Positions 1 through 39,429 of a stretch of 39,429 nucleotides of DNA are shown here, piece by piece (the first letter of the stretch is position 1; every line of letters starts with the position of its first letter). The translations under genes and the position numbers were made by a program. The notes beneath the pieces were generated by a model that saw only the letters and a list, made by a program, of their open reading frames with translations, searched no databases and had not been told where the DNA came from. Source of the DNA: Salinivirgaceae bacterium (lineage in GTDB: Bacteria > Bacteroidota > Bacteroidia > Bacteroidales > SZUA-534); contig JAFYYJ010000109.1 in NCBI GenBank assembly GCA_017557605.1, positions 64,791 to 104,219 of the forward strand. The letters are read 5' to 3'.

Positions 1-2
1 AC

Positions 3-710
3 ACCGACCGCATCATTAAAATGCTCGAAATAGTTGACGATAAGCTGGTTGTGGAGAAGAAGGGCATCTACTCGATTGAGAAATTCCTGATAGCCCGCCG
101 TCTAATGTACTGGCAGGTTTATCTGCACAAAACGGTGCATTCGGCTGAACATCTGCTCATTAACATACTTCGTCGCGCGAAGATGCTTATGGCTCAAGGC
201 GAGGACCTTTTTGCATCGCCGGCTTTCAAATATTTCTTGAGCAATCATGTTACAATCGACGATTTCCGTGACAGCACAATCCGCCCGAACGGTATGACCA
301 CGCTTGAGAATTTTGCCATGCTCGACGACGGCGACCTGATGGTGGCAATCAAAGTCTGGCAGTCGCACAGCGACAAGGTGTTGAGCATGCTCTGCCGCGA
401 CCTTATCAACCGCCGTCTGCCTAAAACCATTGTTCAGGACCAACCGGCCGACAGCGGAATGGTGAAACTTCTGCAGGAGGAGGTGATGAAGCGCTACAAC
501 CTGACCGCCGACGAAGCAAGTTATTTTGTTAGTTCGGGAACCATTGCCAACAAGGCCTACAGTCAGCAGCATGACCAAATTCTGATAAAAGAGAAGGACG
601 GCACTATCACTGAAATTGTGAATGTGGCGGATATGCTGAATATCAGGGCTTTATCGACAACAATCAGTAAATACTACTTGTCGTGGCCAAAAGAGATAAC
701 TAACAGATAA
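3..710 (+). CDS. HD-domain phosphohydrolase (COG1078-like), C-terminal part
   Basis: The reading frame is open to the left edge of the window (residues TDRIIK precede the first Met at 21), so this is the 3' part of a longer gene. The text DRIIKMLEIVDD, followed by KGIYSIEKFLIARRLMYWQV, is what I recognise from the C-terminal half of HD-superfamily nucleotidyl hydrolases related to dGTP triphosphohydrolase. These are soluble cytoplasmic proteins; the metal-binding HD motif would lie upstream, outside the window. Substrate cannot be inferred from this part. It ends 10 nt before the next gene, so the two are probably co-transcribed. Confidence 0.8.
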   Translation, partial: TDRIIKMLEIVDDKLVVEKKGIYSIEKFLIARRLMYWQVYLHKTVHSAEHLLINILRRAKMLMAQGEDLFASPAFKYFLSNHVTIDDFRDSTIRPNGMTTLENFAMLDDGDLMVAIKVWQSHSDKVLSMLCRDLINRRLPKTIVQDQPADSGMVKLLQEEVMKRYNLTADEASYFVSSGTIANKAYSQQHDQILIKEKDGTITEIVNVADMLNIRALSTTISKYYLSWPKEITNR

Positions 711-720
711 TAAGATTGAT

Positions 721-1197
721 ATGAAGAAAAAGATTAACATCGCATTTGTTGCTTCGGCGGCGGTTTACATTATTATAATGCTGCTGATGAGCGCACGCGC
801 CAACTCTTTGCTTAACGAGTTTGCCAACGGTTTTGTTGAAGGAAACGAGCTGCAGTTTTCGGTTTTAAGTTCGATTCAGAAGCCGCACACCACGGTCAAC
901 ATCATTTTTTTCGTGGCACTGCTTGGTTTTGCGCTCTACCTTTTTGCTAAAGGTGCGAAAAAAGCAATCACCTATCTTCCGGTGCTCATTTTCAGTGTGT
1001 TCACACTGTTCTGCTATGTTTCGTTAAGTGGTGCGTTCTACAACATTGGTGGTGGAAACTCAAGTTTTTCGGGGCCATACTGGCTAATGTTTCTGATTGG
1101 AATATTCTTTGTTGCAGGAGCGATTGTTGTAACAGTGATTGGCTCAAACGCTGTTCGTAATCTGCTAAAGCACAAGGGAAATGTGGAGAAAAATTAA
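721..1197 (+). CDS. Small membrane protein of unknown function (about 4 TM)
   Basis: 158 residues with four hydrophobic stretches at about residues 7-23, 59-77, 83-104 and 119-141, and a basic C-terminus ending KHKGNVEKN. I do not recognise a family. The first segment could be a signal anchor, with a polar stretch of about 35 residues following it on the outside. It starts 10 nt after the HD-hydrolase gene and shares its strand, so co-transcription is likely, but nothing points to a function. The gene ends directly at an AT-rich intergenic repeat module. Confidence 0.6.
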   Translation: MKKKINIAFVASAAVYIIIMLLMSARANSLLNEFANGFVEGNELQFSVLSSIQKPHTTVNIIFFVALLGFALYLFAKGAKKAITYLPVLIFSVFTLFCYVSLSGAFYNIGGGNSSFSGPYWLMFLIGIFFVAGAIVVTVIGSNAVRNLLKHKGNVEKN

Positions 1198-1357
1198 AAA
1201 TTAACAATGAACAATTAATAATGAATGAAAAAGTAAATGTTGTCAGGTTATAGTGAAAGTTGTAGGGACGAGGCGTGCAGCATCCGAATAAACAATCAGC
1301 GTTAATTCGTTAAATCTGAGACATCTGCATTCTAAATTCGTAATTCTAAATTCGTAA
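1193..1357 (+). repeat. Intergenic repeat modules upstream of the transcarbamylase gene
   Basis: The gap between two genes holds three kinds of repeat. An AT-rich module rich in TTAACAATGAACAATTAA at about 1193-1228 recurs at 25909-25950 and 39162-39195. A degenerate member of the TGTAGGGACG family starts at 1261. A tandem direct repeat TTCTAAATTCGTAA lies at 1330-1343 and 1344-1357, directly before the start codon at 1363. No clear TAnnTTTG promoter is seen. Confidence 0.55.
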
Positions 1358-1362
1358 TTAAT

Positions 1363-2328
1363 ATGAGATATTATCAATCGGTTTTCGACCTTCCGAAGTT
1401 GGATGAGGCTTTGAAAATGGCCGCTGAAGTGAAAAAGAATCCTTTCGGTTGGGAGCATCTGGGCAAGCACAAGACCTGCCTGCTCATCTTCTTCAACAAC
1501 AGTCTGCGCACACGCTTGAGTACGCAGAAAGCCGCCCGCAATCTGGGTATGGATGTGATTGTGCTTGATGTGAATCAGGGCGCGTGGAAACTTGAAACAG
1601 AGCGCGGCGTGGTGATGGACGGCGACAAGAGCGAGCATTTGCTCGAGGCCATTCCGGTGATGGCGCAGTATTGCGACATTCTGGGTGTACGCTCGTTTGC
1701 CCGCTTCGAGAATCGCGAGGATGACTATACTGAAAAGATTCTGAATCAGTTTATTAAGTATTCGGGCAAGCCGGTGTTCTCGATGGAGGCCGCTACCTGC
1801 CACCCGCTTCAGGCTTTCGCCGACCTTATCACCATTGAGGAATATAAGAAGGTGAAACGCCCGAAGGTTGTGCTGACTTGGGCGCCGCATCCACGCTCGC
1901 TGCCGCAGGCCGTGCCAAACTCGTTTGCCGATTTCATGAACGAGGCCGATGTCGATTTTGTCATCACTCACCCCGAGGGTTACGAACTCGACCCGAAGTT
2001 TGTGCGTGGCGCGCGTGTTGAGTACAATCAAAAGAAGGCTTTTGAAGGTGCCGATTTCATTTACGCTAAAAACTGGTCGTGCCCGGGTGTTACTTGTCCC
2101 GACAAGTACGGACAGATTTTGAGCAAGGACATGAGTTGGACGGTTGACACTGAGCATATGAGCTGGACCAATCAGGCCAAATTCATGCACTGCCTGCCGG
2201 TTCGCCGTAATATGATTGTTACCGACGATGTGATTGAAAGCCCTGACTCAATTGTGATTCCAGAGGCCGCTAATCGCGTAGTTTCAGCTCAAACGGTGCT
2301 GAAGATGATACTGGAGAGTGAGTTTTAG
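1363..2328 (+). CDS. argF': N-succinyl/N-acetylornithine carbamoyltransferase (ArgF')
   Basis: Carbamoyltransferase of the acylated arginine pathway: it moves the carbamoyl group of carbamoyl phosphate to N-succinyl- or N-acetyl-L-ornithine. Length 321 matches the Bacteroides fragilis enzyme (about 318). Visible motifs are the carbamoyl-phosphate loop SLRTR (residues 47-51), HPLQ (147-150) and HCLPVRR (276-282). From memory, residue 90 sets substrate choice: Pro in the B. fragilis succinylornithine enzyme and Glu at the matching position of the Xanthomonas acetylornithine enzyme. Here the motif reads MDGDKSEH, with Ser at 90, so substrate preference cannot be assigned from the known rule. No other arginine genes lie beside it. 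A smaller oddity is Cys146 in ATCHPLQ, where B. fragilis has Arg. Confidence 0.92.
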   Translation: MRYYQSVFDLPKLDEALKMAAEVKKNPFGWEHLGKHKTCLLIFFNNSLRTRLSTQKAARNLGMDVIVLDVNQGAWKLETERGVVMDGDKSEHLLEAIPVMAQYCDILGVRSFARFENREDDYTEKILNQFIKYSGKPVFSMEAATCHPLQAFADLITIEEYKKVKRPKVVLTWAPHPRSLPQAVPNSFADFMNEADVDFVITHPEGYELDPKFVRGARVEYNQKKAFEGADFIYAKNWSCPGVTCPDKYGQILSKDMSWTVDTEHMSWTNQAKFMHCLPVRRNMIVTDDVIESPDSIVIPEAANRVVSAQTVLKMILESEF

Positions 2329-2611
2329 TTAAGGCATAAGCCAAAAGACACAAGGCATAAGTGATTTGTTGTATAATATACTAATTTAATTAGTTAGAAT
2401 ATAAAGAGATAAGATTTGAACACATATAATTAATGGATAATTGACATTGATTCTCCACCTACGAAACCGCCAATTTCGAAAATCAGCGAGAGTAAATGGC
2501 GATAAATCTACGCTTTACGGCGTGGACTATTCGCGTTTATCTGCTGATGTGGTTACTTGGCGGTACCAGTGGGTGGGGTAAACTTTTTAACGGATAGTTT
2601 ACGCCTTTTTT
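2329..2611. other. Gap of 283 nt between argF' and the HTH gene
   Basis: The first 110 nt are AT-rich. From about 2480 to 2580 the base composition becomes gene-like, and one short frame reads DKSTLYGVDYSRLSADVVTW before a stop, with no start codon or recognisable homology. It may be a remnant of a lost gene. The 3' end carries the inverted repeat described separately at 2575-2605. Confidence 0.35.
2575..2605 (+). promoter_or_regulatory. Inverted repeat GGGGTAAAC-N13-GTTTACGCC before the HTH gene
   Basis: Nine-nt arms with one mismatch, 2575-2583 and 2597-2605, end 6 nt before the ATG at 2612. Position and symmetry fit an autoregulatory operator for the small HTH protein that follows. A related palindrome, GTAAACCGTTTAC, occurs at 8449-8461. 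Confidence 0.4.
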
Positions 2612-2821
2612 ATGGAAATACACATAGGACATCAGATTCAAGCAGACCTTAAAACACAAGGTCGCAGTGTAACGTGGTTCAGCCGCCAACTATGTTGCAG
2701 CCGTCAAAATTGCTACAAGATTTTCAACACACCTATTCCGCACGTTGCAACACTCTTAGCCGCTCAAAAGGCCTTAGGTGTCGATTATATTTCAATGCTC
2801 AAGCAGTCGATAGAGGAGTAA
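2612..2821 (+). CDS. Small XRE-like helix-turn-helix protein
   Basis: 69 residues that are almost entirely a DNA-binding fold: an N-terminal helix (IGHQIQADLKTQGRSVTWF), a helix-turn-helix segment (ARQL-type SRQLCCSRQNCYKIF) and a C-terminal helix. Single-domain HTH proteins with the WFxRQLCCSR signature are common in Bacteroidales and are presumed transcription regulators; their targets are generally unknown. It stands alone, with an inverted repeat directly upstream that may be its own operator. No toxin-like partner is encoded next to it, so I do not call it an antitoxin. Confidence 0.75.
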   Translation: MEIHIGHQIQADLKTQGRSVTWFSRQLCCSRQNCYKIFNTPIPHVATLLAAQKALGVDYISMLKQSIEE

Positions 2822-2981
2822 AATGGCCATGGTTTTAGGTAAATTGATACAAAAGTGTCAACTAAATCGTTACAAAACTGCCAACCAAAAGTAGATAGCG
2901 TAAAAGGTTATGTGTTAATGGTTTGGGGTAATATTGTGTAATTGATTTTTTATTTATCACAACTCTTTAAAAACTGATATT

Positions 2982-3830
2982 ATGAAAAGGTTATTTTTAG
3001 CTGCTTTAGCAGGCTTGACAATTTTTGCAGGTTGCAAAAAAGATTCGGACGAAAACATTGAACGAATCGAAATCACTGAAGGCGAGACAATAAATATGCT
3101 CGTTGGAGAAACCGTGCAGTTGCATGTGAAAAGTTATCCGGAAGATTTGAATGATGTAACCAAAGCACGTGTATATGTGCGAGACTGGAGTTCTTCATCG
3201 GCCGAAGTGGCATCTGTTGATATGTTAGGAGAAGTAAAGGCTCTTACTGATGGTGAAACAGTGATTACTGTTAAACCTGAGAACTACGATGTGTCCGCCA
3301 GCATCCGTGTTGTTGTTCGTGCAATTCCATCAACTGAAATCAAAATCAATAAGAATTATGAGGTGCTTGTGGGCGAAACAGTGAAATTTAGTGACCTTAA
3401 AGCATCAGTTTTGCCAGATTCAGCAAGTTATAAAACTCTTAATTACACGTCTTCAAATAATGAAGTGGCAGTAATAGGTGATAATGGAATAGAAGCGGTT
3501 GGAGTTGGTGAGTGCAAGATAGAAGCGACAAATCGCGATGGACTCAGTGCGGTATGCAATTTTAAAGTTTCACATATTATGTTGAATGGCGGAACTTTAA
3601 CAATCGAAGAAGGTCAAACATTCAAATTTGAAATTGCGCCGTCAACAATTAATAAGGACTATATTGACAAATGGAAATCGTCTGACACAAATGTGGCAAC
3701 AATTGCTGCCGATGGTACATTGACAGCTAAAGGTGTTGGTCATTGTGCAATAGTTGTGGTGGCTAAACTTGGTGCAGAACTTGCAATGTGCAACATTGAA
3801 GTAGTACCTGCTACAGAGACAGAAGAATAA
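2982..3830 (+). CDS. Lipoprotein with three bacterial Ig-like (Big2) domains
   Basis: 282 residues. A lipoprotein signal peptide (MKRLFLAALAGLTIFAGC, lipid-anchored Cys18) is followed by three repeats of about 85 residues, at roughly 26-110, 113-195 and 197-278. Each shows the Big2 pattern: a valine-rich strand, an xGET stretch, a W/YxSSxxxVA core (DWSSSSAEVA, NYTSSNNEVA, KWKSSDTNVA) and a following GxxxAxxxG turn. Such proteins sit on the outer membrane or cell surface, usually as spacers or adhesive modules; the ligand is unknown. It is single and monocistronic: about 160 nt of gap upstream and a strong terminator about 70 nt downstream. Confidence 0.85.
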   Translation: MKRLFLAALAGLTIFAGCKKDSDENIERIEITEGETINMLVGETVQLHVKSYPEDLNDVTKARVYVRDWSSSSAEVASVDMLGEVKALTDGETVITVKPENYDVSASIRVVVRAIPSTEIKINKNYEVLVGETVKFSDLKASVLPDSASYKTLNYTSSNNEVAVIGDNGIEAVGVGECKIEATNRDGLSAVCNFKVSHIMLNGGTLTIEEGQTFKFEIAPSTINKDYIDKWKSSDTNVATIAADGTLTAKGVGHCAIVVVAKLGAELAMCNIEVVPATETEE

Positions 3831-3897
3831 ACATCAGAATAGGTAGTTTAAGATAATTGTGTTGATAGCAACGCGGATAGCGTAAATATTTTGAAGG

Positions 3898-3942
3898 CTC
3901 AGCCAAAAACGAAATAAGAAATCGGTTTTGGCTGAGTTTTTT
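3898..3942 (+). terminator. Rho-independent terminator after the Big2 lipoprotein gene
   Basis: Perfect 11-bp stem CTCAGCCAAAA (3898-3908) with TTTTGGCTGAG (3926-3936), loop of 17 nt, then TTTTTTAT. Confidence 0.85.
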
Positions 3943-4133
3943 ATGCTTTTGCGCGGACAAAGGCAGGTTGTTTCAAAAATTATCGAACAACAAGTATTTC
4001 CTAGGGCTTATTTATATCATTGTTGAATGCGAGTAAATCGTTGTTTGTCAGTGTTATTGTTTGCTATCAGCGTGGAAAGATGTTGTTTTTTTAATTTTTT
4101 TCATTCGTAGGGTTAGCCGTTTGCACTTTTTTC

Positions 4134-4141
4134 TATCTTTG
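4134..4141 (+). promoter_or_regulatory. TATCTTTG -7 promoter element of tRNA-Lys
   Basis: Matches the Bacteroidota -7 consensus TAnnTTTG and ends 6 nt before the tRNA 5' base, so transcription would start at or within a few bases of the mature tRNA. No convincing -33 TTTG is found at the usual distance. Confidence 0.6.
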
Positions 4142-4147
4142 CGGCAC

Positions 4148-4220
4148 GGATTCGTAGCTCAGTTGGTAGAGCAGCAGACTCTTAATCTGCGGGTCGTGGG
4201 TTCGACCCCCACCGGATTCA
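4148..4220 (+). tRNA. tRNA-Lys (anticodon CTT)
   Basis: A full cloverleaf can be drawn. The acceptor is GGATTCG with CGGATTC (two G-U pairs), the D-arm GCTC/GAGC, the anticodon stem GCAGA/TCTGC with loop CTCTTAA, and the T-arm GTGGG/CCCAC with TTCGACC. Positions 34-36 read CTT, giving lysine. CCA is not encoded: A4220 is followed by CCG. Confidence 0.95.
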
Positions 4221-4223
4221 CCG

Positions 4224-4256
4224 AAAGCCTTGAAACGAAAGTTTTAAGGCTTTTTT
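4224..4256 (+). terminator. Terminator of tRNA-Lys
   Basis: AAAGCCTT (4224-4231) pairs with AAGGCTTT (4246-4253), followed by a T-run to 4256. It lies directly after the tRNA and before the convergent antiporter gene. Confidence 0.75.
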
Positions 4257-4283
4257 GTTTGATTTTGTGTGTTTCGGTTGTCC

Positions 4284-5816
4284 TTATTTCGATATACCCA
4301 ATTCGCGGTAGGTTTCTTCAAGAGCGGCATTGTCGTCGGTTATGACTAACAGCTTGTCGCCTGCCATAAGCACGGTGCGGCCAGTCGGCACAAAAAATGT
4401 GCTGTCGCGCTTAACCATAATGGCCAGCGTCTTTTCCGGCATTTTCAAGTCCATTAGCCGCGAGCCGTTCTTCAGCACTTCGTCGGTAATCAGAATCTCC
4501 GATGTTGCTGATTTTATCTCCTCAGGGAAATCAATGTCAAAGTGCTTGGGTTTCAAGTTGTTGTTCTCTGGCTCCTTCGACACGTCAAGTTTGTTGGCAA
4601 TGAACGGCAATGTTGTGCCTTGCACCAAAAGTGACACTAATGTGCAGAAAAACACCATGTTGAATATCAATCGCGCATGCGGAACGTTGTTCACTATTGC
4701 TAATATTGCAAAAATGATTGGTACGGCGCCGCGCAATCCCACCCATGAGATGAATAATTTGTTGGTGAAACTGAAATTTTTAAATGGTGCGAGCGATGCG
4801 AATACGCTTATCGGCCTTGTAACCAGTATCATAGCTGCGCTTACAAGCAAGCCAGGAATCATCACATCCTTGAGTTCCGCCGGGTTGACCAGCAGGCCAA
4901 GTGTCAGGAACAGGCACAACTGGCTCAGCCATGTAAGTCCGGCAAAAAAGTTTGAAGTCGAGCGTTTGTGAGCGAACGGCATATTGCCTATTACCAAACC
5001 GCCCACATACACAGCCAGATAGCTGTTTCCTTTCAGGTAATATGTCGATGAGAAAATGAAGATACAGAAGGTGAGCACCAGAATGGGGTAGAGCATGGCG
5101 TTTTCCATTTTCAACCTGTTGATAATGCCTATCAGAAGGCCGCCAAGCAGCAGTCCGACTGCACCGCCGATAGCCATTTGGAAGATTACAGAGAAAATGG
5201 CTGTTATGTAATGCGGTTCGGAGCTTGTCTGAGCAAGACCGATGAATGTTGTGGTAAGTACATACGCCATAGGGTCGTTACTGCCGCTTTCGAGCTCAAG
5301 TGTCGGACGCAGGTTGTTTTTCAGTATCAGTCCTTTAGAGCGTAGAATTGAGAAAACCGAAGCCGAATCGGTCGACGACATTGTAGCGGCAAGCAGCATG
5401 GCGGTTATCATGCCAATTCCGGCCGACTTCATTGTCATGCCCAAAATCCACCAAATGGCGATGCCTGTCAGAATGGTTGTCAGCAGCACACCCACCGTTG
5501 CCAGCATTATTCCGGGTGCGATAACCGGCTTTATGTCAGCTATTTTGGTGTCCATGCCGCCCGAGAACAGAATGATGCAAATGGTTACGGTTCCTATCGT
5601 CTGCGCCACATTGTAGTTGTCAAAATCGATGCCTAAGCCGTCGCTGCCAAAAAGCATGCCCACGCCAATGAACAGCAATAAGATAGGAATGCCGAATTTG
5701 GAACTCGCTTTTTCAGCTAAAATGCTGATAAAGAAGAGTATCGACACAATCAACAGCAGAAGTTCTATCTTGACATCCATTCTATATCCTTTTCTGCCCG
5801 TCTTTTTTTCGGACAT
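4284..5816 (-). CDS. K+/H+ antiporter, CPA1 family, with C-terminal TrkA-C domain
   Basis: 510 residues: an N-terminal sodium/hydrogen exchanger domain (about 15-405, roughly a dozen membrane helices) and a cytoplasmic TrkA-C/RCK_C domain at about 425-505. The TMSSTDSASVFSILR segment in the transport core is typical of NhaP2/CvrA-type antiporters. The enzyme exchanges cytoplasmic K+ (or Na+) for H+ across the inner membrane and probably senses a ligand through the TrkA-C domain. The encoded start at 5816 gives a polar leader MSEKKTGRKGYR; a second Met (residue 13, MDVKIELLLL) just before the first helix is an equally plausible start. It is convergent with tRNA-Lys and ends about 28 nt from the tRNA terminator. 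Confidence 0.88.
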   Translation of the reverse strand: MSEKKTGRKGYRMDVKIELLLLIVSILFFISILAEKASSKFGIPILLLFIGVGMLFGSDGLGIDFDNYNVAQTIGTVTICIILFSGGMDTKIADIKPVIAPGIMLATVGVLLTTILTGIAIWWILGMTMKSAGIGMITAMLLAATMSSTDSASVFSILRSKGLILKNNLRPTLELESGSNDPMAYVLTTTFIGLAQTSSEPHYITAIFSVIFQMAIGGAVGLLLGGLLIGIINRLKMENAMLYPILVLTFCIFIFSSTYYLKGNSYLAVYVGGLVIGNMPFAHKRSTSNFFAGLTWLSQLCLFLTLGLLVNPAELKDVMIPGLLVSAAMILVTRPISVFASLAPFKNFSFTNKLFISWVGLRGAVPIIFAILAIVNNVPHARLIFNMVFFCTLVSLLVQGTTLPFIANKLDVSKEPENNNLKPKHFDIDFPEEIKSATSEILITDEVLKNGSRLMDLKMPEKTLAIMVKRDSTFFVPTGRTVLMAGDKLLVITDDNAALEETYRELGISK

Positions 5817-5915
5817 CGCAAAGTTATTAGAATATAGGTGGGTTTGGCAAGGTTTTTTAGGCTGTTATCGAAGAAAAATGCGGTGATGCCCGATATTTGG
5901 TGCCAGACAGATGCT

Positions 5916-7160
5916 TTAATTGAATTTTATGGCCTTTGCCGGGCTTATGTGCGATACCAATAATGAGGGTAACAACATGACAAGCAGCGTCGAAACGAGT
6001 GTGCCGACGTTGAGTGCAACCACATGCAGCCATTTTAGATTGATAGGCACGGAACTCATGTAGTACGACGCCTCGTCGAGTGGCACAATGCCGAAGTGTT
6101 GTTGCAGCAGGCACAGACCGATGCCGATGATGTTCCCCCACGCCAATCCTTTGACAATCAGGAAGAACGACTGAATAATAAATATCTTTTGAATATGCCA
6201 GTTGCTGTAGCCTAACGCTTTGAGAAGGCCAATCAGGTTGGTTTTTTCGAGAATCAGAATCAGCAGGCCCGAAATCATGTTGAAGCCAGCCACGGCAAGC
6301 ATTAGAGCCAGAATTACCCACACATTCATGTCTTGAAGGTTGAGCCAGTCGAAAATCTGCGGATAGCGTTCTTTTATGTTCATGATTTTCAAGCTCGAAC
6401 CGCCTTGCAAAAAATTGTTGCCAGCTATAAAAAAGATGCTGTCGGCAATAGATTCAAGGTTGTCGAAGTTGTTGATATTCACCTCATAACCGCTTATTTG
6501 GTTTGGCTCCCAGTCGTTTACTTTTTGCAGGTGGCGCATGTCAACCATGGCGTAGATATGGTCGAAATCCTCAATGCTTGTCTTGTAAAGGCCGCTCACA
6601 ATAAACGGGCGCATGCGTGGCGGTTTCTGCACAAAATAGACCGTAATCTTGTCACCTACCGACAGATGCAGCAGATTGGCCTGGTATTCCGACATGAAAA
6701 TCCGGTTCGATTTGACGGTGTCGGTTATGCTGAACGTGTCGCCGGCCACCAAATGACTCTGCAGAAACGACCAATCAAAATCGGCATCGATGCCTTTCAA
6801 GACAACGGCCTGAATGTTGTTTTTGGTTTTTACGATGCCCGATTTCAGCACATACGGTTGCACATGCGTAACACCGTCAATGGCAAGTATCTGGTTGATT
6901 GGTACCGCATCAGCGTCAATGGGCTGAGTCTCGAACGAGTTGTTGGCGTCGAAATTTGAAATCTGCACGTCGGCGCTGAAACCTGTAACTTTCGAACTTA
7001 CCTCGTTGCGGAAGCCGGTTACAATGGCCATGCTCAAAATCATCACGGCCAGCCCCAGAGCGATGCCCGCAACCGAAATGTTTACAATTGGGCCGGTAAA
7101 TGAGCGGCCGTCTTTCCGGTTGAAAGTGATGCGGTTTGCTATGAAAAACTCAGGTTTCAA
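5916..7160 (-). CDS. LolC/LolE-type ABC transporter permease (FtsX family)
   Basis: 414 residues with the MacB/FtsX permease layout: one helix at about 22-49, a large periplasmic domain (50-275), then three helices at about 276-308, 323-352 and 372-402. The C-terminal ending LLVSHISPAKAIKFN is typical of this family in Bacteroidota. By homology it is a subunit of a lipoprotein-releasing (Lol) or MacB-like exporter in the inner membrane. The ATPase (LolD-like) is not in the window. A minus-strand TACATTTG element at 7178-7185 puts its start about 12 nt before the ATG. It is divergent from the NamZ-like lipoprotein gene. Confidence 0.85.
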   Translation of the reverse strand: MKPEFFIANRITFNRKDGRSFTGPIVNISVAGIALGLAVMILSMAIVTGFRNEVSSKVTGFSADVQISNFDANNSFETQPIDADAVPINQILAIDGVTHVQPYVLKSGIVKTKNNIQAVVLKGIDADFDWSFLQSHLVAGDTFSITDTVKSNRIFMSEYQANLLHLSVGDKITVYFVQKPPRMRPFIVSGLYKTSIEDFDHIYAMVDMRHLQKVNDWEPNQISGYEVNINNFDNLESIADSIFFIAGNNFLQGGSSLKIMNIKERYPQIFDWLNLQDMNVWVILALMLAVAGFNMISGLLILILEKTNLIGLLKALGYSNWHIQKIFIIQSFFLIVKGLAWGNIIGIGLCLLQQHFGIVPLDEASYYMSSVPINLKWLHVVALNVGTLVSTLLVMLLPSLLVSHISPAKAIKFN

Positions 7161-7177
7161 AATCGATTACTTTTCCG

Positions 7178-7185
7178 CAAATGTA
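7178..7185 (-). promoter_or_regulatory. TACATTTG -7 element for the LolC/E-type permease gene
   Basis: Minus-strand match to TAnnTTTG, 18 nt upstream of the start codon at 7160. It forms half of a compact divergent promoter region of 76 nt. Confidence 0.55.
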
Positions 7186-7208
7186 GTCGAAATCGAACAC
7201 GAAAAGGT

Positions 7209-7216
7209 TATGTTTG
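7209..7216 (+). promoter_or_regulatory. TATGTTTG -7 element for the NamZ-like gene
   Basis: Match to TAnnTTTG, 20 nt before the ATG at 7237. It overlaps an in-frame upstream ATG at 7210, which argues that 7237, at the signal peptide, is the true start. Confidence 0.55.
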
Positions 7217-7236
7217 TAACGACAATTGATTTTTGT

Positions 7237-8406
7237 ATGCGAACACGATTAATCTCTTTACTATTAATAACCGTTTCGGTTTTTGCAGCCGCTTGCTCAC
7301 GCAGTGTTATGACTGGTGCACAGCAAGTTGGCGAGTATCTGCCGATGCTTTCGGGCAAGCGCATCGCCGTGGTGGCCAACCAGACATCGGTTGTTGGACG
7401 GTCGCATCTTGTTGACACACTGCTTGCTATGGGTGTCAATGTGAAATGTGTTTTTGGGCCTGAGCATGGTTTTCGCGGTCAGGCTGATGCCGGCGAGCAC
7501 CTTTCCGACAACACCGACCCGCAGACAGGGCTGCCCGTGGTGTCGCTCTACGGCAAGCACCGCAAACCCACCGCCGCCGATATGGACAGCCTCGACATGG
7601 TTGTCTTTGATATTCAGGATGTTGGCGTGCGGTTCTATACCTACATTTCGACACTGCATTACGTAATGGAGGCTTGCGCCGAGAACAATGTGCCGCTTTT
7701 GGTGCTCGACCGTCCCAATCCCAATGGTTTCTACATCGACGGGCCTGTGCTCGATACGGCCGTAACGCGCTCGTTTGTGGGTATGCACCCTGTGCCGCTC
7801 GTTCACGGAATGACCATTGGCGAGTATGCGATGATGCTCAACGGCGAGCACTGGCTGGCTGGCGGCAAGCAGTGCCGGCTTACGGTTGTGCCATGCCGCA
7901 ACTATACGCACAGCACTCATTATCAGTTGCCTATCAAGCCGTCGCCAAACTTGCCGACTTATCGCTCGGTGTTGCTCTATCCGTCGCTGGGATTGTTCGA
8001 GGGTACGTTTATGAGCGTGGCGCGCGGCACCGAATTTCCGTTTGAGGCAATCGGACACCCAGACTACAATGTGGCGCCGTTCTGCTTCACGCCGCATAGC
8101 GTCAGCGGAGCCAAATATCCGCCGTTCAAAGATGTGGAGTGCCGTGGCTACGACCTGCGCGGCATTAGCACCGATTCGCTTGAAACAGATGCCCGCATCA
8201 ATCTTAAATGGCTTATTGATAGCTATAAGTATTTCCAATCGAAGCCCGATTTCTTCAATTCTTTCTTGTCGAGGCTTGCCGGACCAGAGTTACGCAAACA
8301 GATTGAGCAAGGCATGACGGAAGACGAAATCCGCCAGTCGTGGCAAGACGAACTGCGAAATTTTCAGACAATCAGGAAGAAATATCTGTTGTATGAGGAT
8401 TTTTGA
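7237..8406 (+). CDS. namZ: NamZ-like exo-beta-N-acetylmuramidase lipoprotein (DUF1343, GH171)
   Basis: 389 residues. The frame extends further upstream, but the start is set at 7237 because a lipoprotein signal begins there (MRTRLISLLLITVSVFAAAC, Cys20) and the promoter element lies just before it. Recognisable DUF1343 text includes GKRIAVVANQTS, FGPEHGFRG, DIQDVGVRFYTYISTL, VLDRPNPNG and SPNLPT. The family releases N-acetylmuramic acid from the non-reducing end of peptidoglycan fragments in the periplasm, for cell-wall recycling or scavenging. It is a single gene, divergent from the Lol-type permease. The DUF1343 assignment is firm; the exact substrate is by family analogy. Confidence 0.88.
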   Translation: MRTRLISLLLITVSVFAAACSRSVMTGAQQVGEYLPMLSGKRIAVVANQTSVVGRSHLVDTLLAMGVNVKCVFGPEHGFRGQADAGEHLSDNTDPQTGLPVVSLYGKHRKPTAADMDSLDMVVFDIQDVGVRFYTYISTLHYVMEACAENNVPLLVLDRPNPNGFYIDGPVLDTAVTRSFVGMHPVPLVHGMTIGEYAMMLNGEHWLAGGKQCRLTVVPCRNYTHSTHYQLPIKPSPNLPTYRSVLLYPSLGLFEGTFMSVARGTEFPFEAIGHPDYNVAPFCFTPHSVSGAKYPPFKDVECRGYDLRGISTDSLETDARINLKWLIDSYKYFQSKPDFFNSFLSRLAGPELRKQIEQGMTEDEIRQSWQDELRNFQTIRKKYLLYEDF

Positions 8407-8448
8407 AACAGTTAGGAGTGTGAAATTACGTAAACAGAAAACTTAAAC

Positions 8449-8499
8449 GTAAACCGTTTACACTGACACTGATAAAGACGCGGACATTGGCGTCCCTAC
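8449..8499. repeat. GTAAAC palindrome and reversed TGTAGGGACG-type element
   Basis: GTAAACCGTTTAC is a near-perfect palindrome at 8449-8461. At about 8477-8499 the sequence GACGCGGACATTGGCGTCCC is a member of the TGTAGGGACG hairpin family in the opposite orientation to the other copies. The gap lies between convergent genes; no T-rich terminator is clear. Confidence 0.5.
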
Positions 8500-8533
8500 T
8501 TATAACTTAAAACTTCTAAAACTTTAAACTTCT

Positions 8534-9730
8534 TTAATTCACCAAATCGTTCACATCAAGTGTGAGTGAGAATCGCCAGGTGTTTTTCAGCGGGCTGTTC
8601 GAGAAGTTGCCGGCCGGAATCAAATACGAAATGTCCAAACCTAACATCTTCATTTTCACACCAACACCAGCTGTGAAATATTTGCGGTTTCCTTTTTTGG
8701 CGTTCTCGTGGAAATAACCCATGCGTGCCGCAAACTGATTGGCATACCAATATTCCAAACCAACCGAAGTTGTTATTTCTTTCAGTTCCTCGCGGAAGCC
8801 GTCGGGGGCGTCACCAAACGACTGGAACGCACCTTGAATGATGCCCACATTGTCGTCTTTGCCCTTCCAGATTATGCGCTCACCGTTAATATCAGTAGAG
8901 TCTTGATAGTAGAGCGGCGGAGTCGGCACCAGCAATTTGTTGAAATCGATAGTTGCGGTAATTTTGTTGTATTGGTCAAGATTCATTGTCAGCGCGCCGC
9001 CAATGCCCAGATTGGTCGGAATGAAGTTCTTGGTGTCCTCGGTGTAACCAAGTTTGGCACCCAAGTTGCTGATGTTGAAGCCTGCCGACCATTCGCAGTT
9101 GTAGTCAGCAATTTTAATCTCGTCTTTATAAAAACCGTTGATATCGACGGCAAACGATTTTCCGCTCTCAACTTGTTCTTGATTCTGACCGCCTTGTCCG
9201 CCTGTTAGGTTCGAGAAGATGAAACGTCCGGCCAAACCAAGTGAGAAGTTCTTCGACAGCTTGCGGTTATATGATGCGTCGACAGCTAATTCGTGCGGCG
9301 AGTAGCTACCGATGTTGTTTCCACCATTGTCGGTGAAATTGATGTTACCCATTGAGAAATAACGCAAACTTGCGCCAATGGTTTGCATATCATCAATTTT
9401 GTAATAACCAGAAACATATGCCAGGTTCATATCGTTTATCAACTCGCGCAACCAAGGCACGTAGGTGAATGACAGTCCGTAAGGCGATTCAACAAACGCC
9501 AGTTTCGATGAGTTCCAAATCTGTGCGTATGCGTCAGGTGATATGGCAATGCCGGCATCGCCCATTGCGCCTGAGCGCGAGTCGGGGGCAATGCGCAGGA
9601 ACGGCACGGCCGTGTTTATGGCATTAACCTTGTCGTCTTGTCCGAGGACATCGCTGTAATTTGCACCTGTTTGTGCGGTTGCGGTGGCTGCAATAAGAGC
9701 AGCAAACGATAATAAAATGATTCTTTTCAT
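8534..9730 (-). CDS. porV: Type IX secretion outer-membrane protein PorV (LptO)
   Basis: 398 residues from the Met at 9730. A signal peptide (MKRIILLSFAALIAATATA, cut before Gln20) precedes an outer-membrane barrel of the PorV/FadL-like fold. AVPFLRIAPDSRSGAMGDAG is the PorV hallmark. In the T9SS, PorV is the shuttle that carries cargo from the SprA translocon to the PorU sortase at the surface. A Met seven codons further upstream (9751) is rejected because the -7 element TATATTTG lies on it. The gene follows porU by 46 nt on the same strand and may have both its own promoter and read-through. Confidence 0.93.
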   Translation of the reverse strand: MKRIILLSFAALIAATATAQTGANYSDVLGQDDKVNAINTAVPFLRIAPDSRSGAMGDAGIAISPDAYAQIWNSSKLAFVESPYGLSFTYVPWLRELINDMNLAYVSGYYKIDDMQTIGASLRYFSMGNINFTDNGGNNIGSYSPHELAVDASYNRKLSKNFSLGLAGRFIFSNLTGGQGGQNQEQVESGKSFAVDINGFYKDEIKIADYNCEWSAGFNISNLGAKLGYTEDTKNFIPTNLGIGGALTMNLDQYNKITATIDFNKLLVPTPPLYYQDSTDINGERIIWKGKDDNVGIIQGAFQSFGDAPDGFREELKEITTSVGLEYWYANQFAARMGYFHENAKKGNRKYFTAGVGVKMKMLGLDISYLIPAGNFSNSPLKNTWRFSLTLDVNDLVN

Positions 9731-9748
9731 ACTAAAATTTTGAAGTCG

Positions 9749-9756
9749 CAAATATA
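9749..9756 (-). promoter_or_regulatory. TATATTTG -7 element of porV
   Basis: Minus-strand TATATTTG in the 46-nt porU-porV gap, 18 nt before the porV ATG at 9730. It fixes the porV start and suggests transcription independent of porU. Confidence 0.6.
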
Positions 9757-9776
9757 GAAACTATTTCTACTCGGTT

Positions 9777-12700
9777 TTATTGCCTTGCCACTATCATTTT
9801 TCCCGATTTTACGCTCCGTCCGTTTGCGCTCTTAATCTCGATAGTGTAGATATACAAGCCGTTTTCGACAGGTTTGCCGCCGCTGCACGTATCCCAAAAT
9901 ATCGGTTGGTGCTCGTGAGGCTCTTGTTTGGTGGCAAGTTGGGCAATCAGCCGGCCTTGCGTGTCGCTTATTTTTATTGTTATGTCGACATTAATGTCGG
10001 TCTGGTTGTGGTCGGCAGCAAACCAAACTCCGCCAGCGGTGGGGTTGGGGTAGCATCGCACGCTGTTCAGCTCCGAAACCGATTCGTCGGCCACTTTGAA
10101 TTCAATCTCCGATTCCGACGAGTTGTTGTAGATGTCCCAAACCTTGAATGTCAGTGTGTGCCAGCCTTCGTCCAACCCGCTGAGGCTGAACCTGATAGTG
10201 CCCGAATTGTAACTATCGATGTCGCCTTCATATAGGTCGTCGAGTGTAATCATGGTCGTAGGGTCGTTGTCAATCATGGCCGTAATGTTATGACCGATGC
10301 CGTTTCCAGTGGTATTGATACCCGACTGGTCCCATATGCGCGCTATCACCGTTGGGTTGTTGCTTGTTATTCCGCCGTCGATAAAGAAGGTGTCGTTCAC
10401 AAACAGTTTTACTTCCGGTCCGTCGAAGTCGGTAATGTCAACATTCTCAGGCGTTCCGCCAATCAAAATCCGGTTCGAGTAGCCAGTGAAGTCGGCGGTG
10501 TCAGTAAGTGCGTAAAGGCTTATTCTGCCAAGGCCGAACGAGTAGTTTATGTCTTTTGGAACAATAAAGTTGAAACTGAAAGCGCCTTTGCTGACAGTCG
10601 ATTTTCCTTGATACAGAATATTGTTGTATGTATCGAAATTGACAATCGGTGCATTAGGGTCGTTTCCGCGTGTGGTAAGTGTCGCCGGCTTGTCGAACAC
10701 GGTGGAGTATAGTATTCCGTCGGCGTCGATTATGGTTCCGTCGTTGTCGCACACATAGCCTTCAACCCTTACTGTATCCACGGCGTTGATGATGTTGCTT
10801 GTGTCGCTGAGCACATATTTGCCGTTGATTCGTGCCACGCGCACTTGATTGTTGTAAGGGTGGACAAGGCGGATTGCAGGGTCGCCAAGCAGTGCGAAGT
10901 TGCGTTTGTTGGTCTCGTTTATGCTACCGGTGGCGTTCTTTGCGCGGAGCAGAATGTCGCCAAGCCGCAAGTCGGCGCTTGTACCTTGTTTAAACACATT
11001 GTTGCACAGCTGATAGTTGGAATTGTTGTATGCCACGCGCGATGATGCAAAGACCGCCACCGCTCCGCCGTTGGGGTTGAGCAGCAGATGTTCGCCAAGC
11101 GATATCTGTATGTGGTCGTCGTAGCGGCCAATCTCGCAGCTTGCCGTAATAAACAGCGGCAGGCGGTCGATGTTGCGCAACGCTTTGACGTCGGAAACCT
11201 GAAAAACCGTCTCGTGTGCCAGTTTGCGCTCACTGCCGTGCCCAATGTATGTCATTATCACAGAGCCTTTTTCCAACTCTTTTTTTATGGCTTCGGTAGC
11301 CATGGGGTAGGTGTCGCCCGACGAGCCCGACACGCGTCCGTAGGCGTCAAGATAAATCTTGCGGATATTGTATTCTGGCGATATCTCACTGACAGTCTGA
11401 CACATAAGTTCGGCGTCTTTGACAAATTCGGCGTCGGAAGCATTGTCGGCATCGTCCGAAATCATGGTCATATTGTTGCGCCAGTTGCCCACGTCGCGCA
11501 TCGATGTGTAGCGTTTTATCTTGTCAACCATTTGCTGCGCCTCGGTTGCGGTGTTTGCGGGCAATCGTCCCACACCAATATCCAAATAGCCCAACAGTTC
11601 GCCTTCGCCGAAGTCGAGCAGACCGAAGAAATCGTCGGAAACATAGCTTGCGTCTTGCGCCTCGCCTGCTTCCGACTGGTAGGTGAACACGCGGCTACCG
11701 CCTGAACCGAGAATGTTTTTGTTGTCGTAGGTGCCGTCGCCAAACAGAAGCAGATAGCGGAAGCCTTCGTTGCGCTGGTACATCATCCGGGCATAGTTGC
11801 GTATGGCCGACACATCAGGTGTGCCGCCCGAAAACTCGTTGTAAATCTGTTCGGGAGAAACCACTTCAACCCGCATTCCGTCTTGTTCGCGGTGCATTTC
11901 TGCCAAATCGTTGGCTGCGTCAATAAAATCGGGATGTGTGACAATGGCCAGCGTTGGAGTTAGCTGTCCGTGTAGATTCTGGTTCGCAACCTTGCCCACA
12001 TCGTTGCCGCTGGTTATGGGCGAAAGCAGATTGTCGGGGTCAAAAGCCACAAACTCACGTATGGTGTCGTTCCCTTGTGCGACAAACCACATGGTGCCGT
12101 TATCGGTTTGTGTCTCAATTCTTTTTGGCGACACGGGATTGGTAATGTCCAAAACCGTAGGATTGCCGCTGTTCAGCGATATGCAATATTTAATATTGGT
12201 GTAGTTGCGAACGCGCACATCGCGGAAATGCAGTTGGTGTTTATTGCTGTATTTCAGTTTGGTACGCGCCATGACGCCAATCTTGTCTATGTATCCTTCC
12301 GACACAGGATTGTTGCTTACAAAGCTGTAGCCCAGATAGAAATGGGGCGAGTTGGGCGTGAAATTGAATATCTTTTTGACATATTCAGCATACACGTAGT
12401 TGGCATACGGACGGCGGATGTCGACAGTTGCTATCGCCTCCCTCAGATAGCTGAATTGAAAATGGGCGTTGGCAGTTGTCGATTTTCGTCCGGCACCTGC
12501 AACATAGCAGCGTACAGGCTCACCGTCGGCCAGTTCGCCAAAACTGAACGGCACCGAGTCGCGGCCATTGGTTGTGAGCCGGCGGTCATACCACCGCCTT
12601 CCCGACGGAATAAGCGCGTAGCGGTCGTTTTCAACATATTGATAACTGTCTGACGCTGATGTTGTTGTGTCTGGAGTCAGTTCGTTTTTGTTCACACTTT

Positions 12701-13247
12701 CGATTCTTGCTCCTTTGCCCAAATCGGAAGTCAGAAACAGATATATGTAATCGGAATAATCGTGTTTTTTGTGCATTAGCATGTTGTTGGCAGCGTCGTA
12801 GCTTAGCGTTACAGGGCCTTGCGCGTAAAAGACAATTTTGTCGAAACTGCCGTCGTCGTTCCAATATTTCAGCGTCGGAATTTCGTTCAAGTCATCAAAA
12901 TCTGATTCGCTGTTGATGAATGGCAGTTGCTTTCCACCATAGCTGTATATTCTGACGTTTTCAGGCTCGGCAATGCCAATGTGGCGCAAATCGCTTTGTG
13001 TCAGTTTGTACACACCTGATGTGTCAACTTTTATTTTGAACCAGTCGCCGCTGTCGAGCAGCGATTTAGCGGCTGGAGTTGAGCGTAGCAACCGTTTTTT
13101 TGGGCCTGTACATATATTAATATGTGTATTGGTGTCGGCAGGCTGTGCCAAAGGAATATCTTTGTTGGATATGGTGCCGCAAATATCTTGCGCGTTTGCC
13201 GCAAATACCGAAAAGAGTATGATTATAAAGGATAGTCCTCTGACCAT
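9777..13247 (-). CDS. porU: Type IX secretion sortase PorU (peptidase family C25)
   Basis: 1156 residues, very close to Porphyromonas gingivalis PorU. A signal peptide (MVRGLSFIIILFSVFAANA) precedes an N-terminal domain and the gingipain-like C25 catalytic domain, with His670 in YIGHGSERK and Cys704 in ITASCEIGRYDD as the likely catalytic pair. A C-terminal T9SS sorting-type domain begins near YPNPTAGGVWF (last 90 residues). PorU is the surface sortase that cuts the C-terminal signal from T9SS cargo and attaches it to anionic lipopolysaccharide. It is encoded just upstream of porV, as in other Bacteroidota, and is divergent from the porP/sprF-family gene. Confidence 0.94.
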   Translation of the reverse strand: MVRGLSFIIILFSVFAANAQDICGTISNKDIPLAQPADTNTHINICTGPKKRLLRSTPAAKSLLDSGDWFKIKVDTSGVYKLTQSDLRHIGIAEPENVRIYSYGGKQLPFINSESDFDDLNEIPTLKYWNDDGSFDKIVFYAQGPVTLSYDAANNMLMHKKHDYSDYIYLFLTSDLGKGARIESVNKNELTPDTTTSASDSYQYVENDRYALIPSGRRWYDRRLTTNGRDSVPFSFGELADGEPVRCYVAGAGRKSTTANAHFQFSYLREAIATVDIRRPYANYVYAEYVKKIFNFTPNSPHFYLGYSFVSNNPVSEGYIDKIGVMARTKLKYSNKHQLHFRDVRVRNYTNIKYCISLNSGNPTVLDITNPVSPKRIETQTDNGTMWFVAQGNDTIREFVAFDPDNLLSPITSGNDVGKVANQNLHGQLTPTLAIVTHPDFIDAANDLAEMHREQDGMRVEVVSPEQIYNEFSGGTPDVSAIRNYARMMYQRNEGFRYLLLFGDGTYDNKNILGSGGSRVFTYQSEAGEAQDASYVSDDFFGLLDFGEGELLGYLDIGVGRLPANTATEAQQMVDKIKRYTSMRDVGNWRNNMTMISDDADNASDAEFVKDAELMCQTVSEISPEYNIRKIYLDAYGRVSGSSGDTYPMATEAIKKELEKGSVIMTYIGHGSERKLAHETVFQVSDVKALRNIDRLPLFITASCEIGRYDDHIQISLGEHLLLNPNGGAVAVFASSRVAYNNSNYQLCNNVFKQGTSADLRLGDILLRAKNATGSINETNKRNFALLGDPAIRLVHPYNNQVRVARINGKYVLSDTSNIINAVDTVRVEGYVCDNDGTIIDADGILYSTVFDKPATLTTRGNDPNAPIVNFDTYNNILYQGKSTVSKGAFSFNFIVPKDINYSFGLGRISLYALTDTADFTGYSNRILIGGTPENVDITDFDGPEVKLFVNDTFFIDGGITSNNPTVIARIWDQSGINTTGNGIGHNITAMIDNDPTTMITLDDLYEGDIDSYNSGTIRFSLSGLDEGWHTLTFKVWDIYNNSSESEIEFKVADESVSELNSVRCYPNPTAGGVWFAADHNQTDINVDITIKISDTQGRLIAQLATKQEPHEHQPIFWDTCSGGKPVENGLYIYTIEIKSANGRSVKSGKMIVARQ

Positions 13248-13332
13248 AGAAGTAGAATTCGGTGCTAAAATAAAACTTCTTTTTTATCGTTGCTGTAAGC
13301 AAACGTGGAATAACTATTTTTATTGCCCGTTT

Positions 13333-14280
13333 ATGCTATCACACACACCTAAACATATTGCTGCGATATTGGTTCTATGCTGCATGTGCACAATGGCGTC
13401 GGCGCAAGATAGTCCGCTTAGCCAATGGTGCAACAACATGCTTGTTATGAACCCGGCTTTTGCTGGTTCGGCCGATATGTTGAGACTCAATTTGTTCTAT
13501 CGCAACCAATGGCCGCAGAGCGATGCCGGATTTCAATATTTTGGTGCCACTGCCGATATGCCCGTTAAGCAGAGTATGGGTTGTGGAATTGAGGCAACCA
13601 ACGACAGGATGTCGTTTTATGTCCGTCGCAGTTTTGCTGCGTCATACAGCTACAGAGTAAAAGCCGGCACCGACCGAACGATATTTATGGGAATAAAGCT
13701 GGGTGCTGTTCAGAAATCGCTTTCGACATCCAACTTGATATTTGAACAGCAGGAGGACTTGCCTTCCGAAGCGTCGAAGGTGAACCCCGATTGCGCGTTG
13801 GGTGTCGCCGCCATGTTGGGTAATGTGTTCGCGTCCGCCGCAGCCGAGCATCTTTTGCGTCCCGACCAGAGTTTTTTGTCGGAAAAAGACAGCCGAACCA
13901 AGATGAAATTGACTTTTGACCTTGGTTATGTGTACAATTTTTCGCCGTTGACCAAAAAAATTCATGTCGAAATAATGCCTAATTTCATCTATCAGAGGCA
14001 GGGAAAACAACAAAATATGCAAATCGGCGTTACTACACAAGTCAATTGGTTATTGGCAAGTCTGTTTGTCAGAAAGAACTTCGGTAGTGATGCTCCAAGT
14101 GCTATTATAATGTTGGGATACAAGAATTTAGACTTCAGAATAGCCTATAGCTACGATGCTGATTTGAACAGAAAAACCAATGGCATTGGTAATGCTCACG
14201 AGGTGTCGGTAACCAAATTGTTTGATGTTAAACGTAAGGAGAAAAAGAAATCGATAGAATGTCCTTCTTTTTTAAGATAA
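13333..14280 (+). CDS. PorP/SprF family type IX secretion membrane protein
   Basis: 315 residues. The open frame extends further upstream across the divergent promoter region, but the signal peptide (MLSHTPKHIAAILVLCCMCTMASA, cut before Gln25) fixes the start at 13333. The mature N-terminus DSPLSQWCNNMLVMNPAFAG is the PorP/SprF signature; the rest is a predicted outer-membrane barrel ending in an unusual basic tail. Members of this family support surface display or anchoring of particular T9SS substrates, or form part of the PorKLMN assembly. Paralogues are many, so I do not call it porP itself. It lies between porU (divergent) and gldJ (same strand, 64 nt). Confidence 0.85.
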   Translation: MLSHTPKHIAAILVLCCMCTMASAQDSPLSQWCNNMLVMNPAFAGSADMLRLNLFYRNQWPQSDAGFQYFGATADMPVKQSMGCGIEATNDRMSFYVRRSFAASYSYRVKAGTDRTIFMGIKLGAVQKSLSTSNLIFEQQEDLPSEASKVNPDCALGVAAMLGNVFASAAAEHLLRPDQSFLSEKDSRTKMKLTFDLGYVYNFSPLTKKIHVEIMPNFIYQRQGKQQNMQIGVTTQVNWLLASLFVRKNFGSDAPSAIIMLGYKNLDFRIAYSYDADLNRKTNGIGNAHEVSVTKLFDVKRKEKKKSIECPSFLR

Positions 14281-14305
14281 GATATTAGGAATATTGGTTT
14301 TTGTA

Positions 14306-14313
14306 TATATTTG
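14306..14313 (+). promoter_or_regulatory. TATATTTG -7 element of gldJ
   Basis: Exact match to TAnnTTTG in the 64-nt gap before gldJ, 31 nt from its ATG. No clear -33 partner is present. Confidence 0.5.
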
Positions 14314-14344
14314 TCATTGCTAAAAACGCTAAAAGAGACTTTGT

Positions 14345-15823
14345 ATGAAAGTGAAAAACTTGCATGTTGTAATATGTGCTGCTACATTGGCCTTGGTGTC
14401 ATGTAGCAAAGAAGTGTCGAACACCACAGGTTGGGAGTATAACTTGGCCGATAATGGTGGTTTCGAGAAGTTTATGGGTGAATATGAGCAAGAAACCGGC
14501 CCCGGTTTGGTGTTCATTGAGGGTGGTACCTTTACAATGGGTAGAGTAGAGCAGGATATCCTGTACGATTGGAATAATATTCCTCACCGCGTAACAGTTT
14601 CTTCGTTCTATATGGACGAAACTGAGGTTAAGAACCTTGACTACCGCGAGTATCTGTATTGGATTTCGCGTGTATTTGACGAATATCCTGAGGTTTACCA
14701 ACGCGCTTTGCCCGATACTTTGGTATGGCGTAGCAAATTGGCATACAACGAACCGTACGTTGAGTACTATTTCCGTCATCCGGCGTATCAGGACTATCCT
14801 GTAGTTGGTGTTAACTGGTTGCAAGCCAACGACTACTGCGCTTGGCGTACCGACCGCGTCAACGAGCGCATCCTTATCAATCAAGGTTTTCTGACGGAAG
14901 ACCCAAGCCAGAGAGGTAGCCAGAACTTCAATACAGAAGCATACCTTGCTCACCAGTATGAAGGTGCTGTGGGCCGTGAAATGGAAGACTTGAATCCTGA
15001 CAACGATTATCGTAAGATAAGAATGGAAGACGGTTTGCTGCTTCCGAAATACAGACTCCCGACAGAAGCAGAATGGGAGTTTGCAGCATTGTCGATTGTC
15101 GGCACATCGGTGGGTGAGCGTGTATATGAGCGCAAAATCTACCCATGGGTTGGTGACGGTTTCCGCAACCCGGATTCGAAAAACCGCGGCCGTATTGTTG
15201 CGAACGCTGTCCGTGGACGAGGCGATATGATGGGTGTTGCCGGTGCGCTTAACGATAATGCCGACATCACAGCTCCTGTATACGCTTATTGGCCAAACGA
15301 CTATGGTTTGTATTGTATGGCAGGTAACGTGAACGAGTGGGTAGCTGATGTTTACCGTACTTTGTCACCTGCTGACCTTGAGGAGTTCCGCCCGTTCCGT
15401 GGTAATGTGTTCAAAACACTGGTTCGTGATGAAGAAGGCAATGTAGCTGAAAAAGACAGCCTTGGCCGCCTGCGCTACCGCGAGGTTTCAGAGGAAGAGG
15501 CTATCGACAGAAGAAACTATCAGACTGCCGACAATATCAACTATCTTGACGGTGATTTCGAGTCAAGTCTTGATTATTCGAACGAAGACGCATCGCGTGA
15601 AAGAGGTTCGAAGAGAATGTACTTCACTGGTAAAGACCGCCTCGACCCGGCTATGACTTCACTCGTCAGCGACCATGTGCATGTTTACAAAGGCGGTTCA
15701 TGGAAAGATAGGATTTACTGGTTAGGTGCCGGCACCCGCCGTTACTTGGATGAGAATCTGTCACAAGACGACCTTGGTTTCCGTTGCGCTATGACACGTG
15801 TCGGTGACTCGAAAGGCAACTAA
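14345..15823 (+). CDS. gldJ: Gliding/T9SS lipoprotein GldJ (FGE-sulfatase-like domain)
   Basis: 492 residues. A lipoprotein signal ends at Cys20 (LALVSC). A formylglycine-generating-enzyme (SUMF1) fold runs from about 50 to 485, with FIEGGTFTMGRVEQD, YMDETEVKNLDYREYL, LPTEAEWEFAA, GNVNEWVADVY and a closing YKGGSWKDR...DLGFRCA. The family is structural rather than catalytic. In Flavobacterium GldJ is needed for T9SS function and stabilises GldK. The choice of GldJ over the related GldK/PorK rests on the VEQDILYDWNN region and on gene order: murF directly follows gldJ, as in Flavobacterium, and no gldL/M/N genes follow. Confidence 0.85.
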   Translation: MKVKNLHVVICAATLALVSCSKEVSNTTGWEYNLADNGGFEKFMGEYEQETGPGLVFIEGGTFTMGRVEQDILYDWNNIPHRVTVSSFYMDETEVKNLDYREYLYWISRVFDEYPEVYQRALPDTLVWRSKLAYNEPYVEYYFRHPAYQDYPVVGVNWLQANDYCAWRTDRVNERILINQGFLTEDPSQRGSQNFNTEAYLAHQYEGAVGREMEDLNPDNDYRKIRMEDGLLLPKYRLPTEAEWEFAALSIVGTSVGERVYERKIYPWVGDGFRNPDSKNRGRIVANAVRGRGDMMGVAGALNDNADITAPVYAYWPNDYGLYCMAGNVNEWVADVYRTLSPADLEEFRPFRGNVFKTLVRDEEGNVAEKDSLGRLRYREVSEEEAIDRRNYQTADNINYLDGDFESSLDYSNEDASRERGSKRMYFTGKDRLDPAMTSLVSDHVHVYKGGSWKDRIYWLGAGTRRYLDENLSQDDLGFRCAMTRVGDSKGN

Positions 15824-15849
15824 TTGATTAGTAATATTTGACACAAGAG

Positions 15850-15874
15850 AGCCCTGACATCAGGGCTTTCTTTT
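15850..15874 (+). terminator. Terminator between gldJ and murF
   Basis: AGCCCTG (15850-15856), loop ACAT, CAGGGCT (15861-15867), then TTCTTTTTT. It separates gldJ from murF, so murF is either read through or has a promoter not seen here. Confidence 0.8.
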
Positions 15875-15888
15875 TTAACTGATACACA

Positions 15889-17214
15889 ATGAACACATCT
15901 TCGCTTTACGATATTTATCTTCAATATCCACACATCTGCACCGACAGCCGCAAGGCTACGGAAGATTCTATTTTCTTCGCGTTGAAAGGTGACAACAATG
16001 ACGGCAACAAATATGCGGAACAGGCACTGCAGAAATGTCCGTATGCCATTGTTGACAATCCTGATGTGGTGAAAGACGACCGTTTTATTTTGGTCGACGA
16101 TGTGCTTGAAACACTACAACGCCTTGCCACATATCATCGCAAGCGACTGGGCCTGCCGATTATCGCCATAACCGGCACAAACGGCAAGACAACGACAAAG
16201 GAGCTTGTGGCCAAAGTGCTTTCGAAAAAGTTCAATGTATGCTACACACAAGGTAATCTGAACAACCATATTGGTGTTCCATTGACATTATTATCGATGA
16301 CCAAAGACCACAATTTTGGCGTGGTAGAAATGGGTGCAAGCCACCCTGGCGAAATAGCAAAACTGTGCAAAATTGCCGCGCCTGATTTTGGCATAATAAC
16401 AAACGTAGGAAGGGCGCATTTGGAAGGTTTCGGCTCGTTTAATGCTGTAAAGGAAACAAAAGCCGAGTTATACAGATACCTGCACGACAACGACGGTCTG
16501 GCTTTTGTGAACTACGACAACGAGACGTTGGAAGATATGAATCCGCCGCATTCGGTTGTGTATTACGGCACAAAGACGTTTACGCACTGCCAAGGCCGGA
16601 TTACCGACAGCAAGCTGTTCCTTGCTATCGATTGGGCTCCGTCTGACGAGATAATCACTGATGAAATAGGCGTTAAAAACAATTCCGACTATCACATACA
16701 GACACATCTTATCGGCAGCTATAATTTCGAGAATGTTTTGGCAGCTGTCTGTGTTGGCAACAATTTTGGAATCAGTGCGGCTGACATCAAAAACGCAATT
16801 GAGGAATACGCACCCTCGAACAGCCGCTCGCAGCTTATCAAAACAGCGAAAGGCAATATTGTTTTGGCTGACGACTACAACGCCAATCCGTCGAGCATGG
16901 AAGCAGCGCTCACCAATTTCGGACAAATCGAACTGCCTAACAAAACTCTTGTTTTAGGCGATATGCTTGAACTTGGCAGTGCATCTTCCCGTGAGCATGC
17001 GGTGGTTGTTGGTCTTATCGAAAAGTTAGGATTCAAAAATGTTTATTTGGTGGGCAGCAACTACAGCAATGTCAGCGATGCGCACAAATACAACTGCTAC
17101 AGCAATGTTGAGGAGTTGATTAAACAGTTTGAGAGTTCGAACATTAAGAACGCTTCAATTCTGGTTAAGGGTTCACATGGAATGCACATGGAGAAAGTGA
17201 TACCTGTTTTGTAA
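15889..17214 (+). CDS. murF: UDP-MurNAc-tripeptide--D-Ala-D-Ala ligase MurF
   Basis: 441 residues of the Mur ligase family. The ATP-binding P-loop reads AITGTNGKTTTKEL (about residues 93-106), followed by GNLNNHIGVPLTLLSM, EMGASHPGEI and, in the C-terminal domain, LADDYNANPSSMEAAL, which is diagnostic for MurF. It adds D-Ala-D-Ala to UDP-MurNAc-tripeptide in the cytoplasm, the last soluble step of peptidoglycan precursor synthesis. Placement next to gldJ is conserved in Bacteroidota, but here the terminator between them argues against a simple operon. Confidence 0.95.
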   Translation: MNTSSLYDIYLQYPHICTDSRKATEDSIFFALKGDNNDGNKYAEQALQKCPYAIVDNPDVVKDDRFILVDDVLETLQRLATYHRKRLGLPIIAITGTNGKTTTKELVAKVLSKKFNVCYTQGNLNNHIGVPLTLLSMTKDHNFGVVEMGASHPGEIAKLCKIAAPDFGIITNVGRAHLEGFGSFNAVKETKAELYRYLHDNDGLAFVNYDNETLEDMNPPHSVVYYGTKTFTHCQGRITDSKLFLAIDWAPSDEIITDEIGVKNNSDYHIQTHLIGSYNFENVLAAVCVGNNFGISAADIKNAIEEYAPSNSRSQLIKTAKGNIVLADDYNANPSSMEAALTNFGQIELPNKTLVLGDMLELGSASSREHAVVVGLIEKLGFKNVYLVGSNYSNVSDAHKYNCYSNVEELIKQFESSNIKNASILVKGSHGMHMEKVIPVL

Positions 17215-17232
17215 ATGATTGTTATAAATAAT

Positions 17233-17264
17233 AAAAAAGCCGATGCATCAGCACCGGCTTTTTT
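17233..17264. terminator. Bidirectional terminator between murF and phoH
   Basis: AAAAAAGCCG ... CGGCTTTTTT with an inner TGC/GCA pairing and loop ATCA (one mismatch in the stem). A-run and T-run flank the stem, so it can end transcription of both convergent genes. Confidence 0.8.
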
Positions 17265-17283
17265 GTTTTGAGATGACAAATTA

Positions 17284-18615
17284 CTACAGGAGGTCGCTTG
17301 CCAGTTCGGCCAATGCGCTACGTTCTCCTTTTACAAGATTCATGTGCGCGAACAAGTTCTGGCCTTTCATCTTATCGGTTAGATAGCTCAAACCATTTGA
17401 AGTAGTGTCAAGATATGGCGAGTCAATCTGCTGGATGTCGCCGGTAAATACAATCTTCACATTCTCACCAGCGCGTGTCACAATGGTCTTAACCTCGTGT
17501 GGTGTCAGGTTTTGTGCCTCATCAATTATGAAGAATGCGTTCGACAGGCTGCGGCCACGGATATAAGCCAGTGGAGTGATAAGTAGACGCTCGTCTTTCA
17601 GCATCTCGTCTATCTTGTGTATTTCCTTGCTGTTAGCGTTAAACTGATGCTTAATTACTCCAAGATTGTCGAACAACGGCAACATATACGGGCCGATTTT
17701 CTCTTTAACCGTTCCCGGCAGGTATCCCAAATCTTGATTCGAAAGCGGAACAATCGGGCGTGCCACAAAAATCTGCTCGTAAAGGCCGGTTTGCTGCAAA
17801 GCGGCGGCAAGCGCAAGCAAGGTTTTTCCAGTTCCTGCCTTTCCTGTAAGCGACATCAAGTTTATCTCGGGGCGCATCAAGGCATCGAGAGCCAAAGCTT
17901 GCTCGGAGTTGCGAGGTTCAATTCCGAAAATCTTGCGTCTCTCAACCAATCCTAAGCGCCGCTGAATTGGGTCGTAATGAGTGAGAGCGCTTTTGCTGCC
18001 CGATTTCAGAATCAGATATTCGTGAGCAAAAATCTCACGGCTGAATTTGAATTCATCAACATTAATACCGTTCTTGTCTTGGTAAATACGGTTAATCAAC
18101 TCGGAGTCAACGTTTTCCATAACATCGATTCCTTTGTAGATTTTCTCCATATTCTGCACCTTGTCGGTGGTGTAGTCTTCTGCCGATATGCCCAGAGCTT
18201 TGGCTTTAACCCTGAGGTTGATGTCTTTCGACACGACGATAACCTTTCGGTCGGGATATTGGTTGCGCAGGTTGTCGGCAATGGCCAGAATGCGGTGGTC
18301 GGGCGTTGGCTCGGGAAACGACACTTTCATTGAGTCGGGATATTTTCGGCCCAAAGCCATATATAGTTTGCCTTTTCCTTCGCCTATCGCTATGCCTTGT
18401 GTCGGGTCTTTTTTGCCGATAAGTTCGTCGAGTTCACGAGTGCACTCGCGGGCGTTGAAGTTCAGCGAATCGTTGCCTTTCTTGAACTTGTCGAGTTCCT
18501 CAAGTGCGACAATCGGAATAACAATGTCGTTGTCCTGGAAATTGTATATGCACTTGTAGTCGTGGAGTAAAACGTTTGTATCTAATACAAAGATTTTGAT
18601 GTTTGATTTAGCCAT
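17284..18615 (-). CDS. PIN domain-PhoH ATPase fusion protein (PhoH2-like)
   Basis: 443 residues with two domains. An N-terminal PIN nuclease domain (about 5-150) has acidic residues in LDTNVLLHD (Asp12), ALEELDKF (Glu39/Glu40) and SKDINLR (Asp131). A C-terminal PhoH ATPase domain (about 225-440) has Walker A GKAGTGKT (258-265) and Walker B FFIIDEAQ (361-368). PIN-PhoH proteins are cytoplasmic ATP-dependent RNA-unwinding and RNA-cutting enzymes in the cases studied; the physiological RNA is unknown. It is a single gene, convergent with murF. No vapB-like antitoxin frame is seen upstream. Confidence 0.9.
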   Translation of the reverse strand: MAKSNIKIFVLDTNVLLHDYKCIYNFQDNDIVIPIVALEELDKFKKGNDSLNFNARECTRELDELIGKKDPTQGIAIGEGKGKLYMALGRKYPDSMKVSFPEPTPDHRILAIADNLRNQYPDRKVIVVSKDINLRVKAKALGISAEDYTTDKVQNMEKIYKGIDVMENVDSELINRIYQDKNGINVDEFKFSREIFAHEYLILKSGSKSALTHYDPIQRRLGLVERRKIFGIEPRNSEQALALDALMRPEINLMSLTGKAGTGKTLLALAAALQQTGLYEQIFVARPIVPLSNQDLGYLPGTVKEKIGPYMLPLFDNLGVIKHQFNANSKEIHKIDEMLKDERLLITPLAYIRGRSLSNAFFIIDEAQNLTPHEVKTIVTRAGENVKIVFTGDIQQIDSPYLDTTSNGLSYLTDKMKGQNLFAHMNLVKGERSALAELASDLL

Positions 18616-18733
18616 AGTGGTACGTTTTTATAGTTTGCTTAAAGTTAGCATTTACAAATTGAATTTGAAAAGACATTTTCATTTTTTTTAAATCAGTCTG
18701 TCAATGGCCGTAAACCTAAGTCCGTTATTAAAA

Positions 18734-18766
18734 AAACGCCGTCAGTGATATTCACTGACGGCGTTT
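18734..18766 (-). terminator. Strong terminator of the His/Tyr-tailed secreted protein gene
   Basis: A 15-bp perfect stem (18734-18748 with 18752-18766), core CGCCGTCAGTGA, and a 3-nt loop. On the minus strand it is followed by further T residues, 34 nt after the stop of the gene at 18800. Confidence 0.85.
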
Positions 18767-18799
18767 CTGTGTGGTTGGAATTATTTGTTTGCCTTGTAA

Positions 18800-19444
18800 T
18801 TAATAATAAGGATAATGGTGTCTGTGATAATGGTGGTGATATCTGTGCCGAGGAGCCCTTGGGTAGTTGCCGAAAAGCGCGTCAAGGGTTATGGCGGCAG
18901 CTTCCATTATGGCAAGTGTTGTTAATGCTTTGGCCGCCTTGTTCTCATAGCGTTGTTCGCTTTGGTTGTTGTCGGTGAGCGACGAATCGGCGTCGGCCTT
19001 CTGAACATCAGCGGCTTCTTTACGTGCCAGATTAGCATTGTGTATTGCCGATGCACTTAATGCTAAATGTGCGCAGGCAAGACCGATGCCTACATTTCGC
19101 AAGTCGCGGTCATTGATGTTTGACAGTGCAAGCAAGTCGTAAACGATAGGTTCTGTGGCGCTTAGAGCGATTTCTTCGGCACACACTCTTGCCACATCAG
19201 CACTATGAAACAGCACATCTCTATGCATACATATTGCTTCGTTGGTGAAATCGCGCAACACAATACCGTCGAACATGGCTTGTTTTGCTATATCGTTCAT
19301 AATCATTACGCTATGGTTGAAAGCCCAAGGGTCTGCCACTAACCGCCCGTGCCTATAGTACTGTGCGGAACCGCAAACCGATGTCAGCATCAAAGCCGAA
19401 AGGCAAATGATTGCTTTGCAGTGTTTTAGTGTCAAGTGTAACAT
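18800..19444 (-). CDS. Secreted protein of unknown function with His/Tyr-rich tail
   Basis: 214 residues, no family recognised. A likely signal peptide covers about residues 1-27 (ALMLTSVCGSAQ, cut before Gln). The mature part is helical and rich in Ala, with many conserved-looking Cys/His positions (EAICMHRDVLFHSADVARVC). The tail PRHRYHHHYHRHHYPYY has eight His and six Tyr in its last 17 residues. Such a tail could bind metal ions, but that is inference. A 22-nt perfect palindrome lies 11 nt upstream of the start and a strong terminator follows, so it is a single transcription unit. Confidence 0.6.
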   Translation of the reverse strand: MLHLTLKHCKAIICLSALMLTSVCGSAQYYRHGRLVADPWAFNHSVMIMNDIAKQAMFDGIVLRDFTNEAICMHRDVLFHSADVARVCAEEIALSATEPIVYDLLALSNINDRDLRNVGIGLACAHLALSASAIHNANLARKEAADVQKADADSSLTDNNQSEQRYENKAAKALTTLAIMEAAAITLDALFGNYPRAPRHRYHHHYHRHHYPYY

Positions 19445-19454
19445 TTTGAGTAAA

Positions 19455-19476
19455 ATTTAAGTGTTAACACTTAAAT
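19455..19476. promoter_or_regulatory. 22-nt perfect palindrome upstream of the His/Tyr-tailed protein gene
   Basis: ATTTAAGTGTT (19455-19465) followed directly by its exact reverse complement (19466-19476). It lies 11 nt before the start codon at 19444 and 44 nt after the stop of the DUF4349 gene. It may be an operator, or an AT-rich terminator of the upstream gene, since TTTT follows on the minus strand. Confidence 0.5.
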
Positions 19477-19520
19477 GACAATCTTGAAGACTTTAACCCT
19501 ACCTGATTCTGTAAAGTGTT

Positions 19521-20399
19521 TTATTTCTGCGCTTTTCTTCTTTTGCGTATAATCCCGAATACTATCAAGATAATAATCCATGCCGGCCATATCCTGACAA
19601 GGAAGAACACAAAATCTACAAGGCCGCGGAATCCGCCCTGAAGCGATTGCCAAAGCCGTTGAGCCACACTCTGGTTGTGTTCGGGGTGGTGCGGGTCGTA
19701 GTTGGCATCATCGTGGCGAATATTAAGACGCAACGTGCTGTAATCCACTTGGTTGCTCAAGTATTTTAACTGCCCGACAGTGCTGTCGATTTCCTCCTCG
19801 AGCGAACGTATTTTATCCTCGATTGACACAATCTCCTGAACCGATTTTGCGCTTTTCAGCAACTCCTTGTAACGCTTCAGATAACTGCGTTTGGTGTCAA
19901 GACGTGTTTCCAAATCAATGTATTCGGCCGTTACATCGTTGATATACATTGATTTTGATTCGATTTTGCCTTTGCCTGCCTCAACATCGGACACAAAACT
20001 GTCGAAATTGACGCACGGAATGCGCACCGTAAGGTTGTAGGCCGACGAGTGTTCCCAACTGGAATACTGCTCGTTGGCACAATATCCGCCGTACTTTTCA
20101 ATTAGGTTCAGAACCTCGCTGCGGGTTTGCTCTAAATTGTCCACCACAAGGGTCATTGAGCCGTTTTTGATTAGTTTTCGCTCTGTAACACTCTGTCCAA
20201 CAGCATTATCCACCTGTCCGCCAAACGTTGCCGCATTGCGCATCATTGGCGCGGCCTTGGCTGAAGCCACTGGCATCGCATCGTCATAATCGACTGCGGC
20301 ACATTCCGCTGTATACACCCCAAACGAGCCGTCTTCTTCGCTCTGCGACTGGCACGCGGCAAGCAATGCCGCAAAAACAAAAACTGAATATTTTTTCAT
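19521..20399 (-). CDS. DUF4349 lipoprotein with coiled coil and C-terminal TM segment
   Basis: 292 residues. A lipoprotein signal ends at Cys16 (FAALLAAC). The DUF4349 core runs from about 70 to 265: ERKLIKNGSMTLVVDNLEQT, GGYCANEQYSSWE, VRIPCVNFDSFVSDVEAGKG and a coiled-coil stretch near 155-215 (DLETRLDTKRSYLKRYKELL, EDKIRSLEEEIDS). A membrane segment of about 22 residues lies near the C-terminus, followed by a basic RKRRKAQK end. The family is widespread and of unknown role. Having both a lipid anchor and a C-terminal helix suggests it spans from one membrane surface to another, which is inference. Confidence 0.85.
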   Translation of the reverse strand: MKKYSVFVFAALLAACQSQSEEDGSFGVYTAECAAVDYDDAMPVASAKAAPMMRNAATFGGQVDNAVGQSVTERKLIKNGSMTLVVDNLEQTRSEVLNLIEKYGGYCANEQYSSWEHSSAYNLTVRIPCVNFDSFVSDVEAGKGKIESKSMYINDVTAEYIDLETRLDTKRSYLKRYKELLKSAKSVQEIVSIEDKIRSLEEEIDSTVGQLKYLSNQVDYSTLRLNIRHDDANYDPHHPEHNQSVAQRLWQSLQGGFRGLVDFVFFLVRIWPAWIIILIVFGIIRKRRKAQK

Positions 20400-20492
20400 A
20401 TCGAATATTTTAACGAAAACTGAAATCTAAACGAAAAATGGCAGTGTCTATTGCGCTATTGGGTGGAAGGAAACCCGAAACTATTGGTGTAA

Positions 20493-21191
20493 TTAATGTT
20501 TTTTTATTGTTATGTTATTTTCAAGCATCGGAAACATTTTTTTAAATGTTATAGAATCACTATCAACCAAAGCATAAAATTCAGGATAGTTGCTTTCATT
20601 ATAAAATGTCACAACACTCCCTTTTTGTTCATATCTACCTAAAGATATTGGTATTTCAAAAAGACTCAATTTGAATTCACCGCTATTAATGGTTATTTTG
20701 TATCCCCAATCTAAAGTATAATTCCCATTTTTTATTTCATCATTCATAATGGCATAATAAGGTGCCAATTCTGATTTAATATCGAAATCGGGTGTATTGA
20801 AGTCTTCAGGGTGCCATTTGACAGGAAAGTCAGATTTGACAAAGATTTTGTCCTTTAAGAATATTGGACCCGATATAATGGAAAGAGTGTCTTTTGACTG
20901 TTTCACCACAATTCTACTTTGTCTAAAATTGTCAATAAGAATCATATTGTCAGAATTGTATTCTATCTTTCCAAAAGAATAGTCCGATTCAATTTCTAAG
21001 ACTTCTACGCAATCAATGTCACCAACCATATCATATTCAAACGAAGTTAAAAGTTGAATGAAATAGTTTTTTTCCAATATAGATATGTAACAATCTGTAA
21101 TAGAATCAATACAAGTAGAATATAACGTCTGTGATTTCAAATTGCACGTCAATGACAATATCAAAAACAGAATTATTGTTTTAAGTTTCAT
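20493..21191 (-). CDS. Secreted protein of unknown function, AT-rich gene
   Basis: 232 residues with a signal peptide (MKLKTIILFLILSLTCNLKSQ). The rest is rich in Asp, Ser, Ile and beta-prone segments, with pairs such as EVLEIESDYSFGKIEYNSDN and VVTFYNESNYPEFYALVDSD; no known domain is recognised. The gene is clearly more AT-rich than its neighbours in all codon positions, which suggests recent acquisition or weak selection. It lies between the DUF4349 and GH115 genes on the same strand but is separated from both by gaps of about 90-105 nt. Confidence 0.6.
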   Translation of the reverse strand: MKLKTIILFLILSLTCNLKSQTLYSTCIDSITDCYISILEKNYFIQLLTSFEYDMVGDIDCVEVLEIESDYSFGKIEYNSDNMILIDNFRQSRIVVKQSKDTLSIISGPIFLKDKIFVKSDFPVKWHPEDFNTPDFDIKSELAPYYAIMNDEIKNGNYTLDWGYKITINSGEFKLSLFEIPISLGRYEQKGSVVTFYNESNYPEFYALVDSDSITFKKMFPMLENNITIKKH

Positions 21192-21297
21192 ATAATGATT
21201 GTTTTTAGAACAAATATATGTTAAGGCACAAACCTGAGCAAGTGGTAATGAATATCCAATTATCTTAAAACTTAAAACTCAACAACTTATAACCCTA

Positions 21298-23874
21298 CTA
21301 CTTCCTCTCGTACCCCGACTCTGTTCCGAACAGGAATTGCTGTGTGTAGCCGCCGTAATCGACAACTATTTTCTCGAAGACAATGCCCGCATCCATTGGT
21401 TTGATTGTCAAAGTGTTCCAACCTTCGGCGGCGGACAACTCGACAACGCTCTCAACCACGCGGCGCGCAACTGTCGGATAATAAATCGAATAGACGTTTT
21501 GCGGCTCTTCATTCAGGCGCTCGTTGAAGAAGACCGTTTCGGTATTTCCACCTTCAAACCCAATCTGATAATGGTGGCCTGTGCCATTAAACGCAAGCGT
21601 CGATTTCACAACTACGTGAACCTTCACATTTTGAGTTCCTGCGGGCAGTTGCACGCGGTAGTTCAGCGCGGCTCCTGTGGCGGCTTCAGTGTACGGCATC
21701 AGTGCCACACCGCTCAATGTGCGGCCCATATAAGGAATTGTGGTCCAATTGGTTTTGTCGGTGGCTGCGGCTGAATTGTAGTGTTCGGCCTCAATTGCCG
21801 TGAAGCCGCGTTTGTCGGTCGGGAATGAGAAGCCGCCAACTGTCGGTTTTTCAATCCGTTGCACTCGCGGCAGACGGTCGGCTGGGAAATTATCGTTCCA
21901 ATTGGTGTAGCCAATGTGCTTCTGAATCATCATTCCGTCCCATTTGCCGTTGGCCATCACCTTGTTGAAATCGCGGTGCAGCTCGGCGTCGCGGGCAAAG
22001 CAGGCCTCAACCTTATCGGCCCAAAGGTTTGCAGCGGCATCGCCACGCTTATACAAATCAAGGTTCATCGCCTGCGCGTAGTACATCTCGTAAAGATTGG
22101 CCATAGCCTGCACAGGGAAGAGTATCAACTGTTTATAGGCATCGCGATACTCGTCAGGCAGCGAAATGTACTGACGCAGAGCCTCGGCCTCAAGTTTCAG
22201 ATACTCGTCGGTGACTTGCTTGAACTCGCCGCTTGCAAGGTCGAAGGTGCGGTGGTCCATCATCTCGGCTGTGGTTCGGCCATTGTATTTGCTGTAGAGA
22301 TTGAGAATGCGTGCCGCCTCATCGGCTTGATTCTCACCGAATTGCTCGGCGCAGAAACGGCGAGTGTGGTCAAGCAGATTATCGACAGTGAATGCCTCGG
22401 GATTCTGTGCCATATCAAGGAACAGACTGATTGGATATTCCATTGGTTTTAAGTCACCTACGTTGAGCACCCAAAGTTTGTCGACGCCGTATGCGTAGGT
22501 CAGTTGCAACTGTTCCCACATATTCTGAACGGGCGTAATGTTGAGCCACTTCGAATTTCGCGGTGCGCCCACATAATCAACGTGATAGTAGATTCCCCAA
22601 CCACCTTTGCGCTGACGTTCGGCGGTAGTGGGCAGTTTGCGGACATCGCCCCAATTGTCGTCGCTCAAAAGGATAATCACATCGTCGGGCACACGCAGGC
22701 CCAAATCGTAATACTTCTGCACCTCTTTGTAAAGCGCCCAAACCTGTTGGCGCTGATTGGCAGGACGGCCCGTAACATCGGCAATTATTTTTCGCTGATT
22801 ATCAATAATATCCTCAAGCAGGCGCTTATTCTTCTCATCGTCCAACACATACTCGTCGTCGTGGCCTTCCTTGCCGCCCATTGCGGTGTCGCCATCGCCG
22901 CGCATACCAATGGTTACAAGGTCCTCGTTGTCCTTCGAGCGCTCGATTCCCTCACGGAAAAACTTGTCGATAACGGTTTTGTTCGACGGATAGTCCCACA
23001 CGCCGTACTCATCGCGGTGACGCACCCACTCCTGGTGATTGCGGGCCATCGGCTCGTGGTGTGACGTGCCCATCACAATGCCGAACTCATCGGCAGTGCG
23101 GCTATTTTCGGGGTCATCGGCATAGAAAGCCCAACCCCACATTGCTGGCCACATAAAGTTTCCGCGCAGACGAAGAATCAGTTCAAACACATCGGCATAG
23201 AAACGGTGGTCGCCGTAATCGGTGCCGTAAGTATTTTTAACCCACGTAGTTAGGCAAGGCGCCTCGTCGTTCAGGAAGATTCCGCGATATTTCACTTTCG
23301 GTGTCTCGAGCACTGTTTTTGCGGCGGTTACAAAAACGCTGTCGTGGTGCTCGGTTGGCACATCGGCCCAAAAATACCACGGCGACACGCCCATCAGCCG
23401 CGACAGGTGGAACATTCCGTAAATGGTTCCGCGCTTGTCGGCGCCCGCAATCACAAGTGCGCGCCCGATTTCCTTCGTCGGGTTATCGACAATCTGAATC
23501 AGCGACGCCTCCCATTGTCCTGCCACGTTTTTGACATCTATCTTTTTGCTTTTCACAAGTTTATCAATGATTGGGCTTTTGCCGATAGTGCCCACAATCA
23601 CCGCTTGCGGCGCGGCCGAAACGGCGCTGGCAACTTCGGGCTTCTGCCCCGTCACGCGATTGATATCGTCGGCAAAAATGTTGGCAACTCGTTGAACTCC
23701 TGCAAAATCGGAGGGGTCAACAACGATTTGTGTGGCATTCAATCGAAAATCGGTGCTGCCGCTTCGTTCGAAAGCAATTTGTGAGTTAGATTTCAGTGGC
23801 AGAGCAGCCACAAGTGCCATTGCCAACAGCAGGCGTGCTGCAGGCGCATCGGATAAATAGTTCATTTTTAACAT
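21298..23874 (-). CDS. GH115 family xylan alpha-1,2-glucuronidase
   Basis: 858 residues. An N-terminal signal peptide ends near LPLKSNSQ. The GH115 catalytic region (about 175-560) reads YRGIFLNDEAPCLTTWVKN, LRLRGNFMWPAMWG, GIVMGTSHHEPMARNHQEW, TIGMRGDGDTAMGG and LLSDDNWGDVRKLP. A C-terminal beta domain (about 690-855) begins near GFTAIEAEHYN. The family removes (4-O-methyl-)glucuronic acid side chains from xylan. No T9SS sorting domain is visible, so it is probably periplasmic. It stands alone, without SusC/SusD genes. A second Met at residue 4 is an alternative start. Confidence 0.9.
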   Translation of the reverse strand: MLKMNYLSDAPAARLLLAMALVAALPLKSNSQIAFERSGSTDFRLNATQIVVDPSDFAGVQRVANIFADDINRVTGQKPEVASAVSAAPQAVIVGTIGKSPIIDKLVKSKKIDVKNVAGQWEASLIQIVDNPTKEIGRALVIAGADKRGTIYGMFHLSRLMGVSPWYFWADVPTEHHDSVFVTAAKTVLETPKVKYRGIFLNDEAPCLTTWVKNTYGTDYGDHRFYADVFELILRLRGNFMWPAMWGWAFYADDPENSRTADEFGIVMGTSHHEPMARNHQEWVRHRDEYGVWDYPSNKTVIDKFFREGIERSKDNEDLVTIGMRGDGDTAMGGKEGHDDEYVLDDEKNKRLLEDIIDNQRKIIADVTGRPANQRQQVWALYKEVQKYYDLGLRVPDDVIILLSDDNWGDVRKLPTTAERQRKGGWGIYYHVDYVGAPRNSKWLNITPVQNMWEQLQLTYAYGVDKLWVLNVGDLKPMEYPISLFLDMAQNPEAFTVDNLLDHTRRFCAEQFGENQADEAARILNLYSKYNGRTTAEMMDHRTFDLASGEFKQVTDEYLKLEAEALRQYISLPDEYRDAYKQLILFPVQAMANLYEMYYAQAMNLDLYKRGDAAANLWADKVEACFARDAELHRDFNKVMANGKWDGMMIQKHIGYTNWNDNFPADRLPRVQRIEKPTVGGFSFPTDKRGFTAIEAEHYNSAAATDKTNWTTIPYMGRTLSGVALMPYTEAATGAALNYRVQLPAGTQNVKVHVVVKSTLAFNGTGHHYQIGFEGGNTETVFFNERLNEEPQNVYSIYYPTVARRVVESVVELSAAEGWNTLTIKPMDAGIVFEKIVVDYGGYTQQFLFGTESGYERK

Positions 23875-24201
23875 TTTGTGTTAATTTAATCATTTAACTT
23901 CTATTCCGATAGAGTTGTTTGAGTGTTTTCGGCGCTAATGTAACGCTAAAATCCGCTTTTCAATGGCTCGCCACCCCGCCGAACTGGCCAAAACAGCAAT
24001 TATATCTGAAATTGAAAGGAAAAAATCTAAATTTTATACCGATTGTGAGGGTGGCGTCTGCACAATAAGCAGCGACAATCAACATATATCTACAAATTAT
24101 AAAACTATCCCTTCCCCCAATTTCAATCCGTAACCAAACCCCTTTTCTCGAACCGTCATTTTGATATAATAATTTCAAAACGCCTTAAATAATTATAAAT
24201 T

Positions 24202-24257
24202 GTAAGATATATACGAGAATTACGGATAGAACATAAGAAAATAACAATTTTTACTTG
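24202..24257 (+). promoter_or_regulatory. Conserved upstream box shared by the amtB and glnN promoters
   Basis: An ungapped comparison with 29675-29730 gives 43 identical bases of 56, counted by eye. The best-kept parts are GTAAG, TACGAGAA, TAC and ATAGAAC. It lies directly upstream of the -33 element at the same distance in both, so it is a candidate activator or repressor site for a nitrogen regulon. GTA-N7-TAC near its 5' end recalls, but does not match, the NtcA pattern GTA-N8-TAC. Confidence 0.6.
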
Positions 24258-24283
24258 CAAAATAAAAATCAGTTGTATATTTG
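24255..24283 (+). promoter_or_regulatory. Promoter of the amtB leader transcript
   Basis: TTG at 24255-24257 (-33) and TATATTTG at 24276-24283 (-7, TAnnTTTG), 21 nt start to start. The glnN leader promoter has the same elements and spacing, and the same TGTATATTTGC and GTCGAAA bases around and after the -7 box. Transcription should start near 24288, about 50 nt before the leader ATG. Confidence 0.8.
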
Positions 24284-24337
24284 CCACGTCGAAAATAACA
24301 ACAAAAGAGCATTTCGATTTTAAAACAGAAAATGACG

Positions 24338-24445
24338 ATGAACAAGAATTTGAACAATGGTAATGGTTTGAATCTCAATCCGAATCGAAATCGTCATAAT
24401 AATAATCGAAATCGATATGCGGGCCTAACCAGTCGGGCGGTTTGA
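24338..24445 (+). CDS. Asn-rich leader peptide of amtB (35 aa)
   Basis: The frame reads MNKNLNNGNGLNLNPNRNRH and continues NNNRNRYAGLTSRAV, with 13 Asn in 35 codons (11 AAT, 2 AAC). An in-frame ATG also exists at 24332, but 24338 is chosen because the glnN leader begins with the same M-N-K-x-L-N-N-G pattern. The last Asn codon (residue 25, 24410-24412) lies 14 nt before the segment 24427-24434, which can pair with the terminator arm. A ribosome stalled on Asn codons would leave that segment free, and one reaching the stop at 24443-24445 would cover it. The likely role is a sensor of tRNA-Asn charging for attenuation. A small functional basic peptide is a less likely alternative. Confidence 0.8.
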   Translation: MNKNLNNGNGLNLNPNRNRHNNNRNRYAGLTSRAV

Positions 24446-24477
24446 GTTGAAGACAAAATGAATTCATAAGGCTGGTT
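24427..24477 (+). promoter_or_regulatory. Predicted antiterminator hairpin in the amtB leader
   Basis: AACCAGTC (24427-24434, codons 30-33 of the leader) pairs over 8 bp with GGCTGGTT (24470-24477), one G-U pair included. This occupies the 5' arm of the terminator that follows, and two bases that form G-U pairs in the terminator form standard pairs here. Confidence 0.75.
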
Positions 24478-24499
24478 TCAAACGGAATCGGCCTTTTTT
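24468..24499 (+). terminator. Attenuator (intrinsic terminator) before amtB
   Basis: Stem of 11 bp (24468-24478 with 24485-24495, three G-U pairs), loop CAAACG, and a six-T tract 24494-24499. It sits between the leader stop codon and the amtB ATG (40 nt later). The glnN leader has almost the same hairpin, with the identical loop. Confidence 0.85.
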
Positions 24500-24539
24500 A
24501 ATGAGTAAAACAGAGAGTATTAATTAAAAACATAAAAAG

Positions 24540-25913
24540 ATGAAAAAACGTTACGTAATTTTTACAGCCATTATCGGCATAATTGCCATTTGCGGGCTGT
24601 TGGTTCCCGAACAGGCGGGAATCTGGGAATTGAGCGACAACATTAGCGCCGCCGACATTGCGTGGATGATTACCGCCACCATTTTTGTGCTGATGATGAC
24701 CCCTGGACTGTCATTCTTCTACGGTGGTATGGTTCGCAAGAAAAACGTCATTTCCACTATCCTTCAGTCCATTATCGCAATGGGCATTATCAGCGTGCTG
24801 TGGGTGTTTGTGGGCTTTTCGCTTTGCTTTGGCGAAGATGTCGGCGGTTTGGGAATCATTGGCAACCCCGCAACCTATTTTATGTTCCACAACGTTGGCG
24901 GTGCGGCCACCGACTCACTCTCAACCCGTCTGGGGCTGACCATTCCGCTGGCCCTGTATGCGCTTTTTCAGATGAAATTCGCAATCATAACCCCTTCATT
25001 GATAACGGGCTCGTTTGCCGAACGTGTGCGTTTTTCGGCCTATATGATTTTTATGGCGCTGTTCTGCATTTTCGTCTATTGCCCGCTTGCGCATATGACC
25101 TGGCACCCCGATGGCCTTTTCTGCCGAATGCACGTCAAGGATTTCGCGGGTGGCATTGTGGTTCACGCTTCGAGCGGTATTGCCGCTTTGGTTGGCGCAA
25201 TCTTTTTGGGGCGCCGTCGCGATAAGAAATCGGAGCCAGCCAACGTGCCGTATGTTGTTTTGGGCGCTGTGCTGCTGTGGTTGGGCTGGTTCGGATTCAA
25301 CGCGGGCAGTTCGCTTCACGCTGACGGAATGGCCGTCAAAGCCTTCCTGAACACTAACACTGCAGCCGCCACGGCAATGATGATGTGGATTTTTATCGAT
25401 TGTCTGACAGGCCGCAAGCCGTCGGCAATGGGTGCCGCTGTGGGCGGTGTGCTTGGTCTGGTGGCCATTACACCGTCAGCGGGATGGGTGTCGGTGAGCG
25501 ACAGCATTGTCATTGCCATTATCACCACTATAATCTCGAACTTTGCGTGCCACTGGAAGAACCACACCAGCGTCGACGATGCCTTGGATGTGTTCCCGAC
25601 ACACGGTGTGGGCGGTATTGTCGGCACAATCCTTTCGGGCATATTCGTCTATCAGTATGAGGCCGAAAGCCTTGTGGCCGATGGCGTCACGCACGGACGG
25701 TTCATTTTCAACCACGTGATTGCCATTTGCATTGTCTTTGTCTTCACATTTGCAATGACCTATCTGCTCTATTACATTACAAATAAGATGGTTACGATGC
25801 GTGTGAGCCAGGCCGACGAAACCGTTGGACTCGACATTTCGCAGCACGACGAGCACTATGGCCGTCTCTCGACCGAAAACCGTGAACTGGCAGAGTATTT
25901 CAATGAGAATTAA
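24540..25913 (+). CDS. amtB: Ammonium transporter AmtB
   Basis: 457 residues, 11-12 membrane helices, Amt/MEP/Rh family. Visible are TPGLSFFYGGMVRKKN near helix 2 and the twin pore histidines His209 (GGIVVHASSGIAALVGA) and His355 (FPTHGVGGIVG). The cytoplasmic tail ends GLDISQHDEHYG, the usual Amt ending that faces PII proteins. It imports NH4+/NH3 through the inner membrane when ammonium is scarce. It is preceded by the Asn-rich attenuator leader and followed, after 168 nt without a clear terminator, by asnB. No glnB/glnK (PII) gene lies beside it in the window, though Bacteroidota often have one there. Confidence 0.95.
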   Translation: MKKRYVIFTAIIGIIAICGLLVPEQAGIWELSDNISAADIAWMITATIFVLMMTPGLSFFYGGMVRKKNVISTILQSIIAMGIISVLWVFVGFSLCFGEDVGGLGIIGNPATYFMFHNVGGAATDSLSTRLGLTIPLALYALFQMKFAIITPSLITGSFAERVRFSAYMIFMALFCIFVYCPLAHMTWHPDGLFCRMHVKDFAGGIVVHASSGIAALVGAIFLGRRRDKKSEPANVPYVVLGAVLLWLGWFGFNAGSSLHADGMAVKAFLNTNTAAATAMMMWIFIDCLTGRKPSAMGAAVGGVLGLVAITPSAGWVSVSDSIVIAIITTIISNFACHWKNHTSVDDALDVFPTHGVGGIVGTILSGIFVYQYEAESLVADGVTHGRFIFNHVIAICIVFVFTFAMTYLLYYITNKMVTMRVSQADETVGLDISQHDEHYGRLSTENRELAEYFNEN

Positions 25914-26079
25914 CAATGAAAAATTAACAATTAACAATTAAAAATGAATGAATTATAAAAGTTGAGAAGGTTGAGGACGTTGAGTGGGTTGAGAAAACTA
26001 AACCTTCTAAACAGCGAAGCGCTCGACTTTCTAAACTGTGACTTAAAACTTTGAACTTAAAAACTTTAAACTTTATAAA
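25909..26079 (+). repeat. Intergenic repeats between amtB and asnB
   Basis: From left to right: the AT-rich TTAACAATTAACAATTAAAA module (25909-25950), the 16-mer TCTAAACAGCGAAGCG (26006-26021, also at 39232 and 39256), and AACTTAAAACTTTGAACTT-type low-complexity sequence ending in TTTAAACTTTATAAA (26065-26079). The last 15-mer also precedes glnN (29978-29992). No terminator with a T-tract is seen, so asnB may be read from the amtB promoter. Confidence 0.6.
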
Positions 26080-26081
26080 TT

Positions 26082-27749
26082 ATGTGCGGATTTGTAGGAA
26101 TATTTAACATTCAGAAACCTTCTGAAGAGTGGCGCGTCAAGGCGCTAAAGATGTCGTCGAAAATACGTCACCGCGGGCCCGATTGGAGCGGAACCTACAG
26201 CGGTGGGCGTTGCGTGCTTGCTCACGAGCGCCTGGCAATTGTCGACCCCCTGTCGGGCGGACAGCCGCTCTACTCAACCGACCACCAGCAAGTGCTGGCC
26301 GTCAACGGTGAGATTTACAACCACCAGGCCATAAGAGCCAGTCTGAAAGGCAAATACGATTTCAAGACAGGTTCCGACTGCGAGGTTATTCTTGCCTTGT
26401 ATAAAGAGAAGGGAATCAACTTTTTGGAGGATTTGAGCGGCATTTTCGCCTTTGCTCTCTACGACGAGGCCAAAGACGAGTTCCTGATTGCCCGCGACCC
26501 CATTGGCGTCATTCCGCTCTACATTGGCCACGATGCCGACGGAACTGTATATGTGGCAAGCGAGTTGAAGGCTCTCGAGGGTTTCTGCGAGAGTTACGAG
26601 CCGTTCCTTCCTGGACACTATTATTATAGCGGCGAGGGCAAGATGCACCGTTGGTGGACACGCGACTGGTTCAGTTATGAGGCAGTGGAGCACGGCACAG
26701 GTGGCGCGCCAGAGTTGAAGGAAGCGCTGGAGGCCGCCGTCAAGCGTCAGCTGATGAGCGACGTGCCTTACGGAGTGTTGCTTTCGGGCGGTTTGGACAG
26801 CTCGGTTGTTTCGGCCATAGCCAAAAAATTCTCGCTCAAGCGAATCGAGACCGACAGCCAGCAAGATGCCTGGTGGCCGCGTCTGCACTCGTTCGCCGTT
26901 GGTATCAAAGGCTCGCCCGATTTGGAGAAGGCCCGCGTGATGGCCGACCATTTGGGCACCGTTCACCACGAGGTGAACTACACCGTTCAAGAGGGTTTGG
27001 ATGCTATTCGTGATGTTATCTATCACATTGAGACATACGATGTTACAACTGTCCGCGCAAGCACGCCGATGTACCTTCTGGCGCGTGTCATAAAATCGAT
27101 GGGTATAAAGATGGTTTTGAGCGGCGAGGGTGCCGACGAGATTTTCGGCGGTTACCTTTATTTCCACAAGGCACCCGATGCGCGGGCGTTCCACGACGAG
27201 ACCGTCCGCAAACTCTCAAAACTGCACCTTTACGACTGCCTTCGTGCCAACAAATCGCTGGCAGCGTGGGGCGTTGAGGGTCGCGTGCCGTTCCTTGACA
27301 AAGAATTCCTTGATGTTGCTATGAGGCTCAACCCCGAAGTGAAAATGTGCCCTGGCAAGAATATTGAAAAGCGCGTGGTGCGTGAGGCATTTGCCGATAT
27401 GCTGCCCGAAAGTGTCGCTTGGCGGCAGAAGGAGCAGTTCAGCGACGGTGTGGGCTACAGCTGGATTGACAGTCTGAAAGCCCTTACCGCACACGCCGTT
27501 ACTGATGAGCAGATGGCTCACGCCGCCGAGCGCTTCCCAATCAATCCGCCTATGAACAAAGAGGAGTACTACTACCGCTCGATTTTCGAGGAGCACTTCC
27601 CAAGCGACTCAGCAGCCCGCAGCGTACCACACGAGGCGTCGGTGGCCTGCTCAACAGCAATCGCCCTTGAATGGGATGCCGCCTGGAAAAAAGTGAACGA
27701 CCCCAGCGGCCGCGCCGTCAAGGATGTGCACGAGAATGGGTATAAATAA
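26082..27749 (+). CDS. asnB: Asparagine synthase B, glutamine-hydrolysing
   Basis: 555 residues. The N-terminal glutaminase (class II) domain has its catalytic Cys2 (MCGFVGIF) and RHRGPDWSG. The C-terminal synthetase has the PP-loop SGGLDSS (residues 235-241), VLSGEGADEIFGGY and GRVPFLDKEFL. It converts aspartate, ATP and glutamine to asparagine in the cytoplasm. It lies 168 nt after amtB on the same strand and ends at its own terminator. If co-transcribed with amtB, its product, asparagine, would be the signal read by the Asn-rich leader. That is inference from the gene order. Confidence 0.96.
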   Translation: MCGFVGIFNIQKPSEEWRVKALKMSSKIRHRGPDWSGTYSGGRCVLAHERLAIVDPLSGGQPLYSTDHQQVLAVNGEIYNHQAIRASLKGKYDFKTGSDCEVILALYKEKGINFLEDLSGIFAFALYDEAKDEFLIARDPIGVIPLYIGHDADGTVYVASELKALEGFCESYEPFLPGHYYYSGEGKMHRWWTRDWFSYEAVEHGTGGAPELKEALEAAVKRQLMSDVPYGVLLSGGLDSSVVSAIAKKFSLKRIETDSQQDAWWPRLHSFAVGIKGSPDLEKARVMADHLGTVHHEVNYTVQEGLDAIRDVIYHIETYDVTTVRASTPMYLLARVIKSMGIKMVLSGEGADEIFGGYLYFHKAPDARAFHDETVRKLSKLHLYDCLRANKSLAAWGVEGRVPFLDKEFLDVAMRLNPEVKMCPGKNIEKRVVREAFADMLPESVAWRQKEQFSDGVGYSWIDSLKALTAHAVTDEQMAHAAERFPINPPMNKEEYYYRSIFEEHFPSDSAARSVPHEASVACSTAIALEWDAAWKKVNDPSGRAVKDVHENGYK

Positions 27750-27758
27750 GTGAAGATG

Positions 27759-27786
27759 TGTAGGGACGCGATTTATCGCGTCCGCC
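27759..27786 (+). repeat. TGTAGGGACG-family hairpin element
   Basis: TGTAGGGACGCGATTTATCG and the following CGTCCGCC form a stem GGACGCGA/TCGCGTCC around a TTTA loop. It is one of five family members in the window (others near 1261, 8477, 32251 and 38222). Confidence 0.7.
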
Positions 27787-27797
27787 AATTGTTCTGG

Positions 27798-27830
27798 AAA
27801 GCCGAATCTTTTGTGGGTTCGGCTTTTTTT
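27798..27830 (+). terminator. Terminator of asnB
   Basis: AAAGCCGAATC (27798-27808) pairs with GGTTCGGCTTT (27816-27826, one G-U pair), followed by a T-tract. Confidence 0.85.
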
Positions 27831-28037
27831 ATGCGGCACGATTTGCATTTTTATTGTAATGCTGAATACCCACATTATGTTCAGTGAAGGCGTAACGAAT
27901 TTGCGCAAACCATTTTGTCAGAATTGGATGTTGCAATTTGTAATTTCAAAATATACAATCATTTAACCGAATTCTGTTACGCTGTTTTGTAACGCAACCG
28001 TAACGTAACGTTACCGTCCATAGCATACAAAAAGAAT
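27831..28037. other. Gap between asnB terminator and the HTH-DUF805 gene
   Basis: AT-rich sequence with no gene. Its last 65 nt contain the GTAAC/GTTAC repeats described separately. Confidence 0.5.
27976..28014 (+). promoter_or_regulatory. Cluster of five GTAAC/GTTAC half-sites
   Basis: GTTAC at 27976-27980, then GTAAC at 27989, 28000 and 28005, and GTTAC at 28010-28014; the last two form the palindrome GTAACGTTAC. The cluster ends 24 nt before the -7 element at 28038, right where a regulator would act on the promoter. Confidence 0.5.
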
Positions 28038-28045
28038 TATTTTTG
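28038..28045 (+). promoter_or_regulatory. TATTTTTG -7 element of the HTH-DUF805 gene
   Basis: Match to TAnnTTTG, 16 nt before the ATG at 28061. It overlaps the in-frame upstream ATG at 28043, which argues for the later start. Confidence 0.5.
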
Positions 28046-28060
28046 TGTAAAATCTTTTTT

Positions 28061-29086
28061 ATGGAAAACATAACCACACTACTCAACGACTGCTTGAAGC
28101 AGTTCAGTGAAACGGAAGAATATCGTATGATGCAAGGCTATCGCTCACGCGACAACCGATTTACATTTGACGAGCGCCTTGCCATAGCCAAGAGCGTTGA
28201 GCGCACATTCGCACCCATTTTTGAACTGATGAAGGCAGACGTTCCAACTCTAAAGGATTCCGACCTTCTTTTTTGCGCCTTGAGCATTCAACATTTCGAG
28301 ACCATAGCCATAGCGGAATGTCTCACCGTTACGCCCGAGGCTGTCCGTATGCGCAGGTTTCGAATCCGCGAAAAACTTCCTTCAAAATGGATTGACATTC
28401 TGTTTCCTGAAATGAAACGCAACAGTAACGCAGATGTAACGTCACAAACTTTAGCCGAGCCGAATGCGGAAATAACTTTGCCGAGTCAAATAACAAAAAA
28501 TGTAAAAGTTATGAAAGAGAAAATGTCATTCGGTAATGCTGTTGCAATCTGCTTCAGCAAGTATTTCACACTTAAAGGACGCGCCCGCCGTTCTGAGTAT
28601 TGGTATTTCTACCTGTTTTCTTCCATTGTTGGTATTTTTGTAATGATACTGAAAAGTATTATTGAAACCAGTGTTGGCGCCATTGGTGGAGTTGCAGCGG
28701 TGCAACTGTCACACATAATTGTTGAATCATTCTATTGGATAATAAACATAGCATTATTCATTCCTGGATTCACCGTTTTTGTGCGCAGGTTGCACGATAT
28801 TGATGATAATGGCTGGCTTGCCGTTCTTTTATACATAGTTCCTTCCATTATTGTATGTGTAGAATCCTTTATAATGGCTTCAGGCGGTTTCGAAATAAAA
28901 CCGAATATGCAACCCAAAGAGGCGATGGATGTTTTGGCTGCTTTTGTACCAATCCTATTTTCGTTAATTATATGTTTGGGAGCCATTATAGCAGGTATTA
29001 TAATCTGTTGCAAACCAGGCACCAATGGTCCAAATACCTACGGCCCCGACCCGATACGCTATATCTCGAAGGAGAACCAAGAATAA
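28061..29086 (+). CDS. HTH (sigma-70 region 4/LuxR-like) - DUF805 membrane fusion protein
   Basis: 341 residues from Met 28061. The N-terminal 125 residues are cytoplasmic and contain a helix-turn-helix of sigma-region-4/GerE type (FETIAIAECLTVTPEAVRMR, about residues 86-105). A linker follows, then a DUF805 domain from about 155, starting with the family motif FTLKGRARRSEYWYFYLF, with four membrane helices and the tail GTNGPNTYGPDP. DUF805 proteins are small inner-membrane proteins of unknown role. Joined to a DNA-binding-like domain this could be a membrane-tethered regulator, which is inference. It sits alone between asnB and the glnN leader, with its own promoter, a GTAAC repeat cluster and a terminator. 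Confidence 0.8.
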   Translation: MENITTLLNDCLKQFSETEEYRMMQGYRSRDNRFTFDERLAIAKSVERTFAPIFELMKADVPTLKDSDLLFCALSIQHFETIAIAECLTVTPEAVRMRRFRIREKLPSKWIDILFPEMKRNSNADVTSQTLAEPNAEITLPSQITKNVKVMKEKMSFGNAVAICFSKYFTLKGRARRSEYWYFYLFSSIVGIFVMILKSIIETSVGAIGGVAAVQLSHIIVESFYWIINIALFIPGFTVFVRRLHDIDDNGWLAVLLYIVPSIIVCVESFIMASGGFEIKPNMQPKEAMDVLAAFVPILFSLIICLGAIIAGIIICCKPGTNGPNTYGPDPIRYISKENQE

Positions 29087-29108
29087 CAATTGGTAAAAAT
29101 GACCAAAG

Positions 29109-29139
29109 GCCGAATCTCAATAGGGGTTCGGCTTTTTTT
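29109..29139 (+). terminator. Terminator of the HTH-DUF805 gene
   Basis: GCCGAATC (29109-29116) pairs with GGTTCGGC (29125-29132, one G-U pair), then TTTTTTT. Confidence 0.85.
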
Positions 29140-29191
29140 GTGTGTTGAGGCTATTACAATTTCGCCAGAATATCAGGAATAAAAAGATAAA

Positions 29192-29376
29192 GCCCGGAAC
29201 GGGCGGCATAATATAGGCAGGGGCGTAAGCCCCTGTTGTTTAATGTGTTCCCTGCAAATTGAGCCCTGAAGGGGCGATACTAATAATGTCGTGTCACCCT
29301 TTCAGGGTTCTGATGTTTCCGCGCAATTGGTCCGTGGGTTTACACCCACGGCTGTGATATTTTACCCTTTCAGGGT
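29192..29376. repeat. REP-like cluster of six palindromes
   Basis: Six short hairpins in 185 nt: GCCCGgaaCGGGC (29192-29204), CAGGGGCgtaaGCCCCTG (29218-29235), GCCCtgaagGGGC (29263-29275), ACCCTttcAGGGT (29296-29308), CCGTGGGTttacACCCACGG (29332-29351) and ACCCTttcAGGGT again (29364-29376). No frame is open across it. This kind of mosaic is seen between genes in many Bacteroidota, often linked to REP-associated (IS200-like) transposases, but none is present here. Confidence 0.7.
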
Positions 29377-29674
29377 TTCCGTTCGCACTACACATTAACG
29401 AGTCACCTTTTTTGGGATATCACAATTTGTGACTTCCAATTCTTTAAGGTCGCAATTTGCGACCTTGAACATTTGCGCACATTTCTCTTTCAAAATTCAA
29501 TCAAATCCCCAAAATCCGCGTCAAACTGCAACCAAAATCCGCCAATCTCTTCCTAAAAATCACAAAACCTGCCTTTGTACTCCTTTTTGCAAATTTCAAA
29601 TTGTTAGCGGAAACGTTTTCTGGCTAATCGAAACTTAATAAAAATATCAAAATAAGCGTTCAAAATAATAAATC
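29377..29674. other. AT-rich gap before the glnN leader
   Basis: No gene is supported: a 69-codon frame at 29429-29638 is of low complexity and has no recognisable homology. The stretch contains two palindromes with a shared core (29420-29466) and a long AT-rich run. Confidence 0.4.
29420..29466. promoter_or_regulatory. Pair of palindromes with common core CAATTTG
   Basis: TCACAATTTGTGA (29420-29432) and a 21-nt palindrome with arms AAGGTCGCAA/TTGCGACCTT (29446-29466). Their centres are 30 nt apart, about three helical turns, and the core CnCAATTTGnG is the same. The partner gene is not obvious. Confidence 0.4.
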
Positions 29675-29730
29675 GTAAGCAATGTACGAGAAATACTAAT
29701 AGAACCTAACAAATAATCGATTTTTAGTTG
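29675..29730 (+). promoter_or_regulatory. Conserved upstream box, glnN copy
   Basis: Counterpart of 24202-24257, with the same distance to the -33 element and 43 of 56 bases identical. TACGAGAA, ATAGAAC and the TTTTTA stretch before TTG are retained. Confidence 0.6.
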
Positions 29731-29756
29731 CGATTTTAAAACCGACTGTATATTTG
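29728..29756 (+). promoter_or_regulatory. Promoter of the glnN leader transcript
   Basis: TTG at 29728-29730 and TATATTTG at 29749-29756, again 21 nt apart and embedded in TGTATATTTGC followed by GTCGAAA, as at amtB. The leader ATG follows 50 nt after the -7 box. Confidence 0.8.
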
Positions 29757-29805
29757 CAATGTCGAAAGACGAAAAAAAGAATGATTAGAAACTTAAAACA
29801 TAACA

Positions 29806-29907
29806 ATGAACAAAGGATTGAATAACGGCAAGTCTTCCGCTTTGAATTCCAAAAAGAATTCGAAATGGAATAATTATAAAAAGAATTTGCCTGCCAATCC
29901 AGCCTGA
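29806..29907 (+). CDS. Asn-rich leader peptide of glnN (33 aa)
   Basis: The frame reads MNKGLNNGKSSALNSKKNSK and continues WNNYKKNLPANPA, with 9 Asn (7 AAT, 2 AAC) and 7 Lys in 33 codons. The N-terminus matches the amtB leader (MNK-x-LNNG), so the two are paralogous. The final codons CCA GCC T (29899-29905) can pair with the 5' arm of the downstream terminator. Stalling at Asn27 (29884-29886) or earlier would leave them free; stalling at the last Asn (residue 31) or termination at 29905-29907 would cover them. The likely role is to make glnN transcription depend on tRNA-Asn charging. Lys codons could add a second input. Confidence 0.8.
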   Translation: MNKGLNNGKSSALNSKKNSKWNNYKKNLPANPA

Positions 29908-29938
29908 CAGGTTGCAAACCGAAAAAGACAAAGGCTGG
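29899..29938 (+). promoter_or_regulatory. Predicted antiterminator hairpin in the glnN leader
   Basis: CCAGCCT (29899-29905) pairs with AGGCTGG (29932-29938), 7 standard base pairs, 6 of them G-C/C-G rich. The loop holds a small hairpin GGTT-GCA-AACC (29910-29920). Forming it removes the 5' arm of the terminator. Confidence 0.75.
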
Positions 29939-29960
29939 TTCAAACGAATCGGCCTTTTTT
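29930..29960 (+). terminator. Attenuator (intrinsic terminator) before glnN
   Basis: 11-bp stem (29930-29940 with 29947-29957, two G-U pairs), loop CAAACG, T-tract 29955-29960. It is nearly identical to the amtB attenuator and lies 48 nt before the glnN ATG. Confidence 0.85.
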
Positions 29961-30008
29961 GATTTAGGAATTTGAATTTTAAACTTTATAAACTTAAAAC
30001 TTAAGACA

Positions 30009-32195
30009 ATGAGCAAGTTAAGATTTGATGTTGTTCAAGATGCTTTCAGGAAGAAAGCGGTTGACATTGAGGTTCCAAAAACTCGTCCGTCGGAATATTT
30101 TGGCGAGTTGGTATTTAATCGCGAGAAAATGCACAAATACCTTGACGTTAAGACATTTAACGCCCTGGTTGACTGCATCGACAATGGCAAACCGTTGAGC
30201 ACCGCCGTGGCCGACAAGGTGGCCGCAGGCATTAAGGCGTGGGCTATTGAGCACGGCGTTACGCACTGCACCCACTGGTTCCAACCGCTTACCGAAGGCA
30301 CTGCCGAAAAGCACGACTCGTTTATGGAGTACGACTGGAAGGGCGGTATGATTGAGGAGTTCGACGGCAAGTCGCTCGTTCAGCAGGAGCCTGACGCATC
30401 ATCGTTCCCATCGGGCGGCATCCGCGCCACTTTCGAGGCTCGCGGCTACACTGCTTGGGACCCGACTTCACCTGTCTTCATTCAGGACGACACGCTCTGC
30501 ATCCCGACAGTATTTATCTCGTATACAGGCGAATCGCTTGACTATAAGACACCTTTGAAAAAGGCTTTGAACGCCGTTTCGAACGCCGCAGTGCCAATCT
30601 GCCAAATGTTCGACCCGAAAGTTAAGAAGGTGTTCTCTTATCTGGGCTGGGAACAGGAGTATTTCCTTGTTGACGAGGACCTTTACGCCGCCCGTCCCGA
30701 CCTTATGCTCACTGGCCGCACGCTAATGGGCCACGAGTCATCGAAGAACCAACAGTTGGACGACCACTACTTTGGCGCCATTCCGTCGCGTGTGGCAGCC
30801 TTTATGCGCGACCTTGAGATTCAGGGCCACCGTCTTGGCATTCCTTTGAAAACCCGTCACAACGAGGTTGCGCCGAACCAATTTGAGTTGGCGCCGATTT
30901 TTGGCGAGACCAACCTTTCGAACGACCAAAACCAATTGATAATGAATCTTATGCACAATGTTGCAAAGAAACACGGTTTTGTTGTTCTGCTTCACGAGAA
31001 GCCATTTCAGGGAATCAACGGTTCGGGCAAGCACAACAACTGGAGTCTCGGAACCGACACTGGCACCCTGCTGCTGGCACCTGGCAAAGACGCACGCGGC
31101 AACCTGCAGTTTGTGACATTCTTTGTTAACGTTCTGGCCGCCGTTCAGCGCTACAACGGACTGCTGAAGGCTTCCATTGCATCGGCAACCAACGCTCACC
31201 GTCTGGGCGCCAACGAGGCACCACCGGCAATTGTTTCGGCCTTCCTTGGCAAGACAATGACCGACGTTCTGCACAAACTGCTTGAGGTTCCGTCAGATAC
31301 GCCAATCGAGATTGCTGGCAAGAAAGGTCAGTCAGTTGGTTTGGTTGAGATTCCTGAAATTTTCATCGATAACACCGACCGCAACCGTACATCGCCGTTC
31401 GCCTTCACGGGCAACCGCTTCGAGTTCCGCGCCGTGGGTTCGAGCGCCAACTGCGCCAACGCAATGACCGTTCTGAACACCATCGTGGCAGACCAACTCG
31501 TTCAGTTCAAGGCCGACGTCGACAAGGCCATCGCCGCAGGCAAGGCTAAAAACGTGGCCATTATGGACACTCTGAAGCCAATCATCGCTTCGATTATCGA
31601 CGTTGTCTGCTTCGACGGAAACGGTTACAGCGAGGAGTGGAACGTTGAGGCAAAACGCCGCGGTTTGAACACCGAAAAGTCTGTGCCTGAAATGTTTACC
31701 GAATTCACAAAACCTGAAGCCATTGCAATGTTCGAGCGTATGGGCGTTTACACCGAAAAGGAACTCGAGGCACGCAACGAGGTTAAATGGGAAATCTATA
31801 CAAAGAAGGTTCAGATTGAGGCTCGCGTAATGGGTCGTATGGCTACCAACCACATCATTCCTGCAGCCATCGCCTATCAGACCAAACTTCTTGAGAACAT
31901 CGAAAAGATTAAAAACATCTTCCCCGACAAGTATCAGAAGGTGGCAGCCGTCGAGATTGCTCTGGTTGAGGAGATTTCGGAGCGCATTGCCGAAATCCGC
32001 AGCAAGGTTGACGCAATGATTGAGGCTCGCAAGGTGGCCAACAAGATTGATTGCGAGTACAAGAAGGCGAAGGCTTACCACGAGATTGCCGAATCGCTCT
32101 TCGACATCCGCAAGCCAATCGATAAACTTGAGGAAGTGGTTGACAACGATATGTGGCCGCTGCCGAAATACAGAGAGTTGCTGTTTATCAGTTAA
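30009..32195 (+). CDS. glnN: Glutamine synthetase type III
   Basis: 728 residues, the length typical of GSIII (GlnN), the main glutamine synthetase of Bacteroidales. Characteristic text includes THWFQPLTEGTAEKHDSF, FPSGGIRATFEARGYTAWD, RHNEVAPNQFELAPIF, GINGSGKHNNWS and NRTSPFAFTGNRFEFRAVG. It makes glutamine from glutamate, ammonia and ATP in the cytoplasm as a dodecamer. The gene follows its own attenuator leader, and gltB and gltD lie downstream on the same strand. The glnN-gltB gap (144 nt) has no clear T-tract terminator, so the attenuator may control the whole GS-GOGAT set. Confidence 0.97.
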   Translation: MSKLRFDVVQDAFRKKAVDIEVPKTRPSEYFGELVFNREKMHKYLDVKTFNALVDCIDNGKPLSTAVADKVAAGIKAWAIEHGVTHCTHWFQPLTEGTAEKHDSFMEYDWKGGMIEEFDGKSLVQQEPDASSFPSGGIRATFEARGYTAWDPTSPVFIQDDTLCIPTVFISYTGESLDYKTPLKKALNAVSNAAVPICQMFDPKVKKVFSYLGWEQEYFLVDEDLYAARPDLMLTGRTLMGHESSKNQQLDDHYFGAIPSRVAAFMRDLEIQGHRLGIPLKTRHNEVAPNQFELAPIFGETNLSNDQNQLIMNLMHNVAKKHGFVVLLHEKPFQGINGSGKHNNWSLGTDTGTLLLAPGKDARGNLQFVTFFVNVLAAVQRYNGLLKASIASATNAHRLGANEAPPAIVSAFLGKTMTDVLHKLLEVPSDTPIEIAGKKGQSVGLVEIPEIFIDNTDRNRTSPFAFTGNRFEFRAVGSSANCANAMTVLNTIVADQLVQFKADVDKAIAAGKAKNVAIMDTLKPIIASIIDVVCFDGNGYSEEWNVEAKRRGLNTEKSVPEMFTEFTKPEAIAMFERMGVYTEKELEARNEVKWEIYTKKVQIEARVMGRMATNHIIPAAIAYQTKLLENIEKIKNIFPDKYQKVAAVEIALVEEISERIAEIRSKVDAMIEARKVANKIDCEYKKAKAYHEIAESLFDIRKPIDKLEEVVDNDMWPLPKYRELLFIS

Positions 32196-32250
32196 TTAAT
32201 GGTGAGTGGTGAGAGGTAAGAGGGGAGAGATAAAAGGTAAGAGTTGAGGG

Positions 32251-32280
32251 TGTAGGGACGCGGCATTGCCACGTCCGCAC
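32251..32280 (+). repeat. TGTAGGGACG-family element between glnN and gltB
   Basis: TGTAGGGACGCGGCATTGCC followed by ACGTCCGC: stem GGACG/CGTCC with an inner GG/CC. A longer, imperfect inverted repeat (GGTGAGTGGT near 32200 and ACCGTTCACC near 32306) may enclose it. Confidence 0.6.
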
Positions 32281-32339
32281 CCCCAATATCTAACCACTAA
32301 ACCCTAACCGTTCACCGAATCAAAAAAACATAGTGCGGT

Positions 32340-35300
32340 ATGATTAATAAAGGATTATATAGGTTTGAGAATGAGCACGACGCGTGTGGCGTGGGGTTGC
32401 TCGTCGACCTTAAGGGAAACAAAAGCCATCAGTTGGTGGAGGACGCTCTGACGGTGCTCGACAATATGAAGCACCGCGGCGCGGAGGCTGCCGACAACAA
32501 GAGTGGCGACGGTGCGGGAATCTTGTTGCAGATTCCGCACGAATTTATTCTGCTTCAGGGAATTGCCGTTCCCGAACGACTGAAATACGGCACAGGATTG
32601 GTCTTCCTGCCAAAAGACAAGACATTGGCCGACAAATACTTGGCCACTATCGAGGCTGAAACTGAAAAGGCTGGCCTTAAACTTCTGCAGACACGTCAGG
32701 TGCCTGTTAAATCGGAGATTCTGGGCGAGGCCGCTCTGGCAACCGAACCTTCTGTGGTTCAGATTTTTGTGACTGGCGAAACCGACGCCGCACGCTTCGA
32801 GACGGAACTTTATCTGCTTCGCAAGCGCATCGAGTCGCAGATTACTGACGAGAGGTTCTATATCGTCTCGCTGTCGAACCGTGTGATTGTGTACAAAGGT
32901 ATGCTCTCGCCGTCGCAGTTGCGCGATTACTACCCCGACCTTGCCAACAACAACTTTACAAGCGGTCTGGCGCTCGTCCACTCAAGGTTCAGCACCAACA
33001 CGTTCCCGACGTGGTCGCTGGCGCAGCCGTTCCGTATGCTGGCTCACAACGGCGAAATCAACACCATCCGCGGCAATCGCAGTTGGATGGAGGCGCGTGA
33101 GAGCGTTCTCTCGTCGGAGGCGCTGGGCGATATGCGCAACTTCTCGCCGATAGTTCAGCCCAATATGAGCGACAGCGCGTCGTTCGACAATGCGCTCGAG
33201 TTCTTTGTGCGTTCGGGAATGACGCTGCCGCACGCAATGGCAATGATGGTGCCCGAATCGTTCAACGAGAAGAACCCCATCAGCGCCGACCTGAAGGCCT
33301 TCTACGAGTATCACTCTATTCTTATGGAGCCGTGGGACGGTCCTGCAGCGCTCATCTTCACCGACGGCCGTTACGCTGGCGGTATGCTCGACCGCAACGG
33401 TCTGCGCCCTGCGCGCTATGTGGTCACCACCGACAACCGTCTGATTCTGGCTTCGGAGGCTGGCACACTGCACGTTGACGCCGACAAAATAAAACTGAAC
33501 GGAAAACTTCAGCCTGGCAAGATTCTGATTGTGGACAGCGAGACTGGCGAAATCTTCTCGAACGACACCATCAAACAGCAACTTGCCGACGGCTGCGATT
33601 ATACCAAATGGTTGCAAACTAACCGTATAGAACTTGCAAAACTGCATAGCGGACGTCACGCAGAAAACGCCGTGCCCGATTTCCAACGCAAATTGCGCTG
33701 CTTCGATTTCACACGTGAGGACGTGGAGCGCACCATTGCGCCAATGTGCCTTAACGCGCAGGAGCCGCTTTCGTCAATGGGTAACGACACGCAGTTGGCC
33801 GTGCTCTCGGGCCGTCAGCAACTGCTGTTCAACTATTTCCGCCAACAGTTTGCGCAGGTTACCAACCCGCCAATCGACCCAATCCGCGAGGAACTTGTAA
33901 TGTCGCTCACGGAGTACATCGGCGCCGTTGGAATGAACATCCTGACACCAAACGAGTCGCACTGCAAAATGGTGCGTCTGCCGCAGCCTGTGCTCACCAA
34001 CACAGAACTCGACACCCTTTGCAACATCCGCTACAAGGGCTTCAACACCGAAAAACTGCCTATCGTCTTCGAGAAATCGAAAGGCTGCGAGGGTATGCGC
34101 GAGGCTCTTGCCGACCTTTGCCGCCGCGCCGAACAGTCGGTTGACCGCGGTATCAACTATATCATCCTGACCGATAGGGATATCGACGAAGGTCACGCGG
34201 CCATTCCGTCGCTTCTGGCGGTGAGCGCCATCCACCATTATCTGGTGTCGATTAAGAAACGTGTGCAGACGGCTCTGATTGTTGAGAGCGGCGAGATTCG
34301 CGAGGTTATGCACGCCGCGCTGCTGCTGGGCTACGGTGCAAGCGCCATCAACCCGTATATGGCTTTCGCCGTGATTGACGACCTTGTTCGCCGCGACGAG
34401 ATTCATCTCGACTTCGAGACCGCGCAGCACAACTACATCAAGGCCATCGACAAGGGCTTGCTCAAGATTATGAGCAAAATGGGCATCAGCACCATCCGCT
34501 CGTACCGCGGTGCGAAGATTTTCGAGCCTATCGGCTTGAGCGCCAAACTGTTGAGCGAGTATTTCGGTACTCAATCATCAACAGTGGGCGGCATCGGTCT
34601 CGACACTGTGGCTGCCGACGCGCTGCGTATGCACAGTCAGGCATTCAGCTCTGACGCCGACACAAGCGGCCTGCTGCCTTACGTTGGCCAATTCGCCTTC
34701 CGCAAGGACGGCATCCGTCACGCCTGGACGCCCGAAGCCATTGCAACTCTGCAACTGGCCACTCGCACAGGCAGTTACAAGAAATTCAAAGAGTTTACAA
34801 GCATTATCGATAACAAACCCGAACCGCTCTTCCTTCGCGATTTCTTCAAGTTCAAACAGAACCCGATTTCAATCGACGAGGTGGAGCCTGCCGAAAACAT
34901 TGTTAAGCGTTTCATTGGCGCGGCAATGTCGTTCGGAGCCATCAGCAAGGAGGCTCACGAGGCCATCGCGCTGGCGCTCAACAAACTGAAGAGCCGCAGC
35001 AACACTGGTGAGGGCGGCGAGGACAGCGAGCGCTTCTACACCGACCACGACGGCGTATCGCTCTCGAGCGCCATCAAACAGGTGGCGAGCGGACGTTTCG
35101 GCGTTACGGCCGAATATCTGGTGAACGCCACCGAAATTCAGATTAAGGTGGCTCAAGGCGCAAAGCCTGGCGAGGGCGGACAGCTGCCTGGCTACAAGGT
35201 GAACGAGATTATCGCCAAAACGCGTAACTCGATTCCTGGCATCTCGCTCATTTCGCCGCCGCCGCACCACGACATCTACTCGATTGAGGACCTGGCGCAG

Positions 35301-36818
35301 CTTATCTTCGACCTGAAGAATGTGAACCCACGGGCCAAAATCAGCGTCAAGCTGGTGGCCGAAAGCGGTGTGGGCACCATTGCCGCTGGCGTTGCCAAAG
35401 CCAAAGCCGACCTGATTGTCATTTCGGGCGCTGAAGGCGGCACGGGCGCATCACCTGCATCGTCAATCCGCTATGCGGGCATATCGCCTGAAATCGGCTT
35501 GGCCGAAACACAACAAACGCTGGTAATGAACAACTTGCGCGGTGGTGTTGAGGTTCAGGTTGACGGACAGCTGAAGACTGGCCGCGACATTGTGGCAATG
35601 GCACTTCTGGGTGCTGGCGAGTTCGGATTCGGCACTGCGCAGTTGATTGTTCTGGGCTGCGTGCTTATGCGCAAATGCCACACCAACTCGTGCCCTGTGG
35701 GCGTTGCCACACAAGACCCCAAACTGCGCGAGCGCTTTATGGGACGGAGCGAGTATCTTGTTAATTATTATATGTTTTTGGCCGAAGAGGTGCGCGAGTA
35801 TCTGGCACAAATGGGCTTCCGCAAGTTTGAGGACATCATCAGCCGCACCGATTTGATTGAGATTGACGAGTCGAAGTTCACCGACAAGACACGCGGTCTG
35901 GACTTCAGCCGCCTTCTGGAGCACATCGGCGGAAACGCTGCGGTGCACAAGGAGCACGACAATCCGCGCGACTTCTCAACCACTCTCGACAGCCGCATCA
36001 TTGCCGATTCGGCCTGCGCCCTTGACCAACAGCGCCCTGTGCGCTTGAGTTACGGCATTGTGAACACCAACCGTACAGTGGGTGCAATGCTGTCGGGCGA
36101 GGTGGCACGCCGCTACCGTGCGGCTGGTCTGCCCGAAAACACTATCAATGTGCAGTTTAACGGCTCGGCTGGACAGAGCTTTGGCGCCTTCCTTATGAAG
36201 GGAGTGTCGTTCGCGCTTGAGGGCGAGGCCAACGACTATGTTGGCAAAGGCTTGTCGGGCGGCCGCATAAGTATCTATCCGCAAGCAACTTCCACTTTTG
36301 AGGCGTCGGAGAACATAATCGCGGGAAACACCATTCTGTATGGCGCAACAAGCGGCGAGGTGTTCATCAGCGGGCGTGTGGGCGAGCGTTTTGCAGTGCG
36401 CAACTCGGGAGCCACAGCCGTTGTTGAGGGCACTGGCGACCACTGTTGCGAGTATATGACTGGCGGCCGCGTGGTTGTTCTGGGCACCACTGGCAGGAAC
36501 TTCGCCGCTGGTATGTCGGGCGGTCTGGCCTACGTTTGGGACAAGAACCACGACTTCGACTACTACTGCAATATGGATATGATTGAGTTGAGCCTGATTG
36601 AGGAGAAATCGCGCCGCGACGAGCTTTTCGCACTCATCGAGAAGCACTACCGTCACACTGGCTCGAAGCTGGCCAAACAAATGATTGAGAACTGGTCGGC
36701 CTACATCGACGACTTTATTCAGGTTACCCCGATTGAGTACAAGCGCGTACTTCACGAGGAGGCTCTGCGCCAATTGCAGAAAAAAATGGAAAATGTTCAA
36801 CAAGAAGAGAATTATTAG
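32340..36818 (+). CDS. gltB: Glutamate synthase large subunit GltB
   Basis: 1492 residues, full length for the NADPH-dependent alpha subunit. An N-terminal glutaminase domain has its nucleophile at Cys16 after a 15-residue propeptide (FENEHDACGVGLL), with KHRGAEAADNKSGDGAG following. A central domain precedes the FMN-binding synthase domain (KPGEGGQLPGYKV, EGGTGASPASS). The 3Fe-4S motif reads CVLMRKCHTNSC, and a C-terminal beta-helix domain (GSAGQSFGAFL, GEVFISGRVGERFAVRNSGA) completes the protein. With GltD it converts glutamine and 2-oxoglutarate to two glutamates, completing ammonium assimilation by GS-GOGAT. Twelve nt separate it from gltD. Confidence 0.97.
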   Translation: MINKGLYRFENEHDACGVGLLVDLKGNKSHQLVEDALTVLDNMKHRGAEAADNKSGDGAGILLQIPHEFILLQGIAVPERLKYGTGLVFLPKDKTLADKYLATIEAETEKAGLKLLQTRQVPVKSEILGEAALATEPSVVQIFVTGETDAARFETELYLLRKRIESQITDERFYIVSLSNRVIVYKGMLSPSQLRDYYPDLANNNFTSGLALVHSRFSTNTFPTWSLAQPFRMLAHNGEINTIRGNRSWMEARESVLSSEALGDMRNFSPIVQPNMSDSASFDNALEFFVRSGMTLPHAMAMMVPESFNEKNPISADLKAFYEYHSILMEPWDGPAALIFTDGRYAGGMLDRNGLRPARYVVTTDNRLILASEAGTLHVDADKIKLNGKLQPGKILIVDSETGEIFSNDTIKQQLADGCDYTKWLQTNRIELAKLHSGRHAENAVPDFQRKLRCFDFTREDVERTIAPMCLNAQEPLSSMGNDTQLAVLSGRQQLLFNYFRQQFAQVTNPPIDPIREELVMSLTEYIGAVGMNILTPNESHCKMVRLPQPVLTNTELDTLCNIRYKGFNTEKLPIVFEKSKGCEGMREALADLCRRAEQSVDRGINYIILTDRDIDEGHAAIPSLLAVSAIHHYLVSIKKRVQTALIVESGEIREVMHAALLLGYGASAINPYMAFAVIDDLVRRDEIHLDFETAQHNYIKAIDKGLLKIMSKMGISTIRSYRGAKIFEPIGLSAKLLSEYFGTQSSTVGGIGLDTVAADALRMHSQAFSSDADTSGLLPYVGQFAFRKDGIRHAWTPEAIATLQLATRTGSYKKFKEFTSIIDNKPEPLFLRDFFKFKQNPISIDEVEPAENIVKRFIGAAMSFGAISKEAHEAIALALNKLKSRSNTGEGGEDSERFYTDHDGVSLSSAIKQVASGRFGVTAEYLVNATEIQIKVAQGAKPGEGGQLPGYKVNEIIAKTRNSIPGISLISPPPHHDIYSIEDLAQLIFDLKNVNPRAKISVKLVAESGVGTIAAGVAKAKADLIVISGAEGGTGASPASSIRYAGISPEIGLAETQQTLVMNNLRGGVEVQVDGQLKTGRDIVAMALLGAGEFGFGTAQLIVLGCVLMRKCHTNSCPVGVATQDPKLRERFMGRSEYLVNYYMFLAEEVREYLAQMGFRKFEDIISRTDLIEIDESKFTDKTRGLDFSRLLEHIGGNAAVHKEHDNPRDFSTTLDSRIIADSACALDQQRPVRLSYGIVNTNRTVGAMLSGEVARRYRAAGLPENTINVQFNGSAGQSFGAFLMKGVSFALEGEANDYVGKGLSGGRISIYPQATSTFEASENIIAGNTILYGATSGEVFISGRVGERFAVRNSGATAVVEGTGDHCCEYMTGGRVVVLGTTGRNFAAGMSGGLAYVWDKNHDFDYYCNMDMIELSLIEEKSRRDELFALIEKHYRHTGSKLAKQMIENWSAYIDDFIQVTPIEYKRVLHEEALRQLQKKMENVQQEENY

Positions 36819-36822
36819 GAGG
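36817..36822 (+). promoter_or_regulatory. Strong AGGAGG ribosome binding site of gltD
   Basis: AGGAGG overlaps the gltB stop codon (TAG at 36816-36818) and ends 8 nt before the gltD ATG. Most genes in this window lack such a site, which suggests tight translational pairing of the two GOGAT subunits. Confidence 0.6.
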
Positions 36823-36830
36823 ATAGAGAT

Positions 36831-38174
36831 ATGGGAAATCCAAAAGCATTTCTGACCGTTCCGCGTCAGGAGGCAGGACACCGTCCGATTCACGAGCGTA
36901 TTTCGGATTTTGGCGAGGTGGAGCAGACGCTCAACGAGAGCAACCGTATGCTGCAGGCATCGCGCTGTATGGACTGCGGAGTGCCCTTCTGCCACTGGGC
37001 CTGCCCGCTGGGCAACAAACAGCCCGAATGGCAGGACGCCGTTTACAAAGGAAAATGGGAACTTGCCTATCAGATATTGTCAGCAACTAACGACTTTCCT
37101 GAATTCACAGGACGTATCTGCCCCGCGCTTTGCGAGAAGGGCTGCGTGCTCAACCACTGCATCGACGCGCCTGTGACAATCCGCGAGAACGAGTGCTCGA
37201 TAATTGAAAAAGCTTTCAGCGAGGGTTTTGTAACCCCCAAACAATATGCGCGCAACGGCAAGAAGGTTGCCGTCATCGGCGCTGGACCTGCAGGTCTGTC
37301 GGCAGCCGTGCAGCTCAACCGCCGCGGCTATGCGGTCACCGTTTTCGACCGCCGCAGCGACGCGGGAGGCCTTCTGCGCTACGGCATTCCGAACTTCAAG
37401 CTCGACAAGTATGTGGTTACACGCCGCACCAACCTTATGGAGCAGGAAGGTATTGAGTTTAAGTTCGATACAGCGATTGATTTGAACCAACTGCCCGCTG
37501 GCTTCGACGCCTACGTGATTGCCACAGGAACCCCCACGGCCCGCGATTTGAAGATTGAAGGCCGCGATTTGAAGGGCGTTTATTTCGCTCTCGAGATTCT
37601 GTCGCAGCAGAACGAGCGCCTTGCGGGAAAGAAATTCACCGACGCGGAGACCGTCTCGGCCAAAGGCAAGCGAGTGCTTGTGATTGGCGGCGGCGACACT
37701 GGCTCTGACTGCATCGGAACCTGCCACCGTCAAGGGGCTGTGAGCGTGACACAGATTGAGATTATGCCCAAACCGCCCGTTGGCACTAACCCCGCCACAC
37801 CGTGGCCGTGGTGGCCCGTGATTCTGAAAACCACAACAAGCCACGAGGAAGGCTGCGAGCGCCGTTGGTGCCTGACATCGAACCGCTTCATCGGCAACGC
37901 CAAAGGTCAGCTCACTGGCGTTGAGGTTGAGGAAGTTGAGTGGGTTCCCGCACCCGACGGAGGCCGTCCGCAAATGAAACTCACTGGCCGCAAAGAGGTT
38001 ATTGAGTGCGATATGGTGCTTCTGGCAATGGGCTTCCTGAAACCCGAACACCCGCAGTACGCGCCAAACGTCTTCCTTGCTGGTGACGCCAAATCGGGCG
38101 CAAGCCTTGTGGTCCGCGCCATTGCAAGCGGAAGGGAAGTGGCAGCCGAAGTGGACAAGTACCTTAAACGGTAA
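36831..38174 (+). CDS. gltD: Glutamate synthase small subunit GltD
   Basis: 447 residues. An N-terminal iron-sulfur domain carries cysteines in CMDCGVPFCHWAC (46, 49, 54, 58) and CPALCEKGCVLNHC (97, 101, 105, 110). An FAD site GAGPAG is at 150-155, followed by FDRRSDAGGLLRYGIPNFKL. An NAD(P)H site IGGGDTGSDC lies further on, and FLAGDAKSGASLVVRAI closes the FAD fold. It passes electrons from NADPH to GltB. It is encoded directly after gltB with a strong ribosome binding site, in a clear gltBD operon. Confidence 0.96.
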   Translation: MGNPKAFLTVPRQEAGHRPIHERISDFGEVEQTLNESNRMLQASRCMDCGVPFCHWACPLGNKQPEWQDAVYKGKWELAYQILSATNDFPEFTGRICPALCEKGCVLNHCIDAPVTIRENECSIIEKAFSEGFVTPKQYARNGKKVAVIGAGPAGLSAAVQLNRRGYAVTVFDRRSDAGGLLRYGIPNFKLDKYVVTRRTNLMEQEGIEFKFDTAIDLNQLPAGFDAYVIATGTPTARDLKIEGRDLKGVYFALEILSQQNERLAGKKFTDAETVSAKGKRVLVIGGGDTGSDCIGTCHRQGAVSVTQIEIMPKPPVGTNPATPWPWWPVILKTTTSHEEGCERRWCLTSNRFIGNAKGQLTGVEVEEVEWVPAPDGGRPQMKLTGRKEVIECDMVLLAMGFLKPEHPQYAPNVFLAGDAKSGASLVVRAIASGREVAAEVDKYLKR

Positions 38175-38189
38175 AGTTCGCACAGGTTT

Positions 38190-38247
38190 GATTTAGGATT
38201 TAGGAATTAGGATTTAGGAATTGTAGGGACGCAATGCTTGCGTCCGC
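38190..38247 (+). repeat. TTAGGATTT tandem run and TGTAGGGACG-family hairpin
   Basis: Several imperfect copies of TTTAGGAATTAGGA (about 38190-38220) lead into TGTAGGGACGCAATGCTTGC and CGTCC (38222-38247), a clean stem GGACGCAA/TTGCGTCC. This is the sharpest member of the hairpin family. It lies between gltD and dapF, with no T-tract. Confidence 0.65.
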
Positions 38248-38292
38248 AACCAACACCTAACACCTAAAACCCAACACCAAAACAATTAAACA

Positions 38293-39138
38293 ATGAAAGT
38301 TCATTTCACCAAAATGCACGGTTTGGGCAACGATTACATCTACGTCAATGTGACGGAGCGTGAGTTGCCCAATCCGTCGGCATTGTCGGTGGCCTGGAGC
38401 GACCGACACAAAGGCATCGGCAGCGACGGTCTGGTGCTCATCGGGCGGTCGGAGGTGGCCGATTTCAGTATGCGCATTTTCAACGCCGACGGCTCGGAAG
38501 CCTTAATGTGCGGAAACGCGTCGCGCTGCATTGGCAAATATTTGCACGACAAGCATATAACCGACAAAACCGAAATACGGCTCGAGACTCTTTCGGGCAT
38601 CAAAATCATCCGTCTGAACCTTGACGCCAACGGCAATGTCGATACCGTGACCGTTGATATGGGCGAAGGCGCCCCAATGGGTGTCATTGGGTTGGACGGT
38701 CAGGAGCATTTGCTTGTGGGCGAGCAAGTTGAGTCTTGTGGGCACATTTTTAACGGCACGGCCATTAGTATGGGCAATCCGCACCTGGTTCTTTTGGTGA
38801 CGAATGCGGAACTTGCGCCCGTGGCCGAAGTGGGTGCCGACCTTGAGTACAGCCCAATGTTCCCCAACCGTACCAATGTTGAGTTTGCGGAGGTTATCGA
38901 CCGCCAACATATCCGTATGCGAGTGTGGGAGCGCGGCAGCGGCATAACGCAGGCCTGTGGCACTGGAGCGTGCGCCACCGCCGTGGCAGCCGCAATGGCT
39001 GGCCTGACCGACCCCGACAACTGCAACATTCAAATGGACGGCGGCTCGCTTCACATCAGTTGGAACCCCGACACCCGCCGCGTGCTAATGACAGGCACCG
39101 CCACAACGGTGTTTGAGGGGGAGATAGAGATTGATTGA
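38293..39138 (+). CDS. dapF: Diaminopimelate epimerase DapF
   Basis: 281 residues. Both catalytic cysteines are present: Cys73 in LMCGNASRC and Cys222 in QACGTGACATA; the start KMHGLGNDYIYV is also typical. It interconverts LL- and meso-diaminopimelate for lysine and peptidoglycan. The next gene is dapL, giving the aminotransferase version of the pathway (tetrahydrodipicolinate to LL-DAP in one step). It lies 119 nt after gltD, separated by repeats, so membership of the glt operon is uncertain. Confidence 0.96.
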   Translation: MKVHFTKMHGLGNDYIYVNVTERELPNPSALSVAWSDRHKGIGSDGLVLIGRSEVADFSMRIFNADGSEALMCGNASRCIGKYLHDKHITDKTEIRLETLSGIKIIRLNLDANGNVDTVTVDMGEGAPMGVIGLDGQEHLLVGEQVESCGHIFNGTAISMGNPHLVLLVTNAELAPVAEVGADLEYSPMFPNRTNVEFAEVIDRQHIRMRVWERGSGITQACGTGACATAVAAAMAGLTDPDNCNIQMDGGSLHISWNPDTRRVLMTGTATTVFEGEIEID

Positions 39139-39161
39139 AGGATTGAATGCGTGAAGGATTG

Positions 39162-39271
39162 AATTAACAATTAACAATGAACAATTAAAAATGAAGGGTT
39201 TAGAGGTTTAGAAGTTTGGAATGATTGGTTATCTAAACAGCGAAGCGTCTAAACTTCTAAACAGCGAAGCG
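39162..39271 (+). repeat. Intergenic repeats between dapF and dapL
   Basis: The AT-rich TTAACAATTAACAATGAACA module (39162-39195) is followed by two copies of TCTAAACAGCGAAGCG (39232-39247 and 39256-39271). The same order, module then 16-mer, occurs between amtB and asnB. Confidence 0.65.
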
Positions 39272-39288
39272 ACTAAACTTTTACAACA

Positions 39289-39429
39289 ATGGCATACATA
39301 AACGAAAATTTCTTGAAACTACAGCACCGCTACCTTTTTGCGGAGATTGCAAAGCGTGTGGCGGCATACAAAGAGGCCAATCCGCAGGCCGACATCATCC
39401 GGTTGGGCATTGGCGACGTTACGCAGCCG
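39289..39429 (+). CDS. dapL: LL-diaminopimelate aminotransferase DapL, N-terminal part
   Basis: 47 codons from the ATG at 39289 run to the right edge of the window without a stop. [20 protein letters not shown] and [12 protein letters not shown] are the N-terminus of DapL, a PLP-dependent transaminase that makes LL-DAP from tetrahydrodipicolinate and glutamate. It forms a pair with dapF. The PLP lysine lies outside the window. Confidence 0.9.

What the first reader, a model, noticed from the sequence alone, without database searches (positions are those of the whole stretch)
24255..24540. Asn-rich leader peptide with a complete attenuator in front of amtB
Seen directly: promoter, a 35-codon frame with 13 Asn codons, a hairpin with a six-T tract 40 nt before amtB, and an alternative 8-bp pairing (24427-24434 with 24470-24477) between the last leader codons and the terminator's 5' arm. 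The last Asn codon lies 14 nt before the pairing segment, the right distance for a stalled ribosome to leave it free. Known: this is the logic of the trp, his and leu attenuators. Inferred: low tRNA-Asn charging turns on ammonium uptake, so asparagine is used as a nitrogen signal. I know of no described Asn attenuator for amtB.
Basis: partly seen in the sequence, partly recalled or inferred. Interest (0 to 1): 0.93.

Follow-up and report, generated by a model that had tools for sequence, protein, structure and literature searches.

The report
Asparagine attenuators controlling nitrogen assimilation genes
In a genus of rumen bacteria, short asparagine-rich reading frames, each followed by a terminator-like hairpin, sit in front of the ammonium transporter–asparagine synthase genes and of two other sets of nitrogen-assimilation genes; the ribosome reading them is predicted to act as an asparagine gauge, so that scarcity of asparagine would let all three sets be transcribed.

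Summary
Confirmed: promoter box, 37-codon frame with 13 Asn, terminator with six T 40 nt before amtB, and an 8-bp alternative pairing, at the stated coordinates. The finding is larger than reported. asnB (asparagine synthase B) follows amtB. A second, homologous leader (29806-29907, 9 Asn of 33) with its own promoter box and terminator precedes the type III glutamine synthetase gene in the same window (then gltB, gltD, dapF). A third precedes a membrane-protein–glnK(P-II)–amt cluster elsewhere in the genome. A covariance model finds 29 strong sites in 20 family genomes, all in the window's genus (glnA leader in 10 of 11 genomes, glnK leader in 10, amtB leader in 8); in 390 Bacteroidales genomes of other genera the best score is 43.9 bits against 67-95. 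Asn is the most enriched of 13 residues tested in all three peptides, and Asn codons keep their distance to an antiterminator arm that glnA encodes in another reading frame. Best reading: trp/his-type ribosome-mediated attenuation, new in amino acid and as a three-operon regulon. Weak points: the antiterminator is no stronger than shuffles in most amtB and all glnK leaders, the terminator wins at equilibrium, the own-clade glnK leader fits poorly, and there are no expression data.

The parts
24276..24283 (+). -7 promoter box TATATTTG of the amtB leader (TTG of the -33 region at 24255-24257)
   Evidence: sequence; the box and an upstream TTG are present in 23 of 23 distinct leaders; consensus TAnnTTTG/TTTG quoted in PMC7366714
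24332..24445 (+). leader ORF, 37 codons, 13 Asn
24423..24438 (+). possible protector hairpin GCCU/GGGC with the antiterminator arm in its loop
   Evidence: energies do not clearly support a protector role
24427..24434 (+). antiterminator arm AACCAGUC inside the last leader codons
24468..24499 (+). intrinsic terminator and six-T tract; its 5' arm 24470-24477 is the antiterminator partner
24540..25913 (+). amtB, ammonium transporter
   Evidence: PF00909, TIGR00836
26082..27749 (+). asnB, asparagine synthase B, 168 nt downstream of amtB; no + strand terminator and no TAnnTTTG box in the gap
   Evidence: PRK09431 899 bits; (a sigma-70-like match, 9 of 12, at 25910-25938 is the only promoter-like site reported there)
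29749..29756 (+). -7 promoter box TATATTTG of the glnA leader
29806..29907 (+). second leader ORF, 33 codons, 9 Asn
29890..29911 (+). possible protector hairpin CCUG/CAGG around the antiterminator arm of the glnA leader
   Evidence: sequence
29899..29905 (+). antiterminator arm CCAGCCU, able to pair with AGGCUGG 29932-29938
29930..29960 (+). terminator of the glnA leader with T tract (AAAGGCTGGTTCAAACGAATCGGCC T6)
30009..32195 (+). glutamine synthetase type III
   Evidence: PF12437, PF18318, PF00120
32340..38174 (+). gltB and gltD (glutamate synthase) downstream of glutamine synthetase; no terminator or TAnnTTTG box in the gaps, co-transcription not tested
38293..39138 (+). dapF, next gene; co-transcription not tested
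   Evidence: PF01678

Best explanation
The leader in front of amtB-asnB, and its two homologues in front of the type III glutamine synthetase gene and of glnK-amt, are most likely ribosome-mediated transcription attenuators read by asparagine. With asparagine plentiful, the ribosome would run to the leader stop codon and cover the antiterminator arm while the terminator is made, so transcription would stop after about 210 nt. With charged tRNA-Asn scarce, the ribosome would stall on the Asn codons 13-30 nt upstream of the arm; the arm would then capture the terminator's 5' arm before its 3' arm is made, and RNA polymerase would run into the genes. A hairpin around the arm may hold it after ribosome release, but the energies do not clearly show this. 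Shown: anatomy, conservation, register, gene contexts. Inferred: translation, stalling, the switch, co-transcription, and that asparagine thereby reports nitrogen status for all three sets of genes.
For: Of 13 residues tested, Asn is the most enriched in all three peptides: own genome 13, 9 and 8 Asn against 3.2, 2.4 and 3.3 in shuffles, reached by 0, 0 and 44 of 5000; in the window the two leaders rank 1 and 2 of 662 short ORFs by Asn fraction. In the amtB family 14 of 15 Asn columns are Asn in every sequence that has the codon. Length differences between ATG and antiterminator arm within a family are 12, 6 and 6 nt, all multiples of 3. Register: Asn codons at -28/-25/-19 from CCAG in 8 of 8 amtB leaders and 4 of 7 glnK leaders, at -30/-27/-18 or -30/-27/-15 in 8 of 8 glnA leaders; the stop lies 27-28 nt before the terminator 5' arm in all 16 amtB and glnA leaders. 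CCAGYC at the arm is present at all 29 sites known, although glnA encodes it in another frame than amtB and glnK (see the Against line on how they were collected). In folding, the antiterminator forms before the terminator's 3' arm appears with probability 0.84-1.0 (amtB) and 1.0 (glnA) when the ribosome is stalled; with the ribosome at the stop, freeing the terminator arm costs only 0.2-1.7 kcal/mol against 2.4-9.2 when stalled. Leader Asn codons are 24 AAT: 6 AAC against 173: 371 in 19 ORFs of the window taken as genes, while the other pyrimidine-ending leader codons are 15: 18 (24:6 against 15:18, Fisher p 0.009). A dedicated AsnRS is over its cut-off in 8 of 11 genus genomes. No + strand gene upstream needs the two terminators of the window: the gene before the amtB leader is on the other strand, and the gene before the glnA leader has its own terminator-like site at 29105-29136.
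Against: The antiterminator is not exceptional in length (162, 257, 238 and 481 of 500 shuffles reach it in the four leaders tested) nor, in 6 of 8 amtB and 7 of 7 glnK leaders, in strength (75 or more of 300 shuffles reach it). At equilibrium the terminator wins in 23 of 23 leaders even with the ribosome stalled, so the switch must be kinetic. Without any ribosome the terminator arm is tied up about as firmly as with a stalled one in amtB and glnK (2.6-5.3 and 3.2-5.7 kcal/mol), and in 6 of 8 glnA leaders the antiterminator forms with probability 0.68-0.99, so a protector role of the hairpin around the arm is doubtful. The glnK leader of the window's own clade (L218, L220) gives antiterminator probability 0.0 when stalled, and its stop codon is only 4 nt before the terminator arm. 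The 23 leaders were collected with a pattern that demands CCAGYC and the terminator, so their invariance there is partly by construction; all 28 sites then known from DNA search passed it, and the one found later by the model also has CCAGYC. Covariation is weak: no two-sided change in terminator or antiterminator, one protector pair with two-sided change. Lys is common in the glnA peptide (6-8 residues), though not above base composition (657 of 5000). Two of the three sets of genes do not make asparagine. asnA and asnS have no such leader in the genus (8 loci each; one marginal ORF of 4 Asn in 18). A transamidation route to Asn-tRNA was not searched for. No expression data exist here.
Confidence: 0.76

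Rival explanations
1. The elements are ribosome-mediated attenuators, but the signal is translation speed in general (for example charging of Lys, Asn and Arg together, or growth-rate dependent coupling), not asparagine in particular.
For: Lys is 20% of glnA leader residues and Arg 14-15% of those of the amtB and glnK leaders; the glnK leaders have only 6-8 Asn in 39-48 residues (peptides).
Against: Of 13 residues tested only Asn is clearly enriched over base composition in all three families; Lys is not (657 of 5000 shuffles reach it in glnA), and the amtB leader has at most one Lys and no Gln. The preference for AAT in leaders is specific to the Asn codons.
Confidence: 0.13
2. The promoter-proximal terminators are used by another factor (an RNA-binding protein, a metabolite or a trans-acting RNA) and the ORF is incidental or only keeps the RNA translated.
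For: The antiterminator is not stronger than chance in most amtB and all glnK leaders; the own-clade glnK leader fits the ribosome model poorly.
Against: The frame is kept (in-frame length differences, Asn columns); no known riboswitch or T-box matches; the Asn codons keep their spacing to the arm.
Confidence: 0.07
3. The ORF encodes a small Asn-rich protein with its own function, and the hairpin is simply its terminator.
For: The frame is conserved in 8 of 8 distinct amtB leaders.
Against: Across the three families little is shared beyond Asn richness and the tail that encodes the RNA arm, and glnA encodes that arm in another frame. There is no second TAnnTTTG box between either terminator of the window and the gene after it, so amtB and glutamine synthetase would need readthrough.
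Confidence: 0.03
4. The leader acts as a reinitiation antenna that raises translation of the next gene.
For: Described for leader genes of many phyla, Bacteroidetes included (PMC4833913, passages).
Against: There the favoured distance is 11-14 bp in Bacteroidetes; here 94 nt (amtB) and 101 nt (glnA) with a terminator between.
Confidence: 0.01

Closest known systems
trp, his and leu attenuators (ribosome-mediated transcription attenuation)
   Same: Leader peptide rich in one amino acid, mutually exclusive antiterminator and terminator, control codons upstream of the antiterminator arm, stop codon placed so that the terminating ribosome covers that arm; with asnB after amtB the genes make the amino acid that is read. 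(Features of the trp/his type recalled, and as in the abstract of PMC1183508.)
   Different: Asparagine as the amino acid; homologous copies in front of ammonium transport, P-II and glutamine synthetase genes that do not make it; the antiterminator arm lies in the loop of the possible protector hairpin instead of in its stem.
T-box elements of asparagine genes in Firmicutes
   Same: Would also read tRNA-Asn charging; PMC2494555 reports asnS under T-box control in a few species (passage).
   Different: No T-box in the two leaders of the window by Rfam; sensing here would be by the ribosome.
Ammonium-responsive nitrogen genes of Prevotella ruminicola 23 (PMC5552732, passages)
   Same: Nearly the same gene set (amtB, glnK, a membrane protein gene, asnB, type III glutamine synthetase, gltBD, dapF) changes together with nitrogen supply; it is higher on ammonium than on peptides (47-fold for the transporter), as an asparagine-read switch would predict, since peptides bring asparagine.
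   Different: The passages seen give no mechanism and are not consistent about whether limiting or non-limiting ammonium is the inducing condition; no Asn-rich leader was found upstream of amtB in the Prevotella loci examined here.

Membership tests
Ribosome-mediated transcription attenuator (trp/his type) | Short ORF upstream of the operon, enriched in codons of one amino acid | tested here: met
Ribosome-mediated transcription attenuator (trp/his type) | Intrinsic terminator between leader ORF and first gene | tested here: met
Ribosome-mediated transcription attenuator (trp/his type) | Conserved alternative pairing that uses the terminator 5' arm and overlaps the end of the ORF | tested here: met
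   92.1% of cells paired over 19 distinct rows; one of 8 pairs is broken in 12 rows; the rows were collected with a pattern that includes the core
Ribosome-mediated transcription attenuator (trp/his type) | Alternative pairing stronger than composition gives, and able to compete with the terminator | tested here: inconclusive
   reached by 9-52 of 300 shuffles in the 8 glnA leaders and by 11 and 25 in two amtB leaders, ordinary in the other 13; equilibrium favours the terminator in 23 of 23
Ribosome-mediated transcription attenuator (trp/his type) | Control codons placed so that a stalled ribosome frees the arm and a ribosome at the stop covers it | tested here: met
   met in amtB and glnA with an assumed footprint; in the own-clade glnK leader the stop is displaced
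Ribosome-mediated transcription attenuator (trp/his type) | Operon makes the amino acid that is read | tested here: met
   met for amtB-asnB, the finding given, co-transcription assumed; not so for the glutamine synthetase and glnK genes
Ribosome-mediated transcription attenuator (trp/his type) | Leader is translated and readthrough rises when the amino acid is limiting | not testable with these tools
   no expression data
T-box or glutamine riboswitch | Match to the Rfam model | tested here: not met
   no such match in the two leaders of the window; best chance match SSRC10, E 0.96; the glnK leader was not scanned
Reinitiation leader | Leader stop 11-14 bp before the structural gene in Bacteroidetes (PMC4833913) | tested here: not met
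   94 and 101 nt

The most novel reading that the evidence does not exclude
A bacterial genus runs its nitrogen-assimilation regulon (ammonium uptake, P-II, glutamine synthetase with the adjoining glutamate synthase genes, asparagine synthase) through duplicated ribosome-read asparagine attenuators, so that charged tRNA-Asn, not glutamine or a nitrogen transcription factor, is the common nitrogen signal.
Probability: 0.53. Interest if true: 0.9.

Novelty: new variant of a known kind. Interest (0 to 1): 0.8.

Why it matters
How Bacteroidota sense nitrogen is, to my knowledge, poorly understood: in Prevotella ruminicola nearly the same genes change up to 69-fold with nitrogen supply, and the passages read give no mechanism (PMC5552732). 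Here is a concrete, genus-wide, testable mechanism with a named signal. It would extend ribosome-mediated attenuation to asparagine and from single biosynthetic operons to a multi-operon regulon built by duplicating one attenuator, in rumen bacteria where ammonium capture matters for the host.

Tried and rejected
Wider occurrence. Upstream of amtB: 79 of the 80 loci were scanned, 500 nt each where present (L062, a C-terminal fragment, left out; L112 has only 35 nt upstream); 7 have the leader, all in the window's genus; the other 72 do not (marginal ORFs in L089, 4 Asn of 12, and L123, 5 of 10). A scan of the same loci at full length lists five further Asn-rich ORFs, none in front of amtB; one, in L094 (Prevotella, 9 Asn of 33, TTG start), overlaps the start of asnB and was not followed. 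In the 32 loci of other genera there is none at amtB (ORFs in L018 and L035 lie beyond the gene; L035 has no upstream sequence). Upstream of type III glutamine synthetase: none in 27 loci of other genera (L176 has a marginal ORF, 4 Asn of 21; one search misplaced the start in L175 and L182, and these two and L199, which has 142 nt upstream, were scanned again: none). Upstream of asnB: none in 28 loci of other genera (L301 rescanned). Upstream of asnA and asnS in the genus: none in 8 loci each (with one marginal ORF in L234; L238 misplaced there and rescanned over 436 nt). These are the closest 27-32 loci that each search returned, not every match.

Terminator-only DNA hits (G010 C2, G011 C59, G000 C55, G006 C97) have no Asn-rich frame and look like ordinary terminators. 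Model hits below 45 bits look ordinary too: 277 of 393 genomes have a match at E <= 0.01, so these E-values mean little; in that search only the best 10 candidates per genome were scored, with strict filters, so weak or divergent leaders in other genera could be missed. Of the 27 best loci outside the genus 22 were scanned (5 have short flanks) and none has an Asn-rich frame at the site (at most 6 Asn in 59-66 codons). Covariation as proof: too little variation. A leader-peptide search of the protein database was not possible.
Full report
What was checked. The window lies in a 3.1-Mb genome in 124 contigs; its closest named relatives are rumen Salinivirgaceae MAGs. The frame runs 24332-24445 with 13 Asn codons of 37. 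The terminator 24468-24495 has 12 pairs and six T and ends 40 nt before amtB. The 8-bp alternative pairing exists. The promoter box TATATTTG fits the sigma-ABfr consensus quoted in PMC7366714 (passage).

Chance. In dinucleotide shuffles of the frame 13 Asn was never reached in 5000 tries (mean 3.2), and of 662 short ORFs in the window this one ranks first by Asn fraction. At the 5.4% Asn usage of 19 ORFs of the window that I took as genes, 13 of 36 codons has a probability of 2e-8. The pairing length alone is not beyond chance (162 of 500 shuffles).

What else is there. The gene after amtB is asnB (PRK09431, 899 bits), 168 nt downstream with no + strand terminator and no TAnnTTTG box between them. 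A DNA search with the leader found a second copy inside the window: promoter box 29749-29756, a 33-codon frame 29806-29907 with 9 Asn, terminator 29930-29957 with T6, then glutamine synthetase type III (30009), gltB, gltD and dapF. It ranks second of the 662. A search with that copy found a third leader in front of a membrane-protein-like gene without Pfam match, glnK (P-II, PF00543) and a second amt gene (PF00909); in the own genome this is contig C47.

How widespread. A covariance model of 23 distinct leaders (these match it by construction) finds 29 strong sites (67-95 bits) in 20 genomes of the family, all in the window's genus: glnA leader in 10 of 11 genomes, glnK leader in 10 of 11, amtB leader in 8 of 11 plus an extra contig of the own bin; the next best scores 40.5. 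G006, 82% complete, has none; G002, G005 and G006 have no amtB match at E <= 1e-60. One strong site, G004 C37 (67.4 bits), was not in the model; it too precedes genes that look like the membrane-protein-glnK-amt set, and has 6 Asn in 42. In 393 genomes of the order, three of them of the genus, ten sites score 79.7-94.9, all in those three; the next is 43.9, and such hits look like ordinary terminators. That search scored only 10 candidates per genome, so divergent relatives could be missed. On this evidence there are three leaders per genome, in one genus.

Constraint. In the amtB family 14 of 15 Asn columns are Asn in every sequence carrying the codon; in glnA 6 of 8, in glnK 4 of 7. Within-family length differences between ATG and the antiterminator arm are 12, 6 and 6 nt. 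The Asn codons keep their distance to the arm in 8 of 8 amtB, 8 of 8 glnA and 4 of 7 glnK leaders, and the stop lies 27-28 nt before the terminator arm in all 16 amtB and glnA leaders, 22-24 in five glnK leaders and 4 in two. The 23 leaders were collected with a pattern that includes CCAGYC and the terminator; all 28 sites then known from DNA search passed it, and the 29th carries CCAGYC as well. glnA reads the arm in another frame than amtB and glnK, which argues for constraint on RNA. Terminator pairs are kept in 100% of cells over 19 distinct rows with two pairs varying on one side; antiterminator 92.1%; protector 90.8% with one pair changed on both sides in 12 cells; glnA breaks one protector pair and can form CCUG/CAGG instead. 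Two-sided changes are otherwise absent, so covariation supports the model only slightly.

Mechanism. Folding with a ribosome footprint ending 12 nt past the first A-site base (footprint recalled) gives antiterminator probability 0.84-1.0 in the 8 amtB leaders and 1.0 in the 8 glnA leaders before the terminator's 3' arm appears, and 0.0-0.69 in the 7 glnK leaders. Without a ribosome it is 0.02-0.26 in amtB, 0.31-0.99 in glnA and 0.0-0.02 in glnK. With the ribosome at the stop, freeing the terminator arm costs 0.2-1.7 kcal/mol in the 21 leaders where this is defined, against 2.4-9.2 when stalled; without any ribosome it costs 2.6-6.6, so other upstream pairings also tie up the arm and the protector idea is doubtful. 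Against shuffles of the intervening stretch the stalled value is high in glnA (9-52 of 300 reach it) and in two amtB leaders (11 and 25), ordinary in the other 6 amtB and the 7 glnK leaders. Once the 3' arm is made the terminator wins in 23 of 23, so the decision must be made during transcription; PMC1183508 (abstract) treats attenuation as a race of ribosome and RNA polymerase.

Signal. AsnRS is over its cut-off in 8 of 11 genus genomes, present in pieces in G006 and G008, and without a convincing match in G005; free asparagine is therefore the likely substrate, though a transamidation route was not searched for. asnA is present in 10 of 11, so asnB is not the only route to asparagine. Leader Asn codons are 24 AAT: 6 AAC in the own genome's three leaders (L218 standing for the identical own glnK leader) against 173: 371 in the 19 ORFs; other pyrimidine-ending leader codons are 15: 18. 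PMC1183508 argues that the choice among synonymous codons matters for sensitivity (abstract). That asparagine would report nitrogen status is inference: AsnB takes its amide from glutamine (recalled, and stated in a passage of PMC5552732).

Known or new. Paper searches (open-licence PMC only) showed no asparagine-read ribosomal attenuator and none for amtB or glutamine synthetase in the listings seen. PMC1262725 (passages) holds no 'asparagine' in its main text; PMC2494555 (passage) reports asnS under T-box in few species. The survey of Lopatovskaya et al. 2010, cited in PMC4833913, was not read, so absence from print is not established. Rfam has no relevant match in the two leaders of the window.

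Verdict. A real, genus-wide set of three homologous leaders with attenuator anatomy, most likely read by asparagine. Anatomy and conservation are shown; translation, stalling, co-transcription and regulation are not.

Noticed in passing
24212-24232 and 29685-29705: A shared element TACGAGANNTACNNATAGA ends at the same distance upstream of the -7 box of both leaders of the window; it is present in 8 of 8 distinct amtB and 8 of 8 glnA leaders and 0 of 7 glnK leaders: a possible site of a common regulator.
   Followed up: partly
29191-29236 (-) and 29332-29377 (+): Two Rfam Acido-Lenti-1 matches in opposite orientation in the gap before the glnA leader.
   Followed up: no
L159, L170 (G000 contigs C88 and C43): The genome bin holds an extra copy of the amtB leader (C88) and an asnB copy (87% identical) next to a cut amtB (C43), perhaps strain mixture.
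   Followed up: partly
L218, L220, L310: In the clade of the window species the glnK leader ends only 4 nt before the terminator arm instead of 22-24; the model does not explain this.
   Followed up: partly
L171:1696-2394 (-): The first gene after the glnK leader encodes a 233-residue protein without Pfam match, perhaps the counterpart of PRU_1977 in Prevotella ruminicola.
   Followed up: no
L094:3175 onward (+): In a Prevotella locus a TTG-started ORF with 9 Asn of 33 overlaps the start of asnB; chance or a relative of the idea.
   Followed up: no
24332-24445, 29806-29907: The leaders use AAT for Asn although genes of the window prefer AAC; the other pyrimidine-ending leader codons show no such shift.
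   Followed up: yes
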